Shown piece by piece: positions 1-64,000 of a stretch of 64,000 nt of DNA. The notes beneath the pieces are model-generated. The model made no database searches and was not told where the DNA came from. It was given only the letters and a program-made list of their open reading frames with translations. The stretch is from Syncephalis fuscata. Lineage: Eukaryota; Zoopagomycota; Zoopagomycetes; Zoopagales; Piptocephalidaceae. The position numbers were made by a program, and so were the translations under genes. The first letter of the stretch is position 1. The number at the start of each line of letters is the position of its first letter. Where the stretch lies: NCBI GenBank assembly GCA_025786725.1, contig JAHLTZ010000013.1:1-64000 (forward strand), read 5' to 3'.

Positions 1-594
1 CATTAATAAGCTGCATCTATGTACTAACACTACAAATTGTTCAGCAATCGTATTAGCAGTAAAACCATTACTACTGTTGTATATTTACAGTTGCTAATGC
101 AATGGCTATGGTTACTATATACTACCCCTTTGGTAATCACTTTTATATTTTATTCTATTATATAAACATTTCCATCGTCAGTACTTCAATTTATTTATAG
201 TCTTTCTATGTACAGTGACATTCATTTATAGTTTTATTAGCATATTAAATATATCATATCATTTATTACTTAACCAAATTACATGATTAAACGAAGCTCA
301 ATTTAAGCTTTGTTGTACCTAAATTAGGGTTTTTTCCCATCAGGGTCCATTGCATTTACTCGCCATTTAAAGGCCGACAATATTACAAATACTTAATACT
401 GCCGGTCGAACATTTAATAAACAACTTTTTTTACTTCAAATTACTTTCAGCTTATTTTTAGGTTCATACAGTTGCGACTTCTGTGTAAATTGCTGAAGCA
501 AGCTATTTTATTAATTAAATAAAGTAATTTTTATGCAATTATCAAACAATTTATTAATAATCTAGTGTGATTTGGCGATCAACTAAATTTAATA
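1..594. other. AT-rich intergenic DNA, no gene seen
   Basis: No reading frame with coding character and no recognisable RNA gene. The stretch runs up to the left terminal repeat of the TIR element that follows. Confidence 0.6.
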
Positions 595-1312
595 ACATCC
601 AATCTATTGAACATGGAACTAGGTGATGGGTGGCATCAATCATCAAATACTTATCATTGTAGATCCATTATCCAGTATGCATATATATTCTATCTATTTA
701 TATCATTCTACGATATATTAGACACATTTTGTTTATTATATGTTTTGATATACTGCACTTATTCCATCCATTGCATTATATGCACTATAACTTTAACATT
801 ATTTCATATGCTTTATCATTGTACATTTATCATGCTATATATCATTCTATACTCGCCTAGCCGCATCTATCCAAAACTGTTTTTATTTTTGTTCTAGCTT
901 TATTATTAATAAAAGTCGACTAATGTTGGCCATTGATCATGCATATATGATCAATAACTTTAACGTGTCTAATCGTCGCCCAATATCGTATATTCATTAT
1001 ACTGTATATCAGTTTATTGTTTAGTAAACACGCGCTAGCTATTGCAGTTGTCCTTTTTGTTCTAGCTGCATTATTAATAAATCTTACCTCATTCATCTCG
1101 CTCATTTAGCAAACTATATGTAATTGCAACCTATAACAATACAATGTATTCAGCATACCATAGAATAATATATATTAGTATAGGCGTATATTGTTAACGA
1201 TATAGGTATATAGAGGATACATGCATACTGGATAATGAATCTACAATAATGAATAGTTTGATTACTAATGTCATTTACTATCCGCCATCATGTTCAATAG
1301 ATTGAATGTGTA
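595..1312. mobile_element. Non-autonomous TIR element, copy 1 (about 0.7 kb)
   Basis: The left end (CAATCTATTGAACATG, then a run matching TCATTGTAGAT and TATCCAGTATGCAT) recurs inverted at the right end near 1210-1305, giving imperfect terminal inverted repeats of roughly 90 bp. The interior has no coding frame with recognisable similarity; the 96-codon frame at 607-897 is low-complexity, hydrophobic translated AT-rich DNA. Related copies lie at 43427-44347 and from 63206 to the window end. This fits a MITE-like, non-autonomous DNA transposon; the superfamily and the target duplication were not resolved. Confidence 0.6.
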
Positions 1313-1770
1313 GTTTAAATGTGTGAATATTATTAAATCTAGGCATCTGACCACCAAATCACAATATATTGTGGTAGCTAGCAAATTAATGGCTACCGTC
1401 TTGTTTATGCCTACTTATATCACCTAAGCGCTAGTAATTACTAATTAATTACTCATCTTAATATAACATGAACTTGATGTTACTCTAAATAAACAATAAA
1501 CTATTATTCTTTTAATTATCGATTACCACAGTTAAACTTTAACAACTGAGTGTTATTTGTAACTAAAGTATAAAAATAATATGAACTAGAAATATAAATA
1601 TGTTTATTATAATTCCAATAAAGCTAGTATTTTATAGCAAATACTATTATCAACAAAATTTGAATACTGTTCATGTGGTTGATCATGTCTGTAAATAACA
1701 AGTATTGACTAGTTATGTTTTTAAAATAGTTGTTGACTTTGATTTTGCTCAAATTTCCGTCTTTATATTG

Positions 1771-2121
1771 CTATCGTCGGCCCCAACCACCTTTGTGTGA
1801 TTCTGCGCTTTCATATTTTTTAATGATCTTACTAAGCTTGTCATTAATACTATTTTTTGTATTCTGGAGTTGACCGCTAATTTTTCCGAGATTCGCGACA
1901 TCCCCCGAAACTTCGTTGACATGAGCGCTGTTTATTCTATCAATAATAGCGTAAAGTTGATTTATCAGGCCTTGAATGCTATTGCCAGCATCTCGGGCAC
2001 TTCTGATTGTTGCAAAATCAGTACTCTGTTGAGACATTGGTATAGGATTGGCATCAACCATGGCAGTACCAGCCATAAAAGCGACCACAAGAGCGGAGAC
2101 AGCAGTGTAGAAGACCTTCAT
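1771..2121 (-). CDS. Small secreted helical protein
   Basis: 116 residues with a clear signal peptide (Lys2, hydrophobic core to about residue 22) ending in the motif TAMVDANP, almost the same as the end of the signal in the cysteine-rich peptide at 21316-21513 (TAMVDAKP). The mature part is cysteine-free, rich in Gln, Asn, Ser and Ile, and looks amphipathic and helical, ending in a basic tail (GGWGRR). Single exon as read. The function is unknown; by inference it is secreted, and the shared signal suggests a leader reused among unrelated mature parts. It lies between a TIR element and a broken subtilase, a typical accessory setting. Confidence 0.6.
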   Translation of the reverse strand: MKVFYTAVSALVVAFMAGTAMVDANPIPMSQQSTDFATIRSARDAGNSIQGLINQLYAIIDRINSAHVNEVSGDVANLGKISGQLQNTKNSINDKLSKIIKKYESAESHKGGWGRR

Positions 2122-3226
2122 GTTGATAGGCTGCAGATAAGCTGAAAGAAGTTGTTGATGAATAAGAGAAGTTGCTGATAAGCCGAAATAACGTTAAACA
2201 GTTGAAAGCAAATAAAAAACGGCTGGTTGTTGCTGGCTTTTATTGTAAAAATCCCAAAGGCGCAGGCTATTTTAGACATGTGATGCAATAAATTTTATGC
2301 GGTTTTGTTCGGTATATTAGTAATATATGACATCAAACCTGATTTTATTCAAAGGCCCATACGCCCTTTTACATGCTCAAACTGGACCAGACGTTGTACA
2401 ATGTTTCCGTGTTACCTATGGCTGCATACACAGCCACAAATGCTACTCTTCTAAATATTGCCATATTCTGGTCTATTGAAATAATAGCATATACTGAAAA
2501 GTCCAGAATGATAAAAAACAGGTCATTAAGTTGCCTTACTTGTATATATATTTGTTTTTACTAATTAAATAAATAATTTTTACAGATATTAGTATATATG
2601 CTTATCAACAAATATTCCTACTTTTATATTATTAATCTGATATGAAATGTATAAATTTAATGGAATAAACAAATTTGATATGTTTGCATAACAAGTAAAT
2701 GACTTGATATTGTATGCGGATTTATTATAATTTTTATTGTTTAACAGGCATAGCATGCCATGCAATAGTTTATGTATAATTTAAAATATTGATTGCAAAT
2801 TATTTGGCCTATAAAACGATTGTTAGACTATATGTATATACATTGATGTATAATACCACAATTAATCAATTTTATCAAAAGAAAGATATAAAATTGAGCA
2901 TTTGATTAAAGAAGGAATAACGGCACATGATAGTTACTAGAATGGAGAATGTAAACAAGTAAAAATCGAATTACTAGTGGTTTCTATTCAACTACCGCAT
3001 TACTGTTGGTACAATTTTGGACACCTTTCTTAAATATTTTGTTTAATAACCTAAAATGGCATCTAGCACATGTCATTATTCTTTTATAGAGCCATGTCAT
3101 CTGAATTTATTTATTTATTTATTTTCGTCTCATATACATTGTCTTATTTTTCATTTACTTTTTGTCAACACTTTTCCTATAATTAAACCATACAATTATT
3201 TTTTGATACATCAGTTGCTTATAACT
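2122..3226. other. Intergenic, no gene seen
   Basis: AT-rich spacer between two oppositely oriented genes. A 63-codon frame at 2373-2564 has no supporting features. This stretch probably holds both promoters. Confidence 0.5.
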
Positions 3227-5060
3227 ATGATAGCAAGACAAGCACAACAACTGGTAATATTTACATTGTTGCTATTTTGTTCAACACACCACTTTACCGT
3301 AGACAGTGCCAAAACATATGAAGATGATTTTTACACAAAACCTAATTATGACTGGCCCTATATTAGCTCTAGAATTACCGGTAAACTAGTTTATGTAACA
3401 CCTTATTATGTACCCACCGGCGTTAAAGCACTTCATGCCAATGGTATCAAAGGAAAAGGTGTGAACTCGGAATTATTGACAGCGGGATTAATTCGAACAC
3501 TGATGCATTTGAAGGAAATTACAATTATAATCATGGACTTGTGTCTATTAATTACAGTCAAGCTAAACATCCATCTAAATGCAATAGACGTGGTGTAAGT
3601 CTAGCTGGAATTGCCGTTGCAAAAACCAATTATTTTATTGGAGTTGCGCCCGAGGCAACACTTGGCACCTATCGCGTGTTTGGCTGCACGGGCCCAACTT
3701 CAACCTCATTGGTGTTGCAAGCTATAACAGCAGCAATCAAGGACCAAATGAAAATTGTTGTATTGCCGGAGATTGCCATTGTAGATGAATATAGTACTAA
3801 ACTAAAAGAAACAATAGAAGATGCTGCAAAACATGGCGTGATTATGATTGTTGCAGCATCAGCCAATAATTTTATGAATCCAAATTACTTTTCATATCAA
3901 GGCCTTCCTGTATTAAGTGTTGGTGGTTTTAAACAAAAGTATCGACTATCGCACTGGTTTGAGGAGAAAACAACTGGCCGTCGTATTGAGTTTAATTCTC
4001 CGTGTTCAGACATGAGCTATAACTTTAACAAAGAAATGAATATTATTCTAGAAATATCAAAGCAGATTAGAAGAACATCTTACTGGGCTTAAAAGAGGAG
4101 ACATTGCACTTGTGTGGTATGATAAATCAAAAATCCTTTTTTTTAGATATGCTAAATCAATACGGATGGCTGGGCTTATCATCGTAAACATTCTTACCAA
4201 AAAAGACAAAATGCGATATGCCTTTGTTTGATATCAGTGAAAAAGATGCTTTGTTTATAAAAGAAGGCTATGCGAATAAGCTTGGATACAAATATATTTT
4301 TGCAGAAAAGTATGGCTACATTAAAGATGGCAGTGTTACTGTCGATACAGCTGGACCGCAGAATGAACCATTCATACCGCCTTTCTATCCTGACATCTTG
4401 GCACCAAGTCACGAAATCTACACTACTACCACTCGTAAAACAATAAGCAAACCCCATTTCAGCGATATATCAGCTGCTGTTGCATATGTTGCCGGTGCAG
4501 CTGCATTGATAGCTGAAATTGATAACAAGAGTTTGGTTGATGTTAACCATGTCAGAACTATATTACAAAACAGCGCAGTTCCCGTCAAAGTCAGTAATGC
4601 AGATTCCTACGTTTCTCCATTATATCAAGGTGCCGGTATAATCAATCTTACCAAACTAATAGATACTAAAAGTGTTCATGTTGAACCATCGTTAATTAGT
4701 TTGGAGGACACGTATACCAACGCAGTGGATGTATTGATCAAACTTTCACCTCTATCTGACACATCAGCATCGTATAAACTTTCACATATTCCAGCCGCTG
4801 CAGTTTTGAAATCAAAACCTATTAGCAATACATCGTCAGGAAAACATGTGATTGCAACCGTTTCCCTTCCAGGATCTATTGATTTACGACTAAATCAGAT
4901 AAGCGAGATCAACATAAAGATTAGTGTGCCGAGGAATATACAAAATGGCGAAATATGGTCATATTCCGGGTACATTGTAATTGATCCTAATCCAGGAATT
5001 AATGGATCACCATCGAACCATGCTGTTTATGTTCCATATTATGGAACAGTTAGAGGTTAA
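3227..5060 (+). pseudogene. Broken subtilisin-like (S8) protease with PA domain
   Basis: An apparent signal peptide begins at 3227, followed by a propeptide-like stretch and an S8 domain. The catalytic Asp motif (GIIDSGIN, about 3494-3517) is in a different frame from the start, so a base is missing near 3463. The catalytic His motif, expected as a GHGT-like stretch, reads NRRGVSLAGI at about 3583-3612: His is replaced by Arg. A PA-type insert (GDIALVWYDKS, about 4100) is reached by another frame change near 4045, and a third change is needed near 4217. The Ser region reads SDISAAVAYVAGAAAL (about 4462), keeping the Ser but losing Gly-Thr, and an Fn3-like tail follows. At least three frame breaks plus loss of a catalytic residue make this a pseudogene; sequencing error cannot explain the His change. 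Confidence 0.8.
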
Positions 5061-5389
5061 ACAGCTTAGATATAGACTATGCTTAACATTGTTTTACTAT
5101 TTTGTTAGCATTATTGCTTTTACAAATAAATTAGCTAGCGAATTATTTAAAACGTAACATGCACAATGTTGCAAAAACTGCACAGGTATGCTGTCGCTAT
5201 GTTTTAATATTGTGACGATTACGAGAGATTTTGTAATGAAACATGTCTGACATGTATATACATAGTTTACCATTACATTATTTAATTTTAAATTTTATTT
5301 CTTATTTTACATTAACACGCATGTTTAAGTAAACTTTATGGTCTTTTTGTATCTACTGGTTACATTTAGGATAAACCCAAACAGATAGT

Positions 5390-6270
5390 GCTGGCGTCTC
5401 TATATTGATGCAGAACAAGAGCGCCAGAGACGGATTCAAACCAGGCTATAATTTAAAAAGGAATTTAAAAAAGACAAATATGACATTTGTTTTAATACAT
5501 TAACGACATTGACAAAAATAATTTAAAATCAACTGCTAACAAGTGTTTATTACTTGATACCGGAAGAAGAGACTTGATGTATTGTGTGCACGAATCCAGC
5601 ACCATTCAAGAGCCAATAACCTACAGATATACTTCAAATCAAAGACATTTTGATACTGAAGACAAGAAGTATCGCAGAACCAGATTGAAATTGAAGGTAA
5701 AGTATCCCGATGTTCAAAGAATATTTATTGTTTCAATGTCAAACCAGATCTGTTAATTTATTTAATTTTCAAGAATATTTCGCCGTTCGTGCTGTTGCTA
5801 GCCAATATCTTGCATCATATTACACTTATCAAACAATATACATCCTATCAAATAAAGCTGGCTGCTCAGAAACTAAAACTATCTTCGTACATTAAACATA
5901 GCAAGCGGACCAAAAGCTCATCAATAAGCTTAAATCCAAGTTTGACAGTAATACTACTTTGGTATTTGATAACTAGTCTGTAAGTCATGTAAAGTTCCAA
6001 GAACTTATTCGAGGTGCTGGCTTGGAGCGTATACTTTAAAAGAATGGATTTAACGTACTTTTAGTTGATGAGTATAACAGCTCTAAAACCCGTTCTACTT
6101 GTCAAGCTCCAAGTCTAAAACATTCAAAATAATCGATAATCCACTTCCGTATTAACATAAAAATTGTGCAAGAGTAAAGTGCCATGGGCTTATAAGGTAC
6201 TATAATTTATAGACTGAATACAAAGCGTATATTTTATTCTAACATCTAAACTGTTTGTAGGTGCACAAAT
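5390..6270 (+). pseudogene. Degenerate Fanzor (eukaryotic TnpB-like RNA-guided nuclease) relic
   Basis: Pieces in several frames match the C-terminal half of Fanzor2/TnpB proteins in the right order. A RuvC-I-like motif LLDTGRRDLMYCVHE (about 5549-5593) is followed by the family-typical run YRYTSNQR and DKKYRR (about 5617-5677). Then come a basic helix (LKLSSYIK, about 5873), RGAGLER (about 6012), VDEY plus Ser-Ser-Lys-Thr (about 6063-6086), NPLPY (about 6139) and CHGLIRYY (about 6182). The final NRD-type RuvC-III motif appears as TEYKA (about 6213), so that Asp is lost. Stops and frameshifts interrupt it repeatedly and the N-terminal half is not recognisable. By family knowledge the intact protein is a transposon-linked nuclease; this copy is dead. 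Confidence 0.65.
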
Positions 6271-6574
6271 CAAATTGTAAGAAAACTCATGAGACTTTTA
6301 CAGGTGCAAGATTATGGCATGGTAATTTGACTGATGCTTTGAATCCCAAGCATATTTGTGAAAGTATATAATTTAGTGATACTATACTGAATCGGTTTCG
6401 AAGAAGCTAATATTCTTAAGTTTATCGACTTTAAGTAATATGGTAATTATTATAATCATTTTTAATGACAGTTACTAATTTCTGTAATACTTTTTTATAT
6501 TTTATTTTACATTTTGTACTTTCAAGCAACCACAACGGCATTGCCGTGGTTAGTGATTAAATCTTTTCTAATTT

Positions 6575-8040
6575 TAACATGATTCCTTCTAAACGTCGCA
6601 AATTAAAGGGAAAGAAACAAAAAAAGTCTCGAGATGATGGAATTCTATACAAAAGCCGGGACATACTCCTGTAGAAAGTAAAAAACAGGCATTAGCATTT
6701 CCGCGTATTATGTTCAGTAATCTTTTACACGACAATTCAACAACTACTTCTAAAGCCATAAGCAACACTGCAACTATTAACGGTAATATAGCGATACCTA
6801 ACACTGCTTGCACTGACTAACAACACATTTACCACTAGTCGAAGCGTTAAATACATTAAATAGCGAAACCACACTAAAACAAAAACTAACTAAAAAGCCT
6901 AAATCCACTAAAAGTAGCGATCATCCACAAACAAAGATCAACAAACTATAGAAAAGATACTAATAATACAGATGAGTTGATCAATTGTACCATTGATCAG
7001 GAGAATACAACCAGTGTAGTGCGTACTATTTCAGCAAATAGTACGACAGAGCAAATTGACTGTCAAGTGGACAAGGAAGAAGAATCTACTACATTTAATA
7101 CAGAGATTGATACAAATGCGCGACCTATTACAACCAAAAAATTTAATGATCGTTTGTATACAATGTAAGCTATTTAACACACTTTATGATCAAATAATAA
7201 CTTTTATTGATAACAAGACCGCATCATTATCGATGGCCAAAAATGAAACTTAAAACGTACGTTATTTAATAGATACTATTATTACTTGAACAGCCCTATC
7301 TAATTATAGTATGAATAGATTCTCGGTTGGAAAGGCAATTCCCAAAGTAGCAGAGTATTTTCATTTATTGCCTTGGCAAATCCAGTATAGCCATGCCATA
7401 CCGAGAAATTTATCATTTCTAATGACACCAGAGGCGGCCAGTGAACAACAGGATAGAGAAACAACGGATCAAGCACAGTTATCTATGGAACAATTAGAGC
7501 CGGGTGTGGCCAGTCTACTTCAGACGGCATGGCATCCTCAAGCTACTACCAATCAGCATGTATACAATCAGCTAGTAGTTCAGTTAGAAGATGTAGTCCA
7601 TTCAGTATGGTATCAACTAATCAATACATATCGTATAAATAATCCATCATTGTATTCAGGTAGATAGATAGTTAATCAATAACCAAAAATACGCAAAAAC
7701 AAACCACTATTGTACATAAATATAGACGTACCAAATGAATTGCCTGGGCCTATAGCAGATGCAGCAGTCGTAGATATGGTAGAAAAGCTTCGTAAATTAT
7801 TACTTTGTATGATACAGTTACAGGCAAAGTAGGCACTACAAATGGCATAAACTATCTAATTTATTAACATTATATCATTAGAGTTGGTAGTCATAAAAAA
7901 CCAGGTCATTTTGACAATTGGCAATCGGTGTGTATGGCTGCTTCTTTCATTGATTTCCCACCCGAGTAAGTGCTTATTAACAATAGACAGCAACGAATAC
8001 GGCATATCATTAACCAATAACTAACTAGGGTTATTAATCG
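6575..8040 (+). pseudogene. Unidentified decayed coding region(s)
   Basis: Several short frames with protein-like composition follow each other: a very basic start (MIPSKRRKLKGKKQKKS, about 6581), a Thr/Asn/Glu-rich piece (6977-7168), a 118-codon open stretch (7311-7667, with PEAASEQQDRETTDQ and a helical end), and pieces near 7720-7970 such as HKKPGHFDNW. They cannot be joined without frame changes. I do not recognise the family. It may be a partner gene of the Fanzor-bearing element just upstream, or an unrelated degenerate gene. Confidence 0.3.
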
Positions 8041-8504
8041 AGTAAAAGAGAAAATGAAATTAAAAACCACAACAAAAACAACAAATGAATAAATCGATAT
8101 ATATAGACTATCTTAAATAACTTGCTATTACACGATGATAGCCATACTAATTAATATATAGCCATCAACTATCATATTTTAATAATAACGCTTTAATGGT
8201 CTAAATGACTAACTACAGCTTCAGATGACTCTAATCTTGACATAAGAAGAGATAAATCCGCCTCAGGACCTATATATGTATAATCAACGCAATAACAGCA
8301 CAAATAAAGATATCATTATTAGAACACGACTAGTATTATTAAAGCACACGCCCAATCAACACAACTGGAGGATGAGCACACACCCGTGGATAAGCGTGTT
8401 GTTTAACCATCGAACGTACCCATCAACGAGGTGATGAACCGAATGATATCCTTGGACAACTGCGTAAGATGTATCATAAAGATGTATTGTTAATAGAATT
8501 GAGG
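8041..8504. other. Intergenic, no gene seen
   Basis: AT-rich spacer between decayed DNA and the 3' end of RIC1. No RNA gene or frame is supported. Confidence 0.5.
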
Positions 8505-11500
8505 CTAAATCGTTGTCATGTTACTTGCATCGAAATCCCGTGCATCGACAGCCTTTTCCAATAAACGCATTGCCTCTTCCGGCACTTGTTCCTAATAATC
8601 AAATGGTCATATACATACGGTCATACACTTAATACGTGGAATGTTATATCTACCACTAGTAGTGTTGAACCTACCAATGGTTCTGCACCGTCTTGTTCAT
8701 TCGAGTCGAGTGTTTGTAACACTAATAAATAGGCAGTGGCCGTGCGCAATTGATTTGTTGCCAAACATTCCTGTAAATGGTGTAAGAAATACAGTCATAA
8801 GTTGGGCGTGAACTTACATTAAACAAATCTCGAGGTGGACCGGCCACATCAAATAAATGCCGCCATAGCGATACTTCAACTTTACGGGCACATTTCACAA
8901 GTACTTCCAAATAGTTGGAAAATCGTTTTAAAAAGTTAATTACTAACGGCATTAATGGCTCTATGGTAATCAAATCGTTAGTACATTTAGTTTAATAGCA
9001 TCTATCTATTGTAGCATTCATTACCGCCTTGTTCGTTAAGATAGCCTTCAACTTCATCTTCAAGTACACGATGTAGTAACATTTCAAGTACATGGCCAAA
9101 ATAGGCATGATGTTCATAGTACTGTGCTAACATAATGGCTTCTTGTTCATTTCTAAATGGTTATTGGCATTAGTCTATTGGCTGTAGTTACTCCATAGCT
9201 TTATATATTACATAAGCAATAGATGTCGGATCATATCTGGTAGATAAAGGACGCTCTATTACTAGTTAGACGGGTGGTTATTTTGACATCTTATTCTTGT
9301 CATTTACCTTGCAACTGGCTCGGAAACTAGTAATGCCCAAGGCCAGATTATATTCATTTCTGGCTCAAATCCAATTACCAATCCTTGTTCAACTCGTACC
9401 ACTTATTGCTTTTATTAACACTTTAACTGCTATCGTCAACTAGTTAACCTACCCAAAGGTGAAAATCCTGGTTTGACAATACAAGGTGGAAATCGGTCAA
9501 TGACCGTATCAATATCACTATGAAGTAGATCACTCTCTAGTACGGTCCATATCTATTCGATATAAATAAACACACTGTTGTAACAGCTGTTATAACCTTA
9601 CCTTAATTTCATCGGCTGACATCGCCCATACAGTAAGACAGACACCGCCAATACGGCGATCATCAATGAAACAATGCTCTACACGACTGGCCAGTATACG
9701 TCGTTCATATTGTAGCTGGCTTTCCGATTCCTAGTCATTTAGTTAGAACAATAGCCATTAACTACAGTCTATTTCCTACACTTACATACACCTTACTGGG
9801 ATTGATAAGAATAAGTTGTCCATCCACAAGTATAAGAATAGTAGATCCTATTGTGGTGTTAGTGGCAGTATAATGAATACATAAAAGTGACTACCTCGTG
9901 AATCAGTCGATATCCAACAAACACATCGAACTGCACCAGGTGCTGATACAATGGTTTCCAGTGAAATGTGCTGTCTTAACACTAACTCGACACCACCGTC
10001 TAAATATACAATCAAGTAATATTAGCTATCTTTATAATAGACTATATACCAGCCATACTACTTACGCTGCGTAACATGAATGCCATAATGATAGACAACA
10101 TTATCGGTACAATGAATGGTCAACGAACTACCAATAAGATTGATATGAACAGCTTGAGCATTTAACAGTTCAACTAAAAGTAGATTATCATTACTAAGAT
10201 TTGCATCTCGAGGATAGAATCGAATCTATTATATGATTAATTATAGTCGATACTAACTAGAACATCTAGACACTTACTTGAAATGTATGGTTAATCAGAT
10301 CTTGTCCAGGTACCACCAATACATCATGAAACCATAACATGCCTCCTTGACAAACAAAATCCTGTTCCTAAATAGATCATTAATGGCGTCAATCCTGTTT
10401 AATAAGCTATTATAAACTGGTTACCTGCTGTCCACTACCAAACGTCTTCCATCGACGAGACTGTACATTATAGTGAGCAGCACCACGTCGACCAGCGATA
10501 GCAATGCGTTGCCCATCATCACTTAGCGCCACATACTATCAATCGTATAAATAGACACAATTTAACAAATGCTATTGAACTTACACGAACCGGCCAATTC
10601 TCACTTATATATAATGGCGGTAACTATATATCGATTAAGCTATACTATAATCTATATCAATGAATGCTTACTTGAATCTGTCGACATGCTGCATCCGGTC
10701 CCAATTCATCCTGACCGTGTAATTCACCATTGAACAGCATTAATTTATGATCAGCATATAAAAGTGGATGCTTTGTATTGTCCTAATATACGGTAAGTAT
10801 AGCTCATTGCCAAAAGCAACACTCATACCAAGGTTTGACTTTTTGCAACATCAGATATAGTAAATGGTAGTATATACAAAGATTCGCCCGCACCTATTCA
10901 CTATAAGTATTCATTTGTATAAGTACGTAATAATTACTTGGGTCATCCAAAGAGGAAGGCCAAGTAAATAAATCATGATCACCAGGTCCCCAAAACTAGT
11001 AAATATCAAATAATAAACCGTAAATCAGTGATTAATTCACAATGTCAGTTGATTACATACTAAATAATCCACTCCTCGTAAAAATGGTTCCCTTTTCTGA
11101 TCTTCACTGTATTGCATATCAGTTTAGCTTTATCTTTACCTATTATACTTACCTTGTAACAGCTTCTCGACCTGGATGGAATAATAGTGATCCAAATACA
11201 CTATGAATAACTAGACCTACACCTCGTCGTCTACCAACAGCCAGTGCACATCCATCCGATGACCATGCTAATGCCGATATCGTACAGTCTTCGTATGCCA
11301 TGCCATCAATGCCATTGATTATTAGAATTAAATTGAATTTATGTATTCTATCAATCTAACTATAATACTCCTTACTTACTCGTTTTAACAGATGAATAGG
11401 CGGGTACATCAAGTACATGAGACAGTATAGGCGCATTGTTAAATTGTTCCGGTAAACGATATACAAATACTTGTCCACTATTAAATAGTATAAATTAGTA

Positions 11501-12858
11501 TTTAATTTACATAATAGCCATCCATACTTTTCTGTGCCAATAGCTGCCAAGTTATAATATGCATTAAGTGCAACATAAGTGGCTCTAGGTGATCCATTAT
11601 GACAACACCATCCAGACCATAGAGATTGATTATTTGACTCTTTTTCTTCTTCTTCTTGTTGTTGTTGCTGTTCGTATAATGTAATAAATAGATTGGCCTT
11701 TTACTTTCAATTGACTTACATTTGGTAGAGCTCTACGTGTCACGTAAACATGCCCATTGGACATTTGCATAACCAATAAATCTAAATCTTCATTGTAAAG
11801 TAGTTTATGTACACTGGTATCTAATTATTGATCAATAATGACTACGCTCATCTCTAGTATTACTACTTACCTTGTGGCGAGTCAATAAAGCCTAGTTCAT
11901 TTAATGGAGTGAGTTCTGGTGATAAATGTCGTAATTCGCCGTCCAAGTGTTCATCTCCTAATGAACATCGCCGCAGTCCAGGTGGATATTTGGTGGCCAC
12001 ATACAATCCATTATCCATACCCGCTCCACTACAAGTATTGGCATGTTATGTTAAATAAATGCTATTAAAGCATCAATAGCTATAGTATTTACCATAGAAT
12101 GCCCTCTTCTACGTGAAGTGCACCAACATACTGAACAATACATCCAGGAATGCCTCTTCCTTCTCCAGGGCCTCGTACAAAATTGTGTTCACCCGAAAAT
12201 TGAAACTGCAGTGCAGGACTAATAGTCAGATCCACCGAGTAATAAATTACATGATCACCAGTCGTCTTTTACGTTGGTTGATTAATTAGTTAATTAGTTA
12301 GTTTGCTGTTTATTTAACTTTGCCTTACTTACAATCAAGGCTAATGCTAAACCATCAGGTTTCCAATAGATATCTTGATTATCACCTAGATTGCGGCGAT
12401 TATTTTCATCGCGAACAATTTTGGCCAGTAGTGCAATAGGCTGTAGTAAATAGAATCGATTGTAAGTACGGCTGGATAGCGCAAAACGCGTAACTAACCC
12501 GACTACACCATACGGAGAATGACCGCCTATCCCACGTAACAAACAAGAAGCTATCTGGGCTTTGGCGTATTGCTAAAGGACCGGTTTGTACAGCTGTTGT
12601 TGTCACTTCTATTTCTGCGGTGGCTGCATTCGACGCGGTAAGTAGTGCGGGTGAAATACCTTCTGGGCGTTCTTCGTCGCCTGGTTCTGATTCAGAAGGA
12701 CCGCTAGTGGTGGAGCGTATTGAGATGCTTTTACGGAAGCGACGGGCCAATCCAAGCATGTTATTCAATGACAGGCCTTCGTCGTCGTCTTCACCGTCCT
12801 TGCCCGGACCCGAGGGCCGCAAGTTTACCGTACGCGGACAATCGCTTAAATAATACAT
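8505..12858 (-). CDS. RIC1: RIC1 homologue, Rab6/Ypt6 exchange factor subunit
   Basis: Multi-exon gene with about two dozen introns of roughly 50-80 nt. The start MYYLSDCPR matches the usual RIC1 N-terminus, followed by an acidic Ser-rich insert, then SFSVWCSR and NQDIYWKPDG, the first blades of its beta-propeller. The C-terminal RIC1 domain is clear at 8722-8973 (INFLKRFSNYLEVLVKCARK, LWRHLFDVAGPPRDLF), continuing to EAMRLLEKAVDARDFDASN before a TAG at 8505. Known role: RIC1 with RGP1 activates Ypt6/Rab6 in retrograde traffic to the Golgi. One oddity: in the first exon the frame changes between WCSR and VTRFALSS, at a CCC/GGG run near 12500, with no plausible intron. It may be an assembly indel. 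A Gln/Glu-rich run is encoded near 11640-11670. Confidence 0.85.
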
Positions 12859-13501
12859 GATAGTCGGGTGTGCAAGAGAACGAGATACTATGATGGCTAT
12901 CGCCGCCACTGCCACTGTTACTGTTACTGAAAATAATCGCCTGTGTTCACTCGTCTCTCATGCCTAGCCAGCAAGTCGTCAAATAATATTAATAACAATA
13001 ATAATACTAGTTAGTGCTAGTACTAATATTAAAGTTACATGTAATGACGTAGAAGTGGCCATTATTCATAGAAACTGTGCAGTTTTACGTATTGAAATGT
13101 GAAATTTATTTTTTATTAATTTATCTCATGGCCATTTAGTCTTAATGTGCCAAGTGTACTTGTCTATAGACGGGTGGTTCAAGGACGTGGAAGCTGGCGT
13201 AGCATGTGCTGCTAGCCGTAGAATAAATACGACAACCACGAGGTGGTTTATAAATGTGTTACAAGTAAGCATATATTCAGAGACAATGTGCTCAGATAGA
13301 CATAGACATGTCCGTGAATAGCATATGCATGAAGAACGACATGTGCATTGATAAGCAATTTGGCCGTTGGGATTTCTTTTCTTTCTTTCCCTTTCCTCCA
13401 CATCAGCACACTTGCACGTCATTTTCGTGCGTATTTCAACTATTGCTGCAGTTGCTGCCGCCTGTACTGACGAGTTAACGTAAAAAAAAAGCGTAGTCAC
13501 C

Positions 13502-15503
13502 ATGGCCGACAGTAAGTGGTTGGTGTATAGTGGATGACGGTGGTTATGCTGCTAGCGGATACAGATCCGAGTTTTTATGGAAAACTGACCGCCAATAACA
13601 AAAAGTAAACCATACTAACCATTGTGTATTACATGTAGAAAAATCCAAAAAGAAGCCCGTCAAGATGGCGTTGACCGATTTCTTAACGAGCACGCGTAAG
13701 TAATAATTTAGTGCTTTGGTGAATGTAAACATACTGGATACTGCGATAGTGTTGTTTTTGCTATTACAGTTATTTCTATTAGCATTAATAGCTATTTATG
13801 CATCGGCTAATAACAACTTGTAACTATACTTTATATGTAACTTTAGCGTCTACTTCTTCCTGGGCAGATGAGGTGTTAGAATTACCAACTCGACGTAAGT
13901 AAATACGTCATATATACTAGAATAATATTGTATTCAACTAATTGCTTTATATTATTTATTGCCAATAAATAAACAATCAAATAATATCAATATATAGCAT
14001 CGTCCGCTTATGTAGGTATGTAACTATTAATATATATATGTAGTTATATAGTTATCAGCAATACTAACCACTATATGTGTGTGCATATATGCATCTTAGA
14101 TCAAACAAACGATTATCCAGCTGGTGGCAACAGAGGAGGATACAATGATCGTTATGCTAGCCGCGGCGAACGTTCTGGTATGTATTGTGGTTTAGAAAGT
14201 GTATAGTGCATGCATTTATTCACAAAATATCATTGTAGACCGTTATACTCGCGAGCGCCGGCCGCCCGCGGCTTTGCCAGATGAGCCACCTTTTACGGCA
14301 TATATTGGCAATCTGCCATACGATCTTAGAGATGAGGATGTTGCCGATTTCTTTGGCGATATCCAGGTGAGTACTATTGGTTGTTGATTGTCATTGGAAC
14401 CAGTTTGGTAACAAATGGCATTTAGATTAACAACATTCGTATTATCCGAGACTTTAATGATAAACCCAAAGGATTTGGCTATGTTGAATTTGCCGATCGT
14501 GATTCATTGGCCTCTGCCGTTGAGCGAGATGGCCAGGTAAGTCTAATCATGGCCAGTATCAAAATTGACATGCTAATAATGATTAAAGCCCATCAATGGA
14601 CGTAATATCCGTGTTAATGTTGCGGAGCCACGTAAGTAGCCATCTACTCGCACTGTATTATAGCATTACTAACTATTATTTAACAGCCAAAGAAAAGTCT
14701 GGGTTTGGCGACGATAGAAGCAATGTAGATAGCTGGCGTCGCTCTGTAACTGCCGATAGCCCACGTCGTTCAAACTTTGGCGAGCGTTCTGATAGTCCAC
14801 GCCGTCAACATGGCGATAGTAATCTACGTCCTCGACGTGATGACGATTTCCGTCGATCAGCTGAACCAAGCGTTTCAGATGTTGCATCTACCTGGCGCCG
14901 TCAAGAGCCAGTCGAACGCTCTGCGCCCTTGTCTCCAAGTGCCAGTGGTGGCAATGACCGTCGTCGTGGCTGGGGATTCAATCGCCACGGTGACCAGGCA
15001 GGTGAAGACCGTCCATTTGGCAATCGCAACCGAAGTGGCGGTGATGACCGTGATGGTGGCCGCTCACCATTCAGCCACTCTCGCCGCACGAGCATTGAGT
15101 CTCGTGGCAGTGCTTATGGCGATTCAGGCAACTACAACTCACCACGTAAGTAATGGAATACACGTATGAATAAATGGGTAATTAGCTAACTGTATTAATA
15201 GGTCCAGTTGAGCGTAAGAAGCTTGAGTTGAAGCCACGTACTGTTCCGTTGAGCACGGATCCAGTATCCCCTGCACTTCCCTCAGCACGCAGCGCTCGTG
15301 CCAATCCATTTGGCGAAGCTAAACCACGCGATGAAAACGAAATGTTACGTCGAGTAGAGGAACGACACCAACAGCGCCAACAGGAACCAAAAAAGTCTAC
15401 CGATAAAGATTCAACGACATCAGGATCGACTGCGGATAAGAAAAATGTAGACAAGTCGCAAGATGAAGCCGCATCGGCAACTGGCGACAATAACGACGAG
15501 TAG
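13502..15503 (+). CDS. TIF3: Translation initiation factor eIF4B, RRM protein (10 exons)
   Basis: Exons: 13502-13511, 13639-13695, 13847-13894, 13998-14015, 14100-14177, 14239-14366, 14426-14536, 14589-14631, 14687-15145 and 15202-15503. The joined start (MADKKSKKKPVKMALTDFL, then SSWADEV) is typical of eIF4B. A single RRM follows with RNP2 AYIGNLPYD and RNP1 KGFGYVEFAD, then an Arg/Asp/Ser/Gly-rich RNA-binding region, and the C-terminal ELKPRTVPL and NPFGEAKPRDENE motif of the family. Known role: stimulates the eIF4A helicase during mRNA scanning. Two exons are only 10 and 18 nt, so the splicing machinery here handles very short exons. The 3' UTR carries a TG repeat. Confidence 0.9.
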
Positions 15504-15723
15504 AATTGAGAAAATGCGAGGCGTATATATTTTTTACCATGATGGCCAAGGAGCAGCAACAACAGCAACAGCCGATCAATCGACACTGTACATCATCATT
15601 GCCCAAAATCACTCTATTCTGTCGTATTTCCCTTTACCCACAGAAAGTTTTCTATTGATTACAATGTCGTTGACGTATATCTGTTTGTGAAATTGGCCCA
15701 AAGAAAGAGTGTAGAAATTTGGA

Positions 15724-15768
15724 TGTGTATATGTGTGTGTATGTATGTGTGTGTGTGTGTGTGTGTGC
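15724..15768. repeat. (TG)n microsatellite with TATG interruptions
   Basis: About 45 bp of alternating TG, interrupted near its start, in the probable 3' UTR of the eIF4B gene. Confidence 0.9.
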
Positions 15769-15904
15769 CTTCATTCGTCTTAATAGTTATAGTTCTATTT
15801 GATCTCACATTTCCTATCATCACTTGCTTTTTTTGTCTTGTTTGCTTGTTTGCTTGCTTATCAATACCATTTATTTCGTCTCGTTTTTATAACTCTTGAT
15901 TATC

Positions 15905-18180
15905 TTTTTTTTACTGGCTGTATTTTTTAATAAGATAACAGTCATATGTTGCGTATGCAATAAAATTAGGAATAATTTCCATTATAAATAGTATTATAAG
16001 TACGAAATAATATTAGACTTGCGCATTATTATCAAACTTTTATTGTTTGAATTATTATTAATAATTAATTAGTATACATGTTTATATACTTTATTAAATA
16101 AACAAATTACATTTTAACTACTATTAATTTATTTATGTAGTTTATTTAAGTATATTAAAAATAAGACTTTACAGTCATAATAGATTTATTATGCCAGATA
16201 GTTGATTAAATTATAGAATATATGTTGTGTACAGGCGTAAAAGTTGCATTATAGTATGTAGTTATAATATGATTGCTATTAAAGCATACCAGGTGTTAAA
16301 ACATGCAATGCCATAGCATGATAATAAACGCTATTAAATCAGACTTTAATAAACTAATGTCTAGTGTAAATAATAACATATTTACTTTTGTGTTGTCCAT
16401 CATTGTAGATTTTACTTGTCACGCGGTTGTGTATAATAATCTGATAAAAGATTGGGCTCAGATAGTGTGAATACGTTAGTTAACGTCACCATGCGAGCGA
16501 CGTCTTGATGTACAAGACGGTCGTCGACCTGATGTATGTTATCGTCATCGCCCATGTGCTGCTATGTTATGCCATACTTTTTGGTAAAGGAAAGCGTTAC
16601 ATACATGGACAACATGCCTCACTAAGAGAAGCAGTCCTAATAGCCAAAGAATTGATTGGGTATTGAACTTGGGTCTTGAAAGTTTAATGTAATCAATGCT
16701 TTTGGCTAAATCCATAATTATAACAGCTCCTTAATAATATGTATTATACGGCTGTTATACCAAACGCCGAGCGGAATAAGTTACCATTAGACATACTACA
16801 AAAAATACTGTACATAAATGTTCTTTATATCTGTAACAGCCATTCTATTATACACATAACCATTTTAAGAATGTTCTACAAATGGATCGGTATAGTTAAG
16901 CCTTTTGCATAAAAAGCTATATTGGAATACCTAATATAGTTATCAAATTTATCTTTCATAAAATTTAATGCGCCATTTGGTTGTTTAATCTGTATTGCAA
17001 TTCTATCAAATATATAGCATTTTTTTATTAGTAAAATAAAAAATCTTTTTTTCTTTTCACAAATGTTAAAATACAATACAATTATTTATATTCAGTTCAA
17101 CTACAGTCACGCCATTTATTTTAACAATAATATTAATGATTCATTTAGCTAATTGTTTTGTTTATTTTTATTATTTTTATTACATTATTATTAACCAATT
17201 TATTAACCAGCCATTAATGTAATTTAAGAGTCAAAGGACTACATTTAATAGTATATTTTTTATTAAACATGAAAATGTTGATTATTGTAGATTTATTATC
17301 TAGTACACATATATACTCCATTCACTTGTAGCATTTCTATTCTATAACAAACTACTATGTAACATTCTATAATCTATTCTATCATCTAATGATTGTATTT
17401 TATTCAAAAATGTTATCTGTTTAGTGCTAGTTCTATTACTTGTAAACTTTGACTCATTTCGCTTATTTTATGCATGCACAAATGTATACTATAGCTAGGT
17501 TACCACTATTTAGCTGACATTGGATTTATAAATACGCAAGTCAATTCTATTAAACACAAAATAGTACACTGAGTATAGATAGTAAAAGTCAATATATTTG
17601 AGATATTATGCATTATTGAACATATCATTAGTAAAAATAGCGAGTATAATAATAGATTAAATAAAGCGATTGTCATTTAACACTAGCTATTATTATGTAG
17701 AACATATAATCAATAAAACAACAAAGCAATATTGATATATTCTAAAATGTGAAGCAATAATCTGTTAGTTTAAATGATCAAATAGCTAAATAAAATGGCA
17801 TATTATTGCAATAGAATAAGCATGTATGTAATAGATATGATTTTAACGATTCAATGTCTTTGTCGTATACATCAAATGCATTTAAAGATATAGCTTTGTT
17901 TTATTAAATAATTACAAATTTATATACAACTATCTAAATCCAATATAACACAATATCTATAGCAATGCTATGTTAGTTTTGTTGCAAATGAATAAACGTT
18001 TTACTAAGGAAATAACGAATAACATACTTTTACATAGTTTATTTATTAAAAAACGGCAAATAATGCATATAAAATTAGTGGAAAAAGCTTGTTCATTTAT
18101 CAACAATACTACACAAAAACAGCAACTAAATCAAATATAATTTATACAAAAATCTTAGAGAAAATAAGTGCGCTCATTTA
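15905..18180. other. AT-rich intergenic DNA with a TIR-element fragment
   Basis: No supported gene. At about 17275-17345 there is a fragment similar to the terminal repeat of the 595-1312 element (ATTGTAGATTTATTATCTAG, then ACACATAT), a solo end or decayed copy. A 66-codon minus frame at 16876-17076 is AT-derived and unsupported. Confidence 0.5.
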
Positions 18181-18202
18181 TTAGCAATGCTGCACAGCTC
18201 GT

Positions 18203-18912
18203 TTAGGCAACGAGGGCAGAAGCAGTGGAGGACTCGTACTTCCAGTTGGGGGCGAGCTGACCAGCGGTCTTGTAGTAGCGGGCCAAACGGTGGATACGCG
18301 ATTCGATCAAAATCAAACGGAACTTGGAGTCCTTGTCCTTGCGGTTGCGTTCCAAGTGCTTGCGGACAGCGACTGCCTTCTTGATAAGGTAGTACAAATC
18401 CTCTGGAAGCTCTGGGGCCAAGCCGTTAGCCTTGAGAATACGCACGATCTTGTTACCGGTGACATTCTTCACTTGGGCAACACCGTGTTGATCACGGAGA
18501 ACAACACCAATTTGCGATGGAGTGACACCCTTCTTAGCAAGCTTGACGATGTGCTCGCAAACCTCATCCGGAGTGATCTTGAGCCAGGATGGTGGGGTAC
18601 GACGGTATGGCAAAGCCGACGAGGAAATACCCTTACTGTAACGCGTTTATTACACGCATTGTCAAATAGAATTATTTAATCAACGGAGCGTATGAGTAAA
18701 TCGTCAAATTGGTAGTGTCGAGCCATGACCCGATCATTCCAATTATATTCAACAAATAAAGATTACGGTTGAGATCCGCAAGAAAGAAAGGAAAGGAAAG
18801 ACGCAGAAGCGATAGAAAATGCAGCAAAGGTTAGCGAGTAATCTACAGAAGACAACATATCGTATATTGCAAATGGCAATGATACTTACCCAGGAGCGTG
18901 CATGCGACCCAT
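18203..18912 (-). CDS. RPS13: Ribosomal protein S13 (uS15), two exons
   Basis: Exon 1 is 18890-18912 (23 nt, MGRMHAPG) and exon 2 is 18203-18635, joined across a 254-nt GT-AG intron. The join reads [20 protein letters not shown], the conserved S13 N-terminus, and the protein ends [10 protein letters not shown], as in other fungi. About 151 residues, the usual length. It is a cytosolic 40S subunit protein. GC content and codon use are higher than in the neighbouring DNA, as expected for a highly expressed gene. The intron is long for this genome; I looked for a C/D-box snoRNA, as in animal RPS13 introns, and found no convincing boxes. Confidence 0.95.
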
Positions 18913-19106
18913 GTTGCCGGTTGTTGTTAAGAGAAGTGCTGTTCAATACGCTTAAAGCGACTAAGACACGACGGCTGAAAGAAAGAGGAGGAAGCAAAGT
19001 GCAACTGAGATTAATGGTAGTTTTGTAGATGATGAAAATTTTATTTTTATTTTGATGGGTGTAATTACAGTTTAGTTTAAAACTGTAATTAAAATTGGGA
19101 GCTACT

Positions 19107-19840
19107 GTACTTTGACTCAATATTTTTTTTAACTTATTTACTTCTTTTCTTATTGTTATCTTATCGTTTTATTCAGTAATATATATACAATAATGTTGAA
19201 TATAGCAATATAAATAGCATGTGTATTTGAACATCAATAAAAACACTATTCAATCCTTAGTCTTTATTTCTTTTATTTACATCAACACCTGTTCAAGAAC
19301 CTCAACGGCATGCCGTATTTTCTGGCTACAACTGTTACCACAAGGCCTTTCTGGTGAAAACACCCAAACTATCATTATTGCATACGGTGGAGGCCGATTT
19401 GCTTCATCAATGGTTGGCAAAGAGTCTGCATCTACCAAGTTGATGCTAAGAATACTCATGACAATGATGAACATCAGAAACGCTAGTCGTCCTACCTTTT
19501 TGTCATCATAGACGAGTATCTTACATTGCAAATATGCCCAAAATGCAACAGTAGAAGATTGGAAAATAGAAGAGACCATTCAGACGCAATAATCCACACT
19601 GTACGTAGTAATAACAACAATAACTGCGGAACAATGTGGAATTGCAACGATGTGGATTCTATTAATATTCAATCAATCTTTTTACACATGGTCAACAACA
19701 ACGATTGGCCTCAAGTGTTTCAAAGAAAGTAAATGAAAATATTGTAACTACGTTTCTTGTACATAACAGCATGTTTTCAATTAAAGCCAGTTTTGCTTTG
19801 AGGACTCAAAATATGAAATTCAAGGCAAAATGGGGAATTT
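19107..19840. mobile_element. Short TIR element, family B copy 1, carrying a secreted-peptide ORF
   Basis: Ends resemble inverted copies of TACTTTGACTC...TTTTT (left about 19107, right about 19800-19835, degenerate). The body is shared with 23118-23647 and 51162-51690, including the run from TTGTTATCTTATCG to CACCTGTTCAAG. It encloses a small minus-strand ORF. Boundaries are approximate. Confidence 0.5.
19277..19474 (-). CDS. Small secreted CX3C peptide inside a repeat element
   Basis: Read from the Met at 19474 this gives 65 residues: a hydrophobic leader (MFIIVMSILSINLVDADS) whose end, VDA, resembles that of the other small secreted proteins here, then a Pro-rich stretch (ANRPPPYA) and a CGNSC motif (CX3C). 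An in-frame Met further upstream at 19579 would give 100 residues; I prefer the inner start because it places the hydrophobic core at the N-terminus. The related copies at about 23290-23470 and 51335-51510 have frame changes. Function unknown. Confidence 0.4.
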   Translation of the reverse strand: MFIIVMSILSINLVDADSLPTIDEANRPPPYAIMIVWVFSPERPCGNSCSQKIRHAVEVLEQVLM

Positions 19841-21315
19841 GAAAAGCTAATCATGTTGTATTTGTTAAAAGACTTTAACAATATATTTGTGGCAAATGCA
19901 ACTCAAAAATACAATACAAAAACATGCTATGTAAAGATTAGCACTAATTGTGTTGGAACAGTGTTGGTGGTGAAATAAACGTTTTTATTGAATAAATACA
20001 AACTACTAATGAAGCAACTATCAAAATAATAAAGTGTAATGCAAACAAAAATGATTTAATTAATAAATATTTTAGATTTAAATCTAACCAACAAATAAGA
20101 TTAGATTGCTTTAGAGTATTTTAAATATCAGATATAGCAACTAAATAATTCCGAATTACATAAAAGTGTTATTGCTTTGATCAACTTAAATTAATTAGTT
20201 GGTGTATCAAGCAAGAGTGAAGATGTGCAAAATAAAACCGTCAACATGGCATTTGTCATTGATAAACTAGAACAATCTACTCGTAACGTTCATTTTAAAT
20301 GTCGCAGTAGTCGCTCCAATGTTCAATTTAAAAGAGTTGTGGGACATGGCGAAAGAAGCTTAAGAGGGTGCTGTGACGGATCATTTAAACCACTTGATTT
20401 GTATCAAATCTTGTGATATTTTTATTAAATAAATAAAGATCACTTTTTCCACAATATTGAGCATGCTATTGGTTGTTTAGTGTGATTTGGCAGTTAAATA
20501 GCTATAATAATCACGTATTTAAACTAAATATCCGCTTTATTGAAGATGAAACCGGCTGTTGAGTGTCATTGGTTATTAAGCTATTCATTTATCATTATTG
20601 TTGTACTGTACATATCTGTCTTGTATACACATACTATATGTCCGTCTATATCATTAATATTGTAAATTATAGAAATTATATTAATAGAAGCTAAAAGTTT
20701 ATTGCTAGCTGTATTCTTTTAGCAGATCTTGATTCATTTCGTTCATTGCTATTGGCTAATTGCATACAGTATAGTTTTGTTATTACTATTCACGTATTCG
20801 TTTTGTCTATTTATTTTGTTTTATAATATTGTATGCTTTATTGTCGTGTTTTATTAAAAAGCGTATTTATTCTAATTTCAGCATAATATTGTTTGGCTAT
20901 ATGATAATGATAGCTTTGCTACTATCCATACCAATCTATGCCTATAGCTTAGGCGATATAATTATACACATTTTGTTATTAATTTAACTATTGATTGATA
21001 ATTGTCATTATTGAATGCAAATAAACATGGTTATAGATATAGCAATTTGATTGTATATAGCTAAGATGGAACCATAGATTTATTACTATAAGCTTGCACA
21101 GTTGAATATGGGCAACTAGATGCAAACATGTTGGTAACATAATGATTCCATTGATTAAAGACTGGATAAACCGAAGCATTGGCAAAAACTTGCTATATAG
21201 ATAGACTGGACGCCGTAATTGTCAAATGGTTTTGATTTTCACCGAATATATATCTAAAGTGTATTGAAATAGTGGCTTGATTACACTACCAATGCTAATG
21301 TATTGTAGCCATTGA

Positions 21316-21513
21316 TTATGCGCTGCATTCCTTTTTGCAAATGTCGTTGCAAATGCTAGCATTCATGCCTTTTTTGCATTTAGTAGCCATGCAGCTGGTG
21401 CATTGAGGGCTTTTGCCACCACGACGAACTAAGGCTGGCTTAGCATCCACCATAGCTGTGGTGGCTATCAAAGCCACAACGATGGTGCAAATGACGGCAA
21501 TGGAAAGCTTCAT
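21316..21513 (-). CDS. Secreted cysteine-rich peptide, intronless paralogue
   Basis: 65 residues in one exon. The signal peptide MKLSIAVICTIVVALIATTA is followed by MVDAKPALVRR, possibly a short pro-region with a dibasic site, and then a mature part of 34 residues with Cys at 38, 41, 46, 55, 59 and 63. The exon-1 part, the promoter and the 3' flank are shared with the micro-exon gene at 46575-49360. Cys55 and Cys59 fall at the same residue numbers in both products. Role unknown; a small secreted Cys-rich peptide in a fungus suggests an antimicrobial or effector-like job, but this is inference. Confidence 0.75.
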   Translation of the reverse strand: MKLSIAVICTIVVALIATTAMVDAKPALVRRGGKSPQCTSCMATKCKKGMNASICNDICKKECSA

Positions 21514-21649
21514 GGTGATATTGACTTGTTAAGACAAATAAATAAAAGAGATAGTAGAGTGTAATTGGTATAAAGTGGAGAGTAGTGCGTGTATAGCAGA
21601 GAGTAGAGCGTGATGATAATATCGCAGTTGGTTGTGTATATTTTGCAGG

Positions 21650-21658
21650 CTATTTATA
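21650..21658 (-). promoter_or_regulatory. TATA box of the intronless peptide gene
   Basis: TATAAATAG on the minus strand, about 140 nt upstream of the ATG. The same element sits at the same distance upstream of the micro-exon paralogue. Confidence 0.55.
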
Positions 21659-23117
21659 CTTATGATTATGCTGAGATGCTAGTATACTGTAGTATACGAT
21701 ATATACCATTGATGTGTAACATGGACCAATAAAGCAATCTAAACAATGGTTTGAGGTGCGCATGTACCCATAAATCTATGGCATGATAGAATGCTCCCGG
21801 TCTTGATTTCAATCTGTCCGGCCTTTACTCCAATCTGCTAGTCATTCGCACAAATAATGGAACAACGCTAATAACCCAGTACATATGCGATAAAAATAGA
21901 TATATTAGTCTGTATTCTTTGTTATACGGTCTAACTATTTGGTAAAAACAAGCATATTGTTTAGTTTTGTAAACAAGACAAAGACGTCTTTGTTGTCAGT
22001 TCCCTGAATGACTCAGTCCCCAATATCTGCATCATACAAAGTAGTGCACAACAATGATGCAAAAACAGGTTTAATATATTAAACTGGTATTTTTATACAG
22101 GTTTTTACTGCTGTACGTAAGTCAGTTGTAGTTTTCAAATTATAAAGTGTGCTGACTGGTACATGTGCGTATTTCATTCACTACTATGCCCATTGTTATG
22201 GGATAGCAATTGTTCTGAATTCACAAATGCATCACATCAAGGTGTATCATGCCACATGTGCAACTACCATCATTCAAATGGCGGCTAATCCAAATTACCT
22301 AAAAGCAACTATACAATAAGTACTGTTTGTAGGATAATGCATCACGACATTTGAGCAATGGAATATTTCAACAAGTCATTTTCGCCATCAGTTTTTAGCT
22401 GTAGACTAAATTGCATCGGCTAAACTACACGCGATGCAATATGCAGACACTGGACTAGACACAATAGAAAGTTCCAATTGAATGTTAGCAATTTCGAGTG
22501 CATAATGTCAATGGATCGTATATCAACCGGTAATTATCCAAGGCCTAAGTGCTGCTTACATTTATGAAAACACTTTTGACAAGTTAAGCAAGATGGAATG
22601 TAGAAGAACAAGCCAAAGCAGAAACCAATAGAAAAACAATTAGCAGCTCAAAGAATTACTGGTTTGACCTATAACAAATCATTATACCTATGCTAAGCTA
22701 GACTACGTTTATCAAAAAGTTGGCTGTTGCTGATGCAGCTAGAACAGCAGCAACGTTAAATTGAGATAACGCACAGAAAACAAAGAGTTGTAGATAAAAT
22801 TGAATTGACAAGTTTAGTAATTAAATACTTATTATTGTTACTATAACTTGTAATTCTGGTTGTTTGTACAGATAAATATTTACAAGCACATTGTAACTTC
22901 TTATATACTTACATTTACACGATCATCAACTAAAACAACTAGTATAAGGCTTAATCTAATTATTTATCAATGTAAGCAGCTAATATTATACATTATTGCA
23001 GCAATTGAAAGACAGATTAATTTCATTTATTGATATTAATAAAAGTCGTATAATTGTATATTAAAATAAAACAAAACATTGGATTGAGCGCGTAATATTT
23101 ACATGATCAAATCATTT

Positions 23118-23647
23118 TACCTTGACTCCTACATTTTTTTTTACTTATTTCATTACTTTTTCTTATTGTTATCTTATCGTTTTATTCAGTAATATATCAT
23201 ACAATAATGTTAAATATAGCAATATAAATAGCATGTGTGTTTTAACATCAATAAAAACACTATTCAATCCTTAGTCTTTATTTCTTTTATTTACATCAAC
23301 ACCTGTTCAAGTAACCTCAACAGCATGCCGTATATTCTGGCTACAACTGTCGCCACAAGATCTTTCTGGTGAAAACACTCAACCTATCATTATTGCATAC
23401 GGTGGAGGTCATTTACTTCATTAATGGCCAACAAATAAACTGCGTCTATCAGGTTGCTACCAGTATGGCTTCTATTAATATTCTATCAATCTTTCTACGC
23501 ATGGCCAACAACAATAATCGACCTCAAATGTTTCAAAGAAATCAATTAAAACACTATAACTATGTTTATTATGTATAACAACATTAACTTCAATTGGAAC
23601 GAATTTTGCTTTGAAACTCAAAATGTAGGAGTCAAAGTACAATAAAA
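23118..23647. mobile_element. Short TIR element, family B copy 2
   Basis: Ends are clear inverted repeats: CTTGACTCCTACATTTTT near 23122 against AAAATGTAGGAGTCAAAG near 23622-23640. The interior contains a decayed version of the 19277-19474 ORF, with a frame change in the conserved CCTCCACCGTATGCA segment. About 530 bp; non-autonomous. Confidence 0.65.
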
Positions 23648-23650
23648 CCA

Positions 23651-24440
23651 AAATTGTTTTGTTCAAATATTCTTCTACGCTTGGAAGCTATAAACTGGCT
23701 TTATAGCACAAATGGTGTAACTGTACTATGTATAAATTACAAAATAGTCTTTATTATGCTTTGTATACAATAGATAACAATTTTTTAGTAGAATAGCCAA
23801 GAATAGTTATCATAAATATTAAACCTCAATACAAAATGATTATCAAGTACGATTGAAATAATGGAAGGTGTTGTTATTTAAATAGTCTGTAATATTGCAA
23901 TCTATTGCTGATGGCTATTTTAGTTTAACTGGCCATTGCTGCCGAATGAAGATAGGAAGTACAAAAGATTTTTCCAGCATCGCGTTTGCTTCTTATTCTA
24001 GATATCCAATCATAACTGAGCGAATAAATATTCTAGAAGTTACATTATTGTATGGTGCCGGAGTTAGCCAGTAGTTTAAGCTAAAGCTCTGTGCCCCTTA
24101 GTCGCACATTTGGATCCTGCTTTTTTGGCGGACTTTGGATTGGTATATTTTTTACAGATTAGGACACATTGCTTAATTGGGCATTACAAATGCCTTACTG
24201 CAATTCTTATCTTTCTAAATTGTCCATCGACATTTGCCATTTGTAATTGCTATTTTAAAGCGGCGCCGCTTGTTTTACATTGAATTGTAGTATAAAATGG
24301 GCTAAATAATGGAATTTGTCGTAGCTTATTATCACTTTATGCTCTTCTTTGCTTTCGCTCCTCAACTCGTCAAACTTTTATTTGCTTGAAACTTACGAAT
24401 ATTTCACTCAAACACTCAATATTCTTGCTTTTTCTTTACC
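23651..24440. other. Intergenic, no gene seen
   Basis: Spacer between the duplication and a decayed secreted-protein gene. No supported frame or RNA. Confidence 0.45.
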
Positions 24441-24447
24441 AAAAACG

Positions 24448-25168
24448 TATGAACAATTTGATTAGATTGTTCTTAGATTTACCTGGTGATTTCGCTTCAA
24501 TTTTGACTATTCTTTCCAATTATGCTTAAGCTGCATTTGGTCTAGCCATTATCTTGGCCGCCTTACTTTTTGCCTCCAACGCTACAGCTCGTCCAATCAC
24601 CGTGGATTTAAGTGATGCCGATCTCCAAACTTCATTACTAACAATCCTGAACTGAAGTCCACTATAGCCGATGGAATTGCTAATTCAAAAAGCGGAAAAG
24701 ACACAAAAAGTGTTACCGGTGCTATTGGCGAGCCTCTTTATTTAGAACAAGAAATATCAGCCAAACGACTCCACTGGTTTTGCGCAAAGGCCCACAACTG
24801 ATAACCGCCCAAGATACAGAGCAAGAAAATAAAGCACCTGGTGTATTTACTCCATCATCAGGTGACGTTACATCTCAGCATGGTTTTGTGGCACCGATGA
24901 TTATTTCCGTGATTGGTCCTCAACAATCTGATTAGACACATCCATGGACATGTTTGATAGTATTAAACCAGTGTTGAAGAGTGAGGTATCAACATCAAAG
25001 GATACAACACCGACATTGAAGGATTTAACAACGACACTAAAGGATACAACATCAACTGAAACAGCTCGATTGATTACTGATCCAGCAAATGAAGCTATTA
25101 AACAAGGCAAATTTGCCACTGTTCTTCAGCCTGGACAAACTCTAGATTCCTCAGGCATTGCCGTTTAA
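24448..25168 (+). pseudogene. Decayed secreted-protein gene, unknown family
   Basis: A signal-like stretch (GLAIILAALLFASNATARP, about 24535-24600) leads into DLSDADLQ. The sequence continues sensibly only after three frame changes (about 24627, 24765 and 24930), giving pieces such as NNPELKSTIADGIANS, PGVFTPSSGDVTSQHGF and a Thr/Lys-rich run with repeated TLKD units ending at 25168. A short spliced first exon at 24448 is possible. The segments have amino-acid-like composition, but I recognise no family. Confidence 0.45.
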
Positions 25169-26375
25169 CTAATTGTGATTAACGCATTATTTTTTTAAAT
25201 AGCTGTTTACAAATAAAACAAATTTGTTACCTTGAAATTAACAACACTTTTGATGAAACAAAAAATGAAATTACAAATACACCACTATTTTGTTACACGA
25301 TTGCTGTGTACCTCAACGTATCCGCCCCTTTCCATTATTTTTTAACATACAATAACTAAGATTGATTGGCTGTTGATACTTGATTCATGAATTAATAATT
25401 AAGCTACTAGCCATTAGTAATCATTATAAAACTTGCGTTTATTGAATGATAGTTAAATAAGTAACAATTGTTCTCGCATATTTACCAAGCGATGCCTTAT
25501 TATTTTGATTGTACACCACTTTCGTTTAAATCGATCGGCATGTCTTATATTTCCAGTAATGATATAAATAAAATAAGCCGGTTTTATGCTATTTGTGTAT
25601 TGTTTGTATGCTGGTAGCTACACTGTATTAACATTCCTATTTAAACCAGTCACGGAACCGGTGTAGCATGGGGCAGTAAAACTGGTTACTTGTTTTATGT
25701 TACTATTAACAACAGCCGCATTGCTGCAACTCATGTGAAACCTTTCAAGCTCGCTTTACTTCATAGCATTTCTTTTAAAACACCACACACGAATGGCATT
25801 TACAGGTTGTCATTCAACCTGTACCCCGTGATTCAGGGCCGGTGGTGTCTTTACTGTTGTGGCTAATTACATTTGCCATAGCATCCATATAAGATTAACG
25901 AGCATCCGCGGCGCGCGATTACTATCGGTACGCTTTCGCATCTGACATCTTTCCAGGCAGCATTGGCCTTTTCCTTCGTTGCACTATTGGCATTCTTGTC
26001 CAATCTGCGTGTTTCGTTACAAATCCCTTCCTACGGCTTTCATACATCCGGCATTATCCCCGTTGCTTCTTTTATTACTTCTAATATCTGTTTTACTTGC
26101 ATTTTACCACATTCATTCGATCTCTTTTATTTCTTTTTACTGCAAAGCTATAAAAGCTTATCATACATATCGTAGTTTTATCAAAAAGGCAGGCCTTTCA
26201 GCTATCTTGTTGACAAGATATTGATACACCATAATCTATCTATCTATAATATCTTCGATACAGGCTTTATCGTTTGTATTTGGTGAATTATCTATTAGTT
26301 GTTAATCGGTGTCGATTTAATTGCTGGTTTTATTAATATTACCATTGGAATAAGTTCAATCTACACTCTGCATTT
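25169..26375. other. Intergenic region and 5' leader of the next gene
   Basis: No supported gene. The frames at 25963-26224 are hydrophobic and overlapping, and look like translated pyrimidine-rich leader. Confidence 0.4.
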
Positions 26376-28262
26376 ATGAACCAAGAAACCCCACCACCCC
26401 CATCATCAGTAGCAACAAAACCAGCAGCAATGTGCTGTCATGTAAAACCACCTATGGTTATTATTGATAACACTGATGATGTAATAAAATCTAACAATAA
26501 TGAGTTCACATCTCTTGATGCGCTGAACTCGGATGCTGCTACTTGTACACAATGCAACGGCCAGGTAGCAACTAAATCTACAAAACAAGCACCTTCAACA
26601 ACAGCGCTACTTGCGGAAGCACGTCGACGAAATAACAGCGGCCTTGGCTATCCCACCCTGGCATCGCCACGTTCACCTCATTCGCCACGTTCGCCGCGTT
26701 GCTCTGTCGCGGCTCGGAGATCACGCGCAGTAGTAGGCCGGTTCCAAATAGAGCGAACTCCAGTAGATGCGCTAACGCTTGCCGGTCTTATGACATGTCC
26801 ATATCCATGGAAGCTAGTGTCAATTAATAGTGCTCGGCCTGTATCTGTACATCTAGTTAGTCCACGCTATGCTAATGCATTTGGTAGTAGTGCACTTGTA
26901 ACAGAAGTCAATGAACACGCAAAGCCACTAACATGGCAATCTTCTACTACTTGCATTGAACAAGTAAATAGCTATGGTGGTCGGGGCGAGACAAACTCAA
27001 ATTCTATGTTAAAGCAACAGAATTCTTTAAATTTAAAGGCTAGCTCGCATTGTGACGTTCAAAATAGCTTGATAACATCAATTTGCAAAAATCCAATAAA
27101 TTCATTGAGGGAAGGTGTTGTGCAAAAAACATCTACTCGAGGACAACGCGATCAAAAGCTGAGTGAGTATGTATCAGCATGGCTGGCATCATGTGCCGAG
27201 AATTTCCCAATAAACTCGGAACATAATCGCCAGACAATATTCGAAGATTTGCAACGAGACAACAGTCTACCTACAATTGAGAATGCATCGGCAAGAGATA
27301 TTCGCCGAATTAGCCAGGTGATCGACGATTTTTTTGTTGAATCAAGAAAAACCAAAAGTGGCACATCTAAAGACGCCATGCAGTGTCGTCGCGAGCGAAC
27401 CGTTAGCTGCTCAATTCTACGTAACATCCAGCGTTCTATTAAACCACGCATTCCAATCGAAACCATAAAACAATCTAATGGTATTGCCGCTGATGAATTA
27501 TTATCTTATCCAACTTCTAGCACGCTGTTATTAGAAAAGGATAATCAAATTTGTGATTTACAAAGTACTACTTTATTTAGCGAAAACAGCGATGAAGTAA
27601 CGCTTCCATTGAAACATGACACTTCTCATCGGTTATCGCGCACTCTAAGCACACCTATTATTCCGATTAATAAAGCACGTACAGCTGCAAACAAGAGTGA
27701 AGCTAATTCCGAAGGATTTGAGGCAGAAGAGACAAATCGCCATCCGCCTAAACGAGCCATGTCCGCTGGCGCTCATCCTAATCAACGCTCTTTGCGCAAA
27801 CAGGCTTTAAACAACATACCACCGGTCCCTAGCTGTTATTTTAATCAACACCACAGCCCGTCATCCACGCCAAGCACTACTTTTAACACACCACTAGTCA
27901 CACCAGTTACATCAAACGGATTTTGTCAATCAGGAGCATCAACAATCAACAAGGATTCATTCTTGAACTACATTCCACCCGTGCCTCAAATACCTTTACA
28001 TTTGCCAGAAAAACCCATGCAAAAGACATCGCAGGCGTTGTCATTGATAGACCAAGAAAATACTTTGGTAACAGCACAATATCCAAAAAAGAAAATGACG
28101 ACATCCGTACTTACATCTACGAAAAACGCTGCGTCGTTTGGGCCTGGCCAACAGGCAAACGATGAAGCAGCATCAAATGCTAGTCGACTTATTCGTCGGC
28201 GTAGCATTCATCATCAGCGTCATTTTAACCGGCGCAACACAATGGGCGAGGCCTGTATCTAG
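26376..28262 (+). CDS. Large disordered Ser/Thr/Asn-rich protein, unknown
   Basis: 628 residues in one open exon from an ATG. Low complexity throughout: Pro-rich start (MNQETPPPPSS), a repeated SPRSPHSPRSPR basic Ser-Pro tract near residue 98, and a more ordered core at about 250-320 (KLSEYVSAWLASCAENFP, RDIRRISQVIDDFFVE). It also has PPVP motifs near 470 and 520 that could bind SH3 or EVH1 domains, and a basic end (RLIRRRSIHHQRHFNRRN). No catalytic motif or membrane segment seen. The Ser-Pro and Arg-X-X-Ser sites suggest phosphorylation. It sits upstream of another disordered protein on the same strand. Function unknown. Confidence 0.6.
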   Translation: MNQETPPPPSSVATKPAAMCCHVKPPMVIIDNTDDVIKSNNNEFTSLDALNSDAATCTQCNGQVATKSTKQAPSTTALLAEARRRNNSGLGYPTLASPRSPHSPRSPRCSVAARRSRAVVGRFQIERTPVDALTLAGLMTCPYPWKLVSINSARPVSVHLVSPRYANAFGSSALVTEVNEHAKPLTWQSSTTCIEQVNSYGGRGETNSNSMLKQQNSLNLKASSHCDVQNSLITSICKNPINSLREGVVQKTSTRGQRDQKLSEYVSAWLASCAENFPINSEHNRQTIFEDLQRDNSLPTIENASARDIRRISQVIDDFFVESRKTKSGTSKDAMQCRRERTVSCSILRNIQRSIKPRIPIETIKQSNGIAADELLSYPTSSTLLLEKDNQICDLQSTTLFSENSDEVTLPLKHDTSHRLSRTLSTPIIPINKARTAANKSEANSEGFEAEETNRHPPKRAMSAGAHPNQRSLRKQALNNIPPVPSCYFNQHHSPSSTPSTTFNTPLVTPVTSNGFCQSGASTINKDSFLNYIPPVPQIPLHLPEKPMQKTSQALSLIDQENTLVTAQYPKKKMTTSVLTSTKNAASFGPGQQANDEAASNASRLIRRRSIHHQRHFNRRNTMGEACI

Positions 28263-29577
28263 CTTTTCTTTTAGATTTCTTTTTTTAGTATATGAATTAC
28301 TTTGCGTCAAAAACCGACATTACTATTAGTAAATTTCGATAAATAATTAGGCATACTTAGCTATAAAAATTAGCTTGTGCGAACTACATAATATAAATGA
28401 ATGGTTTAAAAATAAATGTTGTAGCTATATACAATTGTAATTTAGTAAAATCTGTTAAAATATATCATTATTATTTTCATTATTATTATTGTTACTAGTA
28501 CATTCAATAGTTGAACACAAAAATGTCTACATAATTAAATTGTTACAAATAGCAAACAATTGAATCAACAATCGCATAAAACTAACAAGTAAAATATTTG
28601 TTGGCAAAGGTGCTAATTCATGGCATAAATATAACTGTTTGTAAACGTAGATCGAGAGATTTGCCAACCATGTTGTACGACTTGACCATCTCCGTAACTA
28701 TTGAATTTACATCATATAATAAGTGCCCAAAGGTTATAAATATCCTGTCAATCCGGTTGGTGTTTACGCTAGTTAGTATATAACAGTTTAAGAGTGCACC
28801 ATCATATGGTTTGATTATCTGCAATGTTTATTACGATGTGCCGAACACAAAACGCCTTACCATTTTTGGCCAATAATTATATATTATTATGAAACATCAA
28901 TTTTATACACACACAAATAATCTGCATGACTTTACCAAGGACTTGGAAATAATGGCGACGATCGTTTACTTGAGGATAAAAACTATTCATAGTCGTTGTG
29001 ATCGTCTAGCCTACATATTTTTATGCTTGTTAAAAAACACACAAAAAAATTGGCACCATTTACTGCTAGAACAAACGCGGACATCCTTTTTTGCCTGGCC
29101 TTGTCAATGTAACATTGTTTCTTGATCGGGGGACTTTTTGATACATTCTAAGAGTCATTAGTTGTTTATAAATACTATTTGGTATCCCATCCGCTTTTTC
29201 AATCCAAACAACACCATTCACTCATTCATTACTCATACAGAAGCCGTGATCACTATTAGTTCTTACATGCGTGTGTTTAAGAAAGAACATTTGTTCGTCG
29301 ATTAATTTCAGCGACAAGTTGTTCCAATTAAAACAATAATCATACACACAGCTTATACCACAGATACAATACACAACTCCACCTTATCACACCACAATTT
29401 TGGATATTGGAATGCTGGCAATCCATTTTATTACTATCATTTTGCATAAAATACATGCTTTATTGCTACTGGTTACTACTCAATTGCAACTTTAAGCGCA
29501 CTTGATTGTTGACAGTAAAATACTACACTATTACGACAATATCTATTTTACGTTTTTATTAAAACGCCAACTTTAAA
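28263..29577. other. Intergenic, no gene seen
   Basis: 3' UTR of the upstream gene, then the presumed promoter and leader of the next. Short frames here have no support. Confidence 0.45.
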
Positions 29578-30966
29578 ATGGCCTGTTTAAAAAAAGACTT
29601 AGCGAGCAGCTTTGACGAATATACATCAAAGAACTTTTCTAAAATGCATGGATCAAGCGGTGCTGTAAACCATACATTTGATTTGGTAAGTCACTTACTG
29701 GTAGTGATAAACACTACAAAATTAGCACCATGTTATTGATCCGACTTGTAAAAAGACATTTCAAAGTTTCATGAAACAGGCAGATTTACCAAGCAACAAC
29801 GATTTGCACGTGGAATTAAGCGTGCTATTAAATTTTCATGTACCCTGCCATTGAATATTTTTAAAACAAAAGGTGCACACTTAGCCAAGGACACCGCGTC
29901 CAAAATAGACGGTTCTGACGTTTCGTTTTACTTATCGAACCTGGGACAAAGAAGTGATTCTGCATTGTTGGCACAAAGTCGTCACTGGTTTACCCCAGTA
30001 AATACGAATGCGCCAGCTTTTTGCCTCCGTACACGACGACAGAGAAGCCTGGAACACTGTTTTACTCCGTCGTCTGTAGAACAGGTTGAACAAACTTTAC
30101 ACTATAGTCATGACTATTCGTCATATACAAACAAACCTATTCGGCGTTCATTATCGATGGATGCCGATAGCCTTAAAGATAGTCACAGCATTAGAAACGT
30201 CTATCAAAACACCGCTGATTTAGATGATTTAGTTCTCCAGAGTACAACTAGAACTGCTCCGCATCTACGCAACATAAGATCATATGATACATTACAGCTA
30301 AAAGGAAATCGAAGGCCCGCACTGACTTATGAACAGATTTGCAAAATCAACTCTATTAAAACGCAAAATAACGTTACGGATCAAAAAGATGCAACTACAC
30401 CACATAATTGCAGTGCTGTTGATTTGGTTGGCATCGAAACAGATACTCGTTCAAACACTTCTTTGAAAAGCCTTCCGCTTCCGGTGATCATTATATCTCC
30501 TGTACCTCAAACACCTGGCGATATTGCACGCCCATTTGTTTGGACTCATCACTCAGGGCTGCCGGAGAACTCAAACATTCGAACAACACTTCATCTGTCC
30601 AAAACATCCCTGCCTATGGCTGGGGAAATGCAAAAGTCTAGCACGCTCTCGGCCCCGACATGGGCACGCTACAACACATTGGTCGTTCCAAGAAAGTCTG
30701 GGCTACGCCGCCGCTTTCAAAGTGCGCCATCTGATATTTGCCAGCCATTCTCTGTCCAACCAGTCACAGAAAGTAGCGACTTTGTGTTCCCCGGTCCCGT
30801 GCCACGTCCATCACACAAAGCTAACAAACGAGCATGTGGTCCAGCAAAGACCATCATAACCAAGTGCAGCTTGTCTTTTTCGAATAATTACGCATCGCAT
30901 ACGACAACGCCTTCGCCAACGCCAGCAAAGCAGCGTAACATTTCAATCGTCGTTCACGCTCATTGA
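29578..30966 (+). CDS. Disordered Arg/Ser-rich protein, unknown, probably two exons
   Basis: The long frame opens upstream without an ATG, so I infer a first exon at 29578-29694 (MACLKKDLASSFDE) ending in GTAAGT, joined in phase to an acceptor near 29773. Exon 2 then reads FHETGRFTKQQRFARGIKRA and onward. The product is basic and rich in Ser/Thr, with SLSMDADS- and RRSLSM-type phosphosites and Pro-rich PVPQTPGD. The frame stops at 30966, but a following frame (30963-31157, SSTDNLKAGQK and on) is protein-like and preceded by a good TTTTTCCAG acceptor, so a further exon or a frame break is possible. No family recognised. Confidence 0.5.
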
Positions 30967-31553
30967 CTACTCTTCAATTAAATCATTTTTCTCATTTTCG
31001 TAATTTTTCCAGCACTGACAATCTTAAGGCCGGTCAGAAAACACGCGAATTGACGGCACCTTGTGGCGTTATTATGCAGGGTGCCCTTCCATCGCCACCA
31101 ATTGGACACACTCCAGCAGCTATACCATCAATAGCGGATCAATTATCACTAGAATAGGCGACTACACTGTCGCTATATATTCTGTGTAGGATTAATCAGC
31201 ATCATTAACTTTTTTGCCATTGTTATTAATAAAGTACTATTATGATTTTACAATTATTGATTCCAACACCATGTGTTGCTATAATTTTATGTAACATTGT
31301 TATTATTATATAAAATTGTAAGCATGTCTACAGTGGATATATTGATATTAGACGTAATACTAATTGTTTTTTAGTAAATTATTTAATAATTAAAAGCATT
31401 ATTACTTTTGCTGTTCAACTAGATACAAGTACAAATGCACAGAAAATAATTGTATTATATTATTTAAATTTGAGCACATTAAGCAAGGCGTCTATTTAAA
31501 CTAAAGCCGTCAAATAAGCAACAGTATTTATTAATAGCACTATTGGCGCTTAT

Positions 31554-33968
31554 CTACAATAATTGTATACTGGTGTTTTCCGGCTCTTTGTTAATTAGTT
31601 TTGGTGGTAGAAACTTGCGATTAAACGCCATACGTTCCTTACGAATAGTTATAAAGTATCCAATATAAGATACTACCATTGCGACAAACAGAATTACAAA
31701 AATCATGGAAATATTAAACGCAGTGGAGCCGTCGCTAGAATCAAGCTTGTAGTGCTTTAAAATACTTTCTCCTGGAATGGGAACACATCCAGGTTTTGGA
31801 TTATCGCCACAGGATAGCTCAGTGTTTTCAGCTTGAAGTCTCAACATAGCAACAAATCCGTATTTGATTGGACTAAGCCACGATAGCCAGCGGAGCCATG
31901 GCGCCATAGCCTTTAAATTGGCAAATAGTCCGCCATAGACCATCATAGGTACTATGAATAGCACCACAAACCCAGGTATATGGTCATAGCGTCTGGTCAC
32001 ACATGATACTCCCAATCCAATAACAAAACCACATAATGCCTGCAGTATTGCAATCAATGCCGACAATCCGGCACGATATGGTTCAGGATTTAAACCAATA
32101 CCATAGTAAGTTATAAAATAAAATATCAGTGTGATGGCAGCATGGAGTGGCAAGTCTATTATTAGGACCGAGAAAAAATATGCTGACAGGTTGTAATATT
32201 TGCATCGATATTCACGAGTAAAAACCTCACGATTAACGCAAAAAGCTGATGCAGCCGCTGATGTAATTGTGTAAATAATAACAACAACAATATACAAGTT
32301 AAACTTACTAAATGAAAATTGCCAAATAGCAACAGAGCACATAAAAAACGCCATACCTCCTAAATCCTGATGAATTAATTAGTAGTTGTAACAATATAAA
32401 CAAAACTAATACTTACTTCTATTTGATTTTGCTGATGTCTTGCGTACAATCTCCAGTAAACAACAAGAAAAACAAAAGCACCCACCACCATTTGCATTGC
32501 CTTCATAGCAGTAGTGCTAGGATTGCGAATTAAATTTTTAACACTGCGCTTTAATAGGTAGCACCATTGAACGCGAAAGCTGCATGTTTTACGTCCGGCA
32601 TATCTTATTAAATCTGCATTTTGATTGGTGTTTTCATCTCTATGGTTGTCGCTCTTCTCATTGCTTTTATTGAATGGCATCAATGAACTTTTTAGTTTAA
32701 AGTCATTGCCATTATTCTCCCAAGCTTGCCAAAGAATTTCAAGCCGTTTGTTGACGGGTACGCCTAGAAAAATGCCTACTTTATCTTCGAATAAACATGC
32801 AGTCTGATTAGCTGATCCTGCTATAAAATTGTCTTTTTGCTTAGTCTCTACAGTAGTAGTACTTGATTGCAAGCTGTGTCTACTACTAAATATATCCTTA
32901 TCGGAGCTTTCAAAATAGCCACTGTTATTATCGTTGTCCTGATGAAAAATTTCTAGAAAAAAGAAATCCATTGGGTTATTATGTACTGGGCAATGCAAGC
33001 CGAGCTGCGAGAAATACTTGATAATACGGTTTGTTGGGCCAGCATAAATAATCCGACCTTCTGCTATAAAAATGATGTTGTCAACCATATTAAAAATGTC
33101 GTAGGTGGGCTGATGTAGCGTAGTCACAATAGTTCGGCCATCGCGAGCCAATCTATTCAGCGCTGCTATTGTTTGGTAAGCAACCAGGCTGTCTAGACCA
33201 GTGGTAGGCTCATCTAAAAATATCACAGATGGATTTGTAACTAATTCGGCTGCTATGCTGGTGCGTTTCTTTTCACCGCCACTAATTCCGCGATTATGCC
33301 AGTTGCCAATCAGTGTATCTGCAGCATCATCTAGTCCAAATACTTCTAATACGCTCTGTACTCGATCTAACCGCTCCTCTTTTGTTTTTAAATCGGAACA
33401 TCGAAGTATGGCCGACATCATCAGTGCCTTGAATAACATAGTTAAACTATGTTCATATAGTGTACCATTTTTACACTTACATCGCGGATAGTCATTGTAC
33501 TATAAAAAATGTCTTTCTGGTAGACAAACCCAGAGACGGCGTGTATATCACTACTTTGTACATGTTGTCCATTCAAATAGACATTGCCGCAAATCTCGCC
33601 ATTATTTGTCTGAGCAGCTATTACGTTAAGTAACGACGTTTTTCCTGCTCCAGTTGGACCCACAATGGCCTTTTACAAATATTAGCACTAGAATAACATT
33701 GAATAGAATTTACAAATGCAATGTGACTTACCGTAATTTTGCCAGCCTCAAATACTCCGCTTACAGCATTGAGTATAGTTTTTACAGTCGCTTTCCCTTT
33801 AAGCTTAGGCGCAGATATTGTATAGGTAATATCACGAAATTCAATCTAATACACTAAATAAGATCTACGGCTTTGATGCGAATCGGATAAGCTTACATTA
33901 AATTGCTGCTTTACTAAGTCGGTATCATTTTTACGGTGAGAATTAGTATAAGAATTATTAGAAACCAT
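31554..33968 (-). CDS. ABCG (White-type) half-transporter, five exons
   Basis: Exons (minus): 33897-33968, 33732-33845, 33481-33669, 32417-33427 and 31554-32359, all GT-AG. One ATPase domain comes first: Walker A GPTGAGKTS, signature NRGISGGEKKRTSIA, Walker B VIFLDEPTTGLDS and H-loop TTLHQPTYD. A long polar linker follows, then a C-terminal membrane domain with about six hydrophobic helices ending near KERMAFNRKF. This nucleotide-binding-then-membrane order and the length (about 730) fit the ABCG/White half-transporters, which work as dimers exporting lipids or hydrophobic compounds. The substrate is not deducible. The large loop CGDNPKPGCVP before the last helix has paired Cys, as in the family. 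Confidence 0.9.
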
Positions 33969-34735
33969 GATAAAAAATAGAGATATTAGTATATTGACAA
34001 CAGATAGACAAAAAGAAGGTGGATACATTGATGAGAACAATAATCGACCATACTTTATGTAGATCCTGACTTATTAGAAGTTGTAATTCAATTGGAACAT
34101 ATGCATGATGCACCATGCGCAAATTATATGTTCCACTGTAGATGTAAAGCCTACGTAATTTTTCAATCTAGTACATGTATAATAGATGGCTGCCTCGTAA
34201 TCACTGTTAATATCACAGTCTATTCATTTCAACAATTTATTTTATTTAATTGTAAGATGGCTGTTGTTAAATGTATATAAACGTGATTATAATAATGTAT
34301 GGAATGCACCAAAAAATGGCAATGTTATTTAATTTACAATTGATGGACATGTGGTGGGCCGAATAGAGTAGCATCTACATGTCACCAATCAACGATGAAC
34401 TAGGAAAACCAATAATGTACCGAAGTCGCCTCGTTAACTTGAACTTGATTGGTACTTAAGTGTACATACATACAGCAATTCATGAATGGATTAGTCTGTT
34501 ATCAATAAGCAATGCCATAGTATTCAAACTATTTATACTAATAAAACCATTACATTTATTACTACCTACTCAAAACAATTACTCGTCGTATAATATGCAC
34601 TTGTGGCTAAAATAACATTCGAAACAAGTTTATTAACAGTAATGCCAGATTCCTGTTTATAGACTTAATTGAATAACCAATCAATCCATTGTATATCCGA
34701 CAATCAAGTGCCATTTACGTAATAAAAACTACCGA
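33969..34735. other. Intergenic, no gene seen
   Basis: AT-rich spacer holding the ABC-transporter promoter and the 3' end of the LPMO-like gene. The small plus-strand frame at 34092-34280 has no support. Confidence 0.45.
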
Positions 34736-35356
34736 TTAAACTACACGCTTTTTCTTGCATCTTTTTCTAGGCTTAGAGGGTGCAGCGGTAGTTGCAAATG
34801 GAGCTGTGCCCGATGGTGTAGAGGACGAATTGACTGGCAATAGTGCAGTAGCAAATCCTCCTTTGGTTGCAGCGATTTTATTGCCATCTGTATTTCCAAG
34901 CGTGACATCGGCACACTGCTCATATTGCTCTGGCTTGTCTTGATTTGTGGCATTCCACGACCAGCGTAATACCTTGTGTCCATTAATACCGCTGGGTAAT
35001 GGCACTGTCCAAGTTGTTTCACCACTAGTCGTCACACATTGATCACGTCGGCCAATGACCATAGGATTACTTAGATTCTCGTCCAGCAGTTCAACTGCAC
35101 AGGAACCAGGTAAACTATTCGATACCTCAAGCGTAACATTAACGCTATTACCCGTAATAATACTGATTTGTCCTTGGGGTGCTCCACGACAAAGCTGTCC
35201 CGATGTATTGGGCGATTGAATGGCTAATAATTGTGAGCCATAGGCATTGCAGCCGCGACAGGTCGGTTCTTTCATGTAAGCCTGTCCATTGGCCGATGTA
35301 GTAAGTGTTGCAATAATGGCTGCTGCAGCAGCTAGCAAAAGTTGATTCGCAAGCAT
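34736..35356 (-). CDS. LPMO-like secreted protein lacking the N-terminal His
   Basis: 206 residues. An Ala-rich signal peptide ends at about TTSANG. The mature part begins QAYMKEPTCRG, closely paralleling the HGHMVMKEPAxRG start of AA10/AA11-type polysaccharide monooxygenases. Further on it has LCRGAPQG, a beta-rich middle, and the LPMO-typical HKVLRWSWNATN and EQYEQCADVTLG motifs. Family knowledge: the first mature residue is the copper-binding His; here it is Gln, so classical LPMO chemistry is doubtful. The tail is Ser/Thr/Pro-rich with a basic end (KPRKRCKKKRVV) that could bind a polyanionic surface. It may be a non-catalytic chitin/glucan binder or a copper-binding relative. Confidence 0.65.
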   Translation of the reverse strand: MLANQLLLAAAAAIIATLTTSANGQAYMKEPTCRGCNAYGSQLLAIQSPNTSGQLCRGAPQGQISIITGNSVNVTLEVSNSLPGSCAVELLDENLSNPMVIGRRDQCVTTSGETTWTVPLPSGINGHKVLRWSWNATNQDKPEQYEQCADVTLGNTDGNKIAATKGGFATALLPVNSSSTPSGTAPFATTAAPSKPRKRCKKKRVV

Positions 35357-35444
35357 TATATTGGATAGGAAAAGTGGTTAAAATGAGGCCAGCCTCTAAA
35401 AACAAGTAGTGACTATAAAAAGGTAAATAGAAATGAGACAATAA

Positions 35445-35648
35445 TTACCGCATGGCAGCATGTCGTTGCCGTGCGGCTTTTATTCTATTAGAAATGCTAA
35501 CACGCTCCGTGTTTCGCGGGAGTTTTACCTCTAGCTCGTGTAACTTGGTGCCTGCGAGAAAATGGCACTGAAATAGACATTGGATTGTAGCGCGGGGACA
35601 CGTATTAGACAAATACAGGCAATGATTTTCATGAGAAACAGCAGGCAA
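35445..35648 (-). CDS. Possible small basic protein exon
   Basis: The frame ends KLPRNTERVSISNRIKAARQRHAAMR, protein-like and basic, preceded by a good acceptor (TTTTCTCGCAG) at about 35555. Upstream exon(s) and the start are unresolved; a peptide-like stretch on the same strand at about 35730-35790 could belong to it. Function unknown. Confidence 0.25.
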   Translation of the reverse strand: MPAVSHENHCLYLSNTCPRATIQCLFQCHFLAGTKLHELEVKLPRNTERVSISNRIKAARQRHAAMR

Positions 35649-35807
35649 ATCAATAGTTAAAAAGACAATTTACTCTTGCAATAAACATCAATAGATTAGA
35701 AATACAATGAACTTGATAAGCTATATAGGTGGACGACGTGCCATACTATCCAAATCAAGCTCATCTGATATCCATGAAAGTCGTTTCAAGCTAAAAGGAA
35801 CCGGCAG

Positions 35808-36468
35808 TCAGGGTGTTGGTGCCAGAAAACTGTAACAGATACTCACCGGTTCAATATTTCGTTATTTCTAGTGATAGTGCTGCAGTAAGTAATGGATATA
35901 AACGATATCTATGTGCTAACTTACAGTTCTTGACAATCTTCAGCAGAATTGGATAGCCGGCTAAGTGCCTAAAAGTCGAATAGTTATCAATTAATCCAAC
36001 ATACTGCCAAGCTGTTGGTCATACTTCGCGTGTAGTGCGCACCGACGATTCAGTATTGGCCATTGACCTTGCTTGGCGTAGTAAATCCTAACAGTTAATG
36101 TAAATTGATTTGTTCACACTGCTTAAAAGCTATCTACCTCAGAGATATCAGAGGCCCGCGCTACCTCCTACATATAGAAATGGCGATGGCTTAGTATGTG
36201 CACTTGAAACTATCTGCATACTACTTACTCGAAACAGATTTGAGAACTCGTTAAAGGCTACAGTACTTCGTTCACGTAGTTCTTGTTTCGTCGATTGAAG
36301 AGGTACATCGCCACCATAGGCACTGCCGTTAACCCGTGCGGAGATTGTAGGCGACAGCGGTATAGGCAATACTGTAGCCGCCGAGGCTAGGCTAAACGAC
36401 TGAGTTGGTGCGCTGCCTTGTGCACTTGAACGAGTAGTTTGTAGATGAGTTTGAGAACGAGCATTCAT
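35808..36468 (-). CDS. Small helical protein, six exons, unknown
   Basis: Exons (minus): 36229-36468 (extendable to 36582 with an earlier Met), 36138-36167 (30 nt), 36025-36087, 35925-35968, 35847-35879 (33 nt) and 35808-35829. All borders are GT-AG and the phases match. The product has a low-complexity N-terminus, then an uninterrupted helical, coiled-coil-like half (TKQELRERSTVAFNEF, EDLLRQARSMANTESSV, RNNEILNRFL). Its size and shape recall subunits of BORC/BLOC-type or Mediator small coiled-coil proteins, but I cannot assign it. Several exons are 22-44 nt. Confidence 0.5.
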
Positions 36469-36915
36469 TTGAACTGTAGACTTAAACAAGCGGTAACTAA
36501 TAGCTGTATCAGCTATACAGGTACAAGCCGGTGTTAGTATTGATAGAACACTTGTATTGTTATTTGGAACTAACAATGACACTATCTATACACAGATAGT
36601 TGGTAAGCAATAATGATAAAAGGCTATTGATTTGATCAAGGAAAAAGTACAACTATTTAGTTAATTTGAAATAAGATCTATTATCACACTGATAATCATT
36701 AATCAAAGCCAAGTAATATTGTTATTGTATTGCTACTATTAAAGTTTAATTTAAATAAATGCCATGTAATTTATTATATAAAAAGATTTAAAAAGCTAAG
36801 AAAATTAAAAGTAAAAAATTGATAAAACTAAAAACTATACAAAAGTCACAGAATGTCTTAATAAAAATAATTAATAATAATAAAAAACAATAGACTATTC
36901 CATAACAGTCCTATT

Positions 36916-39243
36916 TCATAGTGTTGGTAGTGCTGTGTTGGCTTCTTCGTTACTATCCATGTCAGCGGTGACTACTGCTTTGGCCAAAGCAATTCGATTG
37001 CTTAGCGGATCAACTGCTTGTTTTAGCAGCGCTTTGGCTTTCATCGTATGGGCTCGTAGCAGTGCTTGATCCGCTTGTATCACCAGCTGACGTACAATAC
37101 TGGGCAAAAGTAGCCCGTATTCTTTAGCACGAAGACCACTGTCATCACTGTTCGTCGATCCGTGGAAAGAGACGGGCCGATGAGAAGACGATTGGTTAGC
37201 GATTAGTGCACCAGGAGCAAAATCACCGCCTGCACCACCTATATTACCATTGCTAAACGTTGATGATGAACTGTCGGTCCTTGCCTCTTCGCTTGACAAT
37301 AATTGGCTGTGAACTGATTCCGGCCAGCGTGTATGAGCGTACATTTCGGGCCGACGAGCCAGCGTTCGAATGACGGTAGGCTGCTCCCACAATACAGCCG
37401 AGTCTTGTAATTCAAGAATGGCATGTCCCAATGCTTGTCCAAAGCAGAGTAATGCCTCGATCCGTTCGTGTGCATCCAGCATTAAACCGGATTGGTTCTT
37501 ATTCGTGCCGCAGATTGTTGGTGAAGAAGGAGCAGTAGTATTAGCTGTATTGCCAATAAGAGCTCGTTCATTACCGCTAGAGTTGCGATGGTAATTGGCA
37601 CGAATAGTCGTTGCGATAGGAATAGGCATAGATGATGGTGTAGAAGCCGATGCCGAACGTGCTCTATTTCTCTGGCGCTGTCCGGTTAATACAACAGAAC
37701 CAATGAGTGAAGCAGCCGAAGTGGCAGCTGCTGTAGCTGTAGCTGTAGTCATGGTAATGACCGGTGGACGACGAGCAGGCGCGGCCACAGGTGGATGACG
37801 GAAAGGCATACGTGGCTGCAATGAAGCTGGTGGCAATGGAAAAGTACGGCCATCAACAGCCATTACTCCTGGTGTCATCTCGACCACGGCTATATCCGAT
37901 AGAGCCAAACTATTGCGTGGCATTGAGTGTTGCATAGATTGGTCAAGACTTGTGTGTAGATTCGATGTTGATCCGCATGGTGTAGCGGCGGCCGGTGAGC
38001 TGGCTATCGCAGCAGCAGCAGCCGTAGCCTGATGTGTAGGATTAGGTGTGGCATAGCCGGATCCACAGGGTGTTGCATGTGTTGATACTGTCACTGATAC
38101 CGTAACCGATGCTCGATTAGGTGCCCAAGCAAATGAATAGAGTGCACCTTGCATATATGGCGGTGGCTGAAGTAAAGCCGATGACATGGCTGGATCTACC
38201 AAGTCAGATATATGTCGTCTACGTCGCACAACGACATCAGTATCGGGCATTGTCGCCACTGGAGGCATTGTACGCGATCTGCCACGAGTTAAACGGAATT
38301 CGGCCGATTCATGTTCGTCGAAATGGCCAGTACCAAATCGTGGTCGGCTCAAATGAGGTAAGGCACGAGCAATTTGCTGACGTAGACCATGCCAGGCCCG
38401 TCGACCCAGCGAACGGTGTCCACGTCTATCACATTCGGCATTTGAAACGGGTTCACCATCGGCTAATAAGTCGTTGGACGCGCTTAGTGGCAATTGTTGT
38501 TCGCTTTGTTGCCATGTTGGCATAACGCGTCTACCCTCCGCGTAAGGATAATGAGTACATACGGCAACGGTATGAGCTGAATGGACACTACAACGATCAG
38601 CTTCAGGCGCAATAGCATCATTCAAAACCGGTTCAATAGCGTCAATTTGATCAATATCGATAATGGCACTATCCGGTAATTCAAATGTCGGTCCTCGTGG
38701 TGAAACAGTATCATTTGGACTTGGAATAGCCGATAATGAAGTGGGAGATGATAGAATATCCAATGAGTGGATGGACGATGCAGATGAGTCGGATTCTATA
38801 GGTATTGGATTCACGACTACTTGTTCAGTACAACAACGTAAATCGGCAGTAACATTGGCAGCAGTATCATTACAGATAGATGACGTCGAGGTATCTAGAA
38901 TAGGAGAGACTACGACATTATCTCTGTCTTCAGGACTGCGGGCCAATTCGGATGTACACGAAAGAATAGGCGGTGTTGTATCAAACAATGTGGTAACACT
39001 TGGCCGATTATCGCCAGTATGATTGGCGTAAGCTGACGACTTTTTACCAATTGTGGCAGCACGCGCTTTGTGCAATAAACGTGCCATTGGTTTTAGTAAA
39101 CCTTTCCGGCTAGTAGATGATTTTGTTGGATGTGCAGTTTCCACATTATCAAATAATTGAGGACTCTGATAGAGTTGATTATCGCCACTGTCATGTGCAG
39201 CAATGACAACACGTCGGATGGTCGGATAATTAGAAGCGGCCAT
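36916..39243 (-). CDS. Large disordered protein with helical C-terminus, unknown
   Basis: 775 residues from an ATG, single exon. The first 550 residues are Ser/Thr/Ala/Pro-rich with basic patches (GLLKPMARLLHKARAATIGK near residue 48; RRRRHISDL near 340) and Ala/Thr tracts. The C-terminal 200 residues look folded and helical: DAHERIEALLCFGQALGHAI, then EYGLLLPSIVRQLVIQADQA and LLRAHTMKAKALLKQAVD. No enzyme motif or membrane span. Possibly a regulatory or scaffold protein; family not recognised. Confidence 0.6.
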   Translation of the reverse strand: MAASNYPTIRRVVIAAHDSGDNQLYQSPQLFDNVETAHPTKSSTSRKGLLKPMARLLHKARAATIGKKSSAYANHTGDNRPSVTTLFDTTPPILSCTSELARSPEDRDNVVVSPILDTSTSSICNDTAANVTADLRCCTEQVVVNPIPIESDSSASSIHSLDILSSPTSLSAIPSPNDTVSPRGPTFELPDSAIIDIDQIDAIEPVLNDAIAPEADRCSVHSAHTVAVCTHYPYAEGRRVMPTWQQSEQQLPLSASNDLLADGEPVSNAECDRRGHRSLGRRAWHGLRQQIARALPHLSRPRFGTGHFDEHESAEFRLTRGRSRTMPPVATMPDTDVVVRRRRHISDLVDPAMSSALLQPPPYMQGALYSFAWAPNRASVTVSVTVSTHATPCGSGYATPNPTHQATAAAAAIASSPAAATPCGSTSNLHTSLDQSMQHSMPRNSLALSDIAVVEMTPGVMAVDGRTFPLPPASLQPRMPFRHPPVAAPARRPPVITMTTATATAAATSAASLIGSVVLTGQRQRNRARSASASTPSSMPIPIATTIRANYHRNSSGNERALIGNTANTTAPSSPTICGTNKNQSGLMLDAHERIEALLCFGQALGHAILELQDSAVLWEQPTVIRTLARRPEMYAHTRWPESVHSQLLSSEEARTDSSSSTFSNGNIGGAGGDFAPGALIANQSSSHRPVSFHGSTNSDDSGLRAKEYGLLLPSIVRQLVIQADQALLRAHTMKAKALLKQAVDPLSNRIALAKAVVTADMDSNEEANTALPTL

Positions 39244-41550
39244 ATTTGCTATTGATGAAATGGTGATCCTATAACAATAGCGCTAACAATAGCAATAATA
39301 GTCGAGTAACTGCTATTATTACTGGTGTTGCTACTATTACTATTACCAGTTATATAACTTGCAATAAAATCTAAGTTCAACAATGATATCTATAAAATAA
39401 CAGCATTTAAATAGTGTAAAAGTTAGCCCATGTAGGACAAATAATATTAATAATGGCGGCAATGTATAAAATGAGTATTTGTTATGGCGCTCGGCCGATG
39501 ATCATGTATAAATATAAAATTTTAGTACTGTTATCAGCAAACGGAGCGGGGATTAAAGCTATAAATATATAGGAAAAAGCGAAAAGCGTACGGATGGTTT
39601 ATCCGTCAGAATCACATGGCACTCGATTCGTAGTTACAATAATTAATTGCATATAGAATGCCATGAACCTCAAGTATGCATATGTAAAAGATAAGATCCG
39701 ATAATATCCCCATATGTGCAAGCAGCGTGGTAAACAACTCCGTGCTACAGCTGCAGCCCTTCATAGCTACCAAACAGAAAAATAAACGGCGGTCAAAGTG
39801 CCGGTACTTACCAAGAAGGTAACTGAAAGGAATTCAACGCAAAAGCGAATGCTAGCAAATGGCCTATAAACAAAGCTGTTGGGTATATTCCTTGGATGCT
39901 AGCCAAAGCGCAGCTCGAGGTCAACCAAGCAAATACAAACGAATACGAGACGAGATTACTGAGAAACAAAGAGAAAGGACTGCGATACTGTAGACTAGCA
40001 GATATATTGACCGGGTGACTAAGCATGATGGTAAAATAGCGCCAATCACTTGCTATTTAGAGAGTGAGAACAACACTACAACATCTCCAGCCAGTCGTAC
40101 TACACCGCCGTGTAACAACAAGGATTTTAGAGAAATCCAGTCCGAAATTGATGCATGCAGTGTTGAACAAAAATAGATGTACAAGTATTGCCATCACCAT
40201 CACAGATATTTAGAATAATAAAGCCGAGAACTTACCGTTCTGGTTCTTGTTGTTTAATAAATTGGAAGGCTTGGTTTGGATAAACAATAATGCGAAATTT
40301 AGACGCACTGATATATACACATATATATATATGTATAGTAAAAGAGATAGTTCAAAAAGTCTGTACTAAATGATGAAAATAGCAAAACAGTCACTGCGAG
40401 GTAGTATTGGCGATAATAGCGCGTGTAGCAGATGCCCGATAAGTCATAGGCAATTTAAAGAGATGACTATTTCTAATGGGGCCTAATAAATCACTGAAAA
40501 GTAAATAGAAGGCAGCTAGATAGATGTTGCTAGATATAGATATAGATAGATGGTCAATTAAACAAGTAAGCGAGTAGATGAGTCAAAGTATACAAGTTTG
40601 CGGATAATCCGTCTAAAAGATCGTGTGCATGTGTATCAGATGATAGAGTGATGAAACATCAGTGGGATTTATGCAAAAAATATGGTATTATTCGTAGTTA
40701 CGGATCATCACGGATCTTGTTTCTTTCAATGAGATAGGTTACAAATGGATAGATATTATTGTGTGATGGCGGGGGTAAAATATGTCACAAGTGCCAATGC
40801 ATAGTAGAAACATGACTCACATTGAATTCTCGATACTATTTAGTTTGAACAAATGCGAAAAAGGCAATAATCACAGCAATTAAATGGGCCACTGAGAAAT
40901 GACGCAGTTATTGGTGTGTATGAGTCGATTATATGGGCGTGTGAGAAATGACTGTTCAGTTTACTGTTAGATTATATATAGAGTAAATAGCAAAGTATTC
41001 AAATACAGTAGTCTATTATTTTGCTGATTAAGCATTCTACTCGTTATAGCAAGTAGCGACGAGTGGATGATAAAGCTATCAGATAGAAAACTAAAAGTGA
41101 AATCGTGATAACGTATAGATACAATATTAGATTAAAAATGCACGTTTATAAGCTACTTTATTTAGTATTGATTGATTAGATTGATAGAAAATGCAATATT
41201 ATCGCCACTAATACCAATACTAATATGTAATTAGAATAGAATTAGAATAAATACGATTAAGTATTTAATTAACAGATGCTATTCTAAAATAAATACAAAG
41301 CAGTAATAATGGCAGTAATAGTGGCAAAAATAATAAGCTAGTAGGCTAACAACAAATATGCTTATTGAAGAATAAAATGCAGCGATTTAACTAAAAGATA
41401 ATAGTGCAATTAAAGACAAATAAATAAGAATAAATAAAAATATTGATATTTAAAGTATGGGTATTGTTTTATAATTATTATTTAACAGTCTCATTAAATA
41501 TCAAGTAATAAATGCTTTATTTGTTCATTTGTTCCGTTATTGACCAAAAG
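39244..41550. other. Long AT-rich leader/intergenic region
   Basis: More than 2 kb with no supported gene. It contains a short (TA)n run at about 40317-40336. The 72-codon minus frame at 39808-40026 is hydrophobic and isolated. It probably includes the promoter and 5' leader of the 775-residue protein gene and the 3' UTR of glutathione reductase. Confidence 0.4.
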
Positions 41551-43112
41551 TTAACGCATTGTCACTAGTTCTTCCGAACTGGTTGGATGAATGGCAACGC
41601 AGGCGTCCAAATCACTCTTACGAGCGCCCATCTTTACTGCAACTGCAAAGCCTTGAAGGATTTCATCGCAGCCACGTCCTACCATATGAATGCCTACTAC
41701 ACGCTCATCATCGCCAACCGTTACCAGTTTAAATACTGTTGGTGGCTTGTGATCAGTCATAGCGTTATACATGTTGGTGAAGCGAGTGTTGTAAACTCGT
41801 ACACTAACATCGCCATACTTCTGACGTGCCTCAGTTTCGCTCAAGCCTACCGAACCAGACGGTGGATGGGAGAAAATGACACTTGGAATGTTCTCGTAGT
41901 CCAGACGAGCCGTTTTGAATTCCGGTGGTCCAAATAGACGATCAGATAGTTTACGACCAGCTGCGATAGCCACTATAATCAGCACGGTCAGCCTATTGTC
42001 GTGGTGTATGGATATCTTTGCACGCATGCTTTCATATCTACTTACCTGGTGTTAACTGGGCTACACCACATACATCGCCTAAAGCATAGATACCGTCAAC
42101 TTGTGTATTTTGATATTCATCGCTTTTGATATAGCCATGGCTGTCCGTATTAATGCCTACAGTGTCCAATCCAATAGTGTCGGAATTGGGTGCACGGCCA
42201 ATGGCCCAGACAAGTACATCAAAGGTGGCTTTTCCTTCTTTGCTATCGGATCCATCGCCTTGATCCACAGTATACTGCACCTCAAGACCGTCATCGGTCC
42301 GAACTACTTGCTTCAAATGCGAATGGGCAACATGTTTTATGCCGGTACGTGTCATTTCGCTTAGTACAGTTTCGCCAATGACCGAATCAAAGGCACGTAG
42401 AATATGGTCATAGCGAGTAAATAGAGAGACATCAGAACCTAACTCGTGGAAAATGCCGGCCAATTCAATGGCAATGTAGCCAGCACCAACAACTGCCACA
42501 CGTTTTGGCTGTGACTCCAATTCAAAAAATCCATCACTACTGATGCCCAATTCCGAGCCAGGAATGTCTGAAGGAATAATTGGACGGCCACCTATGTTAA
42601 TGCAAGTTAATTTATGTAGATTCATACTATTAGCTGATCAATTTACCAGTGGCAATAAGAATCTTGCTTGCTTCGAGATGAACAGCCTCGCTACCCTCGC
42701 CTACTTGCACGGTGGTTTTATTGATAAAACGAGCGTGGCCACTTACATACTCGACAGATTCTCGCTGCAAATTGTTGCTGTAGATGCCGTTCAAACGATG
42801 AATATAGGCATCTCGCTTGGTTTTGAGTGTATTCCACTCAATCTGCGGCACCGGAAGCTTTGAATTGCTATCGGCACCTGGAAGATGGAAACCATAGTCG
42901 GCAGCATCACGAAGTGCTTCTTGAACGGACGAGGCATTCCACATAACTTTCTTTGGCACACAACCAACGTTAACACAAGTGCCGCCTAAACGGCCACTTC
43001 CTTCGACGAGCGCAACGTTAGCACCATACTGGGCTGCACGTCGTGCGCAAGCTAAACCGCCAGAGCCACCACCAATAACAATAAAATCGTAGAGCTTTTT
43101 AATGGGCGACAT
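41551..43112 (-). CDS. GLR1: Glutathione reductase, three exons
   Basis: Exons (minus): 42647-43112, 42046-42591 and 41551-41972, phases consistent. The start [19 protein letters not shown] carries the FAD-binding GxGxxG. The redox-active disulfide [13 protein letters not shown] follows, then the NADPH-binding [15 protein letters not shown], the second FAD motif YALGDVCG, and the C-terminal dimer-interface His-Glu region [17 protein letters not shown]. About 478 residues, the normal length. Reduces glutathione disulfide with NADPH in cytosol and mitochondria. An upstream in-frame Met at 43157 adds 15 hydrophobic residues (MPCFSHSVFCFTYFT), a possible alternative targeting start. Confidence 0.95.
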
Positions 43113-43426
43113 GGTGAAATAAGTGAAGCAGAACACTGAATGAGAAAAACAGGGCACGATATTTTTAAGATGACACCATTGACGACGTAGACACTATTTA
43201 ATGACACAGATGCGTTGCTGAGGTATTACTAATCCAAAAACGATCTATCATAACGATTTGAATAGTTGACGAGTTGATTGGATTAATTTGTGTTGAAATG
43301 ATAATTTACAATAAACATTAGTATAATGTAACAACATTATCATTTTCATAAAATATAATCAAATGTAATAGGACATTGTATTAATAATAATTTAAATATT
43401 TAAATAAACAATGTAACATACTATTT

Positions 43427-44347
43427 TAACAACATCCAATCTATTGAACATGCTGATGGGTGGTGAGTGACATTAGTCATCAAATACTCATCATTGTAGA
43501 TTTATTATCTAGTACACATATAGCATCACAGTATGTGTTATTACTATATATGCCCGTCATTTTGCTTGATTAACATTAAAACCATAGCTAATTTCATATT
43601 CATATTATTGTTCTATCAATATAACTCAGTAAACAAACTAAGTGCAATAAGTCAATTTTTATTAATGAAAAAGCTGGAACCATACCGACAACGGTTATAG
43701 ACAGCGTATGGCCAATATATAATAAAATAATAAATATTGTAATGAATATGCAATATTAAACGAGAATAGCAACGTTAAAGTTATTGAACATATATGCATG
43801 AGCAGATGACCAACATTAGTCGAACCTTATTAATAACAGTGCTATAACAAAAAAAACAAGTGCAATAGATAGTACGTATTTATTATACAATAAAACAATA
43901 TACAATATAAAAAATACGGTATGAAATGACGATTAACTATGTTGAAGTCATTGAGTATATATGCATGCTTAAAGAGTGGAATTAGTCGACATTTGTTGAT
44001 AATAGTGCTAGAACAAAAATAAAAATAGCTTTGGATAGAGGAAGGCAAAGTGAGTATAGAATGCTATATAGAATGATAAATATACGGTAAGAAAGTATAA
44101 AATGGTGTTAAAGCTATAGCGTATATAACGCAATGAGGAGAATGAGTAAAGTATATTGGAGCATATAAACAATAGAACGTGTCTAATATAGCATAGCATG
44201 ATGTATAATAGTATGTGCTAGAATGGGAATGATATAGGTGAATATAGAATATATGCATACTGGATAATAAATCTACAATGACCAGTGTTTTGATGACTAA
44301 TGTCATTCACCACTCATCATCATATTCAATAGATTGAATGGTGTTAA
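43427..44347. mobile_element. Non-autonomous TIR element, copy 2 (about 0.92 kb)
   Basis: Left end TAACAACATCCAATCTATTG and right end CAATAGATTGAATGGTGTTA are inverted copies, and similarity extends about 75 bp inward. No credible coding frame inside. Same family as 595-1312 and the element starting at 63206. Confidence 0.65.
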
Positions 44348-44712
44348 ATTTAGTCAGTTTAAGCATAAATCATAATAAATGGCTAATAAATTTAAAGTTA
44401 AAAATGAAATAGTATATAGTATGTATATATTAATGCAACAACAACAACAACTGTGGAACGACGTGAAATCACAATTGTATGGCTTCTATTAATATTCGAT
44501 CAATCTTTCTATACATGACCAACAGCAACAATGATTGGCCTCAAATGTCTCAACAAAATCAAATAGTATGTCCCATTATTTGTTTAAATCAATTTATTAA
44601 CAATATTTTAATAGAAAGTAACATAACTATATTGCATATGATAACGACATGACTCTGATTGGAGTGAATTTGCTTTGAGAACTCAAAAACTGGGAGTCAG
44701 AATGAAATGCGG
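43553..44712. repeat. Left arm of a large inverted repeat
   Basis: Nearly identical, in reverse orientation, to 62843-64000, beginning GTCATTTTGCTTGATTAACA and ending near GGGAGTCAGAATG. The arm combines most of a TIR element with an adjacent 360-bp segment that ends in a family-B-like terminal motif. The right arm runs off the window, so full length is unknown. Confidence 0.85.
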
Positions 44713-46574
44713 AATTTTGAAGCATTATTTACCATAGTAAATTACGATTTCAAATAAGCATAAATAAAACTATCAAGTCATCAATTCCTTTTATTATAAT
44801 TAGTACGAAATAAACATATTACAAATGATGTTGCTACATTCTCAAATGTAAAACAAAAGATGTACAAATAAAATTATTAAGTAGATATTTAATTATTTAA
44901 CATACACTAACAATTGTAATAGCTTAATAGATGCTATTATTTTTTATTAAAAGCTTGGTTTGCCTTTAATTTGCTAAAAAACGGCAATGTTACAACAACA
45001 GTAATAAAATGATGTAGCATTGACCAAGTAATCAAAAAAGAAAAATAAATAGTAGTTTAATTAAATATTTTGATATCAATTTAATAATAATACTATTAGT
45101 ATCAAATGACTTTAACTTATCACAATAACAAGTTAGCAGATTTATAACAAAAGTTGTAACTGTATAGATTTGATAATAAGCCAAAATAGATTGAATTATA
45201 AAAAGGCATTTTATTATTATTTGATTAATAGTATTGTGTATTTATAATATTATTGAATAAATACAAACTACTAATGAAGCAACTATCAAAATAAATAAAG
45301 TGTAATGCAAACAAAAACTGTTTAATTAATATTTTAGATTTAAATCTAACCAACAAATAAGATTAGATTGGTTTAGAGTATTTTGAATATCAGATATAGC
45401 AATTAAATAATTCCGAATTACATAAAAGTGTTATTGCTTTGATCAACTTAAATTAATTGGTTGGTGTATCAAGCAAGAGTGAAGATGTGCAAAATAAAAC
45501 CGTCAACATGGCATTTGTCATTGATAAACTAGAACAATCTACTTGTAACGTTCATTTTAAATGTCGCAGTAGTCGCTCCAATGTTTTAATTTAAAAGAGT
45601 CGTGGGACATGGCAAAAGAAGCTTAAGAGGGTGCTGTGACGGATCATTTAAACCACTTGATTTGTATCAAATCTTGTGATATTTTTATTAACTAAATAAA
45701 GATCACTTTTTCCACAATATTGAGCATGCTATTGGTTGTTTAGTGTGATTTGGCAGTTAAATAGCTATAATAGCCACACATTTAAACAAAATATCCGCTT
45801 TATTGAAGATGAAACCGGCTGTTGAGTGTCATTGGTTATTAAGCTATTTATTTATCATTATTGTTGTACTGTACATATCTGTCTTGTATACACATACTAT
45901 ATGTCTGTCTATATCATTAATATTGTAAATTGTAGAAATTATATTAATAAAAGCTAAAAGTTTATTGCTAGCTGTATTCTTTTAGCAGATCTTGATCCAT
46001 TTCGTTCATTGCTATTGGCTAATTGCATACAGTATAGTTTTGTTATTACTATTCACACATTTGACTTGTCTATTTATTTTGTTTTATAATATTGTATGCT
46101 TTATTGTCGTGTTTTATTAAAAAGCGTATTTATTCTAATTTCAGCATACTATTATTGGGCTATATGATAATGATAGCTTTACTACTATCCATACCAATCT
46201 ATGCCTATAGCTTAGGCGATATAATTATACACATTTTGTTATTAATTTAACTATTTGATTGATAATTGTCATTATTGAATGCAAATAGAACATGGTTATA
46301 GATATAGCAATTTGATTGTATATAGCTAAGATGGAACCATAGATTTATTACTATAAGTTTGCACAGTTGAATATGGGCAACTAGATGCAAACATGTTGGT
46401 AACATAATGATTCCATTGATTAAAGACTGGATAAACCGGAGCATTGGCCAAAACTTGATATATAAATAGACTGGGCGGCGTAATTGTCAAATGGTCTTGC
46501 TTTTCGCCGAATATATACCTAAAGTGTATTGGAATAGTGGCTTGATTTCACCACCAATGCTAATGTCCTTATGC

Positions 46575-49360
46575 TTATGGGTTATCTGCATTTATAAATA
46601 AAGATATTACATGTTATATAATTAGTGTATAAGCCATCAATATAAAATTTTACTTACGGTCTATTGGTATTATGTTATTGATACACATGGTGCATAACAT
46701 GTAATTAGTGAGTAATTAATCAATATGAAATGCTACTTACGGCCTATTGGTATTAAGTTATTGATACCCATAGTGCATAACATGCAATTAGTAAATAAAT
46801 AAATAATATACAATGCTAATTACATCCTATTAATATTGATTTGTTGATAAATACAATACATGGTATATAATTAGTATGTGTTCTATTGGTATGCAATATA
46901 ACCTACTGGCTATTGATGTTAAGTCATTGATAAGCACAATATATAGTATATAATTAGCGAGTAGTTAGTTGATATATGATATAACTTACTCCCTATTAAT
47001 ATTAAATTATTGATGAGCACAATACATAATATACAGTTAATGTATAGTTAGTTAATATACAATATCACTTACTGCCTATTAATATTAAACAATTGGTACA
47101 ATCAATAAATAGCATAGTTAATGTATAGTTAGTTAATATACAATACAACTTACAGACTATCAATATTAAATAATTGGTATTATCAGTAAATAGCATAGTT
47201 AATGTATAGTCAGTTAATATACAACATCACTTACGGTCTATTAGTATTAAATAATTGGTACAATCAGTAAATAGCATAGTTAATGTATAATCAGTTAATA
47301 TACAATATCACTTACAGTCTATTAATATTAAATTATTGATGAGCACAATACATGGTATATAATTAATGTATAGTTAGTTAATATACAATATCACGGGGAC
47401 GTTGCTAGCCCAGTTAGTAAGGCAGCGTCTCCCGAGCTGAAGGCTCCGGGTTCAAACCTCAGTTTGAATCAATCCTTAAGTGGAAAATCCCCCCAGTTTT
47501 TTCTAGTTAACAAATTGCAAACCAGAACCCAATAAGTAAGTCCGAAAACAAGACCTTGGCCAGAATAACCGAGGAAAACCCAATTGGGACCAACTTCAAG
47601 AGAATAGTGCTGTGTAGCACCATTTAAAGGAAGATGGCCCCTGTGTGAAATCTATATGGGCCAGATTTGCGAAACAACATGGCAGTCCACCCGTTAATTT
47701 GGGAAAGTCCAAATATAGTGGAAAGCAGCGCAAATTCTTTAATTATGCGCAGCAGGGGCTCACAAGCTCTTCAAAATAAAATAAAATAATATACAATATC
47801 ACTTACAGTCTATTAATATTAAATAATTAGTATTATCAGTAAATAGCATAGTTAATGTAGTTAGTTAATATACAATATCGCTTACCCACTATTAATATTA
47901 AATAATTAATATTATCAGTAAATAGCATGGTTAATATATAGTCAGTTAATACACAGTATCACTTACTGTCTATTAATATTAAATAATTGGTACAATCAGT
48001 AAATAGCAGTTAATATATAGTTAGTTAATATACAATACAACTTACTGTCTATTAATATCAAATAATTGGTATCATCAGTAAATAGCATAGTTAATATATA
48101 GTTAGTTAATACACAATATCACTTACTGTCTATTAATATTAAATAATTGGTATTATTAGTAAATAGCATAGTTAATGTATAGTCAGCTAATATAAAATAT
48201 CACTTACTGTCTATTAATATTAAATAATTGGTATTATTAGTAAATAGCATAGTTAATGTATAGTTAGTTAATATACAATACAACTTACAGACTATCAATA
48301 TTAAATAATTGGCATTATCAGTAAATAGCATAGTTAATGTATAGTTAGTTAATATACAATATCACTTACAGTCTATTAATATTAAATAATTGATACAATC
48401 AGTAAATAGCAGTTAATATATAGTTAGTTAATATACAATATCACTTACATTCTATTAATATTAAATAATTGATACAATCAGTAAATAGTATAGTTAATGT
48501 ATAGTTAGTTAATATACGATATCACTTACTGTCTATTATATCAAGTTGTTGATACGCACAATACATGGTATACAATTAATTTATAAGTCAGCAATATACA
48601 ATATTACTTACTATCTATTAGTATTAGGTTGTTGATATATATTATGCATAACACGTGGTTAGTACATAGTCCGCCAATATACAATGCTACTTACAGCCTA
48701 TTATTGTTAAGTTATTGATACACACAACGCATAATATATAATTAGTCAGTGTGCAATCAGTGTACAATATAACTTACATTGGTCTAATATCAAGCCATTG
48801 ATACATACAACACATAATATATAATTAGTTAATACTCAACTAATATACAATACAACTTACCCACTATGGCATCAAATTGTTGATGCACATAATACATGAT
48901 ATATGATTAATTTATAAGTTAGCATATACAATATCACTTACAGCCTATTGTTATTAAGTTGTTGATACACATAGTCCATAGCATGCAATTAGTGAGTAAT
49001 CAACCAATATACAATATAACTTACAGCCATCTAATATTAAGTTGTCAATGGATACAGTACATGACGTATAATTAGTGTATGCTTTATTGGTATATAATAG
49101 AACTTACAAACTATTGGTATTAAGTTGTTGATGAACACAGCGAATGACATGCAATTAGTGAGTCATTAGTTAATATACGATACAACTTACTATCTAATAG
49201 TATCATTAGTTAGCAATACTATTAATAAGCAGATACTATGGCATATTTATTGTTATTGCAACATACCACGACGAACTAAGGCTGGTTTAGCATCCACGAT
49301 GGCTGTACTGGCCACAAGAGCCACGACAATGGTGCAAACGGCGGCAATGGAAAGCTTCAT
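46575..49360 (-). CDS. Micro-exon gene for a secreted CX3C-X14-CX3C peptide (29 exons)
   Basis: Exon 1 (49267-49360, 94 nt) encodes a signal peptide plus a pro-region ending RR and stops in phase 1. Then come 27 internal exons, 3 nt each except two of 6 nt. Their lower coordinates are 49191, 49108, 49025 (6 nt), 48942, 48861, 48778 (6 nt), 48695, 48612, 48530, 48449, 48370, 48289, 48208, 48127, 48046, 47967, 47886, 47807, 47316, 47235, 47154, 47073, 46990, 46907, 46824, 46741 and 46658. The last exon is 46575-46585 with TAA. Introns are 72-80 nt (one is 488 nt with a SINE); 24 of 28 donors are GTAAGT and every acceptor is AG. The join is open for 63 residues, with mature Cys at 36, 40, 55 and 59 (CLDQC, CRTRC). 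The paralogue at 21316-21513 has 65 residues and also Cys55 and Cys59. Exon lengths are all multiples of 3, intron lengths are not. The spacing resembles alpha-hairpinins; function unknown. Confidence 0.8.
46586..49266 (-). repeat. Tandem array of intron/micro-exon units (about 81 bp each)
   Basis: On the minus strand each unit runs GTAAGT, then TATTAACTAACTATACATTA or a relative, then TTAATATTAATAG, followed by 3 variable bases. The middle units (roughly 47073-48530) are almost identical; the outer units (46586-47070 and 48535-49266) are more diverged but alignable. This points to repeated local duplication of an intron plus a one-codon exon. It could be taken for a plain minisatellite, but the variable bases are confined to the gap between the AG and GT borders. 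Confidence 0.85.
47395..47786 (+). mobile_element. tRNA-derived SINE with 16-bp target duplication
   Basis: The head resembles a tRNA: an A-box-like TAGCCCAGTTAGTAAGG (47406-47422) and a B-box-like GGTTCAAACC (47449-47458). A roughly 300-bp tRNA-unrelated body follows, ending in an AAATAAAATAAAA-type tail. Perfect direct repeats TAATATACAATATCAC flank it (47379-47394 and 47787-47802). It lies antisense in intron 19 of the micro-exon gene, raising that intron from about 80 to 488 nt. It is GC-richer than its surroundings. Confidence 0.85.
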
Positions 49361-49495
49361 GATAATATTGAATTGTTAAGACAAACAAAAAAAGAGATAG
49401 TAGAGTTTAGTTGGTATAAAGTGAAGAGCAGTGCGTGTATAGCAAGAAGTAGAGTGTGATAATGATATCGTAGTTGGTTGTGTATATTTTGTGGG

Positions 49496-49504
49496 CTATT
49501 TATA
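49496..49504 (-). promoter_or_regulatory. TATA box of the micro-exon gene
   Basis: TATAAATAG on the minus strand, about 140 nt upstream of the ATG at 49360, at the same spacing as in the intronless paralogue. The conserved promoter suggests both copies can be transcribed. Confidence 0.55.
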
Positions 49505-51161
49505 CTTATGATTATGCTGAGATAATAGTATACTGTAGTATACGAGATATACCATTGATGTGTAATATGAACCAATAAAACAATCCAAATAATGGTTTGA
49601 GGTGCACATGCACCAATAGATTCATGGCGTGATATTATGCTTTCAAACTTAATTTCAACCTGCTCGGCATTTACACAAATGACACGGCAATTCCAATGAG
49701 CATTACATGTGCGATAGAGACATGTACATCACTTTGCTTTTTTATTACACGGTCTAACTATTTGGTAAAAGCAAGGTACTGTTTAACTTTGTAAAAGCGA
49801 TAGTGATATTTTTGCCGTCATTTCTACCGATTCAGTCCTCAATATCTGCATGCATACTAAACAGCACACAACCTGCCCGGTCTTTACTTCAATCTGTTAG
49901 TCATTTGCATGAGTACTGTAACGGTGTTCATAACCCAGTACATATGGTAAAAATAGACACATTAACCTGTTTTTTTATTACACGGTCTAACTATTTGGTA
50001 AAAGTAAGTATATTGTTTGGTTTTGTAAAAAAGATAATGATGTCTGCTGCCATTTCTACCGATTCGGTTCTCAATGTCTGTATGCATACAGAATAGCACA
50101 CAAAACTGCTGCAAAAACAAGTTTATCAAACTGGTATTTATACAGGTTTTTACTGCTATACATAGGTCAGTTGTAATTTTAAATTATAAAGTATATTGAT
50201 TGGTACATGCGCGTATTTCATTCCACTATGCCCATTGTTATGGGGTAGCAATTATTCTGAATTCACAAATGCATCACATCAAGGTATATCATGCCACATG
50301 TGCAACTACCATCATTCGAATGGCGGCTAATCCAAATTACCTAAAAGCAACTATACAATAAGTACTGTTTGTAGCATGATGCATCACGACATTTGAGCAA
50401 TGAAATATTTCAACAAGTCATTTTCGCCATCAGTTTTTAGCTGTAGACTAAATTGCATTGGCTAAACTACACGCGATGCAATATGCAGACACTAGACTAG
50501 ACACAATAGAAAGTTCCAATTGAATGTTAGCAATTTCGAGTGCATAATGTCAATGGATCGTATATCAACCGGTAATTATCCAAGGCCTAAGTGCTGCTTA
50601 CATTTATGAAAACACTTTTGACAAGTTAAGCAAGATGGAATGTAGAAGAACAAGCCAAAGCAGAAACCAATAGAAAAACAATTAGCAGCTCAAAGAATTA
50701 CTGGTTTGACCTATAACAAATCATTATATCTATGCTAAGCTAGACTACGTTTATCAAAAAGTTGGCTGTTGCTGATGCAGCTAGAACAGCAGTAACGTTA
50801 AATTGAGATAACGCACAGAAAACAAAGAGTTGTAGATAAAATTGAATTGACAAGTTTAGTAATTAAATACTTATTATTGTTACTATAACTTGTAATTCTG
50901 GTTGTTTGTACAGATAAATATTTACAAGCACATTGTACCTTCTTATATACTTACATTTACATGATCATCAACTAAAACAACTAGTATAAGGCTTAATCTA
51001 ATTATTTATCAATGTAAGCAGCTAATATTATACATTATTGCAACAATTGAAAGACAGATTAATTTTATTTATTAATTATTAATAAAAGTCGTATAATTGT
51101 ATATTAAAATAAAACAAAACATTGGATTGAGCGCGTAATATTTACATGATCAAATCATTTT

Positions 51162-51690
51162 ACCTTGACTCCTACATTTTTGTTTACTTATTTCATTACT
51201 TTTTCTTATTGTTATCTTATCGTTTTATTCAGTAATATATCATACAATAATGTTAAATATAGCAATATAAATAGCATGTGTGTTTTAACATCAATAAAAA
51301 CACTATTCAATCCTTAGTCTTTATTTCTTTTATTTACATCAACACCTGTTCAAGTAACCTCAACAGCATGCCGTATATTCTGGCTACAACTGTCGCCACA
51401 AGATCTTTCTGGTGAAAACACTCAACCTATCATTATTGCATACGGTGGAGGTCATTTACTTCATTAATGGCCAACAAATAAACTGCGTCTATCAGGTTGC
51501 TACCAGGTATGGCTTCTATTAATATTCTATCAATCTTTCTACGCATGGCCAACAACAATAATCGACCTCAAATGGTTCAAAGAAATCAATTAAAACACTA
51601 TAACTATGTTTATTGTATATAACAACACTAACTTCAATTGGAACGAATTTTACTTTGGGGACTCAATGTGGGAGTCAAAGTAAAATCTAT
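51162..51690. mobile_element. Short TIR element, family B copy 3
   Basis: Starts with CTTGACTCCTACATTTTTG and ends with the inverse AATGTGGGAGTCAAAGTA. It is the duplicate of the 23118-23647 element and contains the same frame-disrupted copy of the 19277-19474 ORF. Confidence 0.65.
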
Positions 51691-52980
51691 CCACAAATAG
51701 CTTATAATAAATTATATTGCTCCACACATTTATTTATGTAGCAACTTTAACTGTGGTCAATTGTACAATAATACAAAATGCAAATAACACCCAATTTACT
51801 AACACTATTAAATATAAACACTATTGAATTTACAATGTAACAAATAATGGTTTGCTATTCGACTTTAACACAAATAATGCCGTGGTTTTCTGTGTACTAT
51901 TACGAATTCTACGGTAACACATTATGAAACAATAAAATGGAAATTGATCAATGCAATAGCTGTATACTAAATTTGTCGTTTTGTGTAAGTGTTTGTAATT
52001 TATTCGCATTGGACTGTGTCTGTTATATTCGCTACAGTCGGACTGGACAACTAGCACTATGGCATAGACATGCAGCAAGGTAGGCGTGTGCATGCATGGT
52101 CTGGTCGCTTGCTGAAAAAATGTTTAACGCTTGGGAGTTTATAGCAGTACTTGCTGCTGCCGCCATAAGTTTTACTGAAACACAAACTGGTCTACTTAGT
52201 CATCAGTGCTATATTGATTGTACGGCTCCACTAGCAATCTATCGTTCTAGCTTGTAACGACGTTTAGACAGGACAATATGTGAGACGAAGACGCCTGTTC
52301 TGGCAATCATTGGCTGCCTTGCCGACTTGACCTGTAGACTGGCTAATACTCACTCATAAGTACTTTTGGTGTATTTTCGTTCTCGCTAATGTCACGACCC
52401 TGAAAAGCCCGTACTAGCCATAAAATACTTACATTATAAACTACAAGACTACTTCAAAAGGCTTTTTGTTAAATGTGGTCCGAGTGTTGGCCTGTTTTCT
52501 AATATACTGTTGTTTGTGAATGGAAGCCTTTGTATCACCCACCTGGTCATTTCGGGCATGTGTGTATTCTTGGAAACCCCTTGCCACATCCGTTCACCCT
52601 TTCTTTATTATTTTACTGCTTTACTCATCATCTTTCCATCTTGACAATAGCGTCACTACGTCACTATTGTTTTTCTATCAATATCCATAGCTATTGAATT
52701 GTCTAAGTGTTTGCTACAATAACAATACAGCTACTGGCGAGGTCTATTTGGTATGTGCTTTCTTGTTGATTTGAATGAAATGTGGGGTCTATTTCGTCGA
52801 CTTTGCCAATAAAACGGCCAGTCCTATCATTTTTCTATAGCAAAGTATATATAGTATTATTATTTGTATACGTTGTTTTTTCGTAAACAGACCGTTTACT
52901 GTATAACTTGCTATTTTATAACTTTACAAATACAGATATTAATACACATTTATTTCTACTAATAGTTGGCCAATTACGAT
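51691..52980. other. Intergenic region and RasGEF leader
   Basis: No supported gene. The minus frame at 51830-52093 lacks coding features. The 3' part is the presumed promoter and 5' UTR of the RasGEF gene. Confidence 0.4.
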
Positions 52981-55900
52981 ATGTTAAGTCCACTTGGACA
53001 TGGCGACAACGCCAATATGGGCGATGTTAATGCGAGTGTAATGTCGGCCGTTACTTCTGCTCCCGTCTATGTGCGTGCGCTATATGACTATTCATCCAAC
53101 GATGCGTCAGCTCTTCGGTTTCGTCGTAACGATATCATTGAAGTGATTACTCAGCTAGATTCTGGCTGGTGGGATGGCAGATGCAATGGAGAACGTGGCT
53201 GGTTTCCAAGTAATTTTGTCGAACAAGTTGAGCCAGGTATTCCTGAAAGTGTATTTATTGACGACGACGGAGGATCAGACTGGAAGCCGTCTGCCGAGGA
53301 ATCCACTTATCCCGTAGCCGATGAAAGCGAGTTATCTCGTGGTATTATTAACGGCCAAGCACTACGTAGCCTTGAAAGTAATAATTCGCTTTCTGGCCTT
53401 TCTGCCAATTTAGCAAATGGCACCCAACAAACTGGTGGTACGAAATTTGGCACCAATAATAACAATAATATGTTTGACAGTAGCACCCAAGTTATTTTGG
53501 CTGCTGATGATGAAGAGCTGCCAGAACAGACTTCGACTGTATTACGCCTATCACGTGTGCCACCCAATGCATGGATTCCTCAAGAGACAGATGAGGGCCA
53601 TATTTACTATTACAATCCAACTACCCGTATTACTTCATGGGATTTGCCGCCAGATGGACACGAGCTTACACCAGAAGGTGCGGCTGCTTTAGCGGCCTTG
53701 GACGTTGAACCACAACAGCAACAATTTGATTCATCTGCTATACTCGACAATTATTTATCGGATACGGCTGAAGTAAATACGAATAATGCTACACCAAATG
53801 GAACAGTACGCCGAAATCAACATACTCTATCCGGTGGTGGTCAAGAAGATGGCGGCAATGATGCAGTTCAACGTTCAAATGAACGTAAAACATCTGCAGG
53901 CAGTCGTCCAGTTAATCTGGCATCCAAACGTAAGCCAACCTCTACTGAAACTGAAGCGGAAATTCCTGATAATAAGGTAATTTGATCATTTGTAATAATA
54001 CATTTAATGCTAATCTACGTATTAATTAATTAATTAACCAATTAATTATTATAATTAGTTGCCACAATATTGGGGTAAGAAGCGTACACCAGAGGGACGT
54101 GTTTATTATTTCAATATGATTACCGACGAAACTTTATGGTCACTTTCAAATATCGATATGACAACGGGCAAGTCACTCGATGAATCGGTTTCTAATCGCA
54201 GTTCTATGCATTCCAATCTATCCGAGAACTCTATCGAAGAAGCGCCTTACTTTACCGTCAATGCATTGGCTCGTACACCATCCTTTGCCTCTAATACGAC
54301 ATTGGCCGCTCATCCTGAAAGTAATCTAGCCTCTAGTGAAACACGTATGCCCATGCGTAAACCATCTGGATTTGTAGGCAAGCTCCATGCGCACAATCGT
54401 CCTATGGATAGCCTAGATGCCAATGGCTATGCACATAATGGTGCCGGTAATCCAGAAATAGGCGTTAGTTGGTCACGACTGGTTGCGCTTATCGTACTGG
54501 CTATTCATCGCCTTAACCACTCGGCGAAGCGAACTACAAAGAGTGCGTATATTGCCGACTCCCTTTTGATTGTCGATGCAATTTCCGCCATGTTAATGTC
54601 TAGCGGAACCATGCAACGCGACTCACCGGCCATTAAAGCACATAATTTGCTTAAAGCGCATCATGTTCATTTGATGAGTGCACTTTCCAAGCTAGTGCTA
54701 TCAGCCAAGGATGCATCGCGAGTCTGGCCACCTCCAGACGCTGTGCAGCAAATGCAGCGAGATGCCAACGAAGTTCTATTGGCCGCACGCTATTTCATGA
54801 ATGTTGCACAAGATGTAGGCATTCCTGCGCGATCTGTTGATGGCATTGATGTCGATGCGCTTGAAGTGGAGCTATCTGGGCCAACTACAATCACGCCACC
54901 AACAGCTGCTAATGGCGGAAACGATATGGCGCAAAACGGCATTAATGGCTATGGCCGTAGCCGAAGCAGCATCAGCAGTGGCAATGGGAATGAGCCTTTA
55001 TACGCTGATCAACCAGCCGATAGTATTGATTTGCTGGTTCGATTTGGCGAACATTCAAAGAGCGTGCTACGTATGGTGTCTAGCATGCAACGGCATTTGC
55101 AGCATTTGCGCATGGATCTACTTCAACTGGCGCAAAATAACCAAGCACCAGCTAGTTCACAAACCATTACTCATGCTAAACAAATGGTTTCAACTACTGA
55201 ACAATTCTTGCAACTGGTCGATAATTTACGATTTGATCATGTGTCCGAGGATACAGCCGAGCGTCTAATAGATGCTCGCCGTACATTGCAAGGAGAAGTA
55301 ATTAAACTGGTTATTGCAGTGCAAGAGGCCACCGATATTGATGCCGATGTTACAAGCATTGAGTCGTGTATTAAACACTTGAGTTCAGTTGACACAACTG
55401 CCAAGGAGCTGTTGATTGCATCTAAGCTGCAAGTGGAAGAGCGTGATGCATTACGGCACCGTGCATTGGAACAAAACGTCGATCGTTTCCGCGCTGTTCA
55501 ACGCCATGGTGATCGTATTGAGGCGACTATTCGTGTACGACGGGCACTTTCCATGTCGCACGTAGCTACTGAAGGCGACCGCATTGAAACGATGCTACTG
55601 GACCAAGACCAATTGAATGATTTGGATCAATTCGATGAAGATGATCTGCGCAGTGCTTCAAACCATTATGGTCATGCCGGTGCCGGTAATGAGCGTTACT
55701 TGTATAATGGCAATGGCAGCCAAGGCTATATGTTAGGTAAAAAGATGCCAATGAACACGTCTCGCAGCATTACTCGTCTCAATACCGATCCTTCAATACA
55801 TCGGGGTGCTACGACAGCGGCTATGCTTGCTGCATCCAAGTATATACACGATACTTCTTTGTCTCCACTCTCGGATTCGGATATCTACAGTGACGGCCCT

Positions 55901-57929
55901 ATGTTTACACCACCTGGTACCTTTTCACGCACTGATAAGGACTTTTGTTTAATGATGATGATGAAGACAGTGGAAATGGCATTGGTGGAAATGATGCCGA
56001 CGAATTCAACGTGAACAATTACAACGGCCATTGGGACAAGACTGAAGCTGATTATGAAAATGACCAGCCAAACTTCTATCCAGCTTCAAACGATCTTATA
56101 TTGAAGGTGGCGCCATGGATGGTTCAATCGCCAGAGCATAGCAGTGCATCGTCGATAAGACTACCACAGAGCCAAACAATGTCTTCTGGTAATGCTGCGG
56201 CACATGGCAATGCTATGGCAGCTGCAAGTGGTTCCAGTAGATCCGACATGAACCGAAAGGTTGCTCAGTTTTTTGGAGAAGATGCACCACTGCCAGGTAG
56301 GACAAAATAACATTTATAGTTACTAATAAGCTAAACAACTATTTTATAATATAATAGGTAGTACAGCGCCGATGCTTACATCTAGTAAACCCGCTGTAGA
56401 AGAGAAGCCGTCATTCCTTGGCTATGACTACGAAGAGAATGAGATTGTATTCACGCTCGATGGTAACGTGAAGGGTGGTACGCTTAAAGCGCTTGTTGAG
56501 CGTTGTACACTCCACGATACACTCGACACGACATTTATTAACAACTTCTTACTTACGTATCGGTCATTTACGACGACGGAAGAGTTTATGGATTTGTTAT
56601 TTAAACGATTCCAAATTCAGCCACCGTCTGGTTTAAGTCCTGAAGACTTGGAGCTATGGCGCAAGAAGAAGCAAACACCTGTTCGTCTACGGTAAGTTAA
56701 TTGTACTATTAATACATTATATTATTAGCTAATATATTGATTTACTCCTTATAGTGTATTCAATATTATAAAGCAATGGCTTGAATCTGGTTATCACGAA
56801 GAAAATGACTCGGGATTATTGGTTAAACTAAATGACTTTATTAAAACAACAATGACACCGTATATTAATACGTCGCCATTATTGAAACTTATTGAGAAGC
56901 GACAGAAGAAATCGACAGATTACACTCTGCGTAAACTAGTGCGTAATACTAAACAAGAAGCACCACAGCCGATCTTGCCTAAGAATTTGAAAAAGATTAA
57001 GCTACTTGATATTGATCCTATCGAGTTTGCACGTCATCTTACTATTATGGACTCGCAGTTGTATAACAAGATTACACCTGTTGAATGTTTAAACAAAGCA
57101 TGGTCCAATAAGGAAAATTCGTGCTCTGTTAACATTAAAGCAATGATTGAAATTTCAAATCATCTTACGCATTGGGTAATTGAATCAATATTGCAAGAGA
57201 AGGATGCACGTAAGCGTGCCCAATTGATTCGACACTTTGTGGCCATTGCTGATGTAAGTCCTTGTTATAAACATTTGTATTAATAATATCTAATATAGCT
57301 AATTGATTGATTGATTGATTAATTAATAATATTAATAATAATAATAGCGTTCTATGGGATTGAACAACTATAACAGTTTAATGGCCATTCTAGCTGGTCT
57401 CAACTCGGCTCCCATCCATCGTTTGAAGCGGACATGGGAACAGGTGTCTGCTAAGACGACAGCTGTTCTCGATCTGTTAAAAGCAAGGATGAATCAGACG
57501 AAGAACTTTTCGACTTATCGCGAAGGTCTTCACTCAATTGATCCACCTTGTGTGCCATTTTTGGGTAAGTTACTACTACTGCTACTACTACTAATAATAG
57601 TAATATAACATTACTAATACTACTTTATAGGTGTCTATTTGACGGATTTAACATTTATTGATGACGGTAATCCAGACAAACTAAGCGGCACTAATTTGAT
57701 CAACTTTAGCAAGTACAGCAAGTGTGCTGATGTGATTACTGAAATTCAGCAATATCAGAATCTGCCATACTGTCTTACAACAGTACCACAAATCAAAATG
57801 TTCCTTGAGCGTAACTTGCAAGGTGGCCGTGACGTACAAGATCTCTACAACATGAGTTTGAACATGGAACCGCGTGAACGAGAAGATGAAAAGATCGCCC
57901 GTCTATTACATGAAAGTGGCTTCCTTTAA
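52981..57929 (+). CDS. CDC25: Ras guanine-nucleotide exchange factor, SH3-WW-WW-RasGEF (Cdc25-like)
   Basis: Six exons: 52981-53982, 54059-56295, about 56357-56692, 56754-57252, 57348-57565 and 57631-57929. Order: SH3 (VRALYDYSSNDASALRFRRN, then GWWDGRCNGERGWFPSNFVE); first WW (WIPQETDEGHIYYYNPTTR); second WW split across intron 1 (YWGKKRTPEGRVYYFNM); long helical middle; RasGEF N-terminal domain (GGTLKALVERCTLHDTLDTT); catalytic CDC25 domain (IDPIEFARHLTIMDSQLYNK, NNYNSLMAILAGLNSAPIHR, PCVPFLGVYLTDLTFIDDGN). Known role: activates Ras at the plasma membrane, feeding cAMP/PKA or MAPK signalling. The first ATG is at 52981. The frame slips by one base at the TTTT run at 55943-55946, where reading must move to the frame NDDDEDSGNGIGG; this may be an assembly indel. 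Confidence 0.9.
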
Positions 57930-58295
57930 GTAATCATCTCCTTTGTTGTTGTATATCATTTTACTATCAGTATTATGATGTCTATTGATCGTGTTAACCA
58001 TAATGACATGCACTTAATTAACTGACTGATTTAATTGAAGGTTTAATATAGTGCACATTAGTCAATCATTGATTTGTTTGCCGTTTAATGACAACAGTGC
58101 TAATAATAACGAGTAAATTGAATTTATTTTAATACTTATTCAATGGCGATTGTGTATAATATTAGTAGTTTATTTATAATGAAACAATCTATAATGATAA
58201 TATGATATAATTATTTAACAAATCTATATATACTAAAAAATGAAAAATGAAATATTGAAGGGGGAGTAAAATAACTTTTTAAATAGATCGCTTAT
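57930..58295. other. Convergent 3' region
   Basis: Short AT-rich spacer between two convergent genes; nothing else seen. Confidence 0.5.
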
Positions 58296-59788
58296 TCATC
58301 GCTGTTCATCATTAAACCAAACAGCTCGACTATTTCGATCTATTAGCGTATCTTCAATTGCATCCTCTGATTCGGTCGTTTCACTATCTTGAAGCCATGC
58401 AATAAGACAAACAGCCTTTTGTCGTAGTTCCTCTGTACCAATCGTTCCAGGCTCAGAATACCACCGTTCTACCGCTTCAGCATCAACAAGATCTGCTTGA
58501 TAAAACCGATGTAAATGTTCGACATGCCGCCGTGTCCGGCTCTTTTCTACACTACACATAATCTAATAATAACAAGAGATATCGTAAATATGCATGTTAA
58601 TTAATAGAATGGGTGTAATAACTTACTGATAATTCACGTACGGCTGTAGCTTGATCATCTTCATTACGAATCCAATTCTGTATTAATCCACACCATCGAT
58701 CTTCAAACTGTATCAATACAATCTAGTTAGTAAATATATACAATGTATATATTTCCTTTTACTCTCACCTCTAAATCTGCTTCATTGGCATAAATGTCGT
58801 CCATTGCATTCAGATAGGCGCCAATAATAATACTTAACATATTTTCATTATGCGCTGCATGTTTAATGGCCAAGTCATCCACCGCTAATAAGATGGCTGC
58901 CAATCCTAAATGTGAAGTATGTGCTTGGTGTAAATACTGTTCTACGATATCTGAGAACGTAGGTCGTCGATGTGATAGAGTAGATACCATAGAAGCTGCT
59001 TCTACTGGATCAATAATTGCTGATGGTGATGGTAGAGCTGATGCAAATAAATCATGCTCCTCTTCCGGCAATGCTTCAGTTGATGTTGCACGCAGTAAAT
59101 GTTTATTCAATGGAGCGGGTAAATCAATATTTAGAGACTGATTGGATTTGTCTGTCTCGCCGTTATCATTATTATCGTCACTTTCATCGTCATCGTCATC
59201 TTCATCATCTAACTCCGTTTCGCTTACTGGCATAGATGGACATAAATGAGATATATCTGGTTCCATATCTTCAACTGAAACTTGAGATAAAATATCATCT
59301 GGTATTAAGCCATTTGGATAAATAGAAGCTGGTTTTAATCGCATTATATCTTCTTCATCCTCCTCCTCATCGTCGTCACTATTATTATCGCTTGATTCTT
59401 CTGTTGCTGTAGTTTCGCCATCGTTCTCTTCATCTTCATCGTTGTCGTTTTCATCGTTTTCATCGTCTTCTTCATCACCATCACTTGAAGAATAAAATGA
59501 GGCCCGACTAGAGCCAATAGGTGTAGTGGTAATAGCTGTTTTTGGTTTTGCTATTGTTGGATTCTGTTCATTATCTGAATCATCGGCCCAGCTCTTAAAA
59601 TTCATATCATTTAAACTGAATCTATCCAAATCTGCTCCTACTCGATACGGTACATCGGTGGAATTAGGCTCTTCTTTCGTCGCAATAGAACTGGGCGTAA
59701 ATGTACAATTGTACCTCGTCTTCTTAATGGCCCACCGACAACACCGCTTGTTGGATGCCGTTCTCCTCCAATACCTGCATCGTACCAA
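58296..59788 (-). CDS. W2-domain protein (eIF2B-epsilon/eIF5-like C-terminus)
   Basis: Exons (minus): 58769 up to about 59700-59788, 58627-58707 and 58296-58562, GT-AG and in phase. The start is uncertain. An Asp/Glu-rich tract (about 59150-59480) is followed by a HEAT-like region (DIVEQYLHQAHTSHLGLAAI, HAAHNENMLSIIIGAYL). The W2 end has FYQADLVDAEAVERWYSEP, ELRQKAVCLIAWLQDSE and an acidic tail, as in the part of eIF2B-epsilon or eIF5 that contacts eIF2. The eIF2B-epsilon nucleotidyltransferase-like and hexapeptide-repeat domains are absent; the sequence upstream is a coiled-coil protein in another frame. It may therefore be a separate W2 protein or the end of a frameshifted fusion. Confidence 0.6.
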
Positions 59789-61647
59789 TTATTTGGATAA
59801 TCTTCTTGATTGCTATTATTATCGCTAGACTCAATAGCACTCTTTTTGTCTGCTATCGAATTAGTGGCTGTGTTATCAAATAGTTCTGTTTTGCCACTAT
59901 CTGGATCACCTCCTAGTGAGTCGACTAAATCGCGTAATCGACGGATTTCATCGTGAGCAGCTACTAATTCGCCATTACGCTCTTGCATATCAGTATCCCA
60001 AGTGTCACGAGCTCTTTGGTGGCATTGCTCAATAATACGACGCGCCGTTCTTTCCTGTCGTACATCGCATTTAGCCTGTTCCAATTGTGCACGTGTAGTT
60101 TCCAATTGAGTCCTTAATAATCTATTCTGACGTAGTAAATTACGTTTATCGCGTGATGTATAGCTTGGTGCATCATCATCTGGTCCCTCATTCGTTGTTT
60201 GCATATATTGCGGTACAGAGCAAACAGAGGCAGCAGCAGACGAGCCTGCTGATGATCGACCTGATTTATCAATTGTTATACTATTAATGCCGTGTTGATG
60301 ATGTGGCAAATGATGTAGTGGCGGTGAAGAGGCCAATGAGCGTGTTGGTGGATAGACACGTGGATATAGTTCTGGATAGGCATTGCTATAAACAGCAGAT
60401 GATATAAGATCATATGGAAGTAATCCGGCAGCTGGACCATAAGTAACCATTGCTGATGGTCGAGTATTAGCAGTGGAGGTTGAAATAGTGTTACCATTAG
60501 CTGTAGTATGCGATAAATCAATAGGTGTAGATGTTGCTGGTAGTACTCTAGCCTTACCATGCGTTTTAACCTCGCTGCTGCTATTATGATCAACATCATC
60601 GTCGGTATCAACGCCCGTGATAATTATAGAGTTATCTGCTGTAATACTTTCGGCAACAGTGGCCCATAATCGATCCAAATCTTCAGCCGGTATCGGTGGC
60701 GCAAATGCCGGTATTGAGTCTAATATAGGAGCACCCTGTGGGCCTAATAATTGCTCTGTTGCCATAATATTGTAATTATAATTATTACCAGTAATATTAC
60801 TAGTGACGGCGGTAGACGAATGGATAGTAGAAACCGTTTCAGCTAGATTAGACGATACCATAGGCGGCTGAGTGGAATGAGCACGCGACATAGGCTGTTG
60901 ATAATCAGCTACAGGAAATCTAGCAAATAACGGTGAACGTTGTCCATTGGTACGCGTTGACAATGAAGCTGACGCCGATAGACCAATTGATCCAACCGAT
61001 GAACGAGCACGTACAGCTTCTGGTGGTAAAGAAGAAGAACGACCATTCAACTCGGTGTATCTGCGTTGTGGAAGTCGACGTAATGATCGGCCACGATGAC
61101 GTAATGCTGGCTGTTGTTGTAGTGGTGGTGGTGGCTGTGACGATGGATCAATCTGCGGTGAACCCACACGTGACACGGGTGTTGTTGTAGATTCACGATG
61201 CTGTCCGTCGATTGCATTCGTTAAATGGCCATTTACTACATCTCCTTTTGCCTTATTGGTAAATAACCGACTAGTAGCTGCGTTAATATATGCACGCATT
61301 GTATCCATAATAGGAACAGCTGCAGCAGTAGTATTAGTGCTAGCAGAAGTAATGGGTTGAGTGATTGAGTCTATATCTTCATTCTCGGCTATTAAAGCTG
61401 AATCCGCCTCATTGTTAGATGTCCAATAAAGCGATACCCCTCTCTTTGCTTTCTCTTGTGCTTGAATATCGCTACTATTCTTTCCGTTCTTCTCAATAAG
61501 CAATTTCGTATCTACCGAATGGTCATCTATTTTGTTAAATGTTTCATAATAATGGCTATTCGTTGATTTAGTTATTGCCGTCTTTTCTCCCATGGCTGAA
61601 GAAACAAGATCGGGCTTAGATGTATCGGCCGAAACGGCCAGCTGCAT
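59638..61647 (-). CDS. Ser/Thr-rich protein with coiled coil, unknown
   Basis: The open frame gives about 669 residues from the Met at 61647. Mostly disordered and rich in Ser, Thr, Pro and Asn, with an Arg-rich patch (RHRGRSLRRLPQRRYTELNG). A clear coiled coil near the C-terminus (RNLLRQNRLLRTQLETTRAQ through DEIRRLRDLVDSL) is followed by an Asn/Ser-rich end. Its last 50 codons overlap the W2 protein frame (59638-59788), which continues in the -1 frame. Either the two genes overlap or a one-base break near 59690 splits one long gene of about 1,100 residues. No family recognised. Confidence 0.5.
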   Translation of the reverse strand: MQLAVSADTSKPDLVSSAMGEKTAITKSTNSHYYETFNKIDDHSVDTKLLIEKNGKNSSDIQAQEKAKRGVSLYWTSNNEADSALIAENEDIDSITQPITSASTNTTAAAVPIMDTMRAYINAATSRLFTNKAKGDVVNGHLTNAIDGQHRESTTTPVSRVGSPQIDPSSQPPPPLQQQPALRHRGRSLRRLPQRRYTELNGRSSSLPPEAVRARSSVGSIGLSASASLSTRTNGQRSPLFARFPVADYQQPMSRAHSTQPPMVSSNLAETVSTIHSSTAVTSNITGNNYNYNIMATEQLLGPQGAPILDSIPAFAPPIPAEDLDRLWATVAESITADNSIIITGVDTDDDVDHNSSSEVKTHGKARVLPATSTPIDLSHTTANGNTISTSTANTRPSAMVTYGPAAGLLPYDLISSAVYSNAYPELYPRVYPPTRSLASSPPLHHLPHHQHGINSITIDKSGRSSAGSSAAASVCSVPQYMQTTNEGPDDDAPSYTSRDKRNLLRQNRLLRTQLETTRAQLEQAKCDVRQERTARRIIEQCHQRARDTWDTDMQERNGELVAAHDEIRRLRDLVDSLGGDPDSGKTELFDNTATNSIADKKSAIESSDNNSNQEDYPNNWYDAGIGGERHPTSGVVGGPLRRRGTIVHLRPVLLRRKKSLIPPMYRIE

Positions 61648-62842
61648 TGGAGTAGTCAACGTGTAAGAGAACAAAAAAGATGATAAAATGGATATTTGCT
61701 AGTAAATATACCAAAGTAAACTGCACTTCAGATCTGCTGACGCAGTTTCAACAACAAACTAATAATCAATGCTGGCCGACCAACAAACCGATAGAACACT
61801 TGACGTAGTGATATTGGTGTCAGTGTTGGTGGTGGTGACTAGGAAAGGTATCGATAAAAGTGAGACTAATAGTCCAAGGATCAGGTGGATTAACAACAAG
61901 CAAAACGTTAGAATCACTTTGAGACAATGAAAGCATGACCAGGAATTGCACCTGCAAAAACAAATAAACAACAGATATACAAAGATAAACAGTAGGCGGT
62001 AGAAGGAAAGAGAAGGAAAGCGACGCACCAAGAATAGATATCTATACAAGGCATAATACGATTAGTAAGTGATCGGTTTAGTGGCAGCGTTGAAGCAATG
62101 CTGCTTCGGGCCGCTGCTGCCTTTGCCACTTACCACAGGTGAAGACTTGCTGCTGCTACTGTTGTTATCGCTGAGTAATAGGCGCGGCAAGGATGAAGCC
62201 GCTTTGCAATCACTAATAAAGCTTGGAAAGAAAACGCCGACAGTTACTTGGAGCAGCTATGCATATGCACACACGCAATATAGATCAAACGCAAAAGCCG
62301 CAGTATATGCACTATTACGGGTGCAATGTCAAAAAGACGAGACTAGCGAGGTCACCAAGGAGAAAGAAGTGCCAAGCAACAACAAAGAGGCATAAAAGGG
62401 ACTCGGGCTGGTCGTATACAAGAAGTGATAGAGAACAAACAGATACGGGCACGTACACGAAGGTAAATGCTGATGGTAGTTGCGATGGTAGTGGTTACAA
62501 GATTTAAAGTGAAATCAGATGGGGAAAGACAGTGTGAAGAAAACAGTAACCGTAAGCGTGGTGAGAAGCGTAAGTGTCAACACAGTCTGGCTGTTTACTA
62601 ATAATGTTGCTGTTACTGTGTTACAACCACTAGTGTTGTTATTGCTGTGTTGTTGCTAAGAGTAAGAACGAAATGCGGGAATTATCGACCTGGTGGACTA
62701 TTACTGATCAATTCTAACTTTCCCCTTCCCCTTCACACAGTCATTCATCAGTCATTCATTTGTCACAAGGCTTATGGATGTAACATGTAGATCAAATCAT
62801 GTGATCTATTCACATAAAGTGTGTGATCAAGTTGTTACTGGT
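61648..62842. other. Leader/intergenic region, no gene supported
   Basis: Purine-rich on the plus strand with short overlapping frames (62069-62507) that lack coding features. It is probably the promoter and 5' leader of the minus-strand gene. Confidence 0.4.
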
Positions 62843-64000
62843 CGAACAATTGCTTCGACTCCCACTTTTTGAGTTTCCAAAGTAAAATTTGTTCCAATCA
62901 AAGTCATGTTGTTGTTATATGCAAATAGTTATGTTAATTCCTATTAAAATAAGTTAATAAATTGATTTAAACAAATAATGGAACATACTATTTGATTTTG
63001 TTGAGACATTTGAGGCCAATCATTGTTGCTGTTGGTCATGTATAGAAAGATTGATCGAATATTAATAGAAGCCATACAATTGTGATTTCACGTCGTTCCA
63101 CAGTTGTTGTTGTTGTTGCATTAATATATACATACTATGTACTATTTCATTTTAACTTTAAATTTATTAGCCATTTATTATGATTTATGCTTAAACTGAC
63201 TAAATTTAACACCATTCAATCTATTGAATATGATGATGAGTGGTGAATGACATTAGTCATCAAAACACTGGTCATTGTAGATTTATTATCCAGTATGCAT
63301 ATATTCTATATTCACCTATATCATTCCCATTCTAGCACATACTATTATACATCATGCTATGATATATTAGACACGTTCTATTGTTTATATGCTCCAATAT
63401 ACTTTACTCATTCTCCTCATTGCGTTATATATGCTATAGCTTTAACACCATTTTATACTTTTTTACCGTATATTTATCATTCTATATAGCATTCTATACT
63501 CACTTTGCCTTCCTCTATCCAAAGCTATTTTTATTTTTGTTCTAGCACTATTATCAACAAATGTCGACTAATTCCACTCTTTAAGCATGCATATATACTC
63601 AATGACTTCAACATAGTTAATCGTCATTTCATACCGTATTTTTTATATTGTATATTGTTTTATTGTATAATAAATACGTACTATCTATTGCACTTGTTTT
63701 TTTTGTTATAGCACTGTTATTAATAAGGTTCGACTAATGTTGGTCATCTGCTCATGCATATATGTTCAATAACTTTAACGTTGCTATTCTCGTTTAATAT
63801 TGCATATTCATTACAATATTTATTATTTTATTATATATTGGCCATACGCTGTCTATAACCGTTGTCGGTATGGTTCCAGCTTTTTCATTAATAAAAATTG
63901 ACTTATTGCACTTAGTTTGTTTACTGAGTTATATTGATAGAACAAATAATATGAATATGAAATTAGCTATGGTTTTAATGTTAATCAAGCAAAATGACGG
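62843..64000. repeat. Right arm of the large inverted repeat, cut by window end
   Basis: Reverse complement of 43553-44712 with few changes, starting at CTTCGACTCCCACTTTTTGA and reaching the last base. It contains a TIR element from 63206. The 18.1 kb between the arms holds the micro-exon locus, the RasGEF gene and the W2/coiled-coil gene(s). Confidence 0.85.
63206..64000. mobile_element. Non-autonomous TIR element, copy 3, truncated by window end
   Basis: Begins TAACACCATTCAATCTATTG, like the right end of the 43427-44347 element, and follows its interior in reverse orientation to the window edge. The other terminal repeat lies outside. Confidence 0.6.

Follow-up and report, generated by a model that had tools for sequence, protein, structure and literature searches.

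Gene structure at the locus

The stretch of DNA analysed here, referred to as the window, is 64,000 nucleotides long and comes from Syncephalis fuscata (Zoopagales), a parasite of other fungi. A gene was modelled on the minus strand at positions 49360–46575, consisting of a 94-nt first exon, 27 internal exons, 28 GT-AG introns and a short last exon (Table 1). Twenty-five of the internal exons are 3 nt long and two are 6 nt long (ATGGCT and ACCAAT), giving a coding sequence of 192 nt and a predicted product of 63 residues in the order signal peptide, KPALVRR propeptide and DIYGCLDQCYNKYFYNNNMDYYLCRTRCHHNP, with the mature cysteines spaced as CX3C-X14-CX3C. The introns measure 72–80 nt with the single exception of intron 19 (488 nt), and their lengths cover all values modulo 3.

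This anatomy reproduces a preliminary description of the DNA, which had reported a 94-nt signal-peptide exon with a phase-1 end (here 49360–49267), 27 units separated by 3 nt (25 times) or 6 nt (twice) with 28 introns, introns of every length modulo 3 beside exons in multiples of three, and an open frame to a stop in the final exon that yields 63 residues with the cysteine spacing given above. The GTAAGT...TAG borders that it assigned to the introns were found for most of them, but four donors differ (GTATGT, GTAAGC, GTAGGT and GTAATT, one each) and the final acceptor is TGCAG. The repeat insert in intron 19, which the preliminary description did not mention, was seen in six further loci as well, again within introns and in one locus twice. 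Upstream of the start codon, TATAAATA was found at −144/−145 in 15 of the 30 distinct loci modelled below. From the last intron through the last exon to the 3′ region, identity to 18 other loci is 83–97%.

Table 1. Features of the array gene and of its intronless paralogue (positions in the window)
Feature	Position	Strand	Basis
TATA-like box TATAAATAG, 144 nt before ATG	49496–49504	−	read from sequence
Exon 1, 94 nt: signal peptide and KPALVRR propeptide, phase 1 at end	49267–49360	−	gene model
Array: 28 introns (mostly GTAAGT...TAG) with 27 micro-exons between	46586–49266	−	sequence, tandem-repeat detection, gene model
Exon 2, ATA	49191–49193	−	gene model
Exon 3, TTT	49108–49110	−	gene model
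Exon 4, ATGGCT (6 nt)	49025–49030	−	gene model
Exon 5, GCT	48942–48944	−	gene model
Exon 6, TGG	48861–48863	−	gene model
Exon 7, ACCAAT (6 nt)	48778–48783	−	gene model
Exon 8, GCT	48695–48697	−	gene model
Exon 9, ATA	48612–48614	−	gene model
Exon 10, ACA	48530–48532	−	gene model
Exon 11, AAT	48449–48451	−	gene model
Exon 12, ACT	48370–48372	−	gene model
Exon 13, TCT	48289–48291	−	gene model
Exon 14, ACA	48208–48210	−	gene model
Exon 15, ACA	48127–48129	−	gene model
Exon 16, ACA	48046–48048	−	gene model
Exon 17, ACA	47967–47969	−	gene model
Exon 18, TGG	47886–47888	−	gene model
Exon 19, ACT	47807–47809	−	gene model
Intron 19, 488 nt: ordinary 80-nt unit intron enlarged by insert	47319–47806	−	sequence, gene model
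Insert in intron 19	about 47395–47786	−	limits by eye
16-bp repeat at both ends of the intron-19 insert	47787–47802, 47379–47394	−	limits by eye
Exon 20, ACT	47316–47318	−	gene model
Exon 21, ACC	47235–47237	−	gene model
Exon 22, TCT	47154–47156	−	gene model
Exon 23, GCA	47073–47075	−	gene model
Exon 24, GGA	46990–46992	−	gene model
Exon 25, CCA, next donor GTAGGT	46907–46909	−	gene model
Exon 26, GAT, next donor GTAATT	46824–46826	−	gene model
Exon 27, GCC	46741–46743	−	gene model
Exon 28, ACC	46658–46660	−	gene model
Last exon, coding part 11 nt with stop (ATAACCCATAA), via TGCAG acceptor	46575–46585	−	sequence, gene model
Conserved 3′ region	46352–46574	−	comparison with other loci
Intronless paralogue, 65 aa, cysteine-rich mature part	21319–21513	−	gene model, comparison
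5′ flank of intronless paralogue, 87% identity to 5′ flank of array gene (295 bp)	21518–21812	−	alignment
3′ region of intronless paralogue, 95.7% identical to window 46566–46192 (375 bp)	20929–21301	−	alignment

The intronless paralogue and database searches

An intronless paralogue of 65 residues, whose Cys55 and Cys59 carry the same residue numbers as in the array gene, had been proposed and was recovered at 21513–21319. The leader of this gene is 86% identical to that of the array gene, and 34 uninterrupted, cysteine-rich codons stand in the place of the array. The 5′ flank is homologous as well, which speaks against a simple retrocopy. The paralogue shows the kind of peptide that the spliced array should encode. 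Structure prediction for the paralogue, made with no alignment, placed helices within the mature part, at residues 36–45 and 52–58, with a mean pLDDT of 71 and a pTM of 0.42, and a search of the PDB by fold using this model returned three matches, none below E 0.001. The alpha-hairpinin fold has a CX3C-Xn-CX3C arrangement in which two helices are joined by two disulphides.

Searches of Pfam with the family returned only four weak families (zinc-finger-like, PLATZ or unknown; best E 0.0093), and searches of the PDB by sequence gave no matches up to E 1. Rfam gave no hits on 46300–49700 and ARAGORN gave none on the window. No report of genes built from serial one-codon exons was listed among open-licence papers on one-codon or 3-nt exons, fungal micro-exon genes, introners or Syncephalis.

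Family size in the genome

The pattern WWTAG-NNN-GTAAGT, occurring twice at a distance of 50–80 nt, was found 2023 times genome-wide, and the reversed-pattern control gave 0, on which basis a chance origin of the unit pattern was rejected. A stricter single-unit pattern gave 1192 matches with a gap of 1–12 nt, 1184 of them with a gap of exactly 3 nt. The 5′ end of intron 1 has 111 copies in the genome at ≤2 mismatches (control, 2), and the leader has at least 150 matches. Dividing the genome hits by the hits per complete locus (14.4 and 11.75, from 16 loci) gave about 140 or 100 genes, which suggests a rough figure of 100–140 array genes in the genome. The preliminary description had treated the gene as a single case; the gene is real, but with so many neighbouring unit pairs genome-wide the notion of a single-gene curiosity was rejected in favour of a large family.

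All database proteins with the leader are from S. fuscata (two of two in one search and 10 of 10 in another). Two of these 10 were traced to the genome, which they match at 100% and uninterrupted, and one of the 10 has two exons; no spliced array product was recognised among the 10, three of which were looked at. The presence of 10 database proteins against at least 150 leader matches suggests that standard annotation missed most of the family.

Models of 30 loci

Thirty distinct loci were modelled by dynamic programming that scored donors, acceptors and intron length only, with exon length left free within 1–15 nt. They comprised the window gene, 20 longer stretches and nine loci with about 1.5 kb of downstream sequence; the 29 other loci were the next best of 40 scored by likeness to the 5′ end of the window gene, and L021 was left out because it and L070 are one locus. 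A common leader precedes all 30 modelled arrays, the loci having been picked by leader similarity, and by inspection the models begin with a hydrophobic leader, a putative signal peptide, together with RR.

The models contained 718 internal exons, of which 668 were 3 nt long, 40 were 6 nt, three were 15 nt, five were 2 nt and one each was 7 and 10 nt, so that 711 of 718 were multiples of three; by eye, the 7-nt and 10-nt exons are 3-nt exons with other donors. The median intron length was 78 nt, with 184 of 588 introns at the modal length. Complete loci (n = 16) have 13–33 internal exons, and every intron of the in-frame models is in phase 1. The frame was kept as modelled in 12 of these 16 loci, the stop lying in the last exon, 2–17 nt past the array, in 10 of them and inside the array in L056 and L062. 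Among the four loci called frame-broken, inspection by eye shows in L057 a 3-nt exon with GTATGT as its donor, and L055, L061 and L065 contain a 2-nt exon, the leader of L065 being shifted as well. A 2-nt exon is also found in L068 and, doubtfully, in L027, making five of the 30 loci in total. Cysteine accounts for 41 of 263 residues in the mature parts of eight chosen in-frame models.

Splice sites and exon length

The modelled introns have the U2-type GT(AAGT) donor and YAG acceptor. Donors read GTAAGT in 503 of 577 cases, and acceptors read TAG in 519 of 532, with the AG present by construction; as the models look for such sites, the conservation of donors and splice sites is partly built in. 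Among 601 introns a YTRAY motif, the candidate branch site, has its A at −10 in 395 introns and at −27 in 209. An ordinary intron of similar appearance (GTAAGT...TATAG, by eye) is found in the glutathione reductase gene. Exons that end in AG and would offer a second acceptor are depleted (six of 544, about 18 expected; Fisher p = 3.7e-4, in a test devised after seeing the data). TRA exons, which would provide a competing GTRAGT donor, were found in none of 85 exons starting with T, against RA at the corresponding place in 40 of 459 others (p = 0.0012, likewise post hoc), and there are no TAA or TGA exons, which would create a GTAAGT or GTGAGT that overlaps the acceptor.

The constancy of the 3-nt length carries less weight as evidence than it might seem to, because at the per-base indel rate of the introns a 3-nt spacer would by our estimate mostly stay 3 nt. 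Gap openings numbered three in 824 exon positions and 149 in 19,895 intron positions and are not clearly rarer per base in the exons. Neither the constant exon length nor the exon indel counts were kept as main evidence, as the per-base rates fail to separate them from neutrality.

Codons across the introns

A junction codon was defined as the last base of one exon together with the first two bases of the next, with an intron of about 78 nt between them. Seven of 31 entries were dropped before the count, namely L021 (double), L022, L025, L059, L062 and L064 (close relatives) and L065 (shifted leader). The phase-1 junction codons of the remaining 24 loci contained one stop in 553, compared with a mean of 30.1 and a minimum of 18 when exon order was shuffled 2000 times. 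Cysteine occurred at 103 of the 553 junction codons (shuffles: mean 53.7, maximum 71), and the mutual information across the junction was 0.261 bits (shuffles: mean 0.064, maximum 0.118). None of the 2000 within-gene shuffles was as extreme on stops, cysteine or mutual information; the junctions fall short of full independence because the kept loci are still relatives. When only the double was dropped there were three stops in 688 junctions over 30 loci, one of them at the mis-modelled 10-nt exon. Taken one gene at a time the test gave moderate results: the window gene is matched by 1.1% of its shuffles, and nine of 12 in-frame loci were below 5%.

Other ways of joining the exons did not give this result. 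Phase-2 readings contained 44 stops in 553, and skip-one junctions contained 35 in 535 (28.8 when shuffled), followed by 27 in 511, 31 in 487 and 20 in 463 for skip-two, skip-three and skip-four junctions (shuffled means 27.4, 25.9 and 24.9). Skip-one junctions were also poor in cysteine (38 against 51.5 when shuffled). The skip junctions are unprotected, and skipped products therefore show no sign of past selection. Exons read alone gave one stop in 631; stop triplets are absent from the 3-nt exons alone where about 10 would be expected from composition, and this absence we attribute to the constraints of splicing. The avoidance of stops and excess of cysteine are confined to consecutive joining in phase 1, indicating that selection acts on the one-codon exons as a chain read in sequence. 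It has preserved the meaning of the complete, ordered chain, not that of skipped forms.

Comparison of the exon base composition with the codon positions of ordinary genes gave the best fit for phase 0, not phase 1; with the 33 mature codons of the intronless paralogue as reference phase 1 wins, this being one gene that was chosen afterwards. The proposal that the array encodes a secreted peptide through one-codon exons gains support from the junction stops and cysteines, the splice borders, the depletion of competing sites and the intronless paralogue.

Variability of the exons

Over 532 units the exon columns have an entropy of about 1.9 bits, near random, and the borders are nearly invariant. 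Within genes, pairs of units with introns 90–95% identical had exons 36% identical, against a background of 28% (101 pairs, eight genes). In 10 pairs of paralogues the differences amounted to 0.3–3.2% at splice-site bases, 3–25% in introns and 6–61% in exons, with the exons differing more than the introns in all 10. Two further near-identical pairs were without exon excess (L056/L062, exons 0/39 and introns 10/956; L024/L025, 0/24 and 1/481). The silent position was more diverged than the introns in most of the 10 pairs, so that plain positive selection does not explain everything; cassette replacement is likely to have acted as well as point selection.

Interpretation

We consider it very probable that the window gene is a working member of a large secreted-peptide family, chain-spliced in order, whose mature part is diversifying and whose role would probably be directed against fungal hosts. 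Transcription would begin at the TATA promoter, and the spliceosome would take out the 28 introns constitutively and in order, recognising them by intron definition and skipping no exon. With every removal one codon's worth of bases would stay behind in phase 1, as in recursive splicing except that 3 nt are deposited. There is hardly room on a 3-nt exon for U2 factors and U1 together, and neighbouring introns should for this reason be removed in turn, either with alternate introns first or like a zipper, each newly made junction abutting the next GTAAGT. The precursor would then be cut after RR, likely a Kex2-type site, and the mature peptide folded by disulphides. It is probably an effector or antimicrobial peptide that acts against fungal hosts in mycoparasitism, the grounds for this role being the lifestyle, the leader and the diversification.

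The near-identical introns with unrelated codons between them may reflect gain, loss and shuffling of intron-plus-codon cassettes, with the mature part under what would be strong diversifying selection. There is a good chance that these genes, perhaps a hundred or more, are codon-cassette genes, in which what is duplicated, lost and shuffled is the single codon carried on its own intron, and a conserved intron scaffold holds a variable exon payload.

The array was detected as tandem repeats, and it could be read as a minisatellite of 76–83 bp units within one long intron, with exon 1 joined directly to the last exon; such a skip keeps the frame and gives the leader followed by DNP, and the estimated persistence of a 3-nt spacer fits this as well. 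However, bases in different exons, separated by about 78 nt, are linked in the way expected of codons, with the near absence of stops and twice the expected cysteine at neighbouring exons in phase 1 only, and a neutral spacer should not be the most variable part of repeats that are otherwise 90–95% identical (exon identity 0.36 against 0.28 in the background). The junction coupling and the exon variability led us to reject a plain satellite, a reading that is extremely unlikely. Decay is very unlikely too: the arrays might be relics of intron invasion that are now largely pseudogenes, with the intronless copies, some of them cysteine-rich, as the working members. The 2-nt exons in five of the 30 modelled loci (one doubtful) and the shifted leader in one would suit such relics, but stops are almost absent across 24 loci despite highly diverged exons, and the splice-site bases stay about 97% or more identical.

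The one-codon exons might instead be skipped in many combinations to generate pools of peptides, as has been described for the micro-exon genes of schistosomes (excerpts of PMC4350168). Internal exons that are nearly all multiples of three and share one phase would let most skips keep the frame. This reading is unlikely, as skipping one to four exons gives junctions without any depletion of stops, and cysteine is scarce where one exon is skipped; with skip-junction stop counts near those of shuffled exons, combinatorial skipping as a selected function was rejected.

Comparison with known systems

The array genes of S. fuscata, read as chain-spliced, can be set beside several known systems. As described in excerpts of PMC10526429 and PMC4350168, the micro-exon genes of Schistosoma encode secreted, fast-evolving proteins of the host interface and have very small symmetrical exons that are hard to annotate automatically; the exons are 6–81 bp in the text (3–81 in the abstract), mostly 15 bp, with 10–20 exons per gene and introns of 0.1–5 kb. 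On these excerpts the likeness lies in a mature part encoded by very small symmetrical exons (711 of 718 in S. fuscata, the leader being one 94-nt exon). The S. fuscata genes differ in that 668 of 718 exons are 3 nt and the introns are about 78 nt and mutual repeats. Alternative splicing belongs to the schistosome genes as there described, whereas exon skipping in S. fuscata is without sign of selection.

The products of the bicycle genes of aphids have paired cysteines. These genes form a large effector-like family with on average about 17 tiny exons, nearly all in phase 2 (excerpts of PMC9168663). The size of the family and the many tiny exons of nearly one phase are shared, but the S. fuscata arrays consist mostly of single codons in phase 1 with short repeated introns, a difference from the bicycle genes as those excerpts present them. 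Fungal introners and introner-like elements are many near-identical spliceosomal introns per genome, inserted across many genes (excerpts of PMC9860276 and PMC4457414), whereas the intron copies of S. fuscata are stacked codon by codon in the modelled loci. Exons of 1 nt are spliced in Fusarium CYP621A and Arabidopsis APC11, and exons of 1–5 nt can be spliced, fungi included (excerpts of PMC12940212). There a single tiny exon lies in a conserved motif, so far as the excerpts go, whereas the window gene has 27 in a row in a hypervariable region. Precursors of the conotoxin type are encoded by conventional exons; their signal and propeptide are conserved, and the mature part, framed by cysteines, is hypervariable. 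The precursor layout is alike, and the one-codon exons set the S. fuscata genes apart. Each of the micro-exon genes, bicycle genes, introners and lone 1-nt exons has one aspect in common with the array genes, and the excerpts cited describe serial one-codon exons for none of them.

If the genes do evolve by codon cassettes, they would be a gene kind of their own, apart from micro-exon genes. If they are spliced as their codons imply, they would, to our knowledge, have the most intron-dense coding sequences of all, with about one intron per mature amino acid, removed faithfully across perhaps a hundred genes. Such splicing would challenge the limits placed on exon size and on neighbouring splice sites, two spliceosomes hardly fitting on a 3-nt exon together, and would provide a natural system for the study of sequential or recursive splicing. 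For S. fuscata itself, it may be a new route for fast peptide evolution at the interface between parasite and host.

Variation among loci of the array-gene family

The 19th intron of the window gene carries an insert that has a 16-bp repeat at both ends. This insert is also found in array introns of six other family loci in the S. fuscata genome (L024, L026, L052, L059, L062 and, in two copies, L065). On the plus strand, inspection by eye revealed A and B boxes in the insert that resemble those of tRNA genes, from which it appears to be SINE-like. A search of the window with ARAGORN, including the insert, returned no tRNA.

Loci L056 and L062 are predicted from their gene models to contain short arrays of 13 one-codon exons, in which reading is ended by a stop within the array. 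The mature part of the predicted product is then just 11 residues long and has two cysteines. The two inverted array pairs on contig C1 suggest large inverted duplications around the array genes there. The unit arrays on contig C2 have introns that look markedly unlike those of the window gene in sequence, and perhaps represent further subfamilies. The pattern of an acceptor followed after 3 or 6 nt by a donor also gave lone matches outside the array, at 44409 (+) and 63145 (-) of the window.

Features of the array-gene family in the window and in the S. fuscata assembly (G000)
Feature	Sequence	Position	Strand	Remark
Insert, ~390 bp	window	47379-47802		inside intron 19 of window gene
Array gene L059	C1	~475,000	+	inverted, closely similar copy of L064
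Array gene L064	C1	~534,000	-	inverted, closely similar copy of L059
Second inverted array pair	C1	575,000 and 610,000	- and +, respectively	same contig as L059/L064
Unit array	C2	276020-276280
Unit array	C2	470208-471268

Annotated proteins sharing the leader

Among the annotated S. fuscata proteins with the signal-peptide leader of the window gene, P0002 and P0011 seem to run on through an array-type intron; by eye, the P0011 segment KLYCILTDYALI would match the intron start GTAAGTTATATTGTATATTG... Some public gene models of this leader family therefore look wrong. Two other proteins with the leader, P0010 and P0013, are rich in cysteine and have uninterrupted genomic coding, while the mature part of P0016 is without cysteine. 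Several gene architectures share one leader.
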